A stretch of DNA of 64,000 bases from an uncultured Pelagibacteraceae bacterium (GTDB lineage Bacteria; Pseudomonadota; Alphaproteobacteria; Pelagibacterales; Pelagibacteraceae): NCBI GenBank assembly GCA_902576765.1, contig CACGWH010000003.1, positions 1 through 64,000 of the forward strand, in the 5' to 3' direction. Shown piece by piece: positions 1 through 64,000 of this stretch. The notes under the pieces are model-generated. The model did no database searches, was not told where the DNA came from, and saw nothing but the letters and a program-made list of their open reading frames with translations. The translations under genes were made by a program, and so were the position numbers. Position 1 is the first letter of the stretch. Each line of letters opens with the position of its first letter.

Positions 1-2
1 AA

Positions 3-1214
3 AAAAGAATAAAAAAATTAAATTTATCTAGAAGAAATTTTTTAACTGGAACTGCTACATTAGCTGGAATAGCTGCAACAGCGTCTGTCGTTCCAATTAC
101 AATAGCTAATGCAAATCACACAAAAGGTGAAAAAGGTTTACCAGATTTTATTAGTTGGAAAGATAGAGATGCATTAATAGTTCATTCTGACAAAGGTATT
201 GAAACTCACAGAAGTGCTATTGGAGAAAGTCTTATCACTCCAAACAGAAATATTTATATTAGAAATAATATGCCAACTATGACTGATGAACAAATTGGTA
301 ATAGAATGGATTGGAAAGTTTCAATAGAAGGTGTGAAAAATCCAAAAACTTTCACAATAGCTCAACTTCAAAAATTAGGCCACGAAACAATGGCTACAAT
401 TTTGCAATGTTCAGGAAATGGAAGGGGATTTTTCAAACATAAGCCAAGAGGCTCGCAATGGAAAACAGGTGCAGCTGCATGTGTTCTTTGGACAGGAGTA
501 CCAATGAAAACAGTTGTTGAAGCCTGTGGTGGAATTAATGGTGATGCAGTTTATATGACATCAGCAGGTGTCGACCATGTTCCTACAGGTCTAGACCCTA
601 AAAAAGCAATGATTGAAAGGTCTGTGCCCAAAAAAGTTTTTAAAGATGCTATGCTTGCTTGGGAAATGAATGGTGTTCCATTACCAAATGCACATGGTGG
701 ACCATTAAGAATGGTAACTCCTGGATATTTTGGAATTAATAACGTGAAGCATCTTGGTAAAGTAGCTTTTACAACAAGCGAGTCTTCTGTAAAGTATATG
801 AAGAAAAGTTATAGAATTTCTCCAATTGGAAAAAAAGGATCTCAATATCCATCTTGTTGGGAAATGCCGGTAAAATCTTGGATAACAAGACCAACTGATG
901 AAACTGGGACTGTGAAAGCTGGAAAAGTTCAAATAGTAGGTGTTGCTATGGGCGGAACTAAAAAAGTAAGAAGTGTCAAGGTATCAGTCGATGGCGGAAG
1001 TAGCTGGAAAAAAGCGAAATTTATTGGACCAAACCTTGGTAAGTTTGCTTGGAGACAGTTTGTTCTAGAGACAACTTTGAGCTCTGGAACATATAATATC
1101 GCAAGTTTAGCTTCTAATGGTTCTGATAAACAACCAGAATTGAGAATGGAAAACAGAAGAGGCTATGCTCACAATGGTTGGAAAGATCATAGCGTAAATA
1201 TTACTGTAGTATAA
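3..1214 (+). CDS. Sulfite dehydrogenase/oxidase, molybdopterin subunit (SorA/SoxC-like), 5' end cut by window edge
   Basis: Frame is open from base 3, upstream of the listed ATG at 270, and encodes a Tat-like signal SRRNFLTGTATLAGIAATASVV; molybdopterin sulfite-oxidase motif QCSGNGRGFF and dimerisation-like C-terminus. Confidence 0.88.
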   Translation, partial: KRIKKLNLSRRNFLTGTATLAGIAATASVVPITIANANHTKGEKGLPDFISWKDRDALIVHSDKGIETHRSAIGESLITPNRNIYIRNNMPTMTDEQIGNRMDWKVSIEGVKNPKTFTIAQLQKLGHETMATILQCSGNGRGFFKHKPRGSQWKTGAAACVLWTGVPMKTVVEACGGINGDAVYMTSAGVDHVPTGLDPKKAMIERSVPKKVFKDAMLAWEMNGVPLPNAHGGPLRMVTPGYFGINNVKHLGKVAFTTSESSVKYMKKSYRISPIGKKGSQYPSCWEMPVKSWITRPTDETGTVKAGKVQIVGVAMGGTKKVRSVKVSVDGGSSWKKAKFIGPNLGKFAWRQFVLETTLSSGTYNIASLASNGSDKQPELRMENRRGYAHNGWKDHSVNITVV

Positions 1215-1241
1215 AATTATAAAAAGTTTTAGAATTCATTA

Positions 1242-1568
1242 ATGAAAATTTTAAAGTTTTTATTAATTGTATTTTTCTTATCACTATTCAGTAATTTCAA
1301 ATCATTTTCTGATGAAGCAATGATGAAAAAAGGTTTGGAGATATTTAATGAAACAGCCGCTTGTGCAGCTTGTCATGTTTTAAAAGCAGCAGGGTCTGAA
1401 GGAAATATTGGACCAAACTTAGATACAGTTACAATGACAGTAGAGTCGGTTACAGAAATGGTTACTTATGGGCTTGGAGTAATGCCTGCTTTTGGCGAAG
1501 ATGAAATTTTAACTAAAGAAGAAATAGATATTGTTTCAAAATACGTAGTTAGTGTCGCAAATAAATAA
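1242..1568 (+). CDS. c-type cytochrome, probable electron acceptor of the sulfite dehydrogenase
   Basis: Signal peptide, single CAACH heme motif, MPAFG distal Met region; 27 bp downstream of the sulfite dehydrogenase. Confidence 0.85.
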   Translation: MKILKFLLIVFFLSLFSNFKSFSDEAMMKKGLEIFNETAACAACHVLKAAGSEGNIGPNLDTVTMTVESVTEMVTYGLGVMPAFGEDEILTKEEIDIVSKYVVSVANK

Positions 1569-1573
1569 AAATA

Positions 1574-1606
1574 TTTTAACTCCCAGCTAATAGCTGGAAG
1601 TTAAAA
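1574..1606. terminator. Bidirectional intrinsic terminator-like hairpin between convergent genes
   Basis: ttttaactcccagct-aat-agctggaagttaaaa: 15-bp stem with one C.A/G.U position, 3-nt loop, A/T tracts on both sides. Confidence 0.8.
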
Positions 1607-1614
1607 AAAATTTT

Positions 1615-1932
1615 TTATTGTCCTGGTGCTTTGTAACCAATTTTACTTGCTTTTGCTGTAGCTTTACCAAAATCAATAGCCTCTAACATTGTTAAGTTTT
1701 CAACTGCACCAGAAGCTTCAACAACTAATTTAATAGCAGCAAAATCATCAAAGCTTGGTACATCTGTAACAACTATGAAGTCAAAAGATCCTCTTACAAT
1801 ATCCATGCTGTGCATTTTTCCACCCATGGCTTCAGTAAGTTGTTTAACAACAGCTTTTCTATCACTTGCTGGATCTTTAAGAAATCCTTGAAAAGCTTTT
1901 GCAGTATAATTTCCCATTATATATGCTTTCAT
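1615..1932 (-). CDS. GYD domain-like small protein
   Basis: 105 aa; ferredoxin-like/GYD pattern (GNYTAKAFQGFLKDPASDRKAVVKQLTEAMGGK...). Confidence 0.7.
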   Translation of the reverse strand: MKAYIMGNYTAKAFQGFLKDPASDRKAVVKQLTEAMGGKMHSMDIVRGSFDFIVVTDVPSFDDFAAIKLVVEASGAVENLTMLEAIDFGKATAKASKIGYKAPGQ

Positions 1933-2020
1933 AATTAACCCCTCCTTTTTTAAAAAAAATTATAACAAATTTAATTGTGACGAGATATGTATTTTGGGAA
2001 TTCCTAGTATGATTAATAAA

Positions 2021-2815
2021 TTAATTACTAGCAATTCTATCCATTTCTTTTAATTCAACTTCTAGTTTATTTAATTCTTCACCGCCAGCCATCATACTTA
2101 GAAGTTTTTCTCTTGAAATATCATCTTTTTTAAATGTACCCATGCTTCTACCTCTATTTAAAACTGTAAAACTATTTCCAACTGGATAGGCATGATGAAC
2201 ATTATGTGTAATCAATATTACAGCTAAACCTTGAGAGGCTGCTTTAACTATATATTTTAAAACCATAGAGGCTTGATGAACTCCTAGTGCAGAAGTTGGT
2301 TCATCTAAAACTAAAACTTTTGCGCCAAAATATATTGCTCTTGAAATTGCCAAGCATTGTCTTTCACCGCCAGACATTGTCCCAACTGCTTGAGAAGGAT
2401 CTCTAACATCAATACCAATTTGACCCATTCTTTCTGCAGCAATTTTATTAGCTTTTTCAATATCAAATGTTCTAAAGAATGGTAAACCTTTTTGAGGCTC
2501 TCTTCCCATAAAAAAATTTCTAGTAACACTCATCAATGAAACTAAAGCTAAATCTTGATAAACTGTACCTATACCGATATCCAATGCGTCTCTTGGTGAG
2601 TCAAAAATAATTTTTTTATCTTCAAAAATAATCTCACCTTCATCAGGTTTATGAACACCAGCTAATGTTTTGATTAGAGTTGATTTTCCAGCACCATTAT
2701 CTCCTAAAAGACACATGATTTCTCCTTTTTTCAATTTCATAGTAACGTCTTTTAAAGCGATTACTTTTCCAAAAAATTTACTGATATTATTAAATTGGAC
2801 TAAATACTCAGACAT
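2021..2815 (-). CDS. Sugar ABC transporter ATP-binding protein (single NBD), possibly inositol
   Basis: Walker [10 protein letters not shown], signature MSGGERQ, Walker [12 protein letters not shown]. Confidence 0.9.
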
Positions 2816-3942
2816 TATTTAGTCTCCGTAACTTTTTTTCTTATATAATTGTTAAATACAACAGCAATTAACATCATTGCTCCTAAAAATACTTTAAACC
2901 AATCTGTATCTACATCAGTATAAAATATACCCATAGAAACTGTACCAAAAATTATTGCTCCTAATGCAGCTCCTATCGCTGACCCATATCCTCCGGTTAA
3001 TAAACATCCACCTACCACTGCAGCAGCTATTGCTTCTAATTCTTTTAATGTCCCCCTCATAGTGTCGGCAGAGCCGGCATCTAAAACCTGAATACACGCA
3101 AATATAGTTGAAGCAACTGCAGTTCCTATAAATAAACTTATTTTAACTCTTCCAACAGGCACACCAACATTTGTTGCACCTACTTTGTCTCCGCCTGAAG
3201 CAAAGATCCAATTTCCATATCTTGTTTTCATAAGTATCCAAGTTGCAAATAAAGTTAAAGCTATAAACCATATTACCGATGGTGGGATGCCAGTTGCTAA
3301 AGGAGTTCCATCAGTTCTTAATTCAATTAGCTTCATTGATCCAAGCCAGGTGAAGAGCCATTGAAAAGTATCAGTGGCAAATATCCATGCTATTGGATCA
3401 TCTTCAATTAATACTCGTAATCCTGGGACTTGAGTTCTACCTGTTATCAATCTTGTAATTGCTAAAGTAGCACCTCTTAAGATAAACAACATTGCAAGCG
3501 TAACTATAAAAGATGGAAGTCCAGACTTTACAACCATTATTCCATTAAAATATCCAATTAACACTGCCATCGCAAAAGCAAAAATAATACTAGTCCACAA
3601 TGGCCAACCCCAATAAATTGCTGGAATAGCTATACATATCCCAGCGAACCCAATCATAGATCCTATTGAAAGATCAAATTCTCCTCCAATCATTAACATA
3701 GCAGCTGCAATCGCAATGATACCTAAGTTTGCTGACACATCTAAAAAATTTAGTGTACCATAAGCACTAAACATTCCTGTGTCACCAGCAACTATTCCAA
3801 AAAATATAAATACTAATATTGCTCCACCTAAAGCTCCAAGCTCAGGTCTATTCAATAATACTCTTAGCGGAGAAATTTTTTTAAGTCTTTCATCTTTTCC
3901 AGTTTCTTTCTTAGATTCGATACTTTGAGATTTTACAGACAT
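2815..3942 (-). CDS. Sugar ABC transporter permease (RbsC/FrcC family)
   Basis: 375 aa, multi-TM, BPD_transp_2-like [17 protein letters not shown]; abuts the ATPase gene. Confidence 0.9.
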
Positions 3943-3972
3943 AAAAAACTATAATTTAAAAAACGCCAAAAA

Positions 3973-4003
3973 AAAAGGCCTGACTGATATTCAGTCAGGC
4001 CTT
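3973..4003 (-). terminator. Strong hairpin between substrate-binding-protein and permease genes
   Basis: aaaggcctgactga-tat-tcagtcaggccttt: perfect 14-bp stem, 3-nt loop, starting 11 nt after the SBP stop. Confidence 0.85.
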
Positions 4004-4014
4004 TAAATTATTTT

Positions 4015-4938
4015 TTATCTATAACCTTGAGCTGCCCACTTTATAACTTTAGACGCATTGTCAGGAGTTACAAATCCAGGTCCAGTCATTACCACACCAG
4101 CTGGCATTGTTCCCCATCTCATGTATTGTCCAAAGATAGCAATAGGTAGGTAACCTTGTAGGTATTGTTGTTGGTCAATTAAAAACTCTACTTTTCCTGC
4201 AGCAGCAGCTTTTAACATATTTGGAGACATATCAAATGTTCCAAGTCTTACTTTACCAACTTTTCCAGAAGCCTCTAAAGCTTTTAGAGCTGCTTCACCA
4301 GATAAACCAGCACCTAAAGTTAAGATAGTGTCATATCCACCACCTAATTTCGCAGCAACAGCTTTTTGAATTTCTGTTGGGTCATTTGATGTACCTAAAA
4401 TATCTACTGATCCACCAAATCCTTTTTTGAAACCTGCACATCTTCTATCTAGTGCAACGTTACCAACTTCATGGTTAACACATAATGCTTTTTTTCCACC
4501 GGCAGCTTTCATTTTTTGTCCACCACCTACACCAGCTTCAAACTCAGTTTGACCAACATGAGCACTTATTCCTAAAGATGCATAGTCATCAGAACCAGAG
4601 TTCATTGAAATAACTGGAATACCAGCAGCAATTGCAGCTTTAACAGATTTTCCTAAAGCAGCAGCATCTGGTAATGTAATCACGATACCTTTCGGTTTTT
4701 GTGATACAGCATTGTCAATTAGTTTTGCCATTTCCACCATGTCAAAAGTAGCAGGTGCAGTATATTTACAAGATACTCCCATATCTTTACATCCAGCATC
4801 TACTCCGTTTTTAGCAACTGACCAAAAAGGGTCATTAGCTTGACCGTGAGAAACTACAATTATATCTACAGCTAAAGCAGACACAGACATCATAGCCCAT
4901 GCAACTAAAGCTAAAATAAAGTTTTTAATTGTTTTCAT
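4015..4938 (-). CDS. Sugar ABC transporter substrate-binding protein (RbsB-like; possibly inositol)
   Basis: Signal peptide plus Peripla_BP_4-like sequence (IIVVSHGQANDPFWSVAKNGVDAG...). Confidence 0.9.
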   Translation of the reverse strand: MKTIKNFILALVAWAMMSVSALAVDIIVVSHGQANDPFWSVAKNGVDAGCKDMGVSCKYTAPATFDMVEMAKLIDNAVSQKPKGIVITLPDAAALGKSVKAAIAAGIPVISMNSGSDDYASLGISAHVGQTEFEAGVGGGQKMKAAGGKKALCVNHEVGNVALDRRCAGFKKGFGGSVDILGTSNDPTEIQKAVAAKLGGGYDTILTLGAGLSGEAALKALEASGKVGKVRLGTFDMSPNMLKAAAAGKVEFLIDQQQYLQGYLPIAIFGQYMRWGTMPAGVVMTGPGFVTPDNASKVIKWAAQGYR

Positions 4939-5039
4939 TATTCCCCTTTAATTAAAGTTAACTTTTAAAAACAAAATCTAATCAAAATATTATTTGGTTG
5001 TAAAGATGATAGGTTGTGTTCTAGTGTTAGTTGATTCAA

Positions 5040-6040
5040 TTAGAAAGTAAGTTTTTCAAACTTTTTAGAACCGAGAGATTTTTTCGCAGCATTTGCCATT
5101 ATTAAAGCACGTCTACCTTCCTCAAATTCTGCAAGTGGGCGAATATTTTTATTAATAAATTTTGAAAAATCATTCAATTGTTTTTTATATGCATCTTTAT
5201 ATCTCTCAATAAAAAAATTTAGCAAAGGAGATTTGTTTGAAGTTGAATTTGATGAATAAAATGATGTTTCGTTCTCTCTTATGTTTTCAGATATGATCAT
5301 TCCTTTAGATCCAAATATTTCAACACGTTGATCATATCCAAAACTACAATGCCTTGAGTTTGTAATTATGCACTGAACACCATTTTTAGATTGAATCATA
5401 CACGATGCCAACTCAAGTCTCTAATTTTATCAAATCTTTTATCTGAGATGTTGCTACCTGATGCAATTAATTTTGAGGGTTCATCTTTTCCAAGATAGAA
5501 ACGCACTAAATCAAAATCATGTATCATCATATCTCTAAATATTCCACCTGACTCTTTTAAATATTTAATTGAAGGTGGTGCAGGATCTCTACTTGTAATT
5601 ATAATTTTTTCTAATTTTCCAATCTTACCATTCAATAATTGTTTTCTAAGGTTGTTATGACCTGGATCGTATCTTCTATTGAAACCAAGCTGAATTTTTG
5701 GATTTAAGTTTTTAATTTTTTTTTTACATGCATTTATTTTTTTTATGCTTAAATCTAATGGTTTTTCACAAAAGATTATTTTTTTATTTTTAACTCCCTC
5801 TAAAATAAATTTAATATGAGTATTTGTTGTTGATGCTATAAAGATAGCCCTAATTTTTTTATCTTTAAATATTATATTTGGATTATCAACACTCTCTGCT
5901 TTGAGTATTTTTGAATATTTGTTTGTCAAATTTTTATCAATGTCATAAACATATTTTAGATTAAAATCTTTATTACGCATCAAATTCTTACCATGCATAA
6001 TACCAATTCTTCCAAGACCAAATAAAGCTATATCAATCAT
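5040..6040 (-). pseudogene. iolG: Inositol 2-dehydrogenase (Gfo/Idh/MocA), split by a frameshift into ORFs 5396..6040 and 5040..5411
   Basis: N-terminal ORF has Rossmann GLGRIGIMHGKN and EKPLDLS; C-terminal ORF continues the family (GVQCIITNSRHCSFGYDQRVEIFGSKGMI). Frames switch around 5396-5420, where RDLSWHRV* and ..LELASCMIQSKNG overlap. Confidence 0.8.
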
Positions 6041-6083
6041 TTAAAATTTGTATTAAAAGATATTTTAACTAAAAATAATTATT

Positions 6084-6986
6084 ATGTCAGTAAAATTAGG
6101 AGTAGCACCAATTGCATGGAGTAACGATGACATGCCAGAATTAGGTGGTGACACATCATTAGAACAATGTTTAGATGAAGCGAGTCAAGCAGGGTACATT
6201 GGAATTGAGTCTGGTGGAAAATTTCCAAAAAAATCATCAGAATTACTTCCAAAATTAAGTCAGTTTAATCTTCAACTTTGCTCAGGTTGGTATGGAGCAA
6301 ATTTAAGAAAAAATACAGTAGAGGAAGAAAAAAAACTAATCCAAGAACAATTAAAATTGTTTAAAGAGTGTAATTCACCCTGCATAGTGTTTGCAGAAGT
6401 ATCAGGATCAATTCAAGGAGATCCTAATCGAAAATTATCAACAAGACCTCAAATGGAAAAAGATGAATGGGACGGATTTTGCAATAAAATTTCAGAAATG
6501 GGAAAATATCTTGAAGATCAAGGAATGCCATTAGCATATCATCATCACATGGGCACCATTATTGAGACACAAAGAGATACAGAAAGACTTTTAGATAATA
6601 CACATGATAGCGTTAAATTAACTCTGGATACAGGTCATATGCTCTTTGCAAAAGGGGACTCTAAATCAATATTAGAGAATTATAATGAGAGACTTTTTCA
6701 TGTTCATTGTAAAGATATAAGAAAAGATGTTCTTGAAAAATCTTTAAAAGAAAATTTGAGTTTTAGAGCAGCTTTTCTTGAAGGTGCATTTACTGTTCCA
6801 GGTGATGGTTGTATCGATTACGAACCATTATTTGAAGTTTTAAAAAAGAATAATTATTCAGGTTGGTTGGTAGTAGAAGCTGAACAAGATCCAGCAAAAG
6901 CTAATCCATTTGAGTATGCAAAGATAGGTTATAAATATTTAACTGAGACTTTGAGTAAATCTAAAATTGAAGTTTTCAAAAATTAA
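6084..6986 (+). CDS. iolE: myo-Inosose-2 dehydratase
   Basis: VKLGVAPIAWSNDDMPELGGDTSLEQCLDEASQAGYIGIESGGKFP, YHHHMGT, TLDTGH: IolE signatures. Confidence 0.93.
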   Translation: MSVKLGVAPIAWSNDDMPELGGDTSLEQCLDEASQAGYIGIESGGKFPKKSSELLPKLSQFNLQLCSGWYGANLRKNTVEEEKKLIQEQLKLFKECNSPCIVFAEVSGSIQGDPNRKLSTRPQMEKDEWDGFCNKISEMGKYLEDQGMPLAYHHHMGTIIETQRDTERLLDNTHDSVKLTLDTGHMLFAKGDSKSILENYNERLFHVHCKDIRKDVLEKSLKENLSFRAAFLEGAFTVPGDGCIDYEPLFEVLKKNNYSGWLVVEAEQDPAKANPFEYAKIGYKYLTETLSKSKIEVFKN

Positions 6987-7487
6987 TTATCTATAAAGCG
7001 AAGTTAATTCGTTGTTACCTGCTGCAACACATGGGGATTTAAAACATGTTCCCACAACCCATTCAGAACCAGGTTCAGATAAAAAATTTGATGACATAAC
7101 AAAAATTACTCCCATCTCTACTGATTGTCCTGCTTTTCCTTCAGCTTTAATTCTTGGATCTGGATCAGTTTTTACTTTTGAGTCTGTTGAAAAAGGATTT
7201 TCAATATTTAAATTATTATTTATATAGTTTACTATTTTTGATGAAATCCATTCTTCATTGCAGGCATCACCCCAAATAGTTTTCTTATCCTCATCATTAT
7301 TTCCACAATTATTTATTTCGCCATTTATAAAATCTACAACTTTTTGATGATTTTCTTTTACCAGATTTGCTTTTGCCTCAACCGCAGGTCTGGTACTTGC
7401 TGTCCATATAAGCATTCCAACAACATAGATGACTGACATAGTTACTAAAGCTTCCAAAAGACCAAAATTTTTAAAATTTATTCGCAT
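6987..7487 (-). CDS. Prepilin-like secreted/membrane protein of unknown function
   Basis: Short basic N-terminus then NFGLLEALVTMSVIYVVGMLIW (F1..E5 arrangement) and four Cys in the ectodomain. Confidence 0.5.
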   Translation of the reverse strand: MRINFKNFGLLEALVTMSVIYVVGMLIWTASTRPAVEAKANLVKENHQKVVDFINGEINNCGNNDEDKKTIWGDACNEEWISSKIVNYINNNLNIENPFSTDSKVKTDPDPRIKAEGKAGQSVEMGVIFVMSSNFLSEPGSEWVVGTCFKSPCVAAGNNELTSLYR

Positions 7488-7489
7488 AG

Positions 7490-8452
7490 TTAAAGTTTAA
7501 TTATTTTAGATTTGTCTAATTTTTTTTCAAAAAAATCAATAATATTTTGTATTGTTTCTTTTCCCATTCTTATCATACATTCTTCAGTGAATGCTGCAGT
7601 GTGAGGACTTAAAAAAACTTTATCATTTTTAAGTAATGGGTTATCAGACTTAGGTGGTTCTGTCTCAAATACATCTAAACCTGCACCAAAGATTAGATTT
7701 TCTCTTAATGCTTTATCTAAATCAACTTCATTAATAATTCCACCTCTAGCTGCATTAACAACAATACAATTTGTTTTCATAGATCTTAAAAGATCATAGT
7801 TTACAATATTTTTTGTCTCATCGTTAAGAGGCATATGTAAAGAGATAGCATCCATCTCTTTAACTGCTTCTTTTAAATCATTTACTTTTTTTCCACCCAA
7901 AGATTTTATTTTTTCATCATTTATATAAGGGTCATAAACATAAACATTCATTTCAAAACCCAAACATCTTTTTATCAATGCTTGTCCAATTCTACCAAAA
8001 CCAGCAATTAAAATATTTTTTCCCCAGAGTTCAATTGTTTTTGGTAATTTATTTCTGTCATTAAATTTTCCTAATTTTACTGATTGATCGTACATATCTT
8101 TTCTTTTTGAAATATTTAAAAGCATAAACATCACATGTTCTGCTACCGCAACAGCATTAGCAGTTGCTGTTATAGTTAAGGTTGCTCCAATTTCCTTTGT
8201 GCTTTTAAGATCAATATTATCGTAACCAACGCCGTGTCTTGAAATAACCTGAAGTTTTTTAGCAGAGCTAATTATTTCATTAGGTAATTTTGCTGTTCTT
8301 ATTGAGATTGCATCGCAATCAACTATTTTCTGTTTCAAGTCCTCATTAATTTCATCAAAGATCTCAAATTCATAACTGGAATTACCTTTGAGCAAATTTA
8401 TACCTTCTTGATGAATGTTTTGAATTACAAGAATTTTCTTTTTTTCTGGCAC
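7490..8452 (-). CDS. D-isomer-specific 2-hydroxyacid dehydrogenase (phosphoglycerate dehydrogenase-like)
   Basis: GFGRIGQALIKRC NAD motif, VNAARGGIINEVDL, LDVFETEPP, SPHTAAFTEE. Confidence 0.9.
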   Translation of the reverse strand: MPEKKKILVIQNIHQEGINLLKGNSSYEFEIFDEINEDLKQKIVDCDAISIRTAKLPNEIISSAKKLQVISRHGVGYDNIDLKSTKEIGATLTITATANAVAVAEHVMFMLLNISKRKDMYDQSVKLGKFNDRNKLPKTIELWGKNILIAGFGRIGQALIKRCLGFEMNVYVYDPYINDEKIKSLGGKKVNDLKEAVKEMDAISLHMPLNDETKNIVNYDLLRSMKTNCIVVNAARGGIINEVDLDKALRENLIFGAGLDVFETEPPKSDNPLLKNDKVFLSPHTAAFTEECMIRMGKETIQNIIDFFEKKLDKSKIIKL

Positions 8453-8455
8453 TTT

Positions 8456-9250
8456 TTAATATGCTTTTGACTCTTCTTTTTTATTTGATGAGCCTTTCAT
8501 TTTATCAACTATTGCTTTAGCACCAGTGCTCATAGCTCTTTGATCTGCTCCAATAGTTACAAAATTAAATCCTTTATCAATCATTTTTAAAGCATATTCT
8601 GGCGTACCATTATGAATACCTGCAAAAATTTTATTTTTTTTAGCATGCTCTAAAATTTTTAGAATTTGAGAATATGCTTTTGAATTTTCCGGTTTATCAA
8701 ATCCTGGTTCTTCACCAATAGCTAAACTTAGGTCCGCTGGCCCAATATAAATACCGTCTAAACCTTTTACAGACATTATTTCATCAAGCTTGTCTAAAGA
8801 TTCTTTAGTTTCTATCATTGCAAACTTAAGCATTTCTTGATCTGCATGTTTAGCATAATCAGATCCCCCGTAAATAAGTCCTCTTACTGGTCCAAAACTT
8901 CTATATCCATTAGGTGGATACATACAAGCTTGTACAAATTTTTCAGCCTCTTCTTTGTTACTGACCATTGGACAAATGATTCCATAACAACCTGCATCTA
9001 ATATTTTCATTATTTGACCTGGTTCATTCCAATTAACTCTTGCTAATGGAGTTACATTTGTAGATGAAATAGTTTGCAACATTGGAAGAGCATTTGAATA
9101 ATCAACTAAACCATGTTGCATATCTATAGTTAATGAGTCCCAACCCTGATGAGCCATTGCCTCTGCAGACACGGTACTTGGTATTTGAAGCCAACCATTG
9201 ATGACTGGTTTACCCTCATTCATCATCTTTTTTATTTTATTTTCTCTCAT
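8456..9250 (-). CDS. HpcH/HpaI family aldolase
   Basis: GWLQIPSTVSAEAMAHQGWDSLTIDMQHGLVDY, GIYIGPADLSLAIG. Confidence 0.92.
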   Translation of the reverse strand: MRENKIKKMMNEGKPVINGWLQIPSTVSAEAMAHQGWDSLTIDMQHGLVDYSNALPMLQTISSTNVTPLARVNWNEPGQIMKILDAGCYGIICPMVSNKEEAEKFVQACMYPPNGYRSFGPVRGLIYGGSDYAKHADQEMLKFAMIETKESLDKLDEIMSVKGLDGIYIGPADLSLAIGEEPGFDKPENSKAYSQILKILEHAKKNKIFAGIHNGTPEYALKMIDKGFNFVTIGADQRAMSTGAKAIVDKMKGSSNKKEESKAY

Positions 9251-10693
9251 TTAATTTTTAAGACCGAGATGAGTATATTTAATATTTAAATAATCTTTAA
9301 TTGCCATTGATCCACCTTCACGACCATAACCAGTCTGTTTAATTCCTCCAAAAGGTGCTTCAGCAACTGCTACAGCGGCTGTATTAACTGCAACACATCC
9401 AGTTTCCATTAACTCAGAAGCCTTGTGAGCTTGCTCCATTGAGTTTGTATAAACATAACTACATAAACCTAAATCATTATCATTAGCTCTCTCAATTACC
9501 TCATCGAAAGTTTTGAATGACAGCATAGGAACTAGTGGTCCAAAAGGCTCTTGTTTCATGATTGTAAAATCATCTTTTACATTATCAAACACAGTAGGCT
9601 CATAAAAATAACCTTTATTAAAACCAGATGGTCTTTTTCCACCTAGTAAAACTTTAGCACCTTCTTTTTTTGTTGTTTCAACAAGCTCCTCAATTTCACT
9701 AAGTCTTTTTGCTGTTGTCATTGGTCCAAGCTGAACACCTTCATCTAAACCATTTCCTATTTTAAGCTTTTTAGTTTTTTCTATAAATTTATTTATAAAC
9801 TCATCTTTTTTACTCTCTTGAATATAAAATCGATTAGGAGATATACAAACTTGACCATTATTTCTAAATTTTGCTGTAATCGCCATGTCAGCTACAGTAT
9901 CTATATTTGAGTCCTCAAAAACAATAAAAGGCGAATGACCACTTAATTCCATGGTAACTCTTTGAACTTTATCTGCAGCTTTTTTCAAAATTAGTTTTCC
10001 AACTCTAGTAGAACCAGTAATAGAAACTTTTTTAACAATATCCGACTCTATAAGTTGTTCCGAAACAGATGCTGGATCACCAGAAAGCAAGTTTACGACC
10101 CCTTCAGGTACTCCACTTTCCCTACAAATATCAACCAATTCCATTACGGTTCCAGGTGTAATTACATCTGGTTTACAAATCACTGAACAACCTGCAGCAA
10201 GAGCAGTTGATATTTTTCTTGATGCTAATATTAATGGAAAATTCCATGGTACTAATGCAGCAACTACACCAACTGGCTGATAATAAACATGGACTCTAGT
10301 ATTTGGAAATCGACTTTCTACAGTTTGGCCATATATTCTTTTTGTTTCTTCAGCATTCCATTCAAATATATCAGCAGCTCCTCCAGCTTCACCTACACCC
10401 TCTGCTAAAGGCTTTCCAACTTCTAAAGTTAACCATTTTGCGAGAACGTTTTGCTTTTCCCTTATCTTGTCTGCTATTTTTCTTATTATATTAGATCTTT
10501 GCCATGGGGCTGTGTTTCTCCAAACTTTCAATCCTTTTTCTGCAGATTTAAGAGCCTTTTCAACATCAGATCTTCCAGCTTTAGACGCTTTACCAATTAT
10601 TTCCTCAGTTGCAGGGTTGATTACTTCGTAAGTTTCATTTTTCTCAGATTTTTGCCACTTCCCATCAATGAATTGCCCAAATTTTTCGTACAT
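9251..10693 (-). CDS. NAD(P)-dependent aldehyde dehydrogenase (GabD-like)
   Basis: VPWNFPLIL, ELSGHSPFIVFEDSNID, NNGQVCISPNR, PFGGIKQTGYGREGG. Confidence 0.93.
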   Translation of the reverse strand: MYEKFGQFIDGKWQKSEKNETYEVINPATEEIIGKASKAGRSDVEKALKSAEKGLKVWRNTAPWQRSNIIRKIADKIREKQNVLAKWLTLEVGKPLAEGVGEAGGAADIFEWNAEETKRIYGQTVESRFPNTRVHVYYQPVGVVAALVPWNFPLILASRKISTALAAGCSVICKPDVITPGTVMELVDICRESGVPEGVVNLLSGDPASVSEQLIESDIVKKVSITGSTRVGKLILKKAADKVQRVTMELSGHSPFIVFEDSNIDTVADMAITAKFRNNGQVCISPNRFYIQESKKDEFINKFIEKTKKLKIGNGLDEGVQLGPMTTAKRLSEIEELVETTKKEGAKVLLGGKRPSGFNKGYFYEPTVFDNVKDDFTIMKQEPFGPLVPMLSFKTFDEVIERANDNDLGLCSYVYTNSMEQAHKASELMETGCVAVNTAAVAVAEAPFGGIKQTGYGREGGSMAIKDYLNIKYTHLGLKN

Positions 10694-10753
10694 AAAAATA
10701 TTTCTAAGTTTTTTAGTGAAATTAATTTATAATTTTGTTTTATATACTCAATT

Positions 10754-12598
10754 ATGAAAAAATTAAAGCTTACATGTGCTCATGCAATAGTTAAGCACTT
10801 AATTGCTCAAAAAATATTAATTGATGGTAAAAAACAACCACTTTTTCCTGGAGTGTTTGGTATCTTTGGTCATGGAAATGTTGCTTGTCTAGGTCAAGCT
10901 TTAGAAGAAAATAAAGATAAACTTCCGACTTATAGAGGCCATCACGAGCAGAATATGGCTTTGACTGGAGTAGCATACTCAAGAGCCAAAAGAAGAAAAC
11001 AAATTTTTATCGCTACAAGTTCAGTTGGACCGGGATCTACAAATTTGCTTACAGCAGCAGCCGTTGCTATGAGTAATAGAATACCAATATTATTTTTACC
11101 TGGTGATACATATGCAAATAGAATGCCGGATCCTGTTCTTCAACAAGTTGAACATTTTAATAATCCAGGAATAACTGCAAATGATGCTTTCAAATCAGTT
11201 ACGAGATATTTTGATAGAATTACAAGACCAGAACAAATTTTGCAATCTTTACCACAAGCTATTCAATTAATGATAGATCCTGCTGATGCTGGCCCAGCTT
11301 GTTTATCTTTATGTCAAGATACTCAAGGTGAAACGTTTGATTATCCAGAAGAGTTTTTTAAAGAGAGAGTTCACAACATTAGAAGACCAAAACCAGATGA
11401 TTTTGAAATTAAGAAAGCAGCAGAGAAAATTAAAAGTTGCAAAAATCCAATAATAATTTCTGGTGGGGGCGTTTTTTATTCAGATGCTATGGAAGAATTA
11501 GGAAACTTTGCAATTAAACATAATATACCTGTTACTCAAACAGTGATGGGGTATTCTACTATGAAAAGAGATCATTCACATTTTCTTGGACCTATTGGAG
11601 GTTTAGGCGGTAAAGCGGCAAATAATTTTGCAAAAAAAACTGATCTTGCAATAGCCGTTGGAACTAAATTAGCTGATTTTACAACAGGCTCGTGGGCAAA
11701 TTTTGAAAATCCGGATTTTGGATTAGTTTCATTAAATATAACAAGACATGATGCAAATAAACATTTAGCTCAAGCCGTGGTTGGGGATGCAAAAGTTTCA
11801 TTAATCGAACTTTCAAATGCTTTAGGAAGTTGGAAAGCAAATGATGATTGGTATAAAAAGTCTAGAGATGAATTAAAATCCTGGAATGAATACGTTGATA
11901 AAGAAAGTGGTCCAACAAATCAAAAATTACCAAGTTATGCTCATGCAGTTGGTGCAATTTATAGAAATTCAGATCCCTCGGATATTGCTGTAACAGCAGC
12001 AGGTGGTTTGGTTGGAGAAGTGGTTCAAGTTTGGAGACCAAGAGAATTAAATACTCATGAAACAGAGTGGGGATTTAGTTGTATGAGTTATGAAATTTCT
12101 GGAGCTCTCGGGATTAAAATGGCCAATCCAAATAAAGATGTAATTGCATTCGTTGGAGACGGTTCATACTTATTATATAATTCTGATATTTATTCCTCGG
12201 TTATAACAAATAATAAATTAATTATCATCGTCTGTGACAATGGTGGTCACGCTGTAATTAATAGACTTCAACTCTTTAAAGGTGGAAAAGAATATAATTG
12301 TTTACTAGAAAGTTCTAATACACCAAATCTAGTTGGTGTTGATTTTGCTAAACATGCAGAAAGCATGGGAGCTAAATCTGAGCAAGTAAACTCTATTTCC
12401 GAATTAGAAGAAGCATTTAAAAGAGCAAAAAAATCTGATGTGACCTATGTTATTTCAATTAAAACTCATTCATATCAATGGCTAGAGGGATCAGCTTACT
12501 GGGAAAGTCCAACATTAGAAATTCCAAACACCAAAGAAAATGAAGAGGCTTTAAAATTACATAAAGAGGGAAAAGCTAAACAAAGACAAGGTGTATAA
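10754..12598 (+). CDS. iolD: 3D-(3,5/4)-trihydroxycyclohexane-1,2-dione acylhydrolase
   Basis: ThDP-enzyme fold with IolD-type N-terminus VFGIFGHGNVACLGQAL and GDGSYLLYNSDIYSSVITNNKLIIIVCDNGGHAVINRLQ. Confidence 0.92.
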   Translation: MKKLKLTCAHAIVKHLIAQKILIDGKKQPLFPGVFGIFGHGNVACLGQALEENKDKLPTYRGHHEQNMALTGVAYSRAKRRKQIFIATSSVGPGSTNLLTAAAVAMSNRIPILFLPGDTYANRMPDPVLQQVEHFNNPGITANDAFKSVTRYFDRITRPEQILQSLPQAIQLMIDPADAGPACLSLCQDTQGETFDYPEEFFKERVHNIRRPKPDDFEIKKAAEKIKSCKNPIIISGGGVFYSDAMEELGNFAIKHNIPVTQTVMGYSTMKRDHSHFLGPIGGLGGKAANNFAKKTDLAIAVGTKLADFTTGSWANFENPDFGLVSLNITRHDANKHLAQAVVGDAKVSLIELSNALGSWKANDDWYKKSRDELKSWNEYVDKESGPTNQKLPSYAHAVGAIYRNSDPSDIAVTAAGGLVGEVVQVWRPRELNTHETEWGFSCMSYEISGALGIKMANPNKDVIAFVGDGSYLLYNSDIYSSVITNNKLIIIVCDNGGHAVINRLQLFKGGKEYNCLLESSNTPNLVGVDFAKHAESMGAKSEQVNSISELEEAFKRAKKSDVTYVISIKTHSYQWLEGSAYWESPTLEIPNTKENEEALKLHKEGKAKQRQGV

Positions 12599-12607
12599 AT
12601 CAACTAA

Positions 12608-13768
12608 ATGAATAAAGTTTTTAAAGTTGGATTGATAGGTTGTGGTCATATAGCTGAAACTTATTTTAGAGCCCATAAGTATTTTAATAACTTCAAAATT
12701 ATCAAATGTGCAGATGTAAAGAGTGAAGCAGCAAAAAAGTGTGCTAAGACCTATAGAATCCAAGCTGTGTCTGTAAATGAATTGTTAAAGGATAAAAGAG
12801 TAGAGATCATTTTAAATTTAACACCACCAAAAGTTCATTATCAAATTGCAAAAAAATCTTTATTAAATGGAAAACATGTTTATTCAGAAAAACCTTTGGC
12901 TATTAATCTCAAAGATGGAAAAGAATTACTAAAAATTTCAAAAAGAAAAAAATTATATTTAGGAAATGCTCCAGATACATTTTTAGGTGGTGGTAATCAA
13001 AAATCTAAAGAATTGTTAGAAAATAAGAACATTGGAAAGGTAAATTTAGGAAATGCAATTTTTGCCTTTCCCGGTGTTCAATCTTATCATCCTAATCCTG
13101 AGCCATGGTTTGCTAAAAAAGAAGGGGGACCAGTTATTGATATGGGTCCATATTATCTTACTGCTTTAGTAAATTTACTTGGACCAGCTAAAGAAGTTAA
13201 AGCCGCAAGTTTAATGAGAGGAGCTAGTTTTAGAACAATTGGTATTGGACCAAAAAAAGGAAAAAAAATTAAAGTAGAGTGTCCGACAACATATTTTACA
13301 ACTATAATTTTTAAAAATGGAAGTATTATTAGATTAACTCTTTCTTTTGACGTTATTGCCCATCAAAGAAATCATATAGAACTTTATGGCACTAAAGGAT
13401 CAATGATCGTCCCTGATCCAAATATGTTTGGTGGATCAGTTTTTGTTTGTAAAAAATTAGGTAATCCTTGGAAAGAATTTAAGACAAATCATATGAAATT
13501 AGGAAGAATAAATATCAGAACTCAAAGTTCTAGAGCAAATGAGTCCCCAACTAACGCTAATTATAGAGGAGTAGGGCTAGCAGAAATGGCTTATTGTATT
13601 GATAAAAAAAAAATTCACCGATGTAACGGTGAGGTATCTTTACATGTTCTTGATTTAATTCAATCAACTATGAACTCTGCAAAAACTAATAAGGCAGTTA
13701 AATTAACTACTTCATGCAAAATACCAAAATTGTTTACCTATAAAGAAATTCAAAAAATAATGAGATAA
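12608..13768 (+). CDS. Gfo/Idh/MocA family oxidoreductase
   Basis: GLIGCGHIAETYFRAH, YSEKPLAIN. Confidence 0.88.
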   Translation: MNKVFKVGLIGCGHIAETYFRAHKYFNNFKIIKCADVKSEAAKKCAKTYRIQAVSVNELLKDKRVEIILNLTPPKVHYQIAKKSLLNGKHVYSEKPLAINLKDGKELLKISKRKKLYLGNAPDTFLGGGNQKSKELLENKNIGKVNLGNAIFAFPGVQSYHPNPEPWFAKKEGGPVIDMGPYYLTALVNLLGPAKEVKAASLMRGASFRTIGIGPKKGKKIKVECPTTYFTTIIFKNGSIIRLTLSFDVIAHQRNHIELYGTKGSMIVPDPNMFGGSVFVCKKLGNPWKEFKTNHMKLGRINIRTQSSRANESPTNANYRGVGLAEMAYCIDKKKIHRCNGEVSLHVLDLIQSTMNSAKTNKAVKLTTSCKIPKLFTYKEIQKIMR

Positions 13769-13771
13769 TTT

Positions 13772-14674
13772 ATGCAAATAGGGATTGATCTTGGAGCTAG
13801 TAAAATAGAATATGTTTTGTTAGACGATAGCGGTAATGAACATCACAGAGAAAGAATAGAGGTTCCTAAAGATTATAAAAATACTTTAGCAGTCATAAAA
13901 AAAATAGTAATTGATTTAGAAAAAAAAGCTGGAAAAGAGTTACCTGTAGGTGTTTGTCATCCAGGTATTCATTCTATTCAAACTGGATTAGTTAAAAATG
14001 CGCCAAACTCTTTTTGGATTAACGGTAAACCTCTACAGAGAGATTTAAGAGCAGAAATTGGTAAAGAAATTTATTGTGAAAATGACGCTAATTGTTTTGC
14101 TCTATCTGAGGCAATCGATGGATCTGGAAAACATTATAAGATTGTTTTTGGAGTAATTTTAGGCTCTGGCGTTGGTGGTGGATTAGTTATTGATAAAAGA
14201 ATAGTAAATGGACCAAATGGGATAACTGGAGAGTGGGGACATAATCAAATTCCAAGTGTTTGTATTGATGGAATTCAAATAAAAAAAACAAACTTAAGAG
14301 CTGGGGAAATTGAAAATTATGTTGCTGGTTTAGGAATTTCTAGAGCATTTAAAAATAAATTTAAAAAAGATTTACCTGCTCAGAAAATTTTTGAAATGCA
14401 CAGAAAACTTGATTTAGATGCAGAAAAACTAATTGATAATTATAAAGATCAACTAGCGATGTCGTTAGCAACTGTTGTAAATATCATAGACCCAGATGTA
14501 TTTGTTTTTGGAGGTGGTGTTTCAAATGAAATTGATTTTTTAGATGAGATTAAACAAAAAATGAAAAAATTTGTCGCTGGAGGCGAATTCGAGGGAACAT
14601 TTTTAAAACCAAAATTTGGAGATGCTAGTGGTGTCAGAGGTGCGGCGAGATTAGCAAGAACAACAAATTACTAA
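13772..14674 (+). CDS. ROK-family sugar kinase
   Basis: GIDLGASKIEYVLLDDSG, ENDANCFALSEA, GVILGSGVGGGLV; the usual CxCGxxGCxE Zn motif is absent. Confidence 0.85.
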   Translation: MQIGIDLGASKIEYVLLDDSGNEHHRERIEVPKDYKNTLAVIKKIVIDLEKKAGKELPVGVCHPGIHSIQTGLVKNAPNSFWINGKPLQRDLRAEIGKEIYCENDANCFALSEAIDGSGKHYKIVFGVILGSGVGGGLVIDKRIVNGPNGITGEWGHNQIPSVCIDGIQIKKTNLRAGEIENYVAGLGISRAFKNKFKKDLPAQKIFEMHRKLDLDAEKLIDNYKDQLAMSLATVVNIIDPDVFVFGGGVSNEIDFLDEIKQKMKKFVAGGEFEGTFLKPKFGDASGVRGAARLARTTNY

Positions 14675-14752
14675 ATAAGTTTATTATTTGCACATCATCA
14701 AGTTGAAATAATAAATGATTTAACCTATTATTAAATTGAAGGAGTAAAAATA

Positions 14753-15601
14753 ATGAAATTATGTAGAATTGGTAATATTGGAAATGAAAAACCAGCATTA
14801 ATCGATAATGAAAATAATTACAGAGATTTATCATCTGTAATAGATGATTTAAATCCAGAGACATTAAATTTTGATACAATTGAAAAAATTAAGAATACTG
14901 AAATTTCAGCTTTGCCAAAATTGGACTCCAAATTAAGAATAGGCGCTTGTGTTTCAAAACCAGCTAAATTTATTGGAATAGGATTAAACTTTAAAGATCA
15001 TGCTGAAGAACAAAATTTACCAATTCCAAAAGAACCGATAATTTTTTCAAAGTTTACAAGTTGTATTACTGGACCTAATGATCCAATCATTGTTCCTAAA
15101 GGATCTAATCATACAGATTGGGAGGTTGAATTAGGTTTTGTGATTGGAAAAAAAGCAATAAATGTTAGCGTTGAAAATGCATTAGATCATGTTCTTGGTT
15201 TTTTTCTTGTTAATGATGTTAGTGAGAGAAACTTTCAGAAAAATAGAGGTTTAACTTGGGACAAAGGTAAAGGTTTTGATACTTTTGGCCCAATAGGTCC
15301 CTATATAGTTACAACAGATGAGTTACCAGATTTTCAAAAACTAAATATGTTTTTAGATGTTGATGGCAAGAGAATGCAAACTGGAAACACTGAGAAAATG
15401 ATCTTTGACGTTAAAACTTTAGTTTCTTATATGAGCTCATGTATGAGTTTACATCCAGGAGATATTTGTTGTACTGGGACACCTCCAGGGGTAGGGGAAA
15501 ATATGTCTCCACCTCATTTTTTAAAGGGTGGTGAAGAAGTAGTTTTGGGTGTCGATAAATTGGGCACACAAACTCATAAAGTAGTCCCTTATCAAAATTA
15601 A
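14753..15601 (+). CDS. Fumarylacetoacetate hydrolase family protein
   Basis: IGIGLNFKDHAEEQN, DWEVELGFVIGKKA, NDVSERNFQ, GDICCTGTPPGVG. Confidence 0.9.
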   Translation: MKLCRIGNIGNEKPALIDNENNYRDLSSVIDDLNPETLNFDTIEKIKNTEISALPKLDSKLRIGACVSKPAKFIGIGLNFKDHAEEQNLPIPKEPIIFSKFTSCITGPNDPIIVPKGSNHTDWEVELGFVIGKKAINVSVENALDHVLGFFLVNDVSERNFQKNRGLTWDKGKGFDTFGPIGPYIVTTDELPDFQKLNMFLDVDGKRMQTGNTEKMIFDVKTLVSYMSSCMSLHPGDICCTGTPPGVGENMSPPHFLKGGEEVVLGVDKLGTQTHKVVPYQN

Positions 15602-15619
15602 AGAATTTAAAAATATTGA

Positions 15620-16327
15620 ATGTTTGAAATAATAATTGCTTTTGGCGCAGGATTAATAAGTTTTTTATCTCCATGTGTATTACCTCTAATACCTGGATAT
15701 ATCTCTTATATTTCGGGCAGTTCTTTAAATGAATTAATAAGTAAAAAAAATATTAATTTATTTCCAATTATTTTATTCACTGTTGGGTTTTCTATAGTTT
15801 TTATTATATTCGGTGCAGCCTCTACTTTTTTGGGACAAGTTCTTTTAAAAAATTCATATGAATTAAGAATTGTAGCTGGTTTAGTAATTATTATTTTATC
15901 TTTACAAATAATAGGACTCATCAATATTAGATTTTTAAATTATGAAAAAAGAATTCAAACTAACATTAGTGCAGGTGTTTTTAGTCCAATATTAATTGGT
16001 ATGGCATTTGCATTTGGGTGGACACCGTGTATTGGTCCTATTCTTGGATCAATATTAGTCCTTGCTTCAACAGAAGAGAGCTTAAGTAAAGGTATATTAC
16101 TTTTATTTTTCTACTCAATTGGTTTAGCATTACCTTTTATCTTATCAGGATATTTGATTCAGAGATTTTTGATATTTTCAAAGAACTTTAAAAAGAATAT
16201 CAATAAAGTATCAAAAATTGGTGGAATAATTTTATTAATTACTGGTATATTGATAATTACTAACCAATTACAAGCTTTAGGCTACTACTTGCTTGAAATA
16301 CTTCCGTTTTTACAAAATTTTGGATAA
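15620..16327 (+). CDS. ccdA: Cytochrome c biogenesis/thiol-disulfide membrane protein CcdA
   Basis: LISFLSPCVLPLIPGYISYISG and GWTPCIGPILGSIL. Confidence 0.92.
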   Translation: MFEIIIAFGAGLISFLSPCVLPLIPGYISYISGSSLNELISKKNINLFPIILFTVGFSIVFIIFGAASTFLGQVLLKNSYELRIVAGLVIIILSLQIIGLINIRFLNYEKRIQTNISAGVFSPILIGMAFAFGWTPCIGPILGSILVLASTEESLSKGILLLFFYSIGLALPFILSGYLIQRFLIFSKNFKKNINKVSKIGGIILLITGILIITNQLQALGYYLLEILPFLQNFG

Positions 16328-16335
16328 TTTAAATT

Positions 16336-16917
16336 ATGAAAATTTATCAGATAGATTCAAGTGCTAGGAAAGAGGGCTCGACCTCAAGATCATTAGCAAA
16401 GAAATTATTGAATAAAATAAAAAAACCAGAGGATGAAATCATTTATAGAGATCTAAATGATGAAATGGTTTTTGTTACAGGTTTAACAGAGTCCGGAATG
16501 AATATTGATTTAAAAGATCAAAATGAAAATCATAAAAAGATGTTTGAACTTTCAGATAAATTAGTCAAAGAACTTAAAGAAAGTGATATCATAATAATCT
16601 CAGCTCCAATTTATAACTATGGACCGCCTGCCACTTTAAAAGCTTGGTCAGATCTTGCAGCTAGAATAGGTGAAACTTTTAGATTTAAACCCAATGGAAG
16701 AAGAGAGGGATTATTAAAAAATAAAAGAGCATATTTAGTTATCACATCTGGTGGTACAAAACTTAATAGTAATGAAGATTTTTTAACACCTTGGTTAAAA
16801 TTTATTTTGAATTTTTTTGGTATAGAAAAAATTGATATTATTTGCGCTGATCAAATGGCATTAGATTACGAAAAATCTATAAAAAATGCAGAATTACAAA
16901 TAGAAAAATTAACTTAA
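16336..16917 (+). CDS. FMN-dependent NADH-azoreductase-like flavodoxin-fold protein
   Basis: QIDSSARKEGSTSRSLAKKLL, IISAPIYNYGPPATLKAW. Confidence 0.85.
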   Translation: MKIYQIDSSARKEGSTSRSLAKKLLNKIKKPEDEIIYRDLNDEMVFVTGLTESGMNIDLKDQNENHKKMFELSDKLVKELKESDIIIISAPIYNYGPPATLKAWSDLAARIGETFRFKPNGRREGLLKNKRAYLVITSGGTKLNSNEDFLTPWLKFILNFFGIEKIDIICADQMALDYEKSIKNAELQIEKLT

Positions 16918-16940
16918 ATTTTGGTAAAAAAATACTAATT

Positions 16941-17762
16941 ATGATTTTATGGCTTAGTAGTTATCCCAAAAGTGGAAATACATGGGCTAGAATTTTTCTT
17001 ACAAATTATTTATTTGAGGAAAACGAAGATCCTTTTGCAAATATTGATAAAATACAATCTTATCCGAGAAAAAATTTTTTTAACTTTTTGGAAAAAAAAG
17101 ATTTTGAAAGTTTAAAAGATAGAGAGCAAAACTTTAGACAATATATAATTTCACAAGAAAAAATAAATCTTAATGGAGAATTAAATTTGTTAAAAAGTCA
17201 TAGCTATTGTGGCGTTCTTAATGGAAATAATTTCTCTAATTCAGATAATACAGCAGGATTTATTTATTTTGTAAGAGATCCAAGATCAGTTGCGCTCTCT
17301 TTATCGTATCATATGAATCAAAGTTTAGAAAAGGCGGTAGATATGATGTTAAATAAAAATCAATTTATGCAACCAGAGGATAGTGATGGTCTACTAGAGT
17401 TTTTTTCATCATGGAAAATTAACTATTTATCTTGGAAAAATTCAAAATATCCAAAATTAATAATCAAATATGAGGAATTAAAAAAAGATCCATTTGAAAC
17501 TTTTAAAAAGATCTTAAATTTTATTTCACAATTTAAAAAAATTGAAATTGATGATGAAAAGATTCATAAAATAATAAAAAAATGTGAATTTGAAAATTTA
17601 CAAAATCAAGAGAAAAGAAAAGGTTTTAAAGAAAGAAAAGGTAAGGATTTATTTTTTAGAAAAGGTGAAATTGATGAGTGGAAAAATAAATTACCCAATT
17701 CTTTAAATGAATTAATAAAAAAAAATTTTAATTCAGAAATGCAAGAGTTAGGCTATTTTTGA
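16941..17762 (+). CDS. Sulfotransferase domain protein
   Basis: WLSSYPKSGNTWARIFL (PAPS 5'-PSB-like loop), FVRDPRSVALSLS, IKYEELKKDP. Confidence 0.88.
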   Translation: MILWLSSYPKSGNTWARIFLTNYLFEENEDPFANIDKIQSYPRKNFFNFLEKKDFESLKDREQNFRQYIISQEKINLNGELNLLKSHSYCGVLNGNNFSNSDNTAGFIYFVRDPRSVALSLSYHMNQSLEKAVDMMLNKNQFMQPEDSDGLLEFFSSWKINYLSWKNSKYPKLIIKYEELKKDPFETFKKILNFISQFKKIEIDDEKIHKIIKKCEFENLQNQEKRKGFKERKGKDLFFRKGEIDEWKNKLPNSLNELIKKNFNSEMQELGYF

Positions 17763-18895
17763 TTAATCATTTTAAAATTTATAATACTTAAAATAAGAAT
17801 TAAATAAAATCCTGAAGTTTGAAATAAAACTCTATCTAAAGTAACTCTTAGAATAAAATCAATATCCTTCATTCCCATATAAATACCTGTAATAACTATA
17901 AGATTTAAGAATAGGCATGTTAAAAAATATTTAACATTCTGATTAATTTTTTTTACAAAAAATATTTGAGCGAAAATTGCTAAAAAAATCATTATCCATA
18001 AAGGATGTTTCATAAAAACAATAATCATGTTTAATAATATTTTAAATAGTTTAGTAAATAAAAGATTTATATCTTTGAAATTTTGTAAAAAATTCATTAT
18101 ATAATCTACATCAGATGACCCACTGAAACTGATTAAATATTTTTGTAAAAAATATTGAATTAAAAGTAGAGAGATTATCAAAAGCGTTAAAAGAATTTTT
18201 TTGTAATGATTGATATTTGCAAAATATATTAATGCACCAGAAAATATGACAAAATAAATTTTACCCTCATTCTTAAACCAACAACTTATATATAAAATTA
18301 GTAGGGCTAAAAAAATTAATTTTATATTTTTGCTACCATTTAAATTATAAATATAGATATATCTTGATGCAATAATTAGGCTAGAAAAAATTAGATATTC
18401 TTGGTAACCACCAAAATAATATGGCTCAAATGTTAATAGAATAAAAAATAAGATTAAAAATATTTTTATAAAATCATTATTAACGTTTAGAAGTTTGAAA
18501 ATAAGAAAAGTTGATAAAACATATAAATAGACGAAAAAAAATCTCCCAAAATACTCAAACTCTAATAATGAATTACTCCAAAAAAAGGCCCACAAATATG
18601 AACCCAGATGTGGATAATCAGCATGCAAAGTGTTATTTAAATTTGTTATTTGTTCATTATTGAGAAAGATTATTGCTTTACTAATCCAAACATGCCCATC
18701 CCACTCAAGTTTTAAGTTTTGGGCAATAAATATAAATATAGATAAAATTACTAAAAAAAAGAAAACAAATTTTATAAAGTCATTTTTTTTAATTCGATCA
18801 TAAAAAAATTTTATGTTTAGTAAAACAAATAGCAATGTAATGGAAAAATAAATCTTAAAAAATAATTTTAAATCAATATCCAAAAAATGAAACAA
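17753..18895 (-). CDS. Multi-TM membrane protein, unknown function (possible 3' part of a split gene)
   Basis: Highly hydrophobic ORF; start is a TTG immediately after an in-frame TAA. Confidence 0.55.
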   Translation of the reverse strand: MFHFLDIDLKLFFKIYFSITLLFVLLNIKFFYDRIKKNDFIKFVFFFLVILSIFIFIAQNLKLEWDGHVWISKAIIFLNNEQITNLNNTLHADYPHLGSYLWAFFWSNSLLEFEYFGRFFFVYLYVLSTFLIFKLLNVNNDFIKIFLILFFILLTFEPYYFGGYQEYLIFSSLIIASRYIYIYNLNGSKNIKLIFLALLILYISCWFKNEGKIYFVIFSGALIYFANINHYKKILLTLLIISLLLIQYFLQKYLISFSGSSDVDYIMNFLQNFKDINLLFTKLFKILLNMIIVFMKHPLWIMIFLAIFAQIFFVKKINQNVKYFLTCLFLNLIVITGIYMGMKDIDFILRVTLDRVLFQTSGFYLILILSIINFKMINQK

Positions 18896-19064
18896 TTAAA
18901 CAAAGATAAGAAAATATGATGATATTGATCACATGAGAGTCAATTAACTCTAGTTTTATATTTTTTAATTTAAGAGTGTTGTTAAGGGATCTATCAGTAA
19001 ATGGAAATGAAAATATTATTAAAAAAATGAATATTTGTAATAGTATATTTAAGATTTCAATCAT
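18873..19064 (-). CDS. Short hydrophobic ORF (possible N-terminus of the 17753..18895 protein)
   Basis: 63 aa with two hydrophobic segments; overlaps the downstream ORF by 23 nt in another frame. Confidence 0.4.
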   Translation of the reverse strand: MIEILNILLQIFIFLIIFSFPFTDRSLNNTLKLKNIKLELIDSHVINIIIFSYLCLIVSFFGY

Positions 19065-19485
19065 TAGATTTTAAAAGATAGCAATTATTTTTTCTGTATA
19101 AAATTTTATAATTTTTTAAGAATTCATATTGACTATTAAAAATATCATTATTATTTTCGCTTTGATAATTAGTTAAAATTAAATAATTAGATGTATTGTC
19201 TTTACTTTTTTTTATATCAAATAAATTTTCTAAAGTGACATGGCCCTCATCGTTAATTATATTAATTTCCTGGCCACTTAAGTCAAATTTTTTTATTACA
19301 TAGTTGTAAAAACCCCAACTTTCATTTTTACAAAATCCATAATTTTGTTCCATTCGCTTTTCATGATTCCAATTTAAAATAGAATAAAAGTTGTAAGGAG
19401 TATTAAAAAATTTAAATATAATGAGTATAATTATTACAATAATTCCAATATACTTTATTTCTTTCGCTTTCATACGCTTCATCAT
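19057..19485 (-). CDS. Hypothetical single-TM protein
   Basis: 142-aa ORF with N-terminal TM segment, in an operon-like arrangement. Confidence 0.5.
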   Translation of the reverse strand: MMKRMKAKEIKYIGIIVIIILIIFKFFNTPYNFYSILNWNHEKRMEQNYGFCKNESWGFYNYVIKKFDLSGQEINIINDEGHVTLENLFDIKKSKDNTSNYLILTNYQSENNNDIFNSQYEFLKNYKILYRKNNCYLLKSND

Positions 19486-19496
19486 TTCAATAAAAA

Positions 19497-20603
19497 TTAT
19501 AACTCGTAATTAAATTTTTTTTTCAAATGTCTTAATTTTCCTTCAGTGCTATCATAATCAATATAGCAACCTTGCAAAAATCTATTACCCTCATTAGCAT
19601 TATATTCTGTTCTTCCATGAAGGAGTCTATGATTATCCATCATTAATAAATCACCAGGACTCAATTTAAATTGAATTTTAAACTTATCAGAATTATACAA
19701 TTCAGAAATTTTATTTCTTGCTGAGTAATATAATTCCAATTTATCTTTATCCATTAATGGTACAAAATCTAATCTTGGACTAAATCTGACTTGTTTAAAA
19801 TTTTCTTCATCATCAAGCTCAATCATTTCAGCCCAATTTTCTAAATAGACATCTTTATCAATAAATTGATATCTGACTTTAATTTCAGTTAAAATTTTAT
19901 ACAAATCTGGATGATCTTTTTTAAGTTCTTCAGTAACAGTGTAACCATCAACAAGAGTTGAATAACCTCCTTTAACTTCATTTTCAATACAATGTAATAT
20001 TTGAATACACGGAACAGGATTCCTGTACGGGTTATCAGTGTGAGGTGCTAAAGGTAATGATGTATAAGCAAGATCATTTGGGTTTGGAATAGATTTTACA
20101 TTAAAAAATTCACCAAAATTTGTTCTTCTGACACTTCCTATTGAATTAGCAAACTCAATCAAAAAATTATTCTTAGTTGGAACTTTTTTAAAAATCACAA
20201 ATCCGAATTGATAAAAATTAACTAATGCCTCATACATTTTTTTTTGTTCAAATATTTTTTCATCAAATTCATAATTATTATAATTTTTGAGAGAGGAGTC
20301 CCATTTTATTTTTTCTATAAATTTTACATCATTTATATTTGAAAATTCTTTAAAAATGTTTTGGATCGCTAGTTTAGTCTTAGCTCCATCATCGAATAAA
20401 ACTTCTAAAAATTCATCTGATAATTTCAAATCTTTAATTTCAATATTTTTTTTTAGTTCTGTTGGATCAAATAATCTTTGTTGAGTTCCTTTATCTAAAA
20501 AACTTTCTCCATTAACTCTTTCTCTTAGCCAAAATGGGTGAATTTCTTTTTTTGAGCCGTTATTATCAAAAAATACCTTATTATTTTCTAATTTAATTTT
20601 CAT
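19497..20603 (-). CDS. TauD/TfdA-family gamma-butyrobetaine dioxygenase-like protein
   Basis: PFWLRERV N-domain; PLAPHTDNPYRNPVPCIQILHC, LLMMDNHRLLHGRTEY, RFLQGCYID. Confidence 0.88.
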   Translation of the reverse strand: MKIKLENNKVFFDNNGSKKEIHPFWLRERVNGESFLDKGTQQRLFDPTELKKNIEIKDLKLSDEFLEVLFDDGAKTKLAIQNIFKEFSNINDVKFIEKIKWDSSLKNYNNYEFDEKIFEQKKMYEALVNFYQFGFVIFKKVPTKNNFLIEFANSIGSVRRTNFGEFFNVKSIPNPNDLAYTSLPLAPHTDNPYRNPVPCIQILHCIENEVKGGYSTLVDGYTVTEELKKDHPDLYKILTEIKVRYQFIDKDVYLENWAEMIELDDEENFKQVRFSPRLDFVPLMDKDKLELYYSARNKISELYNSDKFKIQFKLSPGDLLMMDNHRLLHGRTEYNANEGNRFLQGCYIDYDSTEGKLRHLKKKFNYEL

Positions 20604-20669
20604 AGATTATTTAAATCATTATTTAAAATTAAGCTTTAATCAATAAGAATAAAATAGTATTAGTCCTTT

Positions 20670-21476
20670 GTGCCAATATTAAAATCTTCAGATTATAAAG
20701 CTTATTCTAAATTCATAGAGAGTTTAGCTAAGAAATTGACTAAATTTTATTACTCTAAATTAAATAAACCATTTAAAGTATCTAATAAACTTAAGGGCAG
20801 AGGATATGATCCAGTTACTAGTGCTGATAAAGCTTTTGAAAAATTTATCCGAAAAGAAATAAAAAAAAAGTTTCCAAATCATCAAGTGATTGGAGAAGAA
20901 TTTGGTTTTAAAAAAACCAAAAGTAAATATTCTTGGATAATTGATCCTATAGATGGAACAAGATCTTTTGTCATAGGAAATCCAACATGGAGTAATCTGA
21001 TTTCTTTAAATTTTGAGGGAAAACCAATTATTGGGCTAGCCAACTATCCAGTTTTAAGAAAATATTATTTTAATGTTTCAGATAAAATAGCCTATGTTGT
21101 TGATCAGGGTAAAAAAAGAAAGATTAAAGTAAATAAAAAAGTTTTATTTAAAAATTTAAAAATGTCAGCAGCCTTTCATGGAATGCTATCACTGAACCAA
21201 CAAAAAAAAATTCCAAAAATATTAAAGATGATGCAGTTTCCATGTGCTGATGCGTTAAGTTATTCTCATCTTGCTGAAGGTAAAGTTGATGTTGTCATAC
21301 AATGTGGAAATAAAATCTGGGATATACATCCTTTAATTCCTATCATTGAAGCAGCAGGAGGTATCGTTAGCACTTGGAAAAATACCAATGCAGTAAAAGG
21401 AGGTAATATAGTTGCCTCTGCTAACACAGGTATTCAAAATAAGATTTTGAAAATTTTAAAACCATTATCTAAGTAG
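20670..21476 (+). CDS. Inositol monophosphatase/histidinol-phosphatase family protein
   Basis: GEEFGFK, WIIDPIDGTRSFVIG, KIWDIHPLIPIIEAAGG; GTG start. Confidence 0.9.
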   Translation: MPILKSSDYKAYSKFIESLAKKLTKFYYSKLNKPFKVSNKLKGRGYDPVTSADKAFEKFIRKEIKKKFPNHQVIGEEFGFKKTKSKYSWIIDPIDGTRSFVIGNPTWSNLISLNFEGKPIIGLANYPVLRKYYFNVSDKIAYVVDQGKKRKIKVNKKVLFKNLKMSAAFHGMLSLNQQKKIPKILKMMQFPCADALSYSHLAEGKVDVVIQCGNKIWDIHPLIPIIEAAGGIVSTWKNTNAVKGGNIVASANTGIQNKILKILKPLSK

Positions 21477-21804
21477 TTTTTCCAAGAGTATTTAAAAGTA
21501 TTACTCCAATAATAATCAAAGCTATTCCAATAATTCCATAAAGATTTGGAATTTGGTTGTATTTAAATACACCAAACAAAGTCACTGCAGTAATAGTCAA
21601 ACCTCCATAGGTTGCATAAGTAAAACCTACTGGAATAATATTCATAGCTTTTGATAAACAAAAAATGCAAGCAACTATTGAAATTGCACAAAAAATAGTT
21701 GGACCAAGATTTGTAAATCCATTAGTTGATTTTAAAAAACCATTAGAAGTTATTCCAAGAATGATAGCTAAAATCAGAAATATATATCCAGATAAATTAG
21801 TCAT
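21469..21804 (-). CDS. SMR-family (EmrE-like) membrane protein lacking the catalytic Glu
   Basis: 111 aa, four TM; IPVGFTYATYGGL and IIGIALIIIGVILLNTLGK match SMR. Confidence 0.85.
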   Translation of the reverse strand: MTNLSGYIFLILAIILGITSNGFLKSTNGFTNLGPTIFCAISIVACIFCLSKAMNIIPVGFTYATYGGLTITAVTLFGVFKYNQIPNLYGIIGIALIIIGVILLNTLGKTT

Positions 21805-21808
21805 ATAT

Positions 21809-22144
21809 CTAACCTGTTTTACCCAATAGATTTACAATCAACACTCCTGAAATAATCAAAGATAAACCGATAATAGTATAAAGATCTGGCATTTGATTAA
21901 ATTTATATATTCCAACAATCGTTGTAGCAACTATACACAAACCAGCAAACGAAGCATAAGTTATACCAACAGGAATAGTTTTCATGACTATTGATAAAGT
22001 AAACATACATCCAACTATTGTAATTGCCGTTAATAAGCTTGGAGTCAACAATGTAAAACCATTTGCACCTTTGGCAAAACCATTTGCTGCAGTACCTAAA
22101 ATAACCGCAAGTATAAGAATTATGTATGCAATTATATTACTCAC
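21809..22144 (-). CDS. SMR-family (EmrE-like) membrane protein lacking the catalytic Glu, tandem paralog
   Basis: 111 aa, four TM; IPVGITYASFAGL, IIGLSLIISGVLIVNLLGK. Confidence 0.85.
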   Translation of the reverse strand: MSNIIAYIILILAVILGTAANGFAKGANGFTLLTPSLLTAITIVGCMFTLSIVMKTIPVGITYASFAGLCIVATTIVGIYKFNQMPDLYTIIGLSLIISGVLIVNLLGKTG

Positions 22145-22160
22145 GAATTAAAGAATATTC

Positions 22161-22382
22161 TTATTTGGTAATTTTATCTACAAATTTTTGAACTATTGGA
22201 GCTACAATTGTTGTTGCTATCATTGCAACTGGTAAGCTAACTGACCAAGCTTTAAGAAATCTTTTATAATATAGTTCATCATAACCAGTGTTTATATAAG
22301 TAATTATAAGTGTCATGAGTAAACTCATGCCAAGACCCATAAAAAAAATAAATAATAAGTTTGAATATTTTTTGGGAAACAT
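22161..22382 (-). CDS. DUF2798-like two-TM protein
   Basis: 73 aa; FMGLGMSLLMTLIITYINTG... FLKAWSVSLPVAMIATTIVAPIVQKFVDKI. Confidence 0.7.
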   Translation of the reverse strand: MFPKKYSNLLFIFFMGLGMSLLMTLIITYINTGYDELYYKRFLKAWSVSLPVAMIATTIVAPIVQKFVDKITK

Positions 22383-22702
22383 TATTTAGACATAGGAGTA
22401 GCGCCTGTCTCCAAACTAATGATCTTTCCATTGTTGTATTTGTAAACTGCCATTACAGCTTCAACATTTCCGTCATTAAATGTAACTAACGAATGGTGTA
22501 TACCAATTTCATTATTTTCATAAACAACTCTTGATTTATCTTGATTAATATCACCACTCATTGCCCATTTAATCACATCAGCTTTTCCTAAAGAATTTCC
22601 AGATTTATGCATTGTAAATTTGAAATCATCATGCAAAAGTTCATTCATTGTTGCTTCGTCTTTATTTGTTATAGCATCAGTATATTTTTTTAAAATCGAC
22701 AT
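22382..22702 (-). CDS. SnoaL/NTF2-like protein
   Basis: YTDAITNKDEATMNELLHDDFKFTMHKSG, VMAVYKYNNGKI. Confidence 0.7.
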   Translation of the reverse strand: MSILKKYTDAITNKDEATMNELLHDDFKFTMHKSGNSLGKADVIKWAMSGDINQDKSRVVYENNEIGIHHSLVTFNDGNVEAVMAVYKYNNGKIISLETGATPMSK

Positions 22703-22717
22703 ATTTTACCTTTCTTT

Positions 22718-23134
22718 TTAAATGTAAATTTTATCAGCAAGACCGTAACATAATACAGCACTTAAAATAGTCAAAACTAAAGGAGCATAAATTCCCTCAT
22801 CTGATGTTTTGTCTGTGTGTCCAAGTTTATTTATTTTTGTATTATAAAATCCAACAATAAATGCAGATAAATTTTGTAAAAAGATTAGGTTAAAGAATGC
22901 CCATGTCGCCTCTAAACCATTAGGTCTTATGAAACCAACATAAATAGCCATAACCACAGAACCAAAAAATATTGATCCAAAAAATCTAACCATTCCTGCA
23001 CCAGTATCATCAATACCATACTGGTTTAAAAAAGATTTAGTTTGGAAAACACATCTAAATCCATAATAAGCAAAACCTATAAAATGAATTATAAAAAGCG
23101 CTAAATAAAATATTCCATTAAATTTTTCTATCAT
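22718..23134 (-). CDS. Hypothetical four-TM membrane protein
   Basis: 138-aa hydrophobic ORF within a co-directional array. Confidence 0.55.
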   Translation of the reverse strand: MIEKFNGIFYLALFIIHFIGFAYYGFRCVFQTKSFLNQYGIDDTGAGMVRFFGSIFFGSVVMAIYVGFIRPNGLEATWAFFNLIFLQNLSAFIVGFYNTKINKLGHTDKTSDEGIYAPLVLTILSAVLCYGLADKIYI

Positions 23135-23145
23135 ATTTTAAATTC

Positions 23146-23454
23146 TTAACTAAATATTGGTCTAATCTCATCTACAATAGTACCTTCTATTGCAACTTCT
23201 TTCAATTGCTCTAAAAGTTTTATATATTCAGGATCTGCAGACATTTTAGCATCAGCATCATTATCACCTTCAAACATAGGCCCTATTAAAGTTTCTCTTA
23301 TTGTTCTTGGGTCTCCACCCATTTGAAAAGAAAAGTAGACATCATGGTTAGGATAATGTTTTTTTCTAACTGCCGCTAAACCTTTTCCAATTTCCATTGC
23401 TTTGCCTAGGCCATCATCTTTTACCCTCATTGTTCTAGTATAAATTACCTTCAT
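23146..23454 (-). CDS. Small protein, probable dimeric alpha/beta-barrel (ABM/NIPSNAP-like)
   Basis: 102 aa; alternating pattern resembling the ABM superfamily. Confidence 0.5.
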   Translation of the reverse strand: MKVIYTRTMRVKDDGLGKAMEIGKGLAAVRKKHYPNHDVYFSFQMGGDPRTIRETLIGPMFEGDNDADAKMSADPEYIKLLEQLKEVAIEGTIVDEIRPIFS

Positions 23455-23488
23455 TGTTTCTCCTCACTTGGTAAAAATTAAGGCATTT

Positions 23489-23779
23489 TTATTTAGCATT
23501 AAAATCTATAACATCATCAGTACACTCAACAAATTTATGAGGTTCGTAGAAATCGTTCATAGACTCTAATTGTTTATTAATTGCATCTGGATCAGTACCT
23601 TTCCACCAACAATACATTGTTAGATTGTCTCCAGGTGTATTCCAGCTCATTTGACACTTTGCATTATCACTTGTCATTGCTTTAGTCATATCTTCCATAG
23701 ACATTGAACCAGTAACTTCTATCATTTTAGCTTTTGCTTCTTTTGATTTAAAAGTGTGTGTTACTATATAGTTTTTCAT
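23489..23779 (-). CDS. Small ferredoxin-like-fold protein, unknown function
   Basis: 96 aa; MKNYIVTHTFKSKEAKAKM...; upstream purine-rich tract. Confidence 0.5.
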   Translation of the reverse strand: MKNYIVTHTFKSKEAKAKMIEVTGSMSMEDMTKAMTSDNAKCQMSWNTPGDNLTMYCWWKGTDPDAINKQLESMNDFYEPHKFVECTDDVIDFNAK

Positions 23780-23795
23780 TTTTCTCCTTTTCTAT

Positions 23796-24002
23796 TTAAC
23801 TTTTAAAAAGAGCAAGAGCTTCATTTAAAAGTTTTTCGGACTTAGTATGATCACCATTATTATGGGCATCCATACCTTGATCTTTAAGTTCTTGAGCTTT
23901 TTTAATCTTATCTTCAATATTTTTAGCTAACATTGGACATGAACCTGCGTATGCTGAGCTAACAAATAAGATCAAACAAAGTGTTAATATTATTTTTTTC
24001 AT
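23796..24002 (-). CDS. Small secreted protein
   Basis: Start MKKIILTLCLILFVSSAYAGSCPM at 24002 gives a clean signal peptide; the longer ORF to 24050 would overlap the next gene. Confidence 0.6.
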   Translation of the reverse strand: MKKIILTLCLILFVSSAYAGSCPMLAKNIEDKIKKAQELKDQGMDAHNNGDHTKSEKLLNEALALFKS

Positions 24003-24012
24003 TTTTTCTCCT

Positions 24013-24303
24013 TTATAAATCAACTTTAGATAATTCAAATAACTGAGCACTTTCTACACATTCTGCGTAAATAGCCTTTGCAGTAGGATTATTTCCAGTT
24101 ACAAATTCCTTCATTCCAGCTTCATTATGAACATTTACTTTGAATAACATTCCACTTTTATCTGGAATCATAGCGCCGACAGTTTTTTCCGGATAGGCAA
24201 CACTTTTTCTGACACCCATCCCTTCATCTGATTGCATCCAACCCATGAAAGTTTCTAATTTACCCTCTTTAAGTTTAAGATGTACTAACATTTCTTTTTC
24301 CAT
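24013..24303 (-). CDS. Small protein, probable ABM-like dimeric alpha/beta-barrel
   Basis: 96 aa; MLVHLKLKEGKLETFMGWMQSDEG. Confidence 0.5.
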   Translation of the reverse strand: MEKEMLVHLKLKEGKLETFMGWMQSDEGMGVRKSVAYPEKTVGAMIPDKSGMLFKVNVHNEAGMKEFVTGNNPTAKAIYAECVESAQLFELSKVDL

Positions 24304-24320
24304 TTTTTTCCCCTTCTTTA

Positions 24321-24626
24321 TTAATATGTGTTTGACTCTTCACAAATAACAATTGTACTTTTTGGATCTGTTGCCGCTCTTCTGTGAACAACAATTTTTT
24401 GATGTTCTTCAGAATTATACCAGCCTAAAGCCTTTTCTTTATTTGGGAACTCCATCACAACTGTAAGAGTTGGCTCATCTCCCTCTAACACCAATTTATT
24501 TGGAGTTCTTACAAGAAACTTTCCATCAAAAGGTTTTAGTGTGTCTGCAACTTTACTAGCATATTCTTTTCCAAACATATCTGCATTCGTGACCTTAGGA
24601 ACTGCTACTAGGTAAGCTTTTGTCAT
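24321..24626 (-). CDS. DUF1330-like protein
   Basis: TKAYLVAVPKVTNADMFGKEYASKV... GDEPTLTVVMEFPNKEKALGWYNSEEHQ. Confidence 0.75.
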   Translation of the reverse strand: MTKAYLVAVPKVTNADMFGKEYASKVADTLKPFDGKFLVRTPNKLVLEGDEPTLTVVMEFPNKEKALGWYNSEEHQKIVVHRRAATDPKSTIVICEESNTY

Positions 24627-24647
24627 TTTATCTCCTTACTTAATTAT

Positions 24648-25022
24648 CTAATATAAAGTTTGAACTACTTTTTTAACTCTTTCAGCACCATTCGGAACTA
24701 AAGCTTCAACAAATGTATGACATTTTTCAGTTTTAGCTTTGTCGTATTTGGAGCCATAATGCTTATCAACTGCTTTATTTACTCCTTCATCCCATTCTTT
24801 TTCTGGAATACCAATTTCAAGAGCATATGTTTTTAAAACTTTTACTGTTGAAATAGATTTTTCTTTCATTCCATATTCAAATTTTTCACCAGATGGTAAA
24901 AAGTAATTTGCCATATAAATTCCAATACAATCCCAGGCTTTAGATTTATCATCCTTACTCATACCTGCATGAGCAGACGTAAAAATTAATAAAGATAGTA
25001 TTACAGCTATATATTTATTCAT
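24648..25022 (-). CDS. Small secreted protein, unknown function
   Basis: Signal peptide MNKYIAVILSLLIFTSAHAG. Confidence 0.6.
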   Translation of the reverse strand: MNKYIAVILSLLIFTSAHAGMSKDDKSKAWDCIGIYMANYFLPSGEKFEYGMKEKSISTVKVLKTYALEIGIPEKEWDEGVNKAVDKHYGSKYDKAKTEKCHTFVEALVPNGAERVKKVVQTLY

Positions 25023-25090
25023 GTCACCTCGATGTTAATTAATATTATTATAAAAATGTAACTGTTTTGTTACATGGCTGGTATGCGATA

Positions 25091-26092
25091 TTATAACCAG
25101 CTGGGAATAGGTAAGTTTTTTTCCTTTAAAAAAGACTTATTAAACATCTTTGAGTTGTATTTGTCTGATCTATCACAAAGAATTGTTACAATTGTTTTTC
25201 CTGGACCTAGTTCTTTTCCTAACCTGATCGCACCTGCAATATTTACTCCACAACTCGTGCCCAAACTTAATCCTTCATTTTGAATTAAGTCATAAAGTAT
25301 TGGTAAAGATTCTTGATCACTGATTGAAAAAGCTCCATCTATTTGTGCTTCAGCAAAATTTTTAGTTATTCTACTTGAGCCAATTCCCTCAGTGATCGAT
25401 CCACCTTCTGCTTTTAATTCTCCATTAACTATATGATTATATAGAGCTGAGCCAGTTGGATCTGATAAATAAATCTTAATATCTTTATTTTTCTCTTTTA
25501 AGAATTTACTAACACCCCCTATAGTTCCCCCTGTTCCAGATGCACAAACAAATCCATCAACTTTACCATCTGTTTGCTCCCAAATCTCAGGACCGGTAGT
25601 TTCATAATGACCTCTTGCGTTTGCGGTGTTATCAAATTGATTTGCCCAAACTACACCATTATTGTTTGTACTTTTTAATTCCTCTGCAAGTCGTCCTGCA
25701 ACTTTCACATAGTTTCCATCATCTTTATAAGGCTTCGGCGGAACTAATCTAAGATCTGCACCAATATTTTTTAAAGTATCTTTTTTTTCTTGAGTTTGAT
25801 TGTCATTCATTACAATTATAGTTTTATAACCAAGGGAATTTCCTAAAAGACATATTCCTATTCCTGTGTTACCAGCAGTTCCTTCAACAACTATTCCGCC
25901 TTCAGATATTAACTTTTTTTCTTGAGCATCTTTTATTAACGCTAGCGCCGCTCTATCTTTAACTGATCCACCAGGATTTAAGTACTCAGCTTTGCCATAA
26001 ATATTACATCCAGTAATTTCTGAGGCTGCTTTTAATTTTATTAAAGGTGTATTCCCTATGGACTCAATAAAGTTATTTTTAATCTGTGTCAT
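25091..26092 (-). CDS. cysK: Cysteine synthase
   Basis: SIGNTPLIKL, NPGGSVKDRAAL (PLP Lys), GTAGNTGIGI, GTGGTIGG. Confidence 0.93.
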   Translation of the reverse strand: MTQIKNNFIESIGNTPLIKLKAASEITGCNIYGKAEYLNPGGSVKDRAALALIKDAQEKKLISEGGIVVEGTAGNTGIGICLLGNSLGYKTIIVMNDNQTQEKKDTLKNIGADLRLVPPKPYKDDGNYVKVAGRLAEELKSTNNNGVVWANQFDNTANARGHYETTGPEIWEQTDGKVDGFVCASGTGGTIGGVSKFLKEKNKDIKIYLSDPTGSALYNHIVNGELKAEGGSITEGIGSSRITKNFAEAQIDGAFSISDQESLPILYDLIQNEGLSLGTSCGVNIAGAIRLGKELGPGKTIVTILCDRSDKYNSKMFNKSFLKEKNLPIPSWL

Positions 26093-26661
26093 TAATCTTT
26101 ATCTTTATCAGTAACTGCATAAGGCTGAAATCCTTTTGTAGCATCACCAACTCTTGTTGCTGGAATTCCTACCATTATTGATTTCTCTGGTACATTTTTA
26201 GTAACCACTGCATTTGCGCCGATTAAAGAATTTTTCCCAATAGTTATTGGCCCCAAAATCTGAGCTCCAGATCCAACTACAACATTATCTTCTAATGTTG
26301 GATGTCTTTTAGTATTTCGTTGGTCATTCGCATTTATACTTGGTGCAATTCCACCTAAAGTAACATTATGATAAATTGTTACATTATTTCCTATCTCAGA
26401 TGTCTCACCAATTACCACTCCCATACCATGATCAATGAATAAATTTTTGCCTATCTTTGCTTTTGGATGAATTTCAATTCCTGTTAAAAATCTTGAGAAT
26501 TGTGAAATGATTCTTGCAACTAAATCAAATTTTGCTATCGCAAAAAAATTTGCAATCTTATGAAAAAAAATAGCTTTAACACCTGGGTAAGTTAAGATTA
26601 AACTTAACTTTGATTTTGCCGCAGGATCTCGGTCAATTATAGATTGTAAAAAATCATTCAT
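26092..26661 (-). CDS. cysE: Serine O-acetyltransferase
   Basis: [52 protein letters not shown] hexapeptide repeats; MNDFLQ start (26661) preferred to 26751, which would overlap the divergent gene. Confidence 0.92.
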
Positions 26662-26743
26662 TTTTTTTGGGTTTTCTAACAGTTGATAAAAAAAAGTATA
26701 TACTTTATATAGGAACCATATACGCAATTTAAAGAGGGTTGAA

Positions 26744-27154
26744 ATGTACAAAAATACTAACTGCTTCCATTTGGCTATTCCTTGTGGAGATTTAGAAACA
26801 GCAAAGAAATTTTATAGCGAAACTCTTGGCTGTAGACTCGATAACGCTGCTCAAGAATGGGCAGATGTTGATTTTTGGGGAAACGAATTAACACTTCATG
26901 CAAGTGAGCACAAATTAGATAATGAAAGACACGATGTTGATATGGGAAATGTTTCAGTTCCTCATTTTGGAGTTCATTTATCAAGAAAAGATTTTGATGC
27001 TCTTAAGAAGAGGTTGAAGGAAAAAGGTGCAAAATACTATGACGAGCCTTATCTAAGATTTAAAGGCACAAAGTATGAGCAAGAAACTTTTTTTGTTAAA
27101 GATCCTAACGAAAATATTTTAGAGATAAAGACATTAACTGCTAACGCAGAATAA
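26744..27154 (+). CDS. VOC (glyoxalase/bleomycin-resistance) superfamily protein
   Basis: [39 protein letters not shown]. Confidence 0.88.
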
Positions 27155-27166
27155 TTTAAGCCTTTA

Positions 27167-27775
27167 ATGGAATACCTAGTATTAGGATTCTTCACTGGCC
27201 TAAGTTTAATTTTAGCCATAGGTGCACAAAATATCTTTGTAATAGAACAAGGTCTAAAAAAACAACATATTTTTTTAGTCTGTCTTGTTTGTTCTCTGTC
27301 AGATTTTATCTTGATATTTTTTGGAATTTTTCTTTTCCATTATTTCATTCAATATTTTAACAATACTATTGAATTAATATTTAATGTACTTTTAGTAATT
27401 TTTTTAATTTATTTTATTTATTCCAAAATAAAATCTTTTAATTCAAAAGTTATCTTTGAAAATCAAGTTGAAAATATTTCTAAGATCAATATTTTTTTTA
27501 AAACTTTGGGTTTTACTTATTTAAATCCACATGTTTATTCAGATACAGTTTTCTTTTTAGGTAATTTTTCAAAAAATTTCATACTTTACCAAAAATTAAT
27601 ATTTGGCTTAGGAGCCTCAATAGCTTCTTTTATTTTCTTTTTTTCAATTGGATATTTATCTAAGTATCTTTCACAATATGCTCAAAATAAAAAGATATGG
27701 AATATAATTAATGTATTTATTATAAGTTTTATGAGTTTACTTACAATTTATGTAATCTTAGAAGTAATTAATTAG
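27167..27775 (+). CDS. LysE/ArgO family amino-acid exporter
   Basis: GFFTGLSLILAIGAQNIFVIEQGLKKQHIF, NPHVYSDTVFFLG. Confidence 0.88.
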   Translation: MEYLVLGFFTGLSLILAIGAQNIFVIEQGLKKQHIFLVCLVCSLSDFILIFFGIFLFHYFIQYFNNTIELIFNVLLVIFLIYFIYSKIKSFNSKVIFENQVENISKINIFFKTLGFTYLNPHVYSDTVFFLGNFSKNFILYQKLIFGLGASIASFIFFFSIGYLSKYLSQYAQNKKIWNIINVFIISFMSLLTIYVILEVIN

Positions 27776-29054
27776 AATATCCGTATTTTCTTAATCTTAC
27801 ATCACCAGTTCTTGCATGAGCTTCCATGCCCTCGTATCTAGAAATTCTAGCGGCAGCAGCTCCAACAAGTTCTGTGGACTCTTTAGTCATTCTCTGGAAA
27901 CTTAAAGTTTTAATAAATTTACCAACAAATAAACCACCCGTATATCTGCCAGCACCTTTAGTTGGAAGGATATGATTTGTTCCAGAACATTTATCCCCAT
28001 AAGCAACAGTTGTTTCTTCACCTACAAACAAAGACCCATAATTTGTTAATCTTTCGTGGAACCACTTTAAATTTTCTGTTTGAACTTCTAAATGTTCAGG
28101 CGCATATTCATCGCTTATTTTTACCATTTCTTCATCTGTGTCACAAAGAATTACCTCACCGTAATCTCTCCAAGCAGCATCAGCATTAGTTCTTGGTATC
28201 TCTGGGAGTTCGGCAATTAATTCTGGAACTCTTTTCATTACTTTTTCTGCAAGTTCTTTACTCGTTGTATATAACCAACAAGGAGAATTATAACCATGTT
28301 CAGCTTGACCAACTAAATCCACTGCAACAATTTCTGGATCTGCTTTTGCATCAGCAATTATTCCAATTTCGGTTGGACCTGCAAATAAATCAATACCAAC
28401 TTTTCCAAATAAAATTCTTTTAGCTTCAGCTACAAATTGGTTTCCTGGACCCACAATAATATCTGCTGAAGGATTTTTAAATAATCCATTAGTCATTGCA
28501 GCGATTGCAGGAACACCACCTAAATTTAATATTACATCAGCTCCACAAAGATCAGCCGTATAAACTATAGTGGGGTGGGCACCAACACCTTCCTTAGGTG
28601 GACTGCATGCGATTATATTTTTTACACCTGCAACTTTTGCTGTGGTAACACTCATTACTGCTGAGGCTATGTGAGCATATCTTCCACCAGGAATGTAACA
28701 TCCTGCGGTATTTACTGGTACTAATTTTTGCCCAGCGTATAAACCGTTAGATAGCTCTACTTCAAAATCTTGGCCGTAGTTTTTTAATTGGGCTTCAGCA
28801 AATTTTCTTACTCTTTCATAAGAAAATTGAATATCATCTTTTGTTTTTTGATCTAAAGTTTTTTTAATTTCCTCAATTCTTTCTTTTGATACAACAATTT
28901 CACCATCATATTTATCAAATTTTTTTGTTAAATCGATGCATCCTTGTTCTTTAGTTTTTTCAATGTCCTTTAATAAATCTTGAACAATTCCGGTTGTTTT
29001 GGTGTCATCAGTTGATGATGTCTTAGGTGATTTTTTTAAATATGTGATTGCCAT
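27768..29054 (-). CDS. Histidinol dehydrogenase family protein (possible HpsN-like sulfopropanediol dehydrogenase)
   Basis: HisD fold: PGGRYAHIASAVMSVTTAKVAGV, GPGNQFVAEAKR, EHLEVQTEN; no his genes nearby, next to sulfonate genes. Confidence 0.82.
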   Translation of the reverse strand: MAITYLKKSPKTSSTDDTKTTGIVQDLLKDIEKTKEQGCIDLTKKFDKYDGEIVVSKERIEEIKKTLDQKTKDDIQFSYERVRKFAEAQLKNYGQDFEVELSNGLYAGQKLVPVNTAGCYIPGGRYAHIASAVMSVTTAKVAGVKNIIACSPPKEGVGAHPTIVYTADLCGADVILNLGGVPAIAAMTNGLFKNPSADIIVGPGNQFVAEAKRILFGKVGIDLFAGPTEIGIIADAKADPEIVAVDLVGQAEHGYNSPCWLYTTSKELAEKVMKRVPELIAELPEIPRTNADAAWRDYGEVILCDTDEEMVKISDEYAPEHLEVQTENLKWFHERLTNYGSLFVGEETTVAYGDKCSGTNHILPTKGAGRYTGGLFVGKFIKTLSFQRMTKESTELVGAAAARISRYEGMEAHARTGDVRLRKYGYSN

Positions 29055-29115
29055 TATTTTCTCTTATTATGAATGAATTATTTAAGACAATTTTGATTTT
29101 TTTGCAATCAAACAA

Positions 29116-30027
29116 TTAATCTAATGCTACAACAGCTGCAGCTATTGATGCTAGTCTTGCTGGTGCATCATCTGAACGGCTAGTAATTACGACTGGTACT
29201 TTTCCGCCAACTACTACTCCTGCTGCACACGCACCACAAAAATATATTAACATTTTTACCAATCCATTACCTGTTTCAACATTAGGAACTAACAATACAT
29301 CTGCCATTCCAGCAACATCATTTTTTATTCCTTTAATTGCTGCAGATTTTTTTGAGATACTATTATCAAATGCGAGTGGACCAAAAACATCTGCATTAAG
29401 ATTTTCTTTTTTTGCTAATTTTGTTAATTCATCAGCTTCTTTGGAACTAGTGATGCTATCAAGAACTTCCTCCGTTGCAGAAAGAATTGCGATTTTAGGT
29501 CTTTCTATTCCAATTCTATTCGAAAAATTTATCACATTTTTTAATATATGCATTTTAGTTTTAACATTAGGCAAAACATTTAAAGCACCATCAGTTATGA
29601 TTAGTGGTTTATCCTCTTTATCTAAGGTCATATGCCAAATATGACTTAATCTAGTTTTTCCCAACAAATTATATTCTCTTTTTAAAACTTCTTTCATCAG
29701 TACATCTGTATGAATATGACCTTTAACTATAATCTTAACTTTTTCTTCTTTAGCAAGTTTAGCAGCGATTGCAGCAGTATTGTTTTCCACAGGTTCATGA
29801 ATGATTTCATATTTAGAAATATCCCATTTTAAATCTTCAGCACATTTTAAAATTTCTTTTTCATCACCAATAAAGACAGGTTCAATTAAATTCTCATTCA
29901 CTGCGTCTTGAGCTGAGAGCATAGGTAAAGGTTTACCAGCATTGACTATAGCCACTTTAACTCCTTTTTTTGAATGAGCTACATCCAGTAGGTTATTAGG
30001 ACAAATTATTTCTTTATTTGAGAGCAT
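29116..30027 (-). CDS. Phosphate acetyl/butyryltransferase family protein (Pta-like)
   Basis: ITDGALNVLPNVKTKMHILKNVINFSNRIG, DVLLVPNVETGNGLVKMLIYFCGACAAGVVVGGKVPVVITSRSD. Confidence 0.88.
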   Translation of the reverse strand: MLSNKEIICPNNLLDVAHSKKGVKVAIVNAGKPLPMLSAQDAVNENLIEPVFIGDEKEILKCAEDLKWDISKYEIIHEPVENNTAAIAAKLAKEEKVKIIVKGHIHTDVLMKEVLKREYNLLGKTRLSHIWHMTLDKEDKPLIITDGALNVLPNVKTKMHILKNVINFSNRIGIERPKIAILSATEEVLDSITSSKEADELTKLAKKENLNADVFGPLAFDNSISKKSAAIKGIKNDVAGMADVLLVPNVETGNGLVKMLIYFCGACAAGVVVGGKVPVVITSRSDDAPARLASIAAAVVALD

Positions 30028-30029
30028 AA

Positions 30030-31049
30030 CTACCTTTTAAGTAATTCTAAATCTTTCTTAATTATCTTAGAAATTTTAATTTCTTTTTTTGAATTCATTA
30101 TAAATCTTTTATATTTATTTTGACCAGGATAAACAATTTCTTTTACTCCTTTAATTTTTGGCAATCTTTTAATCTTATTAATATTATCTTTAATTCTTTT
30201 ATTATAGTTGTTTACGAATAAATTTGTTTTAAATGTGATAAATAGATGTCCAATATTTTGTGGACCACTGAAATCATCAAAAGGATCCTTAACTCTTCCA
30301 GCATGGTTTCCACCAGTTAGCACACCACTTAGTATATCAACCATCCAAGCTAAACCGGATCCTTTAAAATTTGCGATAGGTAACTGGACACCTTCAAGTG
30401 CTTTTTTTGCGTTAGTGGTTGGTTTTCCAAACTTATCAAGCGCAACACCCACAGGTATTTTTTGATTATTTTTTTCAGCAAATCTGATTTTACCTCTGTT
30501 AATCATTGAAATCGAGGTATCTAAGATGAAGGGAACTTTAGAGCCTGTTGGTGTTCCAAAACAAATTGGATTTGTACCAAATAAACTTTTTAAAGATCCA
30601 TGAGGTGCAACAGCTGGAGGCGCATTTGTATAAATCATCGTAATTAAATTTTTTTTAACTGCTTGCTCGGCATAATAGCCAGATAGACCATAGTGACCGC
30701 TTTTTTTAACAGCAACCATTCCAATACCAGTTTTTTTTGCATTTTTGATTGCTTGTTTGATTGCTATATCAGCTGCAACAAATCCAATACTATCATTAGC
30801 ATCAACTAATGAAATTGATTGTGAAATTCTTCTAATTTTGATTTTGGGTTTTGGATTTATAACTTTTTTTTTAAGTCTGTCACAGTACATTTTCAACCTT
30901 GATAATCCATGTCCATATGCTCCAACTAACTCTGCGTTGATTAAAGCATTTGATGAAATTAAAGCATGACTTTTCTTAAGACCAAATTTTTTAAAAATTA
31001 GAATAACTTCTTTTTTTAGATTTTTTATTTTCAAATTATCCTTTTCCAC
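30030..31049 (-). CDS. Malate/L-lactate/sulfolactate dehydrogenase family (ComC-like)
   Basis: GAYGHGLSRL, KKSGHYGLSGYYAEQA, GTNPICFGTP, LSGVLTGG. Confidence 0.88.
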   Translation of the reverse strand: MEKDNLKIKNLKKEVILIFKKFGLKKSHALISSNALINAELVGAYGHGLSRLKMYCDRLKKKVINPKPKIKIRRISQSISLVDANDSIGFVAADIAIKQAIKNAKKTGIGMVAVKKSGHYGLSGYYAEQAVKKNLITMIYTNAPPAVAPHGSLKSLFGTNPICFGTPTGSKVPFILDTSISMINRGKIRFAEKNNQKIPVGVALDKFGKPTTNAKKALEGVQLPIANFKGSGLAWMVDILSGVLTGGNHAGRVKDPFDDFSGPQNIGHLFITFKTNLFVNNYNKRIKDNINKIKRLPKIKGVKEIVYPGQNKYKRFIMNSKKEIKISKIIKKDLELLKR

Positions 31050-32961
31050 GCCAAGGAATAGTTTTATCTATAATTTTTCTCAATGTTACATCAAACAATA
31101 ATCCCAGCATTCCCATTATAAATATTGTGATCCAAATGACTTCATATTGAAAATATTTTTTTGCAACGTTTTCAACAAATCCTATTCCAGTTGTTCCCGC
31201 TAAGAATTCAGCTGCAACTAAAGTACCCCAACACATACCAACAGCTACTCTAATTCCAGTTAAAATTTCTGGTAATGAATTAGGGAAAATTACATATCTT
31301 AATATTTGTTTCTTTGATGCACCTAAAGAATGAGCTGCATGAATTTTTGATAATTGAGTTCCTGAAGCCCCAGCTCTTGCTGAAATAATCATAATAGATA
31401 AAGAGACCATAAATAATAAAAATACTTTTCCAGTATTATCAATTCCTAAAACAGATATGATAAGAGGAGCCCAGGCTAATGGAGGTACAGGCCTATAAAG
31501 TTCAATTAATGGGTCAAAAAAACCCTTAGCAAATCTATTTAACCCCATGAATAAACCTAATGGAACACCAATAAGAATTCCAAAGACCAATCCTAAAAAT
31601 ACTCTTAAAAAAGAGTCCCAAATATGACCATAAGGAACTGGTACTTTAAATAATTTAAAGTCACCAGTTACTGCTTTTAAAACATAACCTTTGAAGTTTT
31701 GTTTCACTACTCCATCCTCACTATGAACAGGATATTGACCTGGAAGAATGTCTGCTATCCAATCTGGTAAAATAAATCCAATCATTTTACTTACATCAAC
31801 CATATCAATCCATAACAGTGGAATATCTTTATAACCAACACTTGGATTTAACATTAGTGCAAATTTATTAAATGTATCGGATGGTTTTGGTAGCCATCTT
31901 CCAGATCCTTGTTCTGAACAGCTTGGACCGCTGGCAACTATTGTTCCTGCAGGAAATAAAAAGATATCAATAAATCTTAATCCACCTTGAGCTTCTTTTT
32001 GCGCTTTATCAAATTTAACAATAGCATTTTGCATTCTATTTAAAGCATTTGGTGGATAGATGCTCGCAAATTCTATTCTTCTAGCAATTTTAACGATATT
32101 CTTTGCATATGTAGATGCTATTTCTTCAGTATCATTTAAATTTTTTCTGTAGGATTTAATTTCATCTTTAAGTTCTTTAATTTGAGTTTTAAATTGGGGA
32201 TTGTGATTCCTTAATTTGAAAAATTCTTCACTTATCAAATTTAATTCTTCTGCAGCAGCATGAAATTTTAAACCTCTATCAGTTGCAGGAATTAAAGGTA
32301 CCTCTATTGTATTTTCTATAGACCCAGTTCCCGCACTTACTTTAACAATTCCCCAACCACCTTCTTCACTAACAGCTTTTTGTCTTTCATTAAATTCTTG
32401 CTCTGTTTCAAATGGATAATCTTGTTTTCTAAAATTTTCTGTTAAAAGATTAATTTTACCAGTTATATCTTCAATCTTTTGCTTGGTATCGATTTCGAGT
32501 AAGTCTTCATTAGTTAATAATGGAATTAATTGATTAGTTTTATCGATAAAATTTGTAAGGATTGTTTTTTGCTGATTATTTAATTCACTTGAATTTTGTA
32601 TTTCCTCTTTAATTAATTTAAGATTTTTATTCTCTTTTTTTATCTGTGAAGTGCTTTTGAATTCTCTTTCCTCTATAGGAAATTGATATTTCAATCCTAA
32701 TAAAGAGTCGTTTACTTTTGCTACCTGGCAAAGTTCATTAGCGGATTTTGGATAAAAACCTTTCGCTATATCCCAAGAATAATAAAGCCAAATTAAAAGA
32801 AGAAAACTACTACCTACAATTACCCAATGAGTACCCCCTCTAGCTCTTTCTGGATTTCCAAATACCGCGTCAACCTTCTCGGTTCTTATCAATCGTCTTC
32901 CATAAAGAATACAACCAACAACGGCAAAGAAGATTAAAAAAGTAACTATCTGTGTTAACAT
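31036..32961 (-). CDS. tauC: Taurine-type ABC transporter permease with large N-terminal extension
   Basis: C-terminal ~200 aa is a BPD_transp_1 permease (EAA-like LGASKKQILRYVIFPNSLPEILTGIRVAVGMCWG); ~430 aa extra N-terminal region. Confidence 0.85.
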   Translation of the reverse strand: MLTQIVTFLIFFAVVGCILYGRRLIRTEKVDAVFGNPERARGGTHWVIVGSSFLLLIWLYYSWDIAKGFYPKSANELCQVAKVNDSLLGLKYQFPIEEREFKSTSQIKKENKNLKLIKEEIQNSSELNNQQKTILTNFIDKTNQLIPLLTNEDLLEIDTKQKIEDITGKINLLTENFRKQDYPFETEQEFNERQKAVSEEGGWGIVKVSAGTGSIENTIEVPLIPATDRGLKFHAAAEELNLISEEFFKLRNHNPQFKTQIKELKDEIKSYRKNLNDTEEIASTYAKNIVKIARRIEFASIYPPNALNRMQNAIVKFDKAQKEAQGGLRFIDIFLFPAGTIVASGPSCSEQGSGRWLPKPSDTFNKFALMLNPSVGYKDIPLLWIDMVDVSKMIGFILPDWIADILPGQYPVHSEDGVVKQNFKGYVLKAVTGDFKLFKVPVPYGHIWDSFLRVFLGLVFGILIGVPLGLFMGLNRFAKGFFDPLIELYRPVPPLAWAPLIISVLGIDNTGKVFLLFMVSLSIMIISARAGASGTQLSKIHAAHSLGASKKQILRYVIFPNSLPEILTGIRVAVGMCWGTLVAAEFLAGTTGIGFVENVAKKYFQYEVIWITIFIMGMLGLLFDVTLRKIIDKTIPWRGKG

Positions 32962-33759
32962 TTAATTTTCTTTCCCCATAATTTCTTCTTCCATATTCCA
33001 AATCATCTCTAAAATTTCCTCTCTTTTTGCAGAAAATTCTTTATTCTTTTTTATTTCTCTTAAATCTTCTTTTAATCCCATTGAGGCAAATGGAAGATTA
33101 TATTCTTTATGTATTCTTCCTGGTCTTGGTGCCATCACATACAATCTTTCGCCAAGTAACAAAGCTTCTTCGACTGAGTGAGTGATGAGAATTATAGTTT
33201 TTCCAGTTTCTTTCCAAATTTTAAGAACCAAAGACTGCATCTTTTCTCTTGTTAAAGCATCAAGCGCACCTAATGGTTCGTCCATTAAAATTAAATCTGG
33301 ATCATTAATTAGACATCTTGCAAGAGCAACTCTTTGCTGCATTCCTCCAGATAATTGATAAGTTGGTGTATTACCAAAACCTTTGAGTCCAACAATTTCT
33401 AACCATTCATCAACTTTTTTTTGAGTTTTTATTGGATCCTCATTTTTCATTCTTAATCCAAAGTTGACATTTTCAGCTACAGTCAACCATTCAAATAAAG
33501 CACCTTGTTGAAAAACCATTCCTCTCTCGACACCTGGACCATCGATTTCTTTATCATTAAGAGTTATCGTTCCTGAGGTTGGTCTGATAAATCCTGCTGT
33601 AATATTTAATAAAGTTGTTTTCCCACATCCAGAGGGACCAAGAACTGTTAAAAGTTCTCCTTTTTTTAGAGTGAAATTTAAATCCTTTAAAGCATGAACA
33701 GTTTCTCCCTTTGGAGTTTTAAAAATCATATTTAGATTTTGAGAAATAAGATCACTCAT
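32962..33759 (-). CDS. tauB: Taurine-type ABC transporter ATP-binding protein
   Basis: GPSGCGKTTLLN, LSGGMQQRVALAR, LILMDEPLGALDALTR. Confidence 0.9.
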   Translation of the reverse strand: MSDLISQNLNMIFKTPKGETVHALKDLNFTLKKGELLTVLGPSGCGKTTLLNITAGFIRPTSGTITLNDKEIDGPGVERGMVFQQGALFEWLTVAENVNFGLRMKNEDPIKTQKKVDEWLEIVGLKGFGNTPTYQLSGGMQQRVALARCLINDPDLILMDEPLGALDALTREKMQSLVLKIWKETGKTIILITHSVEEALLLGERLYVMAPRPGRIHKEYNLPFASMGLKEDLREIKKNKEFSAKREEILEMIWNMEEEIMGKEN

Positions 33760-33791
33760 AAAGAAACTTTATATTAGAATTTTTTATAAAA

Positions 33792-33827
33792 AAATAGGCA
33801 CCAATTTATTAAAATTGGCGCCTATTT
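33792..33827 (-). terminator. Strong hairpin between tauA and tauB
   Basis: aaataggcaccaattt-atta-aaattggcgcctattt: 16-bp stem with one position that is G.U in the minus-strand RNA; 22 nt after the tauA stop. Confidence 0.83.
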
Positions 33828-33849
33828 AAATTTATGTATACCTTTAAAA

Positions 33850-34791
33850 TTATAAAGGTAAGAAACTAGTGTCTACGTTTCCTCTTGGTGTTCCCATTCC
33901 TTTTAAGAATGCATCAAGATTTCCACTTTCCATAGATTGTTTTGTTTCTTCTGGAGTTAGGAATTTGAAACCACTTAAAGTTTCTTTCATATCGGCAACT
34001 TTCATTTCAGAAGCTTTTGACATTGAATTCATATCGCTTTTTCCAGCTCTATATCTTGCATTAGCTTCATGTGTTACTTCGATGAAAGTTCTTAACATCC
34101 CTGGGTTTTCCTTCATGAACTTTGTAGTTACAGAAGTAATATCTATACCCAAGATTCCAGCATCTCTAGCCTCTTGTACTGTAAGCAATCTAGATCCAAC
34201 TGCAGTTGCAGCTTTGATAGAGTTACCACCAAATAAACATGCCATTACAACATCGCCACTTACTAGTGCAGCAGCTCCTTCTTCAGGATCCATTTGAATG
34301 ATATCCATTTTTTTTCTATCAGCTCCAACAACTTTCATACTTTCATCAAAAACATATTCAGCCATTGTTCCAAGTGGAACAGCAACTTTTTTTCCTTCTA
34401 ATTCAGTTGCATTTGCTTTTGTAATACCAGAAGCATTAGATGTTACACAAGTTGTACCACCCATTCCGTATTCCATTGCAATATCAACAAGTTTGATAGG
34501 TGCTTTTGATTTAACCGCATTAATGAAAGGAACTAAACCTTGTGAATAAGATATATCAATGTCTCCAGCTAACATAGCATCAGTCATTGCCCCACCGTTA
34601 GTGAAATTTGTCCACTTAACTGGAACTCCTAAAGCTTTAGCAAAGTTTTTTTTCATCATATCTTCAAGGTTTGGACTTGGCCATTCTAAAAAGTAAGCAA
34701 CCCTTACTTCGTTCGCAGCTGAATTAGCAACTGAGATTGAAAGATTAAGAGCTACAAAACATCCAAGAATAAAACTTATTATTTTTTTCAT
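33850..34791 (-). CDS. tauA: Taurine-type ABC transporter substrate-binding protein
   Basis: Signal peptide; EVRVAYFLEWPSPN, DISYSQGLVPFINAV, GTTCVTSNASGI, VAVPLGTMAEYVFD. Confidence 0.88.
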   Translation of the reverse strand: MKKIISFILGCFVALNLSISVANSAANEVRVAYFLEWPSPNLEDMMKKNFAKALGVPVKWTNFTNGGAMTDAMLAGDIDISYSQGLVPFINAVKSKAPIKLVDIAMEYGMGGTTCVTSNASGITKANATELEGKKVAVPLGTMAEYVFDESMKVVGADRKKMDIIQMDPEEGAAALVSGDVVMACLFGGNSIKAATAVGSRLLTVQEARDAGILGIDITSVTTKFMKENPGMLRTFIEVTHEANARYRAGKSDMNSMSKASEMKVADMKETLSGFKFLTPEETKQSMESGNLDAFLKGMGTPRGNVDTSFLPL

Positions 34792-34972
34792 TTATTCCTC
34801 TTCGTTGATTATTTATATGTCCTAAGTTTAAGATTAAATCGACCTCTATGTAAAACAAAAAAATGTTAATAATGGTCCTACAACCGTTAGTTGTGACAAT
34901 TATTTTGGTGGTTTATTAGAGTTAATTAGTCTATGGGTTTAATTATATAACAAATTTAGAAAAATTTATTTT

Positions 34973-36319
34973 ATGAGCTCAGAAAAAAGGACTTCAGTAC
35001 CTAATTCACTAAATGAACATTGGATGCCATTTACATCCAACAAGGATTTTAAAGAAAATCCAAAATTAATAGTAGAAGCTAAAGGCGTTTATTTAAAAAA
35101 TCATCAAGGACAAACTCAAATCGATGCAAGCTCAGGATTATTTTGTAACCCCTTAGGACATGGAAGACAGGAAATAATTGATGCAATAACTAATCAATTA
35201 AAAACTTTAGATTATTGCCAACCTTTTCAACAGGGCTTTGGTGGATCATTTGAATTAGCAACAAGAATTTCAAAACATACTCCGGGAAATTTAAATAAAA
35301 TTTTTTACACAATATGTGGCTCTACAGCTGTTGAAACAGCAATTAAAATTAGTATTGCATATCACAAAGCAAGAGGTGAAGGACAAAGATTTAGATTTGT
35401 TGGAAGAGAACGTGCCTACCATGGAATGAATATTGGTGCGACTTCAGTTGGTGGTATGATTAATAACGTAAAAGCCTATGCAAGTGTTTTAATGCCAGGT
35501 GTTGTTCACATGAGACACACACATTTAGATGAACACAAGTTTGTATCAGGTCAACCTGAGACTGGAGCTGAAATAGCAAATGATTTAGAGAGAATTTGTA
35601 CAAATTTTGGTTCAGAGAATATTGCTGCTTGTATAGTTGAACCTATCGCTGGTTCAACAGGAACTTTAGTTCCACCACTTGGATATTTACAAAGACTAAG
35701 AGAACTTTGTGACAAACATAAAATTCTTTTAATTTTTGATGAAGTGATAACAGGTTGGGGAAGAACTGGTTCTGCATTTGGTGCTCAAGAATTTGGAGTA
35801 ACGCCTGACATAATGACGATGGCAAAAGCAACAACAAACGGCATAGTTCCATTTGGAGTAGTAGCCTGCAAAGAGGAAATTTACGATGCAGTAATGGATA
35901 ATTCTCCAAAAGGTGCGATAGAATTATTTCATGGTTATACTTATTCGGGCATCCCAGTTTCAGTAGCAGCTGCTTTAGCTGTACAAGATATTTTTGAAAA
36001 AGATGATATATTTAATAGAGCAAAAGAGTTAGCCCCTTATTTTCAAGAAGGATTATTTTCACTTAAAGATATTGATGTAGTTGATAACATCAGAGGTTAC
36101 GGAATGATGGGCGGCATTGATATTAAAACAGATGGAAGACCAGGTAAAGCAGGTTTGGCAACTTTTAAACATTGTTACGATGCTGGTGTAAATTTTAAAG
36201 CTACTGGAGATTGTTTAATTATTGCTCCAATGTTTATTTGTGAGAAAAAACATATAGATGAAATAATTGAAAAACTTAGAACTGGAATAACAAATTATTC
36301 TAAAAGTAAAAAAAACTAA
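34973..36319 (+). CDS. Class III aminotransferase, probable taurine:pyruvate aminotransferase
   Basis: LIFDEVITGWGRTGSAFGAQEFGVTPDIMTMAKATTNG PLP site; divergent from tauABC. Confidence 0.85.
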   Translation: MSSEKRTSVPNSLNEHWMPFTSNKDFKENPKLIVEAKGVYLKNHQGQTQIDASSGLFCNPLGHGRQEIIDAITNQLKTLDYCQPFQQGFGGSFELATRISKHTPGNLNKIFYTICGSTAVETAIKISIAYHKARGEGQRFRFVGRERAYHGMNIGATSVGGMINNVKAYASVLMPGVVHMRHTHLDEHKFVSGQPETGAEIANDLERICTNFGSENIAACIVEPIAGSTGTLVPPLGYLQRLRELCDKHKILLIFDEVITGWGRTGSAFGAQEFGVTPDIMTMAKATTNGIVPFGVVACKEEIYDAVMDNSPKGAIELFHGYTYSGIPVSVAAALAVQDIFEKDDIFNRAKELAPYFQEGLFSLKDIDVVDNIRGYGMMGGIDIKTDGRPGKAGLATFKHCYDAGVNFKATGDCLIIAPMFICEKKHIDEIIEKLRTGITNYSKSKKN

Positions 36320-36336
36320 TCATTAAATAAATTTTC

Positions 36337-36365
36337 AAATTACAACCTAAACGGTAATTTTTTTT
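36337..36365 (+). terminator. Putative weak intrinsic terminator
   Basis: aaattac-(10 nt)-gtaattt followed by a T tract, 17 nt after the aminotransferase stop. Confidence 0.5.
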
Positions 36366-36445
36366 AAATTTTATCAAAAAAGCCTTAATATAAAGATATT
36401 GCCTTATTTGACCAAAATACTTAGCTCATAGTATTATAATTAATT

Positions 36446-37156
36446 ATGATCTTTGCGGGTGATCATACCAACAAACTAACGGCCGCCAAAAACTTTTTTA
36501 GAATAATCGTTCTTTTGGCGATCTTAATTCTCCCAATAAATTCTGAAGCAAAAGACAAAAAACAAAAAGATTGTCAATATTGTAATAAATATGAACGAAT
36601 GGAAGATTGGCCAGTTTCAGAACGACCTAAAGAATTTGTCTATGAAGAAATAGATTATCCAGAGGGTATGTTCAAAAATAAAATTGATAGAAAAACTAGC
36701 AAAAATAGAAAGAGCTATGCTGGAAAAAAAGTTTACGAAAGATTTGTTAAAAAGAAAACAGGCTTAAACAAAAATCAACATTTAATGATAAGAGATATGG
36801 CTTATTTTGAAGCTCTTTATAATGAAACACTTAATGATCCAAGAGCTAAAGTTGAGTCTGTTGAGGGTTTAAAAAAAGGAAGAGAAGCGATGAGAATGAG
36901 TTTAAAGATTTCTCCAAAAGCCTCATCCTCTGAAGCAATATTAAAATTTTGGGCTACGGGAAAAATGTTAACAAAAGCACATAAATTAAATAAGAAAAAA
37001 AAGAAAAAAAAACAAAAGGAAGCTGTTAATCCAGATATAGCTGAAAGAGCAGCTGTTTTAGCAAATTTAAAAAAACAGATTGCATTAGCTAAGGTCAATG
37101 CGCAAAGAGCTGCCACGATCAAAGCACAAGATAAAATTAAAGAGGTGAAAGAATGA
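36446..37156 (+). CDS. Secreted/membrane-anchored Lys-rich protein of unknown function
   Basis: Hydrophobic signal FFRIIVLLAILILPINSEAKD, DCQYCNKYE motif, Lys-rich C-terminal half; ATGA overlap with the next gene. Confidence 0.65.
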   Translation: MIFAGDHTNKLTAAKNFFRIIVLLAILILPINSEAKDKKQKDCQYCNKYERMEDWPVSERPKEFVYEEIDYPEGMFKNKIDRKTSKNRKSYAGKKVYERFVKKKTGLNKNQHLMIRDMAYFEALYNETLNDPRAKVESVEGLKKGREAMRMSLKISPKASSSEAILKFWATGKMLTKAHKLNKKKKKKKQKEAVNPDIAERAAVLANLKKQIALAKVNAQRAATIKAQDKIKEVKE

Positions 37157-39651
37157 TAAGAAAAAATCTTTATCTGAGTTTAATTTTGTCCTTTACTCTT
37201 TTTTCACATAACCATTTATTGGCTAATGATGTTGCAAATATGTCAGGTATTTCAGAAGCTGCAGGTGAGTCTGCTGCAGCTGCAGCCTCGCAATTATCTA
37301 ATGATACAGGAGCGATTACTGCAAACATATCAAATGTAACAGAGGCTTTAAGTGCTGCAACTACAGAAGTTGGTGCTAAACTAGATGTTTCTATTGCACA
37401 AGCTAAAGCAGCAATGGATTTTGCGACTCAAAGTATCGAGGCAGGAAATTTAACAGCAGCTGTTCAAACAATGTCATTAGTTGAAAGTGTTGCTGACATG
37501 GCCTTAGGTTCAGTTCCAAACCCAACAGCACTTGATATGTCTGGAATTTCATTTGATGATTTTTCAGCAGATGAAATGGCAGCATTGTCAAGTATTGCTG
37601 GCACTATGGGAGTTGGAAAAGTAATGGCAGTTCAAAAAATGGCTGGTCAAATGGCAGTTGCAGAACAAGCAGGTTTTGACTCCAAAGGAATGATGGGTCA
37701 ATTAGATGCCCAGGGAATTGGAATTGGAACTGCAATGGGAGATTTAGCAAAAGCAGGAATGGTAAGTATGGAAGCAGTTTCTGGCGCAGCAAGTTTTAGT
37801 ATGGATAATTTTTCACCCGAAAATTTTGCTTCAATGAATGTTGCTGAAATGGGAATGTCACCAGCAATGATGGCTGGAGCTTTAGATTCACTGCCAGTAG
37901 GTTCTGCTGCTGCAGCTTTAGAGTCTTTACAAGAAAATCCAGGAGGTTTAGCAGGTAACTTTGGTGCAATGTCTGGAGCGATGACAGGAGCAATAGCTGC
38001 TAGCATGTCTGAAAAAGGAATGGGTGCCGAAATGATGGGAGCCATGGGAGCCTCTATGGGAGTAGAAGGTTTAGCAGAAGCAGCAAATGGAATGACAGGA
38101 TTAGCAGGTATGGAAGCAATGGGACAAGCAATGGCTACAATGGGAATGGAAAATGTTGGTGCTGCTTTGTCAACAGCATTTTCTTCACCTGCCACAGGAA
38201 TTACAGATGCAATGTCAGGAACAGTGGGTATGATTAGTTCTGCCATTGCAGGAAAAAGTCCAAAAGCAAAAACAGCAATTCAAGCAGGATCAGCAAAAGG
38301 AACTGTTGCGGCTGGAATGATTGATGCTGCTCCAGAAGCAGTTGAAATGCCAAGTGATATATCTGAAGCTGGTATGATGATGGGTGCAATGGTCATGGCT
38401 AAACCTACATTAGCCGCAGGATTACCTGGAGCTATGGCACCTCCAGATACAATGACAGCTGTGGGTTCACTGGCTGGGGCCGGAATTGGATCTGGACCTG
38501 CCGCTGCTTTAGCACCTGGAGTAGATTTTAGTCCAAATGAAATGGGTACAGCTATGGGTGAAATGGTTGGAATAGATGCTGGTGCCATGGGGACTTTAGG
38601 TATGGATAAAATGGCTGCACAGGTTGGAATGACACCAGGAATGGTTGCAAGTATTGGTGCAGCTGGAGTTGCTGGATTAGATGTTACTTCTGTAATGACT
38701 GCAAATGTTGCAGGATTAGGAAGTGTTGGAGTTCAAAGTTTAGCAGCAGCAGCAAAAGCTGGAGAAATGTCTGCATCACAAATGGGTGATATGATGGAAA
38801 CTGGTTTGGTTAATCAAGGGACAATGGCTGCAATGGGAAGCACAGGTATGAAAGGTTTTAGTGAGGCAATGGGAATGTCTGGTGGAAATATGGATATGGC
38901 CGCAATGACTGGTGGTATGACTGGTATGGGAAATTTAGATATGAACGCACAAATGAATCCTGAGATGGCTGCAGCTATGGGCGTAGCTGGACCACAAAAT
39001 GCAACGATAGGTGATGTAATGGGACCAGGTGCTGGACCAGGTGCTGTTGAAGGAGCATTAGGTGGTGTTGGTCAAATGGAAGGTGGAATGAATCTAGGAC
39101 AAGTCTCAGCAGCAATGGGTGCAGGAATAGATCCTGGTGCAGCGATGGGATCAGTAGCAGGAGCTGCAATGGCAGCCAATGAAGCTGGAGCAGGTTTAGC
39201 AGGAGCTGCAATGGGAGCTGCAATGTCAGCTCAAGGAGCAGCAGCCCAAGCAATGGGTTCAACTGCCATGGGAGGAGCCATGGGTGTTGGCGGAATGGGT
39301 GAAGGAGCTATGGGTGAAGCCATGGGCGGTGCTATGGGTGAAGCCATGGGCGGTGCTATGGGTGGAGCAATGGCTGGAGCAATGTCAGGTCAAGCTGGAG
39401 GTATGGGTCCAGGCGGTCCGATGGGAGATATGGGCGGCATGGGTGGTCCAGGTGGTCCAGGAGATATGGGCGGCATGGGAGGCCCGGGTGGTCCAGGTGG
39501 CTTAGGAGATTTAGGAGGTCCGGGAGGACCAGGTGGAGTTGGAGGAATGGGTCCAGGTGGTCCAGGAGATCCAGGCGGTCCAGGCGGTCCAGGTGGCCCA
39601 GGTGGCCCAGGAGGAGATCCAGGCGGTGGTGGCCAGGGTGGTGGTCAATAA
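37153..39651 (+). CDS. Large secreted Ala/Gly/Met-rich low-complexity protein with collagen-like GPG tail
   Basis: 832 aa with signal peptide (LILSFTLFSHNHLLAND); about 100 Met by hand count, no Cys or Trp seen; C-terminus GGPGGPGGPGGPGGDPGGGGQGGGQ. Confidence 0.85.
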   Translation: MIRKNLYLSLILSFTLFSHNHLLANDVANMSGISEAAGESAAAAASQLSNDTGAITANISNVTEALSAATTEVGAKLDVSIAQAKAAMDFATQSIEAGNLTAAVQTMSLVESVADMALGSVPNPTALDMSGISFDDFSADEMAALSSIAGTMGVGKVMAVQKMAGQMAVAEQAGFDSKGMMGQLDAQGIGIGTAMGDLAKAGMVSMEAVSGAASFSMDNFSPENFASMNVAEMGMSPAMMAGALDSLPVGSAAAALESLQENPGGLAGNFGAMSGAMTGAIAASMSEKGMGAEMMGAMGASMGVEGLAEAANGMTGLAGMEAMGQAMATMGMENVGAALSTAFSSPATGITDAMSGTVGMISSAIAGKSPKAKTAIQAGSAKGTVAAGMIDAAPEAVEMPSDISEAGMMMGAMVMAKPTLAAGLPGAMAPPDTMTAVGSLAGAGIGSGPAAALAPGVDFSPNEMGTAMGEMVGIDAGAMGTLGMDKMAAQVGMTPGMVASIGAAGVAGLDVTSVMTANVAGLGSVGVQSLAAAAKAGEMSASQMGDMMETGLVNQGTMAAMGSTGMKGFSEAMGMSGGNMDMAAMTGGMTGMGNLDMNAQMNPEMAAAMGVAGPQNATIGDVMGPGAGPGAVEGALGGVGQMEGGMNLGQVSAAMGAGIDPGAAMGSVAGAAMAANEAGAGLAGAAMGAAMSAQGAAAQAMGSTAMGGAMGVGGMGEGAMGEAMGGAMGEAMGGAMGGAMAGAMSGQAGGMGPGGPMGDMGGMGGPGGPGDMGGMGGPGGPGGLGDLGGPGGPGGVGGMGPGGPGDPGGPGGPGGPGGPGGDPGGGGQGGGQ
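39310..39357 (+). repeat. Perfect tandem 24-bp repeat x2
   Basis: atgggtgaagccatgggcggtgct twice in direct tandem (MGEAMGGA x2), inside the 832-aa ORF. Confidence 0.95.
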
Positions 39652-39718
39652 TTAAAATAATTTTCTTTTACTTATTTTTAAATACTATAAGGATCCAATT
39701 AATTACAAAATAATTTAA

Positions 39719-40831
39719 ATGATAATTGGTGTTCCAAAAGAAATAAAACCACAAGAAAATCGGATTGGCTTAACTCCTGAAAGTGTAAAAGTTTTAATAT
39801 CTGAGGGTCATAAAGTGTTAATTGAAGATAATGGTGGATTTGAAGCAGGTTTTGATAATGATCAATACATTAAAGCTGGAGCAAAAATTGTAAAAAACGC
39901 AGGAGATATTTTTAATGACTCTGAAATAATAGTGAAAGTTAAGGAACCTCAAAAAAATGAAGTTGATATGATCAAAGAAAATCAAATTGTTTATACTTAT
40001 CTACATTTAGCAGCTGCAAAAGAATTGACTGAGGGACTTATCAAATCAAAAAGTATAAATATTGCTTATGAAACTGTAACAGATGATAATGGAAGACTAC
40101 CGTTATTGGCACCAATGAGTGCAGTTGCAGGTCGTATGTCGGTTCAAGCTGGCGCACATTGTTTAGAAAAAAACCAAAAAGGAAGAGGAGTATTACTTGG
40201 AGGTGCTCCAGGAGGTGAGCCTGCAAATGTATTAATTCTTGGGGGAGGAGTTGTGGGAGAGAATGCAGCTATAATAGCAACAGGCATGAGAGCTAAAGTT
40301 CATATTGTAGATAAGTCTGAAGCAAGATTAAAACAACTAGAAAAAATTTTTGGAGATAAAATTATACCTGAGCAAAGTGATAAAATTGATTTAAATAAAC
40401 TAGTAGCTGAGGCTGATTTGATAGTTGGAGGTGTTTTAATTCCAGGTGCTGAAGCACCAAAATTAGTTACAAAAAATATGCTTAAATTAATGAAAAGAGG
40501 CTCCGTAATAGTTGATGTTGCAATAGATCAAGGAGGATGTGTCGAAACAAGCAAACCCACTACTCATGGAAATCCAACTTATATAGTTGATGATGTAGTT
40601 CATTATTGTGTTGCGAATATGCCAGGTGGAGTTCCAAGAACTTCAACGTTTGCTTTAAATACAGCAACTCTTCCTTATTTAGTAAAATTAGCTAATAAAG
40701 GTTATCAAAAAGCTCTAGGTGAAGATAAAAATTTTTTAGCAGGATTAAATGTATTTAAAGGCCAAGTTACATATAAAGCTGTTGCAGATGTTTTTGGACA
40801 TGAATATGTTGATCCAACTAAGATAATTTGA
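39719..40831 (+). CDS. ald: Alanine dehydrogenase
   Basis: MIIGVPKEIKPQENRIGLTPESV, LPLLAPMSAVAGRMSVQAGAHCLEK, VDVAIDQGGCVETSKPTTH. Confidence 0.94.
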   Translation: MIIGVPKEIKPQENRIGLTPESVKVLISEGHKVLIEDNGGFEAGFDNDQYIKAGAKIVKNAGDIFNDSEIIVKVKEPQKNEVDMIKENQIVYTYLHLAAAKELTEGLIKSKSINIAYETVTDDNGRLPLLAPMSAVAGRMSVQAGAHCLEKNQKGRGVLLGGAPGGEPANVLILGGGVVGENAAIIATGMRAKVHIVDKSEARLKQLEKIFGDKIIPEQSDKIDLNKLVAEADLIVGGVLIPGAEAPKLVTKNMLKLMKRGSVIVDVAIDQGGCVETSKPTTHGNPTYIVDDVVHYCVANMPGGVPRTSTFALNTATLPYLVKLANKGYQKALGEDKNFLAGLNVFKGQVTYKAVADVFGHEYVDPTKII

Positions 40832-40865
40832 TTTTTTTTGAAATTATTGTATTTGATTTTATCTA

Positions 40866-41876
40866 ATGATTAAGAATAAAAAAATACTTATAGTTGGTGC
40901 TGGTGGTTTCATTGGTGGTCACTTAGTCAAAAAACTTCTTAATAATGGAAACTCTATAGTTGCCTCAGACATAAAACCTAAAGAATATTGGTTTCAAGAT
41001 ATAGATGAAGCTGAAAATCACTATGCAATGGATATGAAAGACATAAATAACTGTAAAAAAGTAACCAAAGGTGTTGATTACGTTTTCAACATGGCCTGCA
41101 ACATGGGAGGAATGGGATTTATTGAAAATAATAAAGCTGAATGTATGCAATCAGTTTTAATAAACACAAATTTACTTATTGCTTGCAAGGAAGATAAAGT
41201 TAAAAAATATTTTTTTTCATCTAGTGCGTGTGCATACAATAAATCAAAACAACAAGATGTTTTTATAGAAGGTTTAAAAGAAGAAGATGCTTATCCTGCA
41301 GATCCAGAGGATGGTTATGGTTGGGAAAAATTATTTAGCGAGAGAATGTGTAGACATTTTATGGAAGATTATGGAATAGAAGTAAGAATTGCAAGGTATC
41401 ATAACATTTATGGACCTTATGGTACTTTTGATGGAGGAAGAGAGAAAGCTCCAGCAGCGCTTTGTAGAAAAGTGATTAATGCAAAAAAAAATAATGACAA
41501 TAAAATTGAAGTTTGGGGTGATGGAAAACAAACTAGAACTTTTTTATACATAGATGATTGTGTAGAAGGAACATTGAGATTATTTGAGTCAAATTATTCT
41601 GAGCCAGTTAATATTGGAAGTGATGAACAAGTTTCCATAAATCAAATGATTGAAATAATTGAAGGAATTTCAGGAATAAAAAAACTCGAGAGAGACTATC
41701 AATTAGATAAACCAAAGGGTGTAAGAGGAAGATCGAGTAACAATGATTTAGTAAAAGAAGTTCTAAATTGGAGTTTCAATGTTAAACTGAAAGATGGTTT
41801 AACTAAGACGTATAATTGGATTTCATCTGAAATGAGTAAAGACGGTGCTAATATAAGTAGATTTACTAAATCTTAG
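40866..41876 (+). CDS. NAD-dependent epimerase, GDP-mannose 3,5-epimerase-like
   Basis: VGAGGFIGGHLVKKL; MACNMGGMGFIENNKAECMQSVLINTNLL; RYHNIYGPYGTFDGGREKAPAALCRKV resembles GME. Confidence 0.85.
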   Translation: MIKNKKILIVGAGGFIGGHLVKKLLNNGNSIVASDIKPKEYWFQDIDEAENHYAMDMKDINNCKKVTKGVDYVFNMACNMGGMGFIENNKAECMQSVLINTNLLIACKEDKVKKYFFSSSACAYNKSKQQDVFIEGLKEEDAYPADPEDGYGWEKLFSERMCRHFMEDYGIEVRIARYHNIYGPYGTFDGGREKAPAALCRKVINAKKNNDNKIEVWGDGKQTRTFLYIDDCVEGTLRLFESNYSEPVNIGSDEQVSINQMIEIIEGISGIKKLERDYQLDKPKGVRGRSSNNDLVKEVLNWSFNVKLKDGLTKTYNWISSEMSKDGANISRFTKS

Positions 41877-42568
41877 AAAAAGAATTTAATTATTTTGAAA
41901 GATTTAAGAATTCTACCAAGATATAATTTTGGGTTCCATATAATTCTTGTTAACCAGCCTAAGTATACTTTATCTATGAATTTATTGATTGGTGCTTGTT
42001 CCCCTGTCATAAATGCTAAAGCAGCGCCTGTGCACATTATACTTGCATTATATTTTATATTTTTATTTATATAAATTGCTAATGGTTCCTGAGATCCGCC
42101 TCCAATATTAATTACTATATATTTAGGTTTGTAATTATTGATCAAATTTAAGAGTTTTAGATCAATAAATTTTTTATTATAATTTGGTGCGATATATGTT
42201 TTGAAATTAATTATTTTTTTTGATTTTAAAAATTTTATATTAAGAATATTTGATTTTCTTGATGGATCAATAAAAAGAATTTTTTGTTGATTTTTAAAAT
42301 TATCTAAAAAAGTTTTTAAAAACAAAAAACCAGATAATTTTTTAACTTTTTGGAACCTAAAAATTCTCAAAAGAATACAAAAAAACCCACTATCAAGTAT
42401 TGCTATTTTCGAGTTTTTTAAAGAGGAGTAGTATTGTTTGTCAGTATCGATATTAGCTAATGCAGATGCAGCTGGAGCTACAAGAACACCCCCTTTATCA
42501 AATTCGTATTTGATTTGATCATAATGACCGCTATAGAATTTTATTTCTTTAAAAGAAAATTTTTTCAT
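41873..42568 (-). CDS. WecG/TagA/CpsF-family glycosyltransferase
   Basis: YIVINIGGGSQEPLAIYINKN, CTGAALAFMTGEQAPINKFIDKVYLGWLTRIIWNPKLYLGR. Confidence 0.8.
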   Translation of the reverse strand: MKKFSFKEIKFYSGHYDQIKYEFDKGGVLVAPAASALANIDTDKQYYSSLKNSKIAILDSGFFCILLRIFRFQKVKKLSGFLFLKTFLDNFKNQQKILFIDPSRKSNILNIKFLKSKKIINFKTYIAPNYNKKFIDLKLLNLINNYKPKYIVINIGGGSQEPLAIYINKNIKYNASIMCTGAALAFMTGEQAPINKFIDKVYLGWLTRIIWNPKLYLGRILKSFKIIKFFF

Positions 42569-42618
42569 TTAATATTTAACGTTTAATAACATTAAACATA
42601 GATTTATTTAAAGAAAAT

Positions 42619-45063
42619 ATGGATAAAAAAATTCCTAACAATACAAAGGTTGTTGTCATTGGTGGTGGGGTTATAGGATGTTCAGTAGCCTATCATTTAG
42701 CTAAATTTGGTTGGAAAGATGTTATTCTTTTAGAAAGGGATCAGCTTACTTCAGGAACTACATGGCATGCAGCAGGACTTGTTAGTCAACTGGGTCCATC
42801 AGCAGCAATAACAAAAATTAGAAAATATACTTTAGATTTATACAAAGAATTAGAAAAAAAAGTTGACCATTCCGCTGGACTGAGATTAAACGGTGCACTT
42901 TCAATCGCTGAAACTAAGGGAAGATGGCAAGAACTACAAAGACAGGCTACAACAGCACAGCTTTATGATGTTGATGTAAAAATTTTAGATAAAGATCAAA
43001 TAAATGAAAATTTTCCTATTGTAAATACAGATAACGTTATAGGTGGAATATTAATGCCAGGAGATGGGGCAGCTGATCCTTCTGGAGTGACTCACATGCT
43101 AGCTAAAGCGGCGAGACAAGAAGGGGCACAAATTTTCGAAAAATCACCTGTTGAAGAAATTATAACAAAAGATGGAAAGATTTCTGGCGTTAAAGTAAAT
43201 GGTCAAATAATTAATTGTGAATACATAGTTTTAGCCTCAGGTATGTGGTCAAGACAAATAGGAGAAAAGGCTGGAGTAAGTATTCCACTTTATCCTGCCG
43301 AACATTTTTATATAATTACTGAACCTATTGAAAATCTTTCAAAAACTTTACCTGTAATACGAGATTTTGACAACAGAACATATATTAAAGAAGATGCAGG
43401 TAAAATATTAGTTGGTATATTTGAGGGTAATTCTATCCCTGCTTGGAATAAAACAAATAAAGTTCCAGAGGATTTTTCTTTTGGTGAGTTTCAAGAGAAT
43501 TTTGAACATTTTGAGCCTTATTTAAAATCTGCAATTAAAAGATTTCCAGTTTTAGAAACTGCAGGCATTAGAAAATTTTTCTCTGGACCTGAGTCTTTTA
43601 CACCAGACACTAATACTTTATTAGGTGAAGTTCCTGAAATTAAAAACTTTTTTGTTTGTTGTGGCCTAAATAGTATTGGAATAGGAAGCGGGGGAGGTGT
43701 TGGTAAAGTTACAGCAGAATGGTTAATGACTGGACATATCAATGAAGATATTTTTAGTTACGATATTAAAAGATTTCAAAAGTTTCACTCTGAATTGGGA
43801 TTTATTAAAAAAAGAATTACAGAGTCTTTAGGTGATTTATATGGAATGCATTGGCCGTATAAACAACATAAAACTTCAAGGAATGTTAAAACTTTACCAT
43901 ATCATGATAATCTTAAAAGTTTTGGAGCATGTTTTGGAGTTTCAGGTGGATATGAGAGACCCATGTGGTTTGCACTAGATGGTGAAAAATCTGAGTACGA
44001 ATACAGTTATAATTATCAAAATTGGTTTCCTTCAGCAGAATATGAAAGTAATAATACTATTAAAAATGTTGGTTTATTTGATTTAACTCCATTCTCTAAA
44101 TTTGAGATAAAATCTGATAAAGCTCACCAAGAATTACAAAGAATTTGCACTGCTAATATCAAAAATGAAATAGGTAAATGTACATATACACACATGTTAA
44201 ATAGCGATGGTGGTATTGAGACTGACTTAACAGTTGTTTGTTTAGATCAAAATCATTTTAGAATAATAAGCTCAGCCGCAACAAGAGAAAGAGACAAATT
44301 CCATATTAACAAACATCTTTCTCAAGGTTTAGAATTAGAGGATGTAACAGACAATTTTTGTGTATTTGGACTGTTTGGGCCTAAAAGTAGAGATTTAATT
44401 AAATCAATTTCTAAGGATAATTTTGATAATGATAATTTCAAATTTGCTACTGCTAAATATATAACAATTGAAGGGATTAAAATTTGGGCTCAAAGATTAT
44501 CTTATGTGGGCGAGCTAGGTTATGAATTGTATGTAAATTTTGATGATGCGAAAAAGATTTATGAATTACTAATTGAAAAAGGTAAAAATTTTAATCTCTC
44601 TAATTGTGGCGTGCATACAATGGATATCATGCGAATGGAAAGTGGTTTTTTACATTGGGGACATGACATTTCACCAGAAGAAAACCAGTATCAAGCAGGA
44701 TTATCATTCACAATAAGCAATAAAAAGAACGTAGATTTTATTGGCAAAAAGGCTTTAGATAAAATCAAGAAGGAAAAAATTAAGAGAAGATTTTCAATGT
44801 TTACTCTTAAAAATAGCAAGCCTGGAGAGCCTTTGTTGCTCCACGATGAACCTATTTATTTAGATGATCAAATTATAGGAAGATCAACATCTGGCAATTA
44901 TTCATTCAATTTTAAGAAAAACTTAACATTTGGTTATATAGACAATGAATTTTCTTATGAGGAGCTTCAAAATAAAACTCTGTTTATTGAAGTAGAGAAA
45001 AAGAAATACCCAATTGAACTAATTAACAAACCTCTAAAACAAACAGATTTTAAAAATAATTAA
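42619..45063 (+). CDS. FAD-dependent dimethylglycine/sarcosine dehydrogenase-like (DAO + GcvT domains)
   Basis: VVIGGGVIGCSVAYHLAKFGW, LTSGTTWHAAGL, C-terminal GcvT domain ending with aminomethyltransferase beta-barrel. Confidence 0.9.
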   Translation: MDKKIPNNTKVVVIGGGVIGCSVAYHLAKFGWKDVILLERDQLTSGTTWHAAGLVSQLGPSAAITKIRKYTLDLYKELEKKVDHSAGLRLNGALSIAETKGRWQELQRQATTAQLYDVDVKILDKDQINENFPIVNTDNVIGGILMPGDGAADPSGVTHMLAKAARQEGAQIFEKSPVEEIITKDGKISGVKVNGQIINCEYIVLASGMWSRQIGEKAGVSIPLYPAEHFYIITEPIENLSKTLPVIRDFDNRTYIKEDAGKILVGIFEGNSIPAWNKTNKVPEDFSFGEFQENFEHFEPYLKSAIKRFPVLETAGIRKFFSGPESFTPDTNTLLGEVPEIKNFFVCCGLNSIGIGSGGGVGKVTAEWLMTGHINEDIFSYDIKRFQKFHSELGFIKKRITESLGDLYGMHWPYKQHKTSRNVKTLPYHDNLKSFGACFGVSGGYERPMWFALDGEKSEYEYSYNYQNWFPSAEYESNNTIKNVGLFDLTPFSKFEIKSDKAHQELQRICTANIKNEIGKCTYTHMLNSDGGIETDLTVVCLDQNHFRIISSAATRERDKFHINKHLSQGLELEDVTDNFCVFGLFGPKSRDLIKSISKDNFDNDNFKFATAKYITIEGIKIWAQRLSYVGELGYELYVNFDDAKKIYELLIEKGKNFNLSNCGVHTMDIMRMESGFLHWGHDISPEENQYQAGLSFTISNKKNVDFIGKKALDKIKKEKIKRRFSMFTLKNSKPGEPLLLHDEPIYLDDQIIGRSTSGNYSFNFKKNLTFGYIDNEFSYEELQNKTLFIEVEKKKYPIELINKPLKQTDFKNN

Positions 45064-45911
45064 TTTACTTTTTTTCTCAAAAAAAGAACAAACAGGACAG
45101 ATGTAGTCATCATAATTAAAGCATAAGCAGCAGTTGGAACCATATACATCATATTATCAAACAATTGAGTTCCAACAAAAACAGCTAAAGTTCCATTTTG
45201 AAGACCACATTCTAAAGAGATACATCTTTGTTGGGCAGCTCCAGATGCAAAAAACTTTGCTGTATAAAAACCTACAATCATCATTATAACATTTAAAGTT
45301 AATGCTATAGTTCCAGCTTTAGTCAAAAACATTACAATGCTATCCCATTCCTCTATATAAATAGCTACAAAAACAATTATAAATAATCCTATTGATATTC
45401 TTTGAATTAGTTTCATATTTTTTAAAATAAATTCCCCAGCAAATTTTCTAATTAACATTCCTAAAATTACTGGAATAGTAACAACAAAAAACATTTTTAA
45501 TGATATTCCAAGCATTGAAATTTCTTTTTCAACGTAAGAAATATTAAATAAATCTATTGATAAAAAAACTATATAAGGAACAGATACAATACTAATTAAA
45601 CTCGAAAATGCGGTCAGTGATATTGAAAGCGCAACATCTCCATCAGCAAATTTTGTTAGAACATTTGAAGTAACACCTCCTGGTGCAGCAGCAATTAACA
45701 TAACTCCCAATGCAAGCTCTATTGGAGTTTTTAAAATTATAATTAATAAGTATCCAATAATTGGTAGCACTATTAATTGGCAAATTAATCCAACAAAAAA
45801 TTCTTTTGGATTTTGAAAAACTCTTGTGAAATCTTTAACTGTTAAAGACGCACCAAGACCGAGCATTATAAGTGCAAGTGCAACTGGTGCGATCGTTGTT
45901 ACAATACCCAT
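45060..45911 (-). CDS. Bile acid:sodium symporter (BASS) family transporter
   Basis: MLIAAAPGGVTSNVLTKFADGDVALSISLTAFSSL, SLECGLQNGTLAVFVG. Confidence 0.9.
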   Translation of the reverse strand: MGIVTTIAPVALALIMLGLGASLTVKDFTRVFQNPKEFFVGLICQLIVLPIIGYLLIIILKTPIELALGVMLIAAAPGGVTSNVLTKFADGDVALSISLTAFSSLISIVSVPYIVFLSIDLFNISYVEKEISMLGISLKMFFVVTIPVILGMLIRKFAGEFILKNMKLIQRISIGLFIIVFVAIYIEEWDSIVMFLTKAGTIALTLNVIMMIVGFYTAKFFASGAAQQRCISLECGLQNGTLAVFVGTQLFDNMMYMVPTAAYALIMMTTSVLFVLFLRKKVN

Positions 45912-45955
45912 GACCCCTTTGTGTAATAAAATAACAAATTTAGCTTATTAAAATT

Positions 45956-46933
45956 TTAAGAAATTACAAGAAGATTTAAAACTTTACGAATAAATTTTGC
46001 TTTATATTTAAAAATTTCAGTTTGATAGGGAAGAATTTTTCTAAAATTCATTGAAGTTAAAGTATATTGTTTTTTTTCATTCAATTGAATTAAATCTTGT
46101 TTCACTAAAAATTTACATTTTCTAATAATTGTTGCACGGGGTATTTGAGTCATATCAGAGATTGACATTGCGCTAATGCCTATATCGGTTCCTAGATTTT
46201 TAATTAAAACATCGTTAGTTGTAAAATAATCTAACGGAGGTCTATCTTGATTACCTTTAAGTTCTTTGGAGACGTTTAAAACTTGATTCATACAAATTGT
46301 TCCCCAAATATGAAATGTTGTTAAGTCTTGCATGAATTTGTGGTATCCAATAATTAATGGAATTTGCATACGATAAAACCACCGCCAACATAATGTGAAT
46401 TTTTTTTTAATCATATTTTCAATAATTTTTGGATCAAGTTTTTTTAATAAAACATTCTCTTTATTCAATAACTCAGAAACAAGGTATATATATTTTGCAG
46501 AAAATTTAATCTGATTTGCTGGTTTAACAAATTTGAAGGCTTTTCCATCGATAATAATTTTTTTTTTATCACGAGTTATTACCCCCTCTTTTTCAAGCTC
46601 TAATACTTTTCTCCTTACTGTTTCTTTAGGTAAATCTAATTTTTCACAAAGTTCTGTAATACTAAATTTTTCAATTTGGAGATATGATCTTGAATAATAT
46701 TCATCAAAAGAATAATGAATTTGCATTTGATCGTAAAATTGAAGAGTTTTTTCAATTAACGATATTACAATCATATACTTGTAATGATCATTAAATGACC
46801 AATAAACATTATTTATCCAATTCCATTGGTGAAATATCCAATCTTTACTCAAATGAGAATAATTTGTCATAATAGAGTTATAGACCTGGTCGTCATTAAG
46901 AGTTTTTGAAAAATCTATTTCTTGCAAAGACAT
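45956..46933 (-). CDS. Probable transcriptional regulator with two wHTH-like segments
   Basis: SITELCEKLDLPKETVRRKVLELEKEGVITRDKKKIIID and SISDMTQIPRATIIRKCKFLVKQDLIQLNEKKQYTL both read as winged HTH. Confidence 0.65.
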   Translation of the reverse strand: MSLQEIDFSKTLNDDQVYNSIMTNYSHLSKDWIFHQWNWINNVYWSFNDHYKYMIVISLIEKTLQFYDQMQIHYSFDEYYSRSYLQIEKFSITELCEKLDLPKETVRRKVLELEKEGVITRDKKKIIIDGKAFKFVKPANQIKFSAKYIYLVSELLNKENVLLKKLDPKIIENMIKKKFTLCWRWFYRMQIPLIIGYHKFMQDLTTFHIWGTICMNQVLNVSKELKGNQDRPPLDYFTTNDVLIKNLGTDIGISAMSISDMTQIPRATIIRKCKFLVKQDLIQLNEKKQYTLTSMNFRKILPYQTEIFKYKAKFIRKVLNLLVIS

Positions 46934-47029
46934 AATTTAGAAATTTGAAGTAAAAACCCAATTTGGACACTTGTCAATTTAATTGTGACCCAGTTTGGTG
47001 ACATCCTAAATTGCTTACCTCAAAAATCC

Positions 47030-47275
47030 ATGTTTAATTTAAGAATGATTAATAAAGGCTTTGAAGATAACAAACTAAACATCGAGACCCCAAATGGTGT
47101 TGAGGTTACTGAAAAGCCTTTAAAAAACAATCAAAATGGAACACAAAGAGTTGATATTAATGTTTTGAAATCGAAGCTTCAAGAAACAGAAAGCAAAGAA
47201 TTCAAAAAAAACATATATATATTTTCATCATTGGTTTTAGGATTAGGTGTTTTGGGAATTTACCTCTCACTTTAA
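47030..47275 (+). CDS. Small C-terminal-TM (tail-anchored-like) protein A
   Basis: Hydrophobic C-terminus NIYIFSSLVLGLGVLGIYLSL; the ATG at 47030 is preferred to the GTG at 46985. Confidence 0.5.
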   Translation: MFNLRMINKGFEDNKLNIETPNGVEVTEKPLKNNQNGTQRVDINVLKSKLQETESKEFKKNIYIFSSLVLGLGVLGIYLSL

Positions 47276-47281
47276 TCAAAT

Positions 47282-47524
47282 TTGCAAATAAATGAAATTC
47301 GTGGTCTAATTAAAAAAATGAAAAGTTTAGATACCATCATAAGAGATAAGCTTGTTGCAAAGTATCTACAAAAAGATATCAGACAAACACAATCTAAAAC
47401 TAGTAATATAAATATTTTATTAAATAGAATTGAAATTAATAAAAAAAATGAAACTAGAAAAAAGCTTTATTTTTCAGCAGCTGCCTCGACAGGATTAATT
47501 CTATTTGGTTTAATTATTTTCTAA
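47282..47524 (+). CDS. Small C-terminal-TM (tail-anchored-like) protein B
   Basis: 80 aa; C-terminus KKLYFSAAASTGLILFGLIIF; pattern similar to protein A. Confidence 0.5.
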   Translation: MQINEIRGLIKKMKSLDTIIRDKLVAKYLQKDIRQTQSKTSNINILLNRIEINKKNETRKKLYFSAAASTGLILFGLIIF

Positions 47525-48258
47525 AAAGATTTATTTTTAAAAATTCTTTCAGGGATACATCTAATTATAAACATTATTAATCGCCATATTTTCATCGTAT
47601 AAATTATATCTTTCTTTTTATTGACAGCATCGTAAATATCGTTTGCAACCTTATCTGGAGAAGAAGTTAAAAGTTTTGGTAATTTCATACCTAACGTCAT
47701 TTTTGTATAAACTGTGCCAGGTAGAACCGTTAAAACATGTACATTTTTTTTGGCTAATCTATTTCTCAAACCGGACAAAAAAACAGTAAATCCTGCTTTA
47801 GCAGAGCCATAAATATAATTAGAGGCTTTACCTCTATCTCCAGCAACAGAACTTATACCAACAATAGTCCCATAACCTTGATTTTCATATATGTTAGCGA
47901 AATCTGAAATTATATTTAATGGACCTTCATAGTTGGTTCTTATAACTTTAGTTCTAAGCTCTAAATCATTTTCACCATCTTTTTGCTGACCTAATAAACC
48001 AATAGCACATATTAATATTGAAGGTATTTCTTTCAAATTTTTTATGAAATCTTTATGAGTTTCAGTTTTTAAAAGGTCAAATTCATAAATATGCACATTA
48101 ACATTATATCGAATTTTTAAATCTGTAGAATGTAATTCAAGATCATCAATTTTCCTTGCAGCAAGGTGTAAGTTATAGCCATTCTCACCATATTTTTGAG
48201 CTATAGATTTTGCAATATCACTAAGAGCACCTAATATTAATACATTTTTATTTTTCAT
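47521..48258 (-). CDS. SDR oxidoreductase, DprE2-like
   Basis: LGALSDIAKSIAQKYGENGYNLHLAARK, GISSVAGDRGKASNYIYGSAKAGF, adjacent to a DprE1-like gene. Confidence 0.85.
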   Translation of the reverse strand: MKNKNVLILGALSDIAKSIAQKYGENGYNLHLAARKIDDLELHSTDLKIRYNVNVHIYEFDLLKTETHKDFIKNLKEIPSILICAIGLLGQQKDGENDLELRTKVIRTNYEGPLNIISDFANIYENQGYGTIVGISSVAGDRGKASNYIYGSAKAGFTVFLSGLRNRLAKKNVHVLTVLPGTVYTKMTLGMKLPKLLTSSPDKVANDIYDAVNKKKDIIYTMKIWRLIMFIIRCIPERIFKNKSF

Positions 48259-49598
48259 AATTCTAATCGAGATGATTGGGATGATTGAAAATCTTCATCA
48301 AAATTATTTTGATTCCTATAATTTATAAATTCTTGAATTCTTTTATCTGATTTTTTAAAGATTTCTTTTTTCATTCTCGCATCTTTAGCTAAATAAAATC
48401 TACCTTCATATTTAAGAGTAATATCATCAAGTTTCTCTAAGAGATCAAAAGTTTCTTTACTTACCGGAAAATCTAGAGCAATTGTATAACCTTTCATAGG
48501 GAAAGAAAAATTACTTTCTTGATCACCAAATCTTTTTAGAACAGATAAAAATGAACTTACACTTGAATTATCTATTTCCATTAATAATTCAATAATACCA
48601 TCTTTAGACTTTTTTAGTGGAAAAACACATTGATATTGTACAAATCCCTTTCGACCGTAAATTTTATTCCACTCTAATATTTTGTCCAATGGGTAAAAAT
48701 AATCATCCCAATATACAAGTTTTTCTTTAGATGTATTTTTTCCAAAAAAATAATAAATAGAATTAAATAATTTTATCAAATTCTTATTTAGAAACCAGTC
48801 AGGAAAATAAAATGGAATGATTTTATTTTTTTTTGATTTTATTTCTAAATGATTTTTTATATTTTTTTTATCTAAATCTTCAATTGATGCATGTTCACCA
48901 AGCATTATTAAGGATTGACCAATATTATCTTTGGTTTTAGTACTGTTAATCCATGCAACAGAATAAGTTGCATTCATATTATTTTCAAAAATCTCAAAAG
49001 TTTGATCTATATTTTTTGCTACTAATGTTTTTTGTTTTATCCAAGATGTTTGAATAGGTCGCAATTTTATAGCGGCTTTAATTATAATGCCTGTTAGCCC
49101 CATCCCTCCAATTGTCCATTTAAATAATTCAGTATTCTCAGTTTTAGAACATTTTATTATTTCACCTTTTGAATTTATTATTTCAAACCATTCAATAAAA
49201 TTTCCAAAACTACCTTCTTTATGATGGTTTTTTCCATGAACATCTGCAGCAATCAAACCCCCGACTGTTACAAATTTTGATCCAGGAGTAACATATGGGA
49301 ACCATCCTCTTGGTAAAAAAGTTTTAATTATATCTTCTAGAAGGACTCCAGACTCTACAACCAAAATACCAAAACTATCATCGAAAGATATAATGTGATT
49401 AAAATATTTCATATTAATAGTTTTGTTTTCATTGATAGAGCTATCGCCATAAGCCCGACCATTTCCTCTTGCAATAAGATTCCTTTTTTTTACTTCAACA
49501 AGAATTTGCTTAATATTTTCAGGATAAATAACGTTTGCCTTCTTAATGGGATATCCTCCCCATCCTGAAATATTTGATTGATTTAAATTTTCTTTCAT
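48255..49598 (-). CDS. FAD-linked oxidase, DprE1-like
   Basis: SGWGGYPIKKANVIYPENIKQILVEVKKRNLIARGNGRAYGDSSIN, PYVTPGSKFVTVGGLIAADVHGKNHHKEGSFGNFI. Confidence 0.87.
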   Translation of the reverse strand: MKENLNQSNISGWGGYPIKKANVIYPENIKQILVEVKKRNLIARGNGRAYGDSSINENKTINMKYFNHIISFDDSFGILVVESGVLLEDIIKTFLPRGWFPYVTPGSKFVTVGGLIAADVHGKNHHKEGSFGNFIEWFEIINSKGEIIKCSKTENTELFKWTIGGMGLTGIIIKAAIKLRPIQTSWIKQKTLVAKNIDQTFEIFENNMNATYSVAWINSTKTKDNIGQSLIMLGEHASIEDLDKKNIKNHLEIKSKKNKIIPFYFPDWFLNKNLIKLFNSIYYFFGKNTSKEKLVYWDDYFYPLDKILEWNKIYGRKGFVQYQCVFPLKKSKDGIIELLMEIDNSSVSSFLSVLKRFGDQESNFSFPMKGYTIALDFPVSKETFDLLEKLDDITLKYEGRFYLAKDARMKKEIFKKSDKRIQEFINYRNQNNFDEDFQSSQSSRLEL

Positions 49599-49637
49599 AA
49601 TCTAAACTTTTCAAAGATATAATAATTTAATACTAAC

Positions 49638-50549
49638 TTAGAAAGTAATTCCTAACCAGATAATACACAAAATTAAAAATAAACATAAATAACTAATTTT
49701 ATCATTAATTGCATAAACTATTGGATCATCTTTAATTTTACCTTTTTTAGCATCAACAATTATTCTAGATATCCAAAAAAGCATAATTATACAAATACCC
49801 CACATTATTGAGGGAGAGGAATAAAGTTCAAGAACTTGTGGAGAATTTATATAAAAAATTAAAACCAAAATTGAAACACACCCTGACAGGATAGAAATAT
49901 TATTGATAACACCTTCATCTTTAAAAGTATATCCACGACCTGCTATTTCTTTTTTATTTGATTTTTTATAATTTAACAATTCTATTTGACGTTTCACTGA
50001 GGCCAGTGAAATAAAAAAAAATATTGAAAAAGACAATAACCAAATTGAAACAGAAATATCAGTAATTAAACCCCCAGATATAATTCTTAAAGTATATAAA
50101 GTTGCAAGAGTTAAAAGGTCTATAAAAACATATTTCTTCAAAAAAAAAGTATATAAATTTGAAATAATAAAATATGAAATAATTAATAAAAAAAAATTTA
50201 CGTTTGTTGTAATTAAAAAAAGTCCACTCAAAAACAAAAGAAAAAATATTAATATTTTACATTGATCAATATTAATTATTCCAGCAGCAAGAGGTCTATA
50301 TTTTTTATATGGATGTTTTTTATCTGACTCAACATCCACGATATCGTTTATTACATAGATGGAAGACGCAATAAGACTAAAAATTATAAATGCTTTAATT
50401 GAAAGTATAAAATTATTAATTGTTAACTGATGAGCCATTAGCATTGGAATAAAAATCAAAATATTTTTTACCCATTGGTATGGCCTAATAATTTTTAAAA
50501 TATTAACAAATTTTAAATTTCTAGTATTCATATAAAATACTTTTATCAT
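49638..50549 (-). CDS. UbiA-family prenyltransferase, decaprenyl-phosphate phosphoribosyltransferase-like
   Basis: IIRPYQWVKNILIFIPM, VINDIVDVESDKKHPYKKYRPLAAG. Confidence 0.85.
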   Translation of the reverse strand: MIKVFYMNTRNLKFVNILKIIRPYQWVKNILIFIPMLMAHQLTINNFILSIKAFIIFSLIASSIYVINDIVDVESDKKHPYKKYRPLAAGIINIDQCKILIFFLLFLSGLFLITTNVNFFLLIISYFIISNLYTFFLKKYVFIDLLTLATLYTLRIISGGLITDISVSIWLLSFSIFFFISLASVKRQIELLNYKKSNKKEIAGRGYTFKDEGVINNISILSGCVSILVLIFYINSPQVLELYSSPSIMWGICIIMLFWISRIIVDAKKGKIKDDPIVYAINDKISYLCLFLILCIIWLGITF

Positions 50550-50629
50550 GTAATTAGTTTCTTTTATATATTATCAAAATTATGATTGTATAAATGCATA
50601 AAACTATTATAAATATTTTCAAATTTGAT

Positions 50630-50706
50630 GGCGGGGTAGCTCAGTTGGTTAGAGCGCGGGACTCATAAGCCCGAGGTCAGTGGTTCGATCCCACTTCCCG
50701 CTACCA
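50630..50706 (+). tRNA. tRNA-Met (anticodon CAT)
   Basis: 77-nt cloverleaf ggcggggtagctcagttggttagagc...ctcataa...ggttcgatccc...ccgctacca; CAT at 50664-50666; CCA encoded. Not initiator-like (G-T at 1:72); Ile2(CAT) cannot be excluded. Confidence 0.9.
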
Positions 50707-50707
50707 T

Positions 50708-51235
50708 TTAATGACCGGGAAATTCAATTAAATTTTCAACTTTATATTTTTGATTTAATAATTTATTACATCCACCTAAATCGAATAAGTTTATTACAAA
50801 AATAAAACCTGCAACTTTACCATTAGATATTTCAACTAATCTTGCTGCTGCCTCTGCAGTCCCTCCAGTAGCAATTAGATCATCAATAATTAGAACAGAA
50901 TCATCTTTGTTAATTGAATCTTTATGAACTTCAATAGTTGCAGTTCCATATTCCAACTCAAAATCAACTGAATGAACTTCGGCAGGTAATTTATTTTTTT
51001 TTCGAAGCATTATAAAAGGTTTCTTTAAAATATATGAAACAGCAGATGCAAAAACAAAACCCCTAGATTCAATGGCAGCAATCTTATTAAATCTTAAATT
51101 TTTTGATTTTTCAACTATTTGACTAATTGTTTCAGCGAAAGCTTTTTCATCTTTTATTAATGTAGTTATATCTCTAAATAATATACCCTTTTTAGGATAA
51201 TCTGGAATAGATCTAATAAAATCTTTTAAATTCAT
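50708..51235 (-). CDS. apt: Adenine phosphoribosyltransferase
   Basis: PDYPKKGILFRDITTLI, IESRGFVFASAVSYIL, VLIIDDLIATGGTAEAAARLVE. Confidence 0.94.
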   Translation of the reverse strand: MNLKDFIRSIPDYPKKGILFRDITTLIKDEKAFAETISQIVEKSKNLRFNKIAAIESRGFVFASAVSYILKKPFIMLRKKNKLPAEVHSVDFELEYGTATIEVHKDSINKDDSVLIIDDLIATGGTAEAAARLVEISNGKVAGFIFVINLFDLGGCNKLLNQKYKVENLIEFPGH

Positions 51236-51272
51236 TATAGTTATTTATAAATATAAATTACAGGTCTTTTAT

Positions 51273-52145
51273 ATGACAATTAATAAATTAGCAATTATTG
51301 GTGGAAGTGGCTTATATGATGTAGAAGAATTTACTAATAGACAATTATTAGATTTAAATACCCCTTGGGGAAAACCCTCAGACCAAATTTTAAAAACAAA
51401 TTATAAAGATAAAGAGGTTTATTTTTTACCAAGACATGGCAGAGGTCATTTCATTTCGCCTTCCCAAATTAATTTTAGAGCAAATATTGATGCTTTAAAA
51501 CAATTAGGTGTAACAGATATAGTTTCAGTTTCAGCGGTAGGTTCTTTGAAAGAAGATTTACCTCCAGGAAAATTTGTTATAGTTGATCAATTTATTGATA
51601 GGACTTTTGCTAGAAATAAAACATTTTTTGATGATGAAATAGTTGCTCATGTTTCAATGGCACATCCAACTTCAAATGGTTTAATGAATGCATGCGAAGA
51701 AGCTATAAAAAAAGAGAAAATTGATTTTCAACGAAATGGCACATATGTGGTTATGGAAGGTCCTCAATTTTCAACATTAGCTGAGTCAAATCTATACAGA
51801 TCATGGAAAGCTGATGTTATTGGAATGACTAATATGCCAGAGGCCAAGTTAGCCCGTGAAGCCGAAATAAGATATGCATCAGTATCAATGATAACAGACT
51901 ATGATTGCTGGCATCCAGATCATGAAAATGTTGATGTTCAACAAGTCGTAAAAGTACTTTTAGGAAATGCAGCAAAAGCTAAAAACATGATAAAGAATTT
52001 AATAGAAATTTTTGAAAATCATATTGATCCAAAAGATCCAACAAATAATTGTTTAGATGTTGCAATAATTACAGCACCAGAAAAAAGAACTAAAAAGACT
52101 GAAGAAAAACTTAGAACTGTTGCAGGAAGGGTATTAAATAAATGA
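51273..52145 (+). CDS. mtnP: S-methyl-5'-thioadenosine phosphorylase
   Basis: IGGSGLYDVEEF, FLPRHGRGHFISPSQINFRANIDALK, GPQFSTLAESNLYRSWKADVIGMTNMPEAKLAREAE. Confidence 0.94.
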   Translation: MTINKLAIIGGSGLYDVEEFTNRQLLDLNTPWGKPSDQILKTNYKDKEVYFLPRHGRGHFISPSQINFRANIDALKQLGVTDIVSVSAVGSLKEDLPPGKFVIVDQFIDRTFARNKTFFDDEIVAHVSMAHPTSNGLMNACEEAIKKEKIDFQRNGTYVVMEGPQFSTLAESNLYRSWKADVIGMTNMPEAKLAREAEIRYASVSMITDYDCWHPDHENVDVQQVVKVLLGNAAKAKNMIKNLIEIFENHIDPKDPTNNCLDVAIITAPEKRTKKTEEKLRTVAGRVLNK

Positions 52146-53152
52146 AATTAGTTTTTTACCTATTTTTATCTTTATTCATCTCCATAAATATTTTGAGTGC
52201 AGAGTCTCGTTTTGGAGATTTGACAGAAATGAGAGATGATAGAATGAGAGGTAAGGATAATCAATGGGTTAGACCTCACCCTGGCCCCTTTGTTTGGAAT
52301 AATATAGAAAAAGAAGAGGGAGTTTTTTCTTGGGATAAAGCAGACAAATATGTAACCTATGCTCAAAATCATAATCAAAAGACAATAGCTACCATATGGC
52401 CGTATTCTAATTGGGAACAAAAATCATGTAAAAGAAAAAAAGGAAGAAGCCCGTTTGGAAAAAAGTTTGCAAAATATTTGAGCAAACCTTGTTCAATGGA
52501 AAATTATAAAAAATTCTTATTAGCATTAGTTGATAGATATGACGGTGATGGACAAAATGACATGCCAGGTTTAACAAAACCAATTATTTATTGGGAAATA
52601 ATGAATGAACCAGAATTTAGAATGTTTTTTAAAGGAACAGAGGATGATTTTGTAGAAATTTTTAATTTCTCCTCAAAATTAATAAAATCAAAACAAAAAG
52701 ATGCAGTCATTATAATGGCTGGTGCTGCCGGAATGTTTCCTGAAAGTAAAAAATTTTGGAAATCAGCTCTTCCTAAAATCAAAGATAATTTTGATATAGC
52801 TAACATGCATCACATCACACCCCCTGATGGAAAATGTGATAAAGATTTTTGGGTTGGTGAATTTTCTGAGTTATTAAAATCTTTAAGTATCAATAAACCA
52901 ATTTGGGTAACTGAAGCGATGACAGGTGTTTGTAAAGTGATACCAACTTATATCAATGCATTTGCCAGTGGTGCAGAAGTGATTATCGATGTTGGAGTTA
53001 ACGCTCCTGGCATGAAAATGAGTAAAGGCAGCAGAAAGAAACTTAATAATTTTATTGATGAAGTGGACGGTTTTAAATCAATAAAATTGATTTCAAATAA
53101 AAAAGCAGAATTTATCTTGAAAGATGGTTCTAAAAAGATAATTGATTTTTAA
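52142..53152 (+). CDS. Secreted clan GH-A-like glycoside hydrolase
   Basis: Signal peptide; IYWEIMNEPEF (acid/base-like E) and PIWVTEAMTG (nucleophile-like E); ATGA overlap with mtnP. Confidence 0.7.
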   Translation: MKLVFYLFLSLFISINILSAESRFGDLTEMRDDRMRGKDNQWVRPHPGPFVWNNIEKEEGVFSWDKADKYVTYAQNHNQKTIATIWPYSNWEQKSCKRKKGRSPFGKKFAKYLSKPCSMENYKKFLLALVDRYDGDGQNDMPGLTKPIIYWEIMNEPEFRMFFKGTEDDFVEIFNFSSKLIKSKQKDAVIIMAGAAGMFPESKKFWKSALPKIKDNFDIANMHHITPPDGKCDKDFWVGEFSELLKSLSINKPIWVTEAMTGVCKVIPTYINAFASGAEVIIDVGVNAPGMKMSKGSRKKLNNFIDEVDGFKSIKLISNKKAEFILKDGSKKIIDF

Positions 53153-53158
53153 TAGTAA

Positions 53159-54232
53159 ATGAAAATTGAAGGAAAAGATTATCGAACTATTTGGTTTGAA
53201 AATAATGTTGTAAAGATTATTGATCAAACAAAACTTCCTCACAGTTTTTTTATTAAAGATCTCAAAAATATAAGTGATGCAATTCATGCAATAAAAGTAA
53301 TGGAAGTAAGAGGTGCTCCATTAATAGGAGCTACAGCTGCGTTTGGATTAGTTTTGTCTATTTTAGAGAACAATGACCAGTCTTTTTTAAAAAAGTCGGC
53401 AGAGGAATTAATAAAATCAAGACCAACCGCAATTAATTTGAAGTGGGCAGTAGATAGGATGATGCAAAAACTTTCAGGGGTCAATAGTGATCAAATTTTA
53501 GACCTAGCAATTGACGAAGCAAAAAAAATTTGTGAGGAGGATGTAAAGTTTTGTGAAAGTATTGGATTAAATGGTCTAAAGATTATTGAGGAAATTTATA
53601 ATAAAAAAAAAGATACCGTTAATATTCTTACTCATTGTAATGCAGGTTGGCTCGCAACTATAAACTGGGGTACAGCAACTTCTCCAATTTATCATGCACA
53701 TAAAAAAGGAATTCCAGTTCATATTTGGGTAGATGAAACAAGACCAAGAAACCAAGGAGCTAATCTTACTTCTTATGAATTAAACGAAGAAGGGGTTAAC
53801 AATACAGTTATAGCAGACAACACAGGGGGTATTTTGATGCAAAGGGGTCAAGTTGATGTGTGTATTGTTGGAACAGATAGAACTTTATCGAATGGGGATG
53901 TTTGTAATAAAGTTGGGACCTATTTAAAAGCCTTAGCAGCATATGATAACAATATTCCATTTTATGTAGCGTTACCAAGTTCCACAATTGATTGGGATAT
54001 TAAAAGTCACAAAGATATTCCGATTGAGGAGAGAAATTCTGAGGAATTATCACATGTGGAAGGATTAGATGAAAAAGGAAATATTAAAAAAATTCTAATT
54101 TATCCAAAAAAAAGTAAATCTATGAACTTAGCATTTGATGTAACACCAGCTAAATATGTTACTGGTTTAATTACAGAAAAAGGTATTTGTGAAGCATCTG
54201 AAACTGGTTTAAAAACCTTATTTAATAAATAA
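53159..54232 (+). CDS. mtnA: Methylthioribose-1-phosphate isomerase
   Basis: MEVRGAPLIGATAAFGL, LTHCNAGWLATINWGTATSPIYHAHKKGIPVHIWVDETRPRNQGANLTSYEL, VGTDRTLSNGDVCNKVGTY. Confidence 0.94.
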   Translation: MKIEGKDYRTIWFENNVVKIIDQTKLPHSFFIKDLKNISDAIHAIKVMEVRGAPLIGATAAFGLVLSILENNDQSFLKKSAEELIKSRPTAINLKWAVDRMMQKLSGVNSDQILDLAIDEAKKICEEDVKFCESIGLNGLKIIEEIYNKKKDTVNILTHCNAGWLATINWGTATSPIYHAHKKGIPVHIWVDETRPRNQGANLTSYELNEEGVNNTVIADNTGGILMQRGQVDVCIVGTDRTLSNGDVCNKVGTYLKALAAYDNNIPFYVALPSSTIDWDIKSHKDIPIEERNSEELSHVEGLDEKGNIKKILIYPKKSKSMNLAFDVTPAKYVTGLITEKGICEASETGLKTLFNK

Positions 54233-54242
54233 TTTCTTTAAA

Positions 54243-54476
54243 ATGAAAAAAATATTAATTATTTCATTCCTTATTATTTCTAATAAGGCGGAAGCGTATA
54301 TTGGATTAGGGCCTCTAATACCCATTATAGGAAGTTCAATAGCATTCCTGTGGGGATTAATTATTATAGTTATTGGTTTATTTTCTTATCCTTTAATAAA
54401 ATTTTATAAATTTATTAAGAATAAAAAAAAATCTAATTCAGATTTTGAAAATAAAAATGAAATCAAAGATAAATAA
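54243..54476 (+). CDS. Small two-TM protein with YIGxG motif
   Basis: Signal-like N-terminus then AYIGLGPLIPIIGSSIAFLWGLIIIVIGLFSYPLIKFYKF. Confidence 0.65.
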   Translation: MKKILIISFLIISNKAEAYIGLGPLIPIIGSSIAFLWGLIIIVIGLFSYPLIKFYKFIKNKKKSNSDFENKNEIKDK

Positions 54477-55509
54477 TTTTTTAGAATATCTACCTTTTTT
54501 AATAAATAAAAAATTAAGTTTTTTTCTTACTCAAATTGGAGAACTGGAAAATTTATTTTCTTATCATAAAAATTTTCAAATTAAAAAGCCAATATTTATT
54601 TGTGGCCTAGCAAGATCTGGAACAACTGCAGTTTTAAATTTATTGAATAATCATTCTGAAACCGGTTCTTTTGAAAATCAGGATTTGCCATTTATCAAAA
54701 CATTATTTTTTTGGAATAAGATAAATTTTTTATTTTATAAAGGGTTAAAAAAAAAGAGCAGAATACATGGTGATGGTTTATTGGTTGATCAATATAGCCC
54801 TGAGTCTTTAGAAGAAATAATTTGGAAAGATTTTTTGGAAGAATATCATAATTCAGGTTTTTTTAATTTTTTAGATGAAAAATATAATAATAAAGAATTT
54901 GAAAATTATTATACAAATCAAATAAAAAAAATTCTAAAAGTAAGAGGTAATAAAAAAAGATATCTAAGTAAAGGAAACTACAATATTTTTAGAATCAAAT
55001 ATATAAAAAAACTTTTTCCCGACTCAAAAATTATTATTTGTTTTAGAGATCCAGTGGAGACATCAATTTCATCTGCAAAAGTTCATCAAATTTTTTTAAA
55101 TTTATCAAAAGAGAATCTGTATTTTGATAAAAGACTCAATATTATGTGTCATTACGAGTTTGGTAAATTTAGAAAAACTGTTGCTGAACATTATAAAAAT
55201 TTAAATAACGAAAATTTTGACGAACAAGAATACTATTACTTAAAACAGTGGCATAAGATTTATAATATGGTTTTAAATGAGTATAAAAATTTAGATGATG
55301 TTATTTTTATTGATAATAAAACGTTTTTTGAAAATCCTATTTTAGCTAAAAAACTCTTAAATAAGCTTGAATTAGATGAAAATTTATTAACTAAAGAAAT
55401 ATCTTTTTCTAGAAAAACTAAATTTGATGATAGTAAAAAAAAAGATAGTGGTTTATATGAAATATATAATCATCTTAAATCTTTAGAGCAAAAAACACTT
55501 CTGGATTAA
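54445..55509 (+). CDS. Sulfotransferase family protein
   Basis: IFICGLARSGTTAVLNLLNNHSETGSFENQDLPF (PSB-loop), IICFRDPVETSISSAKVH. Confidence 0.85.
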   Translation: MKIKMKSKINNFLEYLPFLINKKLSFFLTQIGELENLFSYHKNFQIKKPIFICGLARSGTTAVLNLLNNHSETGSFENQDLPFIKTLFFWNKINFLFYKGLKKKSRIHGDGLLVDQYSPESLEEIIWKDFLEEYHNSGFFNFLDEKYNNKEFENYYTNQIKKILKVRGNKKRYLSKGNYNIFRIKYIKKLFPDSKIIICFRDPVETSISSAKVHQIFLNLSKENLYFDKRLNIMCHYEFGKFRKTVAEHYKNLNNENFDEQEYYYLKQWHKIYNMVLNEYKNLDDVIFIDNKTFFENPILAKKLLNKLELDENLLTKEISFSRKTKFDDSKKKDSGLYEIYNHLKSLEQKTLLD

Positions 55510-55511
55510 AT

Positions 55512-56879
55512 ATGTATAAATTTTTTTATTATTTGAATAAAATATCAATAATTCTTTTAATTTATTTATTAGGTTTTCTAACTTTCAAGTTTGATTTCGT
55601 TTCAAAAAACTGGCTCAATAGTTCAATTAATTTATTTATTGAAGAATTAAGTGATAAACCAAAAAATTTTTTATTAAATGGACTTCGAAGTTTAAGTGAA
55701 GATAAAAATAGTGAAGAGTTTCAATATTTTTTAAAAAAAAATGTTAAACCAGAAAAAAAAAATTCATTAAATAAAGATTTTAATAGTTTTATGCTTTTAA
55801 GTTTATCTAAAAATAATTTTAATGAGTCAAATTTTGGTTTGTATAGCAGTCCTACTAAAAAAGTACATTCTTGGAATTTTGAAAATACAATTAAACCTAC
55901 AGTCTTGCTCAATATTTTTGAAGACGGCAAAGCTTTAATTTATAATGATGAATATATTTCTTTAATATCAAGTGACTCTAAAGAAATATGGAAAACCAAA
56001 AAAATAGTCCATCATTGGGGGTCAATTTTTCAAAATAAAATCTATATGCCAGGCCGTAAGTATGCAAATTACCCTGAAGATTTAGATGAGAACTCAAAAA
56101 AGATAAAAATTGGTAAATGTAAAGTTGATAATGCTCTTGTTGATACAATTGTGATTATGGACGTATTGACAGGAAAAATTTTAGATGAAATTGAAGTATT
56201 GCCTATAATCAGTAGCCATCCTTATTTATCAAAAAAATTAGGATACTCAAAAAAAATTTTTTCAAGATTAAAAACCAATAATGATCTTTTTGAGTCAATA
56301 TTCTTAGGACCAAGTTATTGTGATGATTTACTCCATTTAAATGACATAAAAATAATTACATCAGAAGATAAAAAGTTTTTTGATAATGCAAATGAAGGAG
56401 ATTATCTTTTGTCTTTACATACAATCAATGCATTAGTTTTAATTGATAATAAAAGTTTGCAAATAAAATGGTATTTGAGAGATGAATTTAGAAGACAACA
56501 TAGTCCAAATATATCAAAAAATGGTATGTTATTAATTTTTGATAATGAAGGAAGTGATGAAAAATTTGGTGAGTCTAGGATTGTTCAGTTTGATTTAAAA
56601 AAAAATAAATTCAATCCTGATTTTGATGGAAATGAGAATTTTTTCTTTGAGTCTGATATTAGAGGAAGAATACAGATTTTTAATGATCAAATCTATGTAA
56701 CAAGTTCTCAACAAGGAGAAGTTTTTAAATTAAATTGCGTTAATGAAAATTTAAAAAGATGTGAACCGCAAATTTTATTTTCATCAAATACCGAAGGTAA
56801 ATCAAATTCAATTTTTGTCGCAGATTTTTACAATAAAGATTTTTTTACTAAGGATTTTTTAACTAAGATAAATGAATAA
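55512..56879 (+). CDS. Arylsulfotransferase (ASST)-like protein
   Basis: DLLHLNDIKII, LLSLHTINALVLIDNKSLQIKWYL, QHSPNISKNGMLLIFDNEG resemble ASST repeats; N-terminal TM anchor. Confidence 0.75.
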   Translation: MYKFFYYLNKISIILLIYLLGFLTFKFDFVSKNWLNSSINLFIEELSDKPKNFLLNGLRSLSEDKNSEEFQYFLKKNVKPEKKNSLNKDFNSFMLLSLSKNNFNESNFGLYSSPTKKVHSWNFENTIKPTVLLNIFEDGKALIYNDEYISLISSDSKEIWKTKKIVHHWGSIFQNKIYMPGRKYANYPEDLDENSKKIKIGKCKVDNALVDTIVIMDVLTGKILDEIEVLPIISSHPYLSKKLGYSKKIFSRLKTNNDLFESIFLGPSYCDDLLHLNDIKIITSEDKKFFDNANEGDYLLSLHTINALVLIDNKSLQIKWYLRDEFRRQHSPNISKNGMLLIFDNEGSDEKFGESRIVQFDLKKNKFNPDFDGNENFFFESDIRGRIQIFNDQIYVTSSQQGEVFKLNCVNENLKRCEPQILFSSNTEGKSNSIFVADFYNKDFFTKDFLTKINE

Positions 56880-57544
56880 TGAAAAATTTAAAAGAAAGAC
56901 AAGAAGTAATTGAATACTCAATAAAACTAAATACTACTAATTTATCTCCATTAAGATCAGGAAATATCTCAGTCAGAGGTATAGAGGATGGTATTGAGGG
57001 ATTTTTTATTACACCATCGGGGAAAAAATACGAATCACTTAAGCCAGAAGATATTGTCTTTTTATCTCTAACAGAGGAAAAAGACTTTTTATCTTGGTTT
57101 AACTCTGGAAAAAATCCTTCATCAGAATGGAGATTTCATCAGGATATTTATAAAAATAAGTGGGAGGCAAAAGCTATTGTTCATGCACATTCTCCCAACG
57201 CTTCAGCAGTTTCGACCCACGGCAAATCTATTCCTCCATTTCATTATATGATTGCTCTAGCAGGAGGTGAAGATATTAGATGTGCTGAGTATGCAACCTT
57301 TGGAACACATGAACTTTCAATGAATATTGTTAAAGCTTTAAAAGATAGAAAAGCATGCTTGATGTCAAACCACGGACAGGTTGCATTTGGTGATAATTTA
57401 TCTAAAGCATTTGAGCTTGCACAAGAAGTAGAAAATATTTGCCAACAATATGTTATTGCTTTAAAGATGGGAGAGCCAAAGAATCTTTCGTTTGCAGAAA
57501 TGAAAAAAATTTTGGAAAAAGTTAAAAATTATAAAAGTGGATAA
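56879..57544 (+). CDS. Class II aldolase/MtnB-like protein
   Basis: GNISVRGIEDGIEGFFITPSGKKYE, IVHAHSPNASAVSTHGKSIPPFHYM, HGQVAFGDNLSKAFELAQEVE. Confidence 0.85.
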   Translation: MKNLKERQEVIEYSIKLNTTNLSPLRSGNISVRGIEDGIEGFFITPSGKKYESLKPEDIVFLSLTEEKDFLSWFNSGKNPSSEWRFHQDIYKNKWEAKAIVHAHSPNASAVSTHGKSIPPFHYMIALAGGEDIRCAEYATFGTHELSMNIVKALKDRKACLMSNHGQVAFGDNLSKAFELAQEVENICQQYVIALKMGEPKNLSFAEMKKILEKVKNYKSG

Positions 57545-57549
57545 TTTTT

Positions 57550-58590
57550 ATGATAAAAGTTGGGGAGCACATCACTTTAGATATTATTGGGACTGATAGA
57601 GAATATGATCCCTCAGTATTTGAAAAAGTAATTAACGAAATTGCAAAAGCAGCTAATGTTACTATTTTAAATATATCAAAATATAAATTTGAACCTCAAG
57701 GTTTTACAATTTTAGCTTTATTAGCTGAGAGCCATATAAGCTTTCATACCTTTCCTGAAAAAGGTATTATTAGTTTTGATTTTTTTACTTGTGGAAAGAT
57801 TAGTCCATCTGTTGCAATCGATATTGTTAAAAAAGAATTCAAACACAAAAGAATTGTCAGAAAGGAGTTTGACAGGGACACTAGAGCTCTTTATCATGAT
57901 ATTTATAGCTCACCAGGTTTACAAAAATCTTACGTAGTTAATGATGTTCTTGAAGATTTCAAATCTAAAGTAGGGCAACATATTGAAATTCTTGATTTAG
58001 AACAGTTTGGAAAATCACTATTTATTGATGGTGAAATTCAGGTAGCATCAACAGATGAACATCTTTACAGCTCAACTTTTGTTGGATCAGGATTAAAACT
58101 AAACAAATCAAATGAAAGAGCAGCCATAATTGGTGGTGGAGATGGAGGGGTTGCGAGAGAGTGTATTTCAAAAAAATTCAATTTTATAGATTGGTATGAG
58201 CTTGATCCTGAAGTAGTAGAAGTTTGCAACAAACACTTAGGAGACATAGGTAAAAAAGCGACCGAAAAAAATTCTGTGAAATGTGTTTGGGGAGATGCAT
58301 TTGAAAGTATTAAATCTGTTAAAGAAGATACATATGATCATATATTTGTTGATTTAAACGATGATCAATTTTGTATTGATCTGGCAGCAAAGAATATGGA
58401 TTCACTTGTAAGAATTTTAAAACCAAAAGGTGTAATTACTGCTCAAGTAGGTAGTCAAGACAAAAAACCCCATCAAGTTGAAAATTGGTTAAATGTTTTT
58501 CATCATCATTTTGGAAATACTAAATTATCAAGGGTTTATATACCTAGTTTTGATTGTTCTTGGAATTTTTCGTCTTCAATAAATCATTAA
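57550..58590 (+). CDS. Fused S-adenosylmethionine decarboxylase (SpeD) - aminopropyltransferase (SpeE)
   Basis: N-terminal prokaryotic AdoMetDC with AESHISFHTFPEKGIISFDFFTCG (pyruvoyl Ser61); C-terminal SpeE fold IIGGGDGGVARECISKK. Confidence 0.9.
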   Translation: MIKVGEHITLDIIGTDREYDPSVFEKVINEIAKAANVTILNISKYKFEPQGFTILALLAESHISFHTFPEKGIISFDFFTCGKISPSVAIDIVKKEFKHKRIVRKEFDRDTRALYHDIYSSPGLQKSYVVNDVLEDFKSKVGQHIEILDLEQFGKSLFIDGEIQVASTDEHLYSSTFVGSGLKLNKSNERAAIIGGGDGGVARECISKKFNFIDWYELDPEVVEVCNKHLGDIGKKATEKNSVKCVWGDAFESIKSVKEDTYDHIFVDLNDDQFCIDLAAKNMDSLVRILKPKGVITAQVGSQDKKPHQVENWLNVFHHHFGNTKLSRVYIPSFDCSWNFSSSINH

Positions 58591-58648
58591 TTTTTTCTTT
58601 TTTATATCTTTAATCTGTGAAATACTATTTCTTTTATTAAAGGAGAGA

Positions 58649-59479
58649 ATGATGAATATATTTAAGAAAACTATATTTTCAGTTTTACTTTCTTTATTAG
58701 TAATGGGCAACGTTCATGCTGATAAGATTAGAATTGGAACTGAAGGAGCTTATCCTCCATGGAATTCAAAAGATGAGTCTGGTAAATTAATTGGATTTGA
58801 GGTTGAATTAGCTTGGACACTTTGCAGATACATTGGAAAACAATGTACTATCGTTGAGCAAGACTGGGATGGAATGATACCAGCTTTAATCATGAGAAAG
58901 TTTGATGCAATCATGGCAGGAATGTCAATTACTGCTGAAAGACAAAAAGCTATTAGCTTTTCTCAAGGTTATGCAGATGAAGTTGCATCATTAGCAGTTA
59001 TGAAAGGTTCTAGTCTAGAAGGTTTAGATACACCAGCTGGAATTAATTTGACAAAACCTAACGCTGCTGCAAAAAAAGCATTAAAAACTCTTACAGGTGC
59101 ATTAGCTGGAAAAACAGTTTGTGTACAAACAGCTACAATTCATCAAAATTTTTTAGATTCAGGTGATGTTGGAAAAGTAAATGTAAGAACATACAAAACG
59201 CAAGATGAAGTTAACTTAGATTTAGCTTCAGGAAGATGTGATGCTGCACTAGCTGCTGCAGTTGCATTCAGTGACTATGCTGAAAAATCTGGTAAGCCAG
59301 TTGTGTTAACTGGACCAACTTTTTCTGGTGGTGCGTTTGGAAATGGTGTTGGAGTTGGTATTAGAAAAGATGATACTGAACTTTTAAAAGCATTTAATAA
59401 AGCAATCGAAAAAGCAAGAAAGAACGGAGACATTAGTAGAATAGCTACTAAGTGGTTCGGTTTCGACGCTTCTATGTAA
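58649..59479 (+). CDS. Polar amino-acid ABC transporter substrate-binding protein (SBP_bac_3)
   Basis: Signal peptide; IRIGTEGAYPPWNSKDESGKLIGFEVELAWTLC, WDGMIPALIMRKFDAIMAGMSIT. Confidence 0.92.
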   Translation: MMNIFKKTIFSVLLSLLVMGNVHADKIRIGTEGAYPPWNSKDESGKLIGFEVELAWTLCRYIGKQCTIVEQDWDGMIPALIMRKFDAIMAGMSITAERQKAISFSQGYADEVASLAVMKGSSLEGLDTPAGINLTKPNAAAKKALKTLTGALAGKTVCVQTATIHQNFLDSGDVGKVNVRTYKTQDEVNLDLASGRCDAALAAAVAFSDYAEKSGKPVVLTGPTFSGGAFGNGVGVGIRKDDTELLKAFNKAIEKARKNGDISRIATKWFGFDASM

Positions 59480-59492
59480 TTAAATTTTAGAT

Positions 59493-59520
59493 TTGGCGAC
59501 TGTAACTTTATAGTCGCCAA
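59493..59520 (+). terminator. Hairpin between SBP and permease genes
   Basis: ttggcgact-gtaactttat-agtcgccaa: 9-bp perfect stem, no U tract; ends 5 nt before the permease ATG at 59526. Confidence 0.75.
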
Positions 59521-59525
59521 ACTTT

Positions 59526-60218
59526 ATGGAACTTCTAGCATTTGGAGATACTGGTTGGGGTGATGAACTATTTCGTGCAACCCTAATGACAATAGCCGTA
59601 TCAATCACGGCGATGATAATCGGTTTTAGTTTTGCTGCAATTTTTACTCCATTAAAATTGTCTAAGTATAAGCCCTTAAACTTAATTGCGAATGTTTATA
59701 CTACGGTAATAAGAGGTGTTCCTGAATTGTTAGTTATTTATCTTTTCTTTTTCGGGGGTAGTGGTGCAATTATGTTTGTTGCTTCAATGTTTGGCTATAA
59801 TGAGTATATAGAGATAAATGCATTTGTAACTGGTTCGTTTGCTATTGGAATTATCTCAGGCGCTTATTCTACTGAAGTATTTAGAGGAGCAATTCAGTCT
59901 ATTGATAAAGGACAATTCGAGGCAGCCAAAGTTTTAGGTTTTAGTAAATTTAAACAGTTTTATAAAATAATTCTTCCTCAAATGTTAAGACTTGCTATAC
60001 CGAATTTGAGTAATGTTTGGCAAATTACACTAAAAGATACATCATTAATTTCTGTCACAGGTTTAGTAGAGATAATGAGACAATCTTATATTGCAGCTGG
60101 TTCGACAAGAGATCCTTTATTTTTCTATTCATTCGCCGCAGTTTTATATTTATTACTGACCTTTTTAAGTATGAAACTGATAAATAAATTAGAAATAAAG
60201 TATAGCAGAGGGTATTAA
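59526..60218 (+). CDS. Polar amino-acid ABC transporter permease 1 (HisM/HisQ-like)
   Basis: VIRGVPELLVIYLFFFGG, EVFRGAIQSIDKGQFEAAKVLGFSKFKQFYKIILPQMLR. Confidence 0.9.
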   Translation: MELLAFGDTGWGDELFRATLMTIAVSITAMIIGFSFAAIFTPLKLSKYKPLNLIANVYTTVIRGVPELLVIYLFFFGGSGAIMFVASMFGYNEYIEINAFVTGSFAIGIISGAYSTEVFRGAIQSIDKGQFEAAKVLGFSKFKQFYKIILPQMLRLAIPNLSNVWQITLKDTSLISVTGLVEIMRQSYIAAGSTRDPLFFYSFAAVLYLLLTFLSMKLINKLEIKYSRGY

Positions 60219-60892
60219 TGGATTTTGAATTAATGATTAATAGTTTCCCAAAATTACTTGGGGCCACTGTAATTACCTTAAAACTTTTGTCTGTATCTTT
60301 GATTGTAGGGTTATTTATCGGACTTTTGTTTGCGATTCTTAGATTAAATAAAAATATTCTAATAAATAAATTTGCTTATGGATATTCGTATATATTTAGA
60401 GGTACCCCACTTCTGGTGCAAATATTCATTATTTATTTTGGTTTAGGTCAAATAGAATATTTGAGATCCACTTTTTTATGGGTGATTTTGAAAGAACCTT
60501 ATTGGTGTGCAATTATTGCTTTTGCATTAAATACTGGTGCTTATACGTCTGAAATTTTAAGATCAGCATTCCAAACTATCAAACCAGGAATAATTGAAGC
60601 TGGTAAAAGCTTAGGCATATCTAACAAAATTATCTTTTACAAAATTCAAATTCCAATAGCAATCAGACAGTCACTTCCGGCTTATGGAAATGAAATAATA
60701 TTGATGATGAAAGGAACTTCACTTGCAAGTACAGTCACATTGATGGATTTAACAGGTGTTGCAAAGTATATAATTTCTACAACTTTTAAACCAATCGAAG
60801 TTTTTATAGTTGCAGGAGGCATATATTTATTTATGACATTTATAATTCATAATGTGATTAAATTTTTAGAAAAAAAATACAGTTTTAATTAA
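60218..60892 (+). CDS. Polar amino-acid ABC transporter permease 2
   Basis: IFRGTPLLVQIFIIYFG, GAYTSEILRSAFQTIKPGIIEAGKSLGISNKIIFYKIQIPIAIR. Confidence 0.9.
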   Translation: MDFELMINSFPKLLGATVITLKLLSVSLIVGLFIGLLFAILRLNKNILINKFAYGYSYIFRGTPLLVQIFIIYFGLGQIEYLRSTFLWVILKEPYWCAIIAFALNTGAYTSEILRSAFQTIKPGIIEAGKSLGISNKIIFYKIQIPIAIRQSLPAYGNEIILMMKGTSLASTVTLMDLTGVAKYIISTTFKPIEVFIVAGGIYLFMTFIIHNVIKFLEKKYSFN

Positions 60893-62040
60893 AGTGTAAC
60901 CAAATCTAACTTTTGTTTACCGAGTCTTTCACTTCCTTTATTAGTGACCAAGTAGGTTTCACCCAAATTCATTGCTAATTGATTTTCCGAGTCCATTAAT
61001 ATCATATGCATAAAAAAAACGTTACCTGGCTCTATAATGTAAGGATTTCCAGTGTATAGCATAGGCCAATCCATCCAATTTGGAGAAAAAGTTGTACCTA
61101 AAGAATAACCACATGCATTCATTCTTGCTTTATTAAAACCAAGGTCATCAAAAGTTTTTGCATGGGCATCAAAAACTTCTCCAATTTTATTTCCTGGTAC
61201 TAGTTTGTTTTCACAATTTTTCAGCGCTTCAATACAAGCTTCATGCATTTTATAATGTTTAGGATCAGCTTTACCAATAGGAATAGTTCTAAACATTGCT
61301 GAATGATAATGCCTATAGGTACCAGCCCATTCAACAGTTAATTGATCTTGTTTATTTAAAATTTGTTTTTCTGATTGATAACGACATAAAAGAGCATTTT
61401 TTCCAGAACCAATAATAAATTCATTTGCAGGATAATCACCACCTCCTTCAAATATAACTTTATTCATTTCAGCTAGTATTTTTGACTCACTAATACCTGC
61501 TTTTGCATATCTCCATACTTCATCTAAAGCCCTATCAGCCAGTTCTGCAGCCTTTTTTACATAAACTATTTCGTCTTTAGATTTAACTACTCTTAACTTT
61601 GTTATTAAGTCTGATTTGTCTTCTATACTACAAAAATCTTCTAAGGATTTATTAAGCTGAAGTGCATTACGACCAGTTAATCCATAAGCTTCATACTCAA
61701 CACCTATTTTTTTCCCCTTAAGATTTAATTCATTTAAAATAACTTTAAGATCATCAGTTGGATTTGATCCATCTTTATCTACCCAAATTCTAATATCTTC
61801 TATATTGGATGTATTTTGTGCCTGTCGCAAATCTGGAGCTCTCGTAAGTAAAATTGTGTTTCCATTTTTATCCAATATTAATGATTGAAAAAAAACATAT
61901 CCAAAAGTGTCATAACCAGTCAGCCAATACATAGATTCTTGTCTAAACATTAATAGAGCATCGAGATTTTGTTCTTTAATGGAATTTAAAACTTTTTTTC
62001 TTCTGCTTGAAAATTCTTCTTTTGAAAAATGAAGTGCCAT
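60889..62040 (-). CDS. M24-family peptidase (Xaa-Pro dipeptidase/creatinase-like)
   Basis: MYWLTGYDTFGYVFFQSLIL, GMxx-type metal region with GYSLGTTFSPNWMDWPMLYTGNPYIIEPGNVFFMH. Confidence 0.88.
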   Translation of the reverse strand: MALHFSKEEFSSRRKKVLNSIKEQNLDALLMFRQESMYWLTGYDTFGYVFFQSLILDKNGNTILLTRAPDLRQAQNTSNIEDIRIWVDKDGSNPTDDLKVILNELNLKGKKIGVEYEAYGLTGRNALQLNKSLEDFCSIEDKSDLITKLRVVKSKDEIVYVKKAAELADRALDEVWRYAKAGISESKILAEMNKVIFEGGGDYPANEFIIGSGKNALLCRYQSEKQILNKQDQLTVEWAGTYRHYHSAMFRTIPIGKADPKHYKMHEACIEALKNCENKLVPGNKIGEVFDAHAKTFDDLGFNKARMNACGYSLGTTFSPNWMDWPMLYTGNPYIIEPGNVFFMHMILMDSENQLAMNLGETYLVTNKGSERLGKQKLDLVTL

Positions 62041-62048
62041 TTTGTTAA

Positions 62049-62438
62049 TTAATAGCTAGTATATTCTTTTATTTCTTTAATAGTCGAACCTGTATGATTA
62101 TTAATCTCTAATTTAATTTTTGCTCGATCATCATTTAAAAAATGTACATCTCTTGAAAGTTTCACAAATTTTTCTCCAAAATCTTTATCTTTTTCACATT
62201 GTCGTTTATCATCTTCAATAACCCAAAGTTTAGAATTTATTTCTTTTAGCGACAGATAAAGTTTATCAAGTTTTTTGTCAGATTTAATATTTTTTTCCAA
62301 CTGACTTTTTAAGATAGAGTGTTCATTATTGATAAATTTTAATTTTTCAGGATCTTTTATTTTTCCTTGTTTGATCTCTAAAATAGAAATTTTGTCCAAA
62401 AGTTCTCCAACTGAAACTTCTACGATAATTTTATTCAT
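62049..62438 (-). CDS. DUF6165-like protein
   Basis: EVSVGELLDKISILEIKQGKIKDPEKLKFINNEH. Confidence 0.65.
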   Translation of the reverse strand: MNKIIVEVSVGELLDKISILEIKQGKIKDPEKLKFINNEHSILKSQLEKNIKSDKKLDKLYLSLKEINSKLWVIEDDKRQCEKDKDFGEKFVKLSRDVHFLNDDRAKIKLEINNHTGSTIKEIKEYTSY

Positions 62439-62470
62439 AAAATTTAATACTGTGTTATCTTGTTATAAAT

Positions 62471-63412
62471 ATGTCTAATATTTTAATAATTAAACACGGA
62501 TCTTTAGGAGATATAGCTCAAGCAAGTGGTGCAATTCAAGATATATCTGAAAATCATAAAGATGATCAAATATATCTATTAACCACAAAACCATACGTTG
62601 ATTTATTTAAGAAAAATCCTTTTATTCATGATGTAATTTTAGACAAGAGATTGCCTAGATATAATTTGATTTATTTATATTTTTTAATGAGAGAGCTCAA
62701 GAAACATAAATTCTCAAAAGTTTTTGATCTTCAAAATTCCTCAAGAACTAACTTTTATAAAAGTATTCTTTTTCCTAAAGCTGGTAAAGAAGTTTGGTCA
62801 AGCTCAATTACCACTTTACCACCAGAAAAAAGCAAAGATGAATTTGATAAAAAATCTGTTCTTGAAAGATTTAATTATCAATTAAGCGAGTCTAGTCTTA
62901 ATACATCTAGTACACTAAAACCTGATTTTAGTTGGGCCGTCACGGATATAAGTGAAATAAGGAATTTTTATAAATTGGATAAATATATTTTACTTTTTCC
63001 TTTTTGCTCACCACACCTGACAATAAAAAAATGGCCACATTACAACAAACTTATTGAATTAGTTACAAATAAATATGGGAGTGAATATAAAATAGTTACT
63101 GCGCCAGGTCCTTCAGAGATTAACGATGCAAAAGAAATTAATGCATTGGCTTTACTAGATAATGGAAGAGCACTTAATATATCTCAATTAACATCCTTGA
63201 TTAAGGATAGCTCTTTTGTAATTGCAAATGATACTGGACCTGCTCATATTACAGCACACACAGGAACAAAAGGTCTTACATTATTTGGAAAACATACAAC
63301 TGCTTATAAAGTTAGTATTGAAAGAGAAAATTTTAAAGCAATTGAAGTAACAGATCTTAATAATTTAAGTGCAGAAAAAGTTTTCGAAAGATTGTCTAAT
63401 TCTTTATCTTAG
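62471..63412 (+). CDS. Glycosyltransferase family 9 (heptosyltransferase-like)
   Basis: ILIIKHGSLGDIAQASGAIQDI, FVIANDTGPAHITAHTGTKGLTLFG. Confidence 0.9.
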   Translation: MSNILIIKHGSLGDIAQASGAIQDISENHKDDQIYLLTTKPYVDLFKKNPFIHDVILDKRLPRYNLIYLYFLMRELKKHKFSKVFDLQNSSRTNFYKSILFPKAGKEVWSSSITTLPPEKSKDEFDKKSVLERFNYQLSESSLNTSSTLKPDFSWAVTDISEIRNFYKLDKYILLFPFCSPHLTIKKWPHYNKLIELVTNKYGSEYKIVTAPGPSEINDAKEINALALLDNGRALNISQLTSLIKDSSFVIANDTGPAHITAHTGTKGLTLFGKHTTAYKVSIERENFKAIEVTDLNNLSAEKVFERLSNSLS

Positions 63413-64000
63413 TTTTTTCTATCAATCTTAAAATCACTGGCACTACAAATAAGATAAATAATAATCTTATAATATGGTGAAAAGCAACAAAATCAGGCTC
63501 TAAATCAAAAGCAATAGCTATAACAGCAACTTCATAAATTCCACCTGGACAAAAAGATAGAATTAAAGATAAAAAATTATTATCAACAAAAAAAGTAGCT
63601 ATATAAGCTGCAATCAAACCTAGTAAAACTAAAAGTATTGTTGCAACTAATCCATGAAATGAATTATTTGCAACCTCTTTAAATGTTTTATTCGCAAATC
63701 TACACCCAACTGATGCACCTAGGATTAACAAACAAAAATTAATTGAAGTATCTGGTAGTTTGTATGATGCAATATCAAATATTTGTAAGATACCACTTGC
63801 TACCAAAGTTCCGGAAAGTAACGCAGCAGGAACTTTTGCTTTATCAAAAAAAAATATGAACACTAATGAAACTAAAATCAATAAAATTAATTCCCAATGA
63901 TTTTGAGACATATAATCAAATTTTTCCAACTCTATAGCGTCAGCAGGGTAGAGGCTCACAATTATAAAAGGAAATAAAGTTATTATAATTATTAATCTAA
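63396..64000 (-). CDS. AbrB-family membrane protein, C-terminal half; gene runs off the right edge
   Basis: LILGASVGCRF, LSFCPGGIYEVAVIAIAFDLEPDFVAFHHIIR; frame stays open (RLIIIITLFPFIIVSLYPADA...) from 63959 to the window edge. Confidence 0.85.
   Translation of the reverse strand, partial: RLIIIITLFPFIIVSLYPADAIELEKFDYMSQNHWELILLILVSLVFIFFFDKAKVPAALLSGTLVASGILQIFDIASYKLPDTSINFCLLILGASVGCRFANKTFKEVANNSFHGLVATILLVLLGLIAAYIATFFVDNNFLSLILSFCPGGIYEVAVIAIAFDLEPDFVAFHHIIRLLFILFVVPVILRLIEKTKIKN

Follow-up and report, generated by a model that had tools for sequence, protein, structure and literature searches.

Our analysis points to a pair of adjacent genes in Pelagibacteraceae (SAR11), here called SMALL and LARGE, which encode two predicted exported proteins and of which LARGE carries 100 Met residues that are conserved position by position. 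We read the pair as a two-component exported scaffold, tied to surface-polysaccharide enzymes, in which Met serves as the packing residue; as a whole, this reading appears to us about evenly balanced between right and wrong. SAR11 bacteria are among the most abundant cell types in the ocean, streamlined and dependent on reduced organic sulfur, and they cannot reduce sulfate. Hence, a conserved exported protein of approximately 830 amino acids with 100-130 Met residues is a strong sign of an undescribed extracytoplasmic function.

LARGE occupies positions 37153..39651 on the forward strand of the window, i.e. the whole stretch of 64,000 nucleotides that was analysed (genome G000, 0.83 Mb, approximately 65% complete). 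Translation confirmed a single reading frame with an ATG start for a predicted exported protein of 832 amino acids, as the first-pass annotation had read it, and a signal peptide is visible by eye at approximately residues 1-24 (MIRKNLYLSLILSFTLFSHNHLLA). The Met number, formerly counted by hand as about 100, is exactly 100 (12.0%), and the absence of Cys and Trp was verified (0 of each). Arg (1), Tyr (1) and His (2) are rare, and Gly, Ala and Ser make up 21.5%, 19.4% and 7.5% of the residues. The other genes of the window contain on average 2.6% Met (SD 1.4, maximum 6.4%), a comparison that had been proposed as a check. The signal peptide is followed by a predicted N-terminal helical domain (residues ~25-125; 37225..37527, forward strand), a predicted helical body rich in Met, Gly and Ala (residues ~126-745) and a disordered Gly/Pro tail (residues 746-832). 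The enrichment is confined to the body, with 15-18% Met family-wide versus 4% in the N-terminal domain, and can therefore not be explained by a genome-wide or translational bias.

The GC-rich island noted earlier is real, since LARGE has 47% GC versus a mean of 31% for the other window genes, but it does not stand as a sign of foreign DNA. It results from the codons of Gly, Ala and Met, i.e. from amino-acid choice, and GC at codon position 3 (22%) lies inside the range of the other genes (10-23%, mean 17%), so that the reading as a foreign island was discarded. The collagen-like tail proposed in the first-pass annotation is only weakly apt. The tail of the homologs is Gly/Pro-rich, a feature that LARGE has in common with the C-terminal tails of bacterial collagen-like proteins, but their sustained Gly-X-Y register is not found across the family: the longest Gly-X-Y run of the window protein comprises 20 triplets, but the family as a whole has a median of 6 and a minimum of 3, and there is no Pfam match. 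The collagen-like candidate was rejected. Searches with LARGE gave zero Pfam matches at E<=1 and no NCBIfam family above cut-off, a PDB sequence search with a 33-row LARGE profile returned no match, and the protein shows no recognisable motif for anchoring or sorting.

A scan of approximately 85,000 species genomes detected intact LARGE homologs in at least 32 other Pelagibacteraceae genomes, mostly single-cell genomes, and all loci from the named genome collection belong to this family. The reading frame is open in all 32 of these loci, whereas a frame disrupted in relatives had been named as evidence against a functional gene, and the proteins are 52-67% identical to the window LARGE. Within the order, the LARGE profile matched in 19 of 397 genomes, among them those with the Met-poor homologs and a genome with a single, very distant protein; the gene is thus accessory. 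No viral relatives were found among 2.9 million IMG/VR contigs, and a phage origin was rejected.

The costly investment in Met noted in the first-pass annotation is supported, and it is under selection. Between the window LARGE and its closest ortholog (G237), dN is 0.039 and dS 0.60 (dN/dS 0.065), and 98 of the 100 Met residues are kept. Across 33 sequences, pairwise identity is highest for Met (88%), followed by Gly (86%), Ala (80%), Leu (76%), Val (66%) and Ile (61%), and 87 of the 116 columns with a Met majority contain Met in at least 90% of the sequences. Met normally belongs to the more exchangeable residues, hence its position as the best-conserved residue is strong evidence of selection on Met itself. 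Every full-length Met-rich homolog contains 12-16% Met (100-130 residues each), lacks Cys and Trp and has 0-2 Tyr and 0-2 His. Because the Met residues are the best conserved and the exported partner is constant, LARGE is, judged from its sequence, a real and selected protein and not low-complexity noise.

The meaning of this Met conservation became clearer through full-length homologs in genomes G437, G342 and G231, which are 32% identical over approximately 720 positions and contain only about 3% Met. At 93 Met columns these proteins show Leu (28%), Ile (27%), Val (13%) or Met (16%), hence Met sits at hydrophobic positions. On this comparison, Met was swapped into hydrophobic core positions of the LARGE body. 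The Gly/Ala columns become Asn, Ser, Thr and charged residues, and the Gly/Pro tail is missing from the three closest Met-poor proteins. SMALL lies directly upstream in all three genomes. Together with the LARGE proteins of other SMALL pairs (319-1648 amino acids), these Met-poor proteins are true homologs with the same SMALL partner, and the three closest share the full-length layout, but they differ by Leu, Ile or Val at the Met positions and by a Met content of 1.3-3.4% versus 12.0%, the excess over paralogs that the first-pass annotation had expected; they have no description in Pfam or NCBIfam. Since every other LARGE protein examined is Met-poor, the Met enrichment is probably a derived state. 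The tree of SMALL is compatible with this direction and leaves the order of events unsettled. The Met-poor homologs represent a natural control for the question when evolution favours Met over Leu, Ile and Val in packing, and also for the question whether Met oxidation acts as an extracytoplasmic switch.

It could be argued that the composition reflects an economy of elements, in which LARGE, as an abundant secreted protein, was shaped by the saving of carbon and nitrogen and Met is a by-product of the avoidance of longer or N-bearing residues, with DMSP supplying the sulfur. LARGE contains 3.82 C and 1.08 N per residue, far below the 5.09 C (SD 0.24) and 1.32 N (SD 0.06) in the other window genes, and the Met-poor homologs are intermediate (~4.5 C and ~1.2 N). 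SAR11 requires reduced sulfur, for which DMSP in surface waters is considered sufficient (PMC5069961). However, such an economy accounts for Gly and Ala but not for Met: the replacement of Ile or Leu by Met saves just one carbon at the price of a sulfur, and neither Gly nor Ala is as strongly conserved as Met. We therefore regard it as a decidedly improbable explanation of the gene.

The spacing of the Met residues gives a further indication of their role. Met-Met pairs occur at i+4 with 1.5x the expected frequency and at i+3 at chance (1.07x), while they are depleted at i+1 (0.48x) and i+2 (0.44x), which we interpret as a helical periodicity. AlphaFold2 predicted short helices through the body and a disordered tail, with a mean pLDDT of 50 and confidence only at approximately residues 160-240 (pLDDT 73-86). 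Because this model is poor, the helical scaffold leans mainly on the sequence periodicity and the homologs.

The same spacing weighs against copper(I) binding or storage, one of the roles suggested in the first-pass annotation. As a thioether-rich exported protein, LARGE resembles periplasmic copper proteins of the CopC/PcoC, CrdA and CopI type, which are likewise exported and contain Met. These proteins use short Met/His clusters, whereas LARGE shows the depletion at i+1 and i+2, no Cys and only 0-2 His per protein, so that copper-type Met/His motifs are not a conserved feature. With clustered MxM/MxxM motifs and accompanying His or Cys lacking in LARGE, and zero copper genes recognised among the neighbours examined, we dropped the copper protein as a candidate and consider this role extremely unlikely. 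A Met reservoir, which had been suggested as well, found no support either, since a store would require Met content, whereas it is the individual positions that are conserved.

More can be said for a sacrificial oxidant sink, in which the 100 or more Met residues of LARGE would scavenge peroxide or hypohalous acid at the sunlit cell surface and be recycled by exported Msr. The very high and position-conserved Met content and the complete absence of Cys and Trp fit such a function, Met oxidation is chemically reversible, and Met accumulation in respiratory proteins has been interpreted as antioxidant. However, nearly all genomes encode MsrA and MsrB, whether or not they carry the gene. Extra MsrA copies with longer frames, of which the one checked has a signal-like N-terminus, are present in only a minority of the Met-rich genomes, and Met-poor genomes and genomes of non-carriers have them too; a coupling of Msr to LARGE was rejected, as the extra copies of exported length do not track the gene. 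Furthermore, a sink requires exposed Met, yet the Met residues of LARGE occupy former aliphatic positions in helical spacing. Hence, this function seems quite unlikely. As a separate observation, genome G241 of the SAR11 family encodes an MsrA with a signal-peptide-like N-terminus, which is probably exported (L134:1444-2067).

Oxidation of Met could also act on a physical state, if the Met-rich body phase-separated outside the cytoplasm into a redox-switchable condensate or gel that is dissolved by Met oxidation, as in Pbp1. The droplets of yeast ataxin-2 (Pbp1) are built on Met and are melted by H2O2 (review PMC8394241), and in this sense Met-rich sequences that assemble already have a precedent. 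In both proteins Met replaces aromatics in a low-complexity body and oxidation could tune the assembly: LARGE has a Gly/Ala/Met/Pro body with hardly any aromatics (12-16% Met, 0 Trp, 0-2 Tyr) and a disordered tail. But Pbp1 is a eukaryotic, cytosolic, RNA-binding and non-homologous protein, whereas LARGE is predicted to be exported, has many more Met residues in helical spacing and is conserved column by column. Unlike in typical condensate sequences, its conservation is position-specific and helical and not merely compositional, and the layout is unchanged in the Met-poor homologs. A condensate is therefore an improbable reading of LARGE.

The scaffold reading depends to a large part on SMALL, which precedes LARGE at 36446..37156 on the forward strand and encodes a predicted exported, all-helical protein of 236 amino acids with a CxxC motif after the signal peptide. 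Its stop codon overlaps the LARGE start (ATGA). A sigma-70-like promoter match (10 of 12 positions) lies just upstream of SMALL at 36408..36437 on the forward strand; it stems from a consensus scan, and promoter-like sites in the region show no excess over shuffled sequence. SMALL was found upstream of Met-rich LARGE in all 27 loci with a contig long enough for this test, including one (L129) in which the SMALL frame ends early, and it is 68-73% identical in the nearest relatives. More divergent copies of SMALL stand ahead of different long exported proteins (319-1648 amino acids), whose Met content is ordinary. The N-terminal domain of Met-rich LARGE aligns to that of the LARGE proteins of these other pairs with 96.7% probability in hhalign (E=4.5e-10, 141 columns), and homology between the Met-rich and Met-poor types runs on to approximately residue 190. 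In G269 (L072:6427-9171), SMALL and the LARGE N-terminal domain form a single ORF of 915 amino acids, whose profile-profile match to the LARGE N-terminal domain reached a probability of 98.9% (E=1.7e-17). Further ORFs of 578-713 amino acids in other genomes resemble SMALL-LARGE fusions by inspection. On these findings, SMALL and LARGE may be read as two parts of one unit in which the body is exchangeable.

SMALL itself has no Pfam match above cut-off and belongs to no NCBIfam family, and no homologs were found in 288 other genomes sampled from the class outside SAR11. An assignment as SHOCT-domain protein was rejected, because the PF09851 match (E=1.8e-6) was to the N-terminus of L078, a fused relative, and not to the window SMALL. 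AlphaFold2 predicted an all-helical structure with a pLDDT of 69, for which the best hit of a fold search in the PDB had E=1.9, i.e. no solved relative.

The link to polysaccharide enzymes comes from the gene neighbourhood. The window contains a gene for a putative exported glycosidase-like protein of 336 amino acids (52142..53152, forward strand) with NEP and TEA motifs typical of the catalytic Glu of clan GH-A, situated 12.5 kb from LARGE. Of the 31 loci that allow the test, 23 have it directly downstream of LARGE (gap -23 to +38 bp), and in the other 8 it is non-adjacent. Thirteen of 101 relatives have the gene, among them all six Met-rich carriers versus 7 of the 95 non-carriers (hypergeometric 1.4e-6, kinship ignored), and it is missing from the three Met-poor loci examined; some of the genomes are incomplete. 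E156 (MNEPE) and E258 (TEAM) are invariant in five glycosidase-like sequences, and matches to GH10, GH35 or xylanase families remained sub-threshold (PF00331, E=0.015; NF051902, E=0.0057; PDB xylanase, E=0.068). Moreover, 15 of 32 LARGE loci are situated among genes for polysaccharide lyase, alginate lyase, sulfatase, DUF1501 and DUF1800, often also with glycosyltransferases; the fact that this context is seen in only about half of the loci counts against the scaffold reading, as do the 8 loci with a non-adjacent glycosidase-like gene and its absence from the Met-poor loci. Elsewhere, genes for DUF1501 and DUF1800 proteins share their location with bacterial chitin synthase genes (PMC5122149). 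SAR11 single-cell genomes contain an island that encodes polysaccharide lyases, a sulfatase, DUF1501, DUF1800 and a protein resembling alginate lyase (L098:3416-6000, L097:13685-15178, L015:14349-15929); since polysaccharide degradation is regarded as poorly developed in this group, this was unexpected.

The sulfur link suggested by the nearby taurine genes found no support. Only 9 of the 32 loci have taurine transporter (tau) genes near the LARGE homolog, and in L101, the sole locus compared closely, the cassette lies on the opposite side of the taurine operon from the arrangement in the window; the proximity to sulfur genes is therefore no conserved operon. Searches of the window and of eight related loci detected no SAM or other riboswitch, and sulfur regulation via a riboswitch was rejected.

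In the two-component scaffold that we favour, SMALL and LARGE would be co-transcribed, as their overlap suggests, and exported by Sec, as their signal peptides suggest. The constant adjacency and the natural fusion are consistent with an assembly of both proteins via the conserved LARGE N-terminal domain. The LARGE body would then form a chain of short Gly/Ala-rich helices, packed by Met side chains at former Leu, Ile and Val positions and terminating in the disordered tail. Such an assembly most likely sits at the surface of the cell envelope or immediately outside it and may work with the glycosidase, polysaccharide lyases and sulfatase there; the earlier suggestion of a surface fibre is plausible in so far as LARGE may be a structural protein of the surface or envelope, with export resting on the signal peptide. 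Met may have been chosen because it provides a hydrophobic core that is flexible and adhesive and accommodates helices rich in Gly and Ala, and this core might be reversibly softened by oxidation, which would permit redox tuning. In its most far-reaching form, which we regard as doubtful, one branch of a SAR11 two-gene scaffold family turned its Leu/Ile/Val core wholesale into Met and has its cohesion set by reversible Met oxidation, i.e. a natural "methionine core" protein.

No description of a methionine-rich SAR11 protein was found in the open-access literature searched, and the LARGE family is undescribed as far as the Pfam, NCBIfam, PDB, viral and literature searches reach. The SMALL-LARGE pair points out a family of long exported proteins that lacks annotation, in bacteria otherwise credited with little surface machinery.

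Other bodies behind SMALL are diverse. Exported coiled-coil-rich SAR11 proteins of 1424-1648 amino acids each lie directly behind a SMALL copy (L012:5382-10325, L068:2065-6336, L069:2822-7276), and one of them, checked in part, showed no clear Pfam family. The Met-poor LARGE body of G437 (609 amino acids, L083:6870-8696) consists of repeats of approximately 30 residues (AGFSDxEIRDAVYAAGEI) like those of DotG/IcmE, with a match to NF033900 (E=2e-28) far below the cut-off of that family and a match to PF25296 above its cut-off. These AGFSxxE repeats are not present in Met-rich LARGE, and no type IV secretion genes were noted nearby. The G437 protein suggests that the body of LARGE is a repeat scaffold that can be exchanged.
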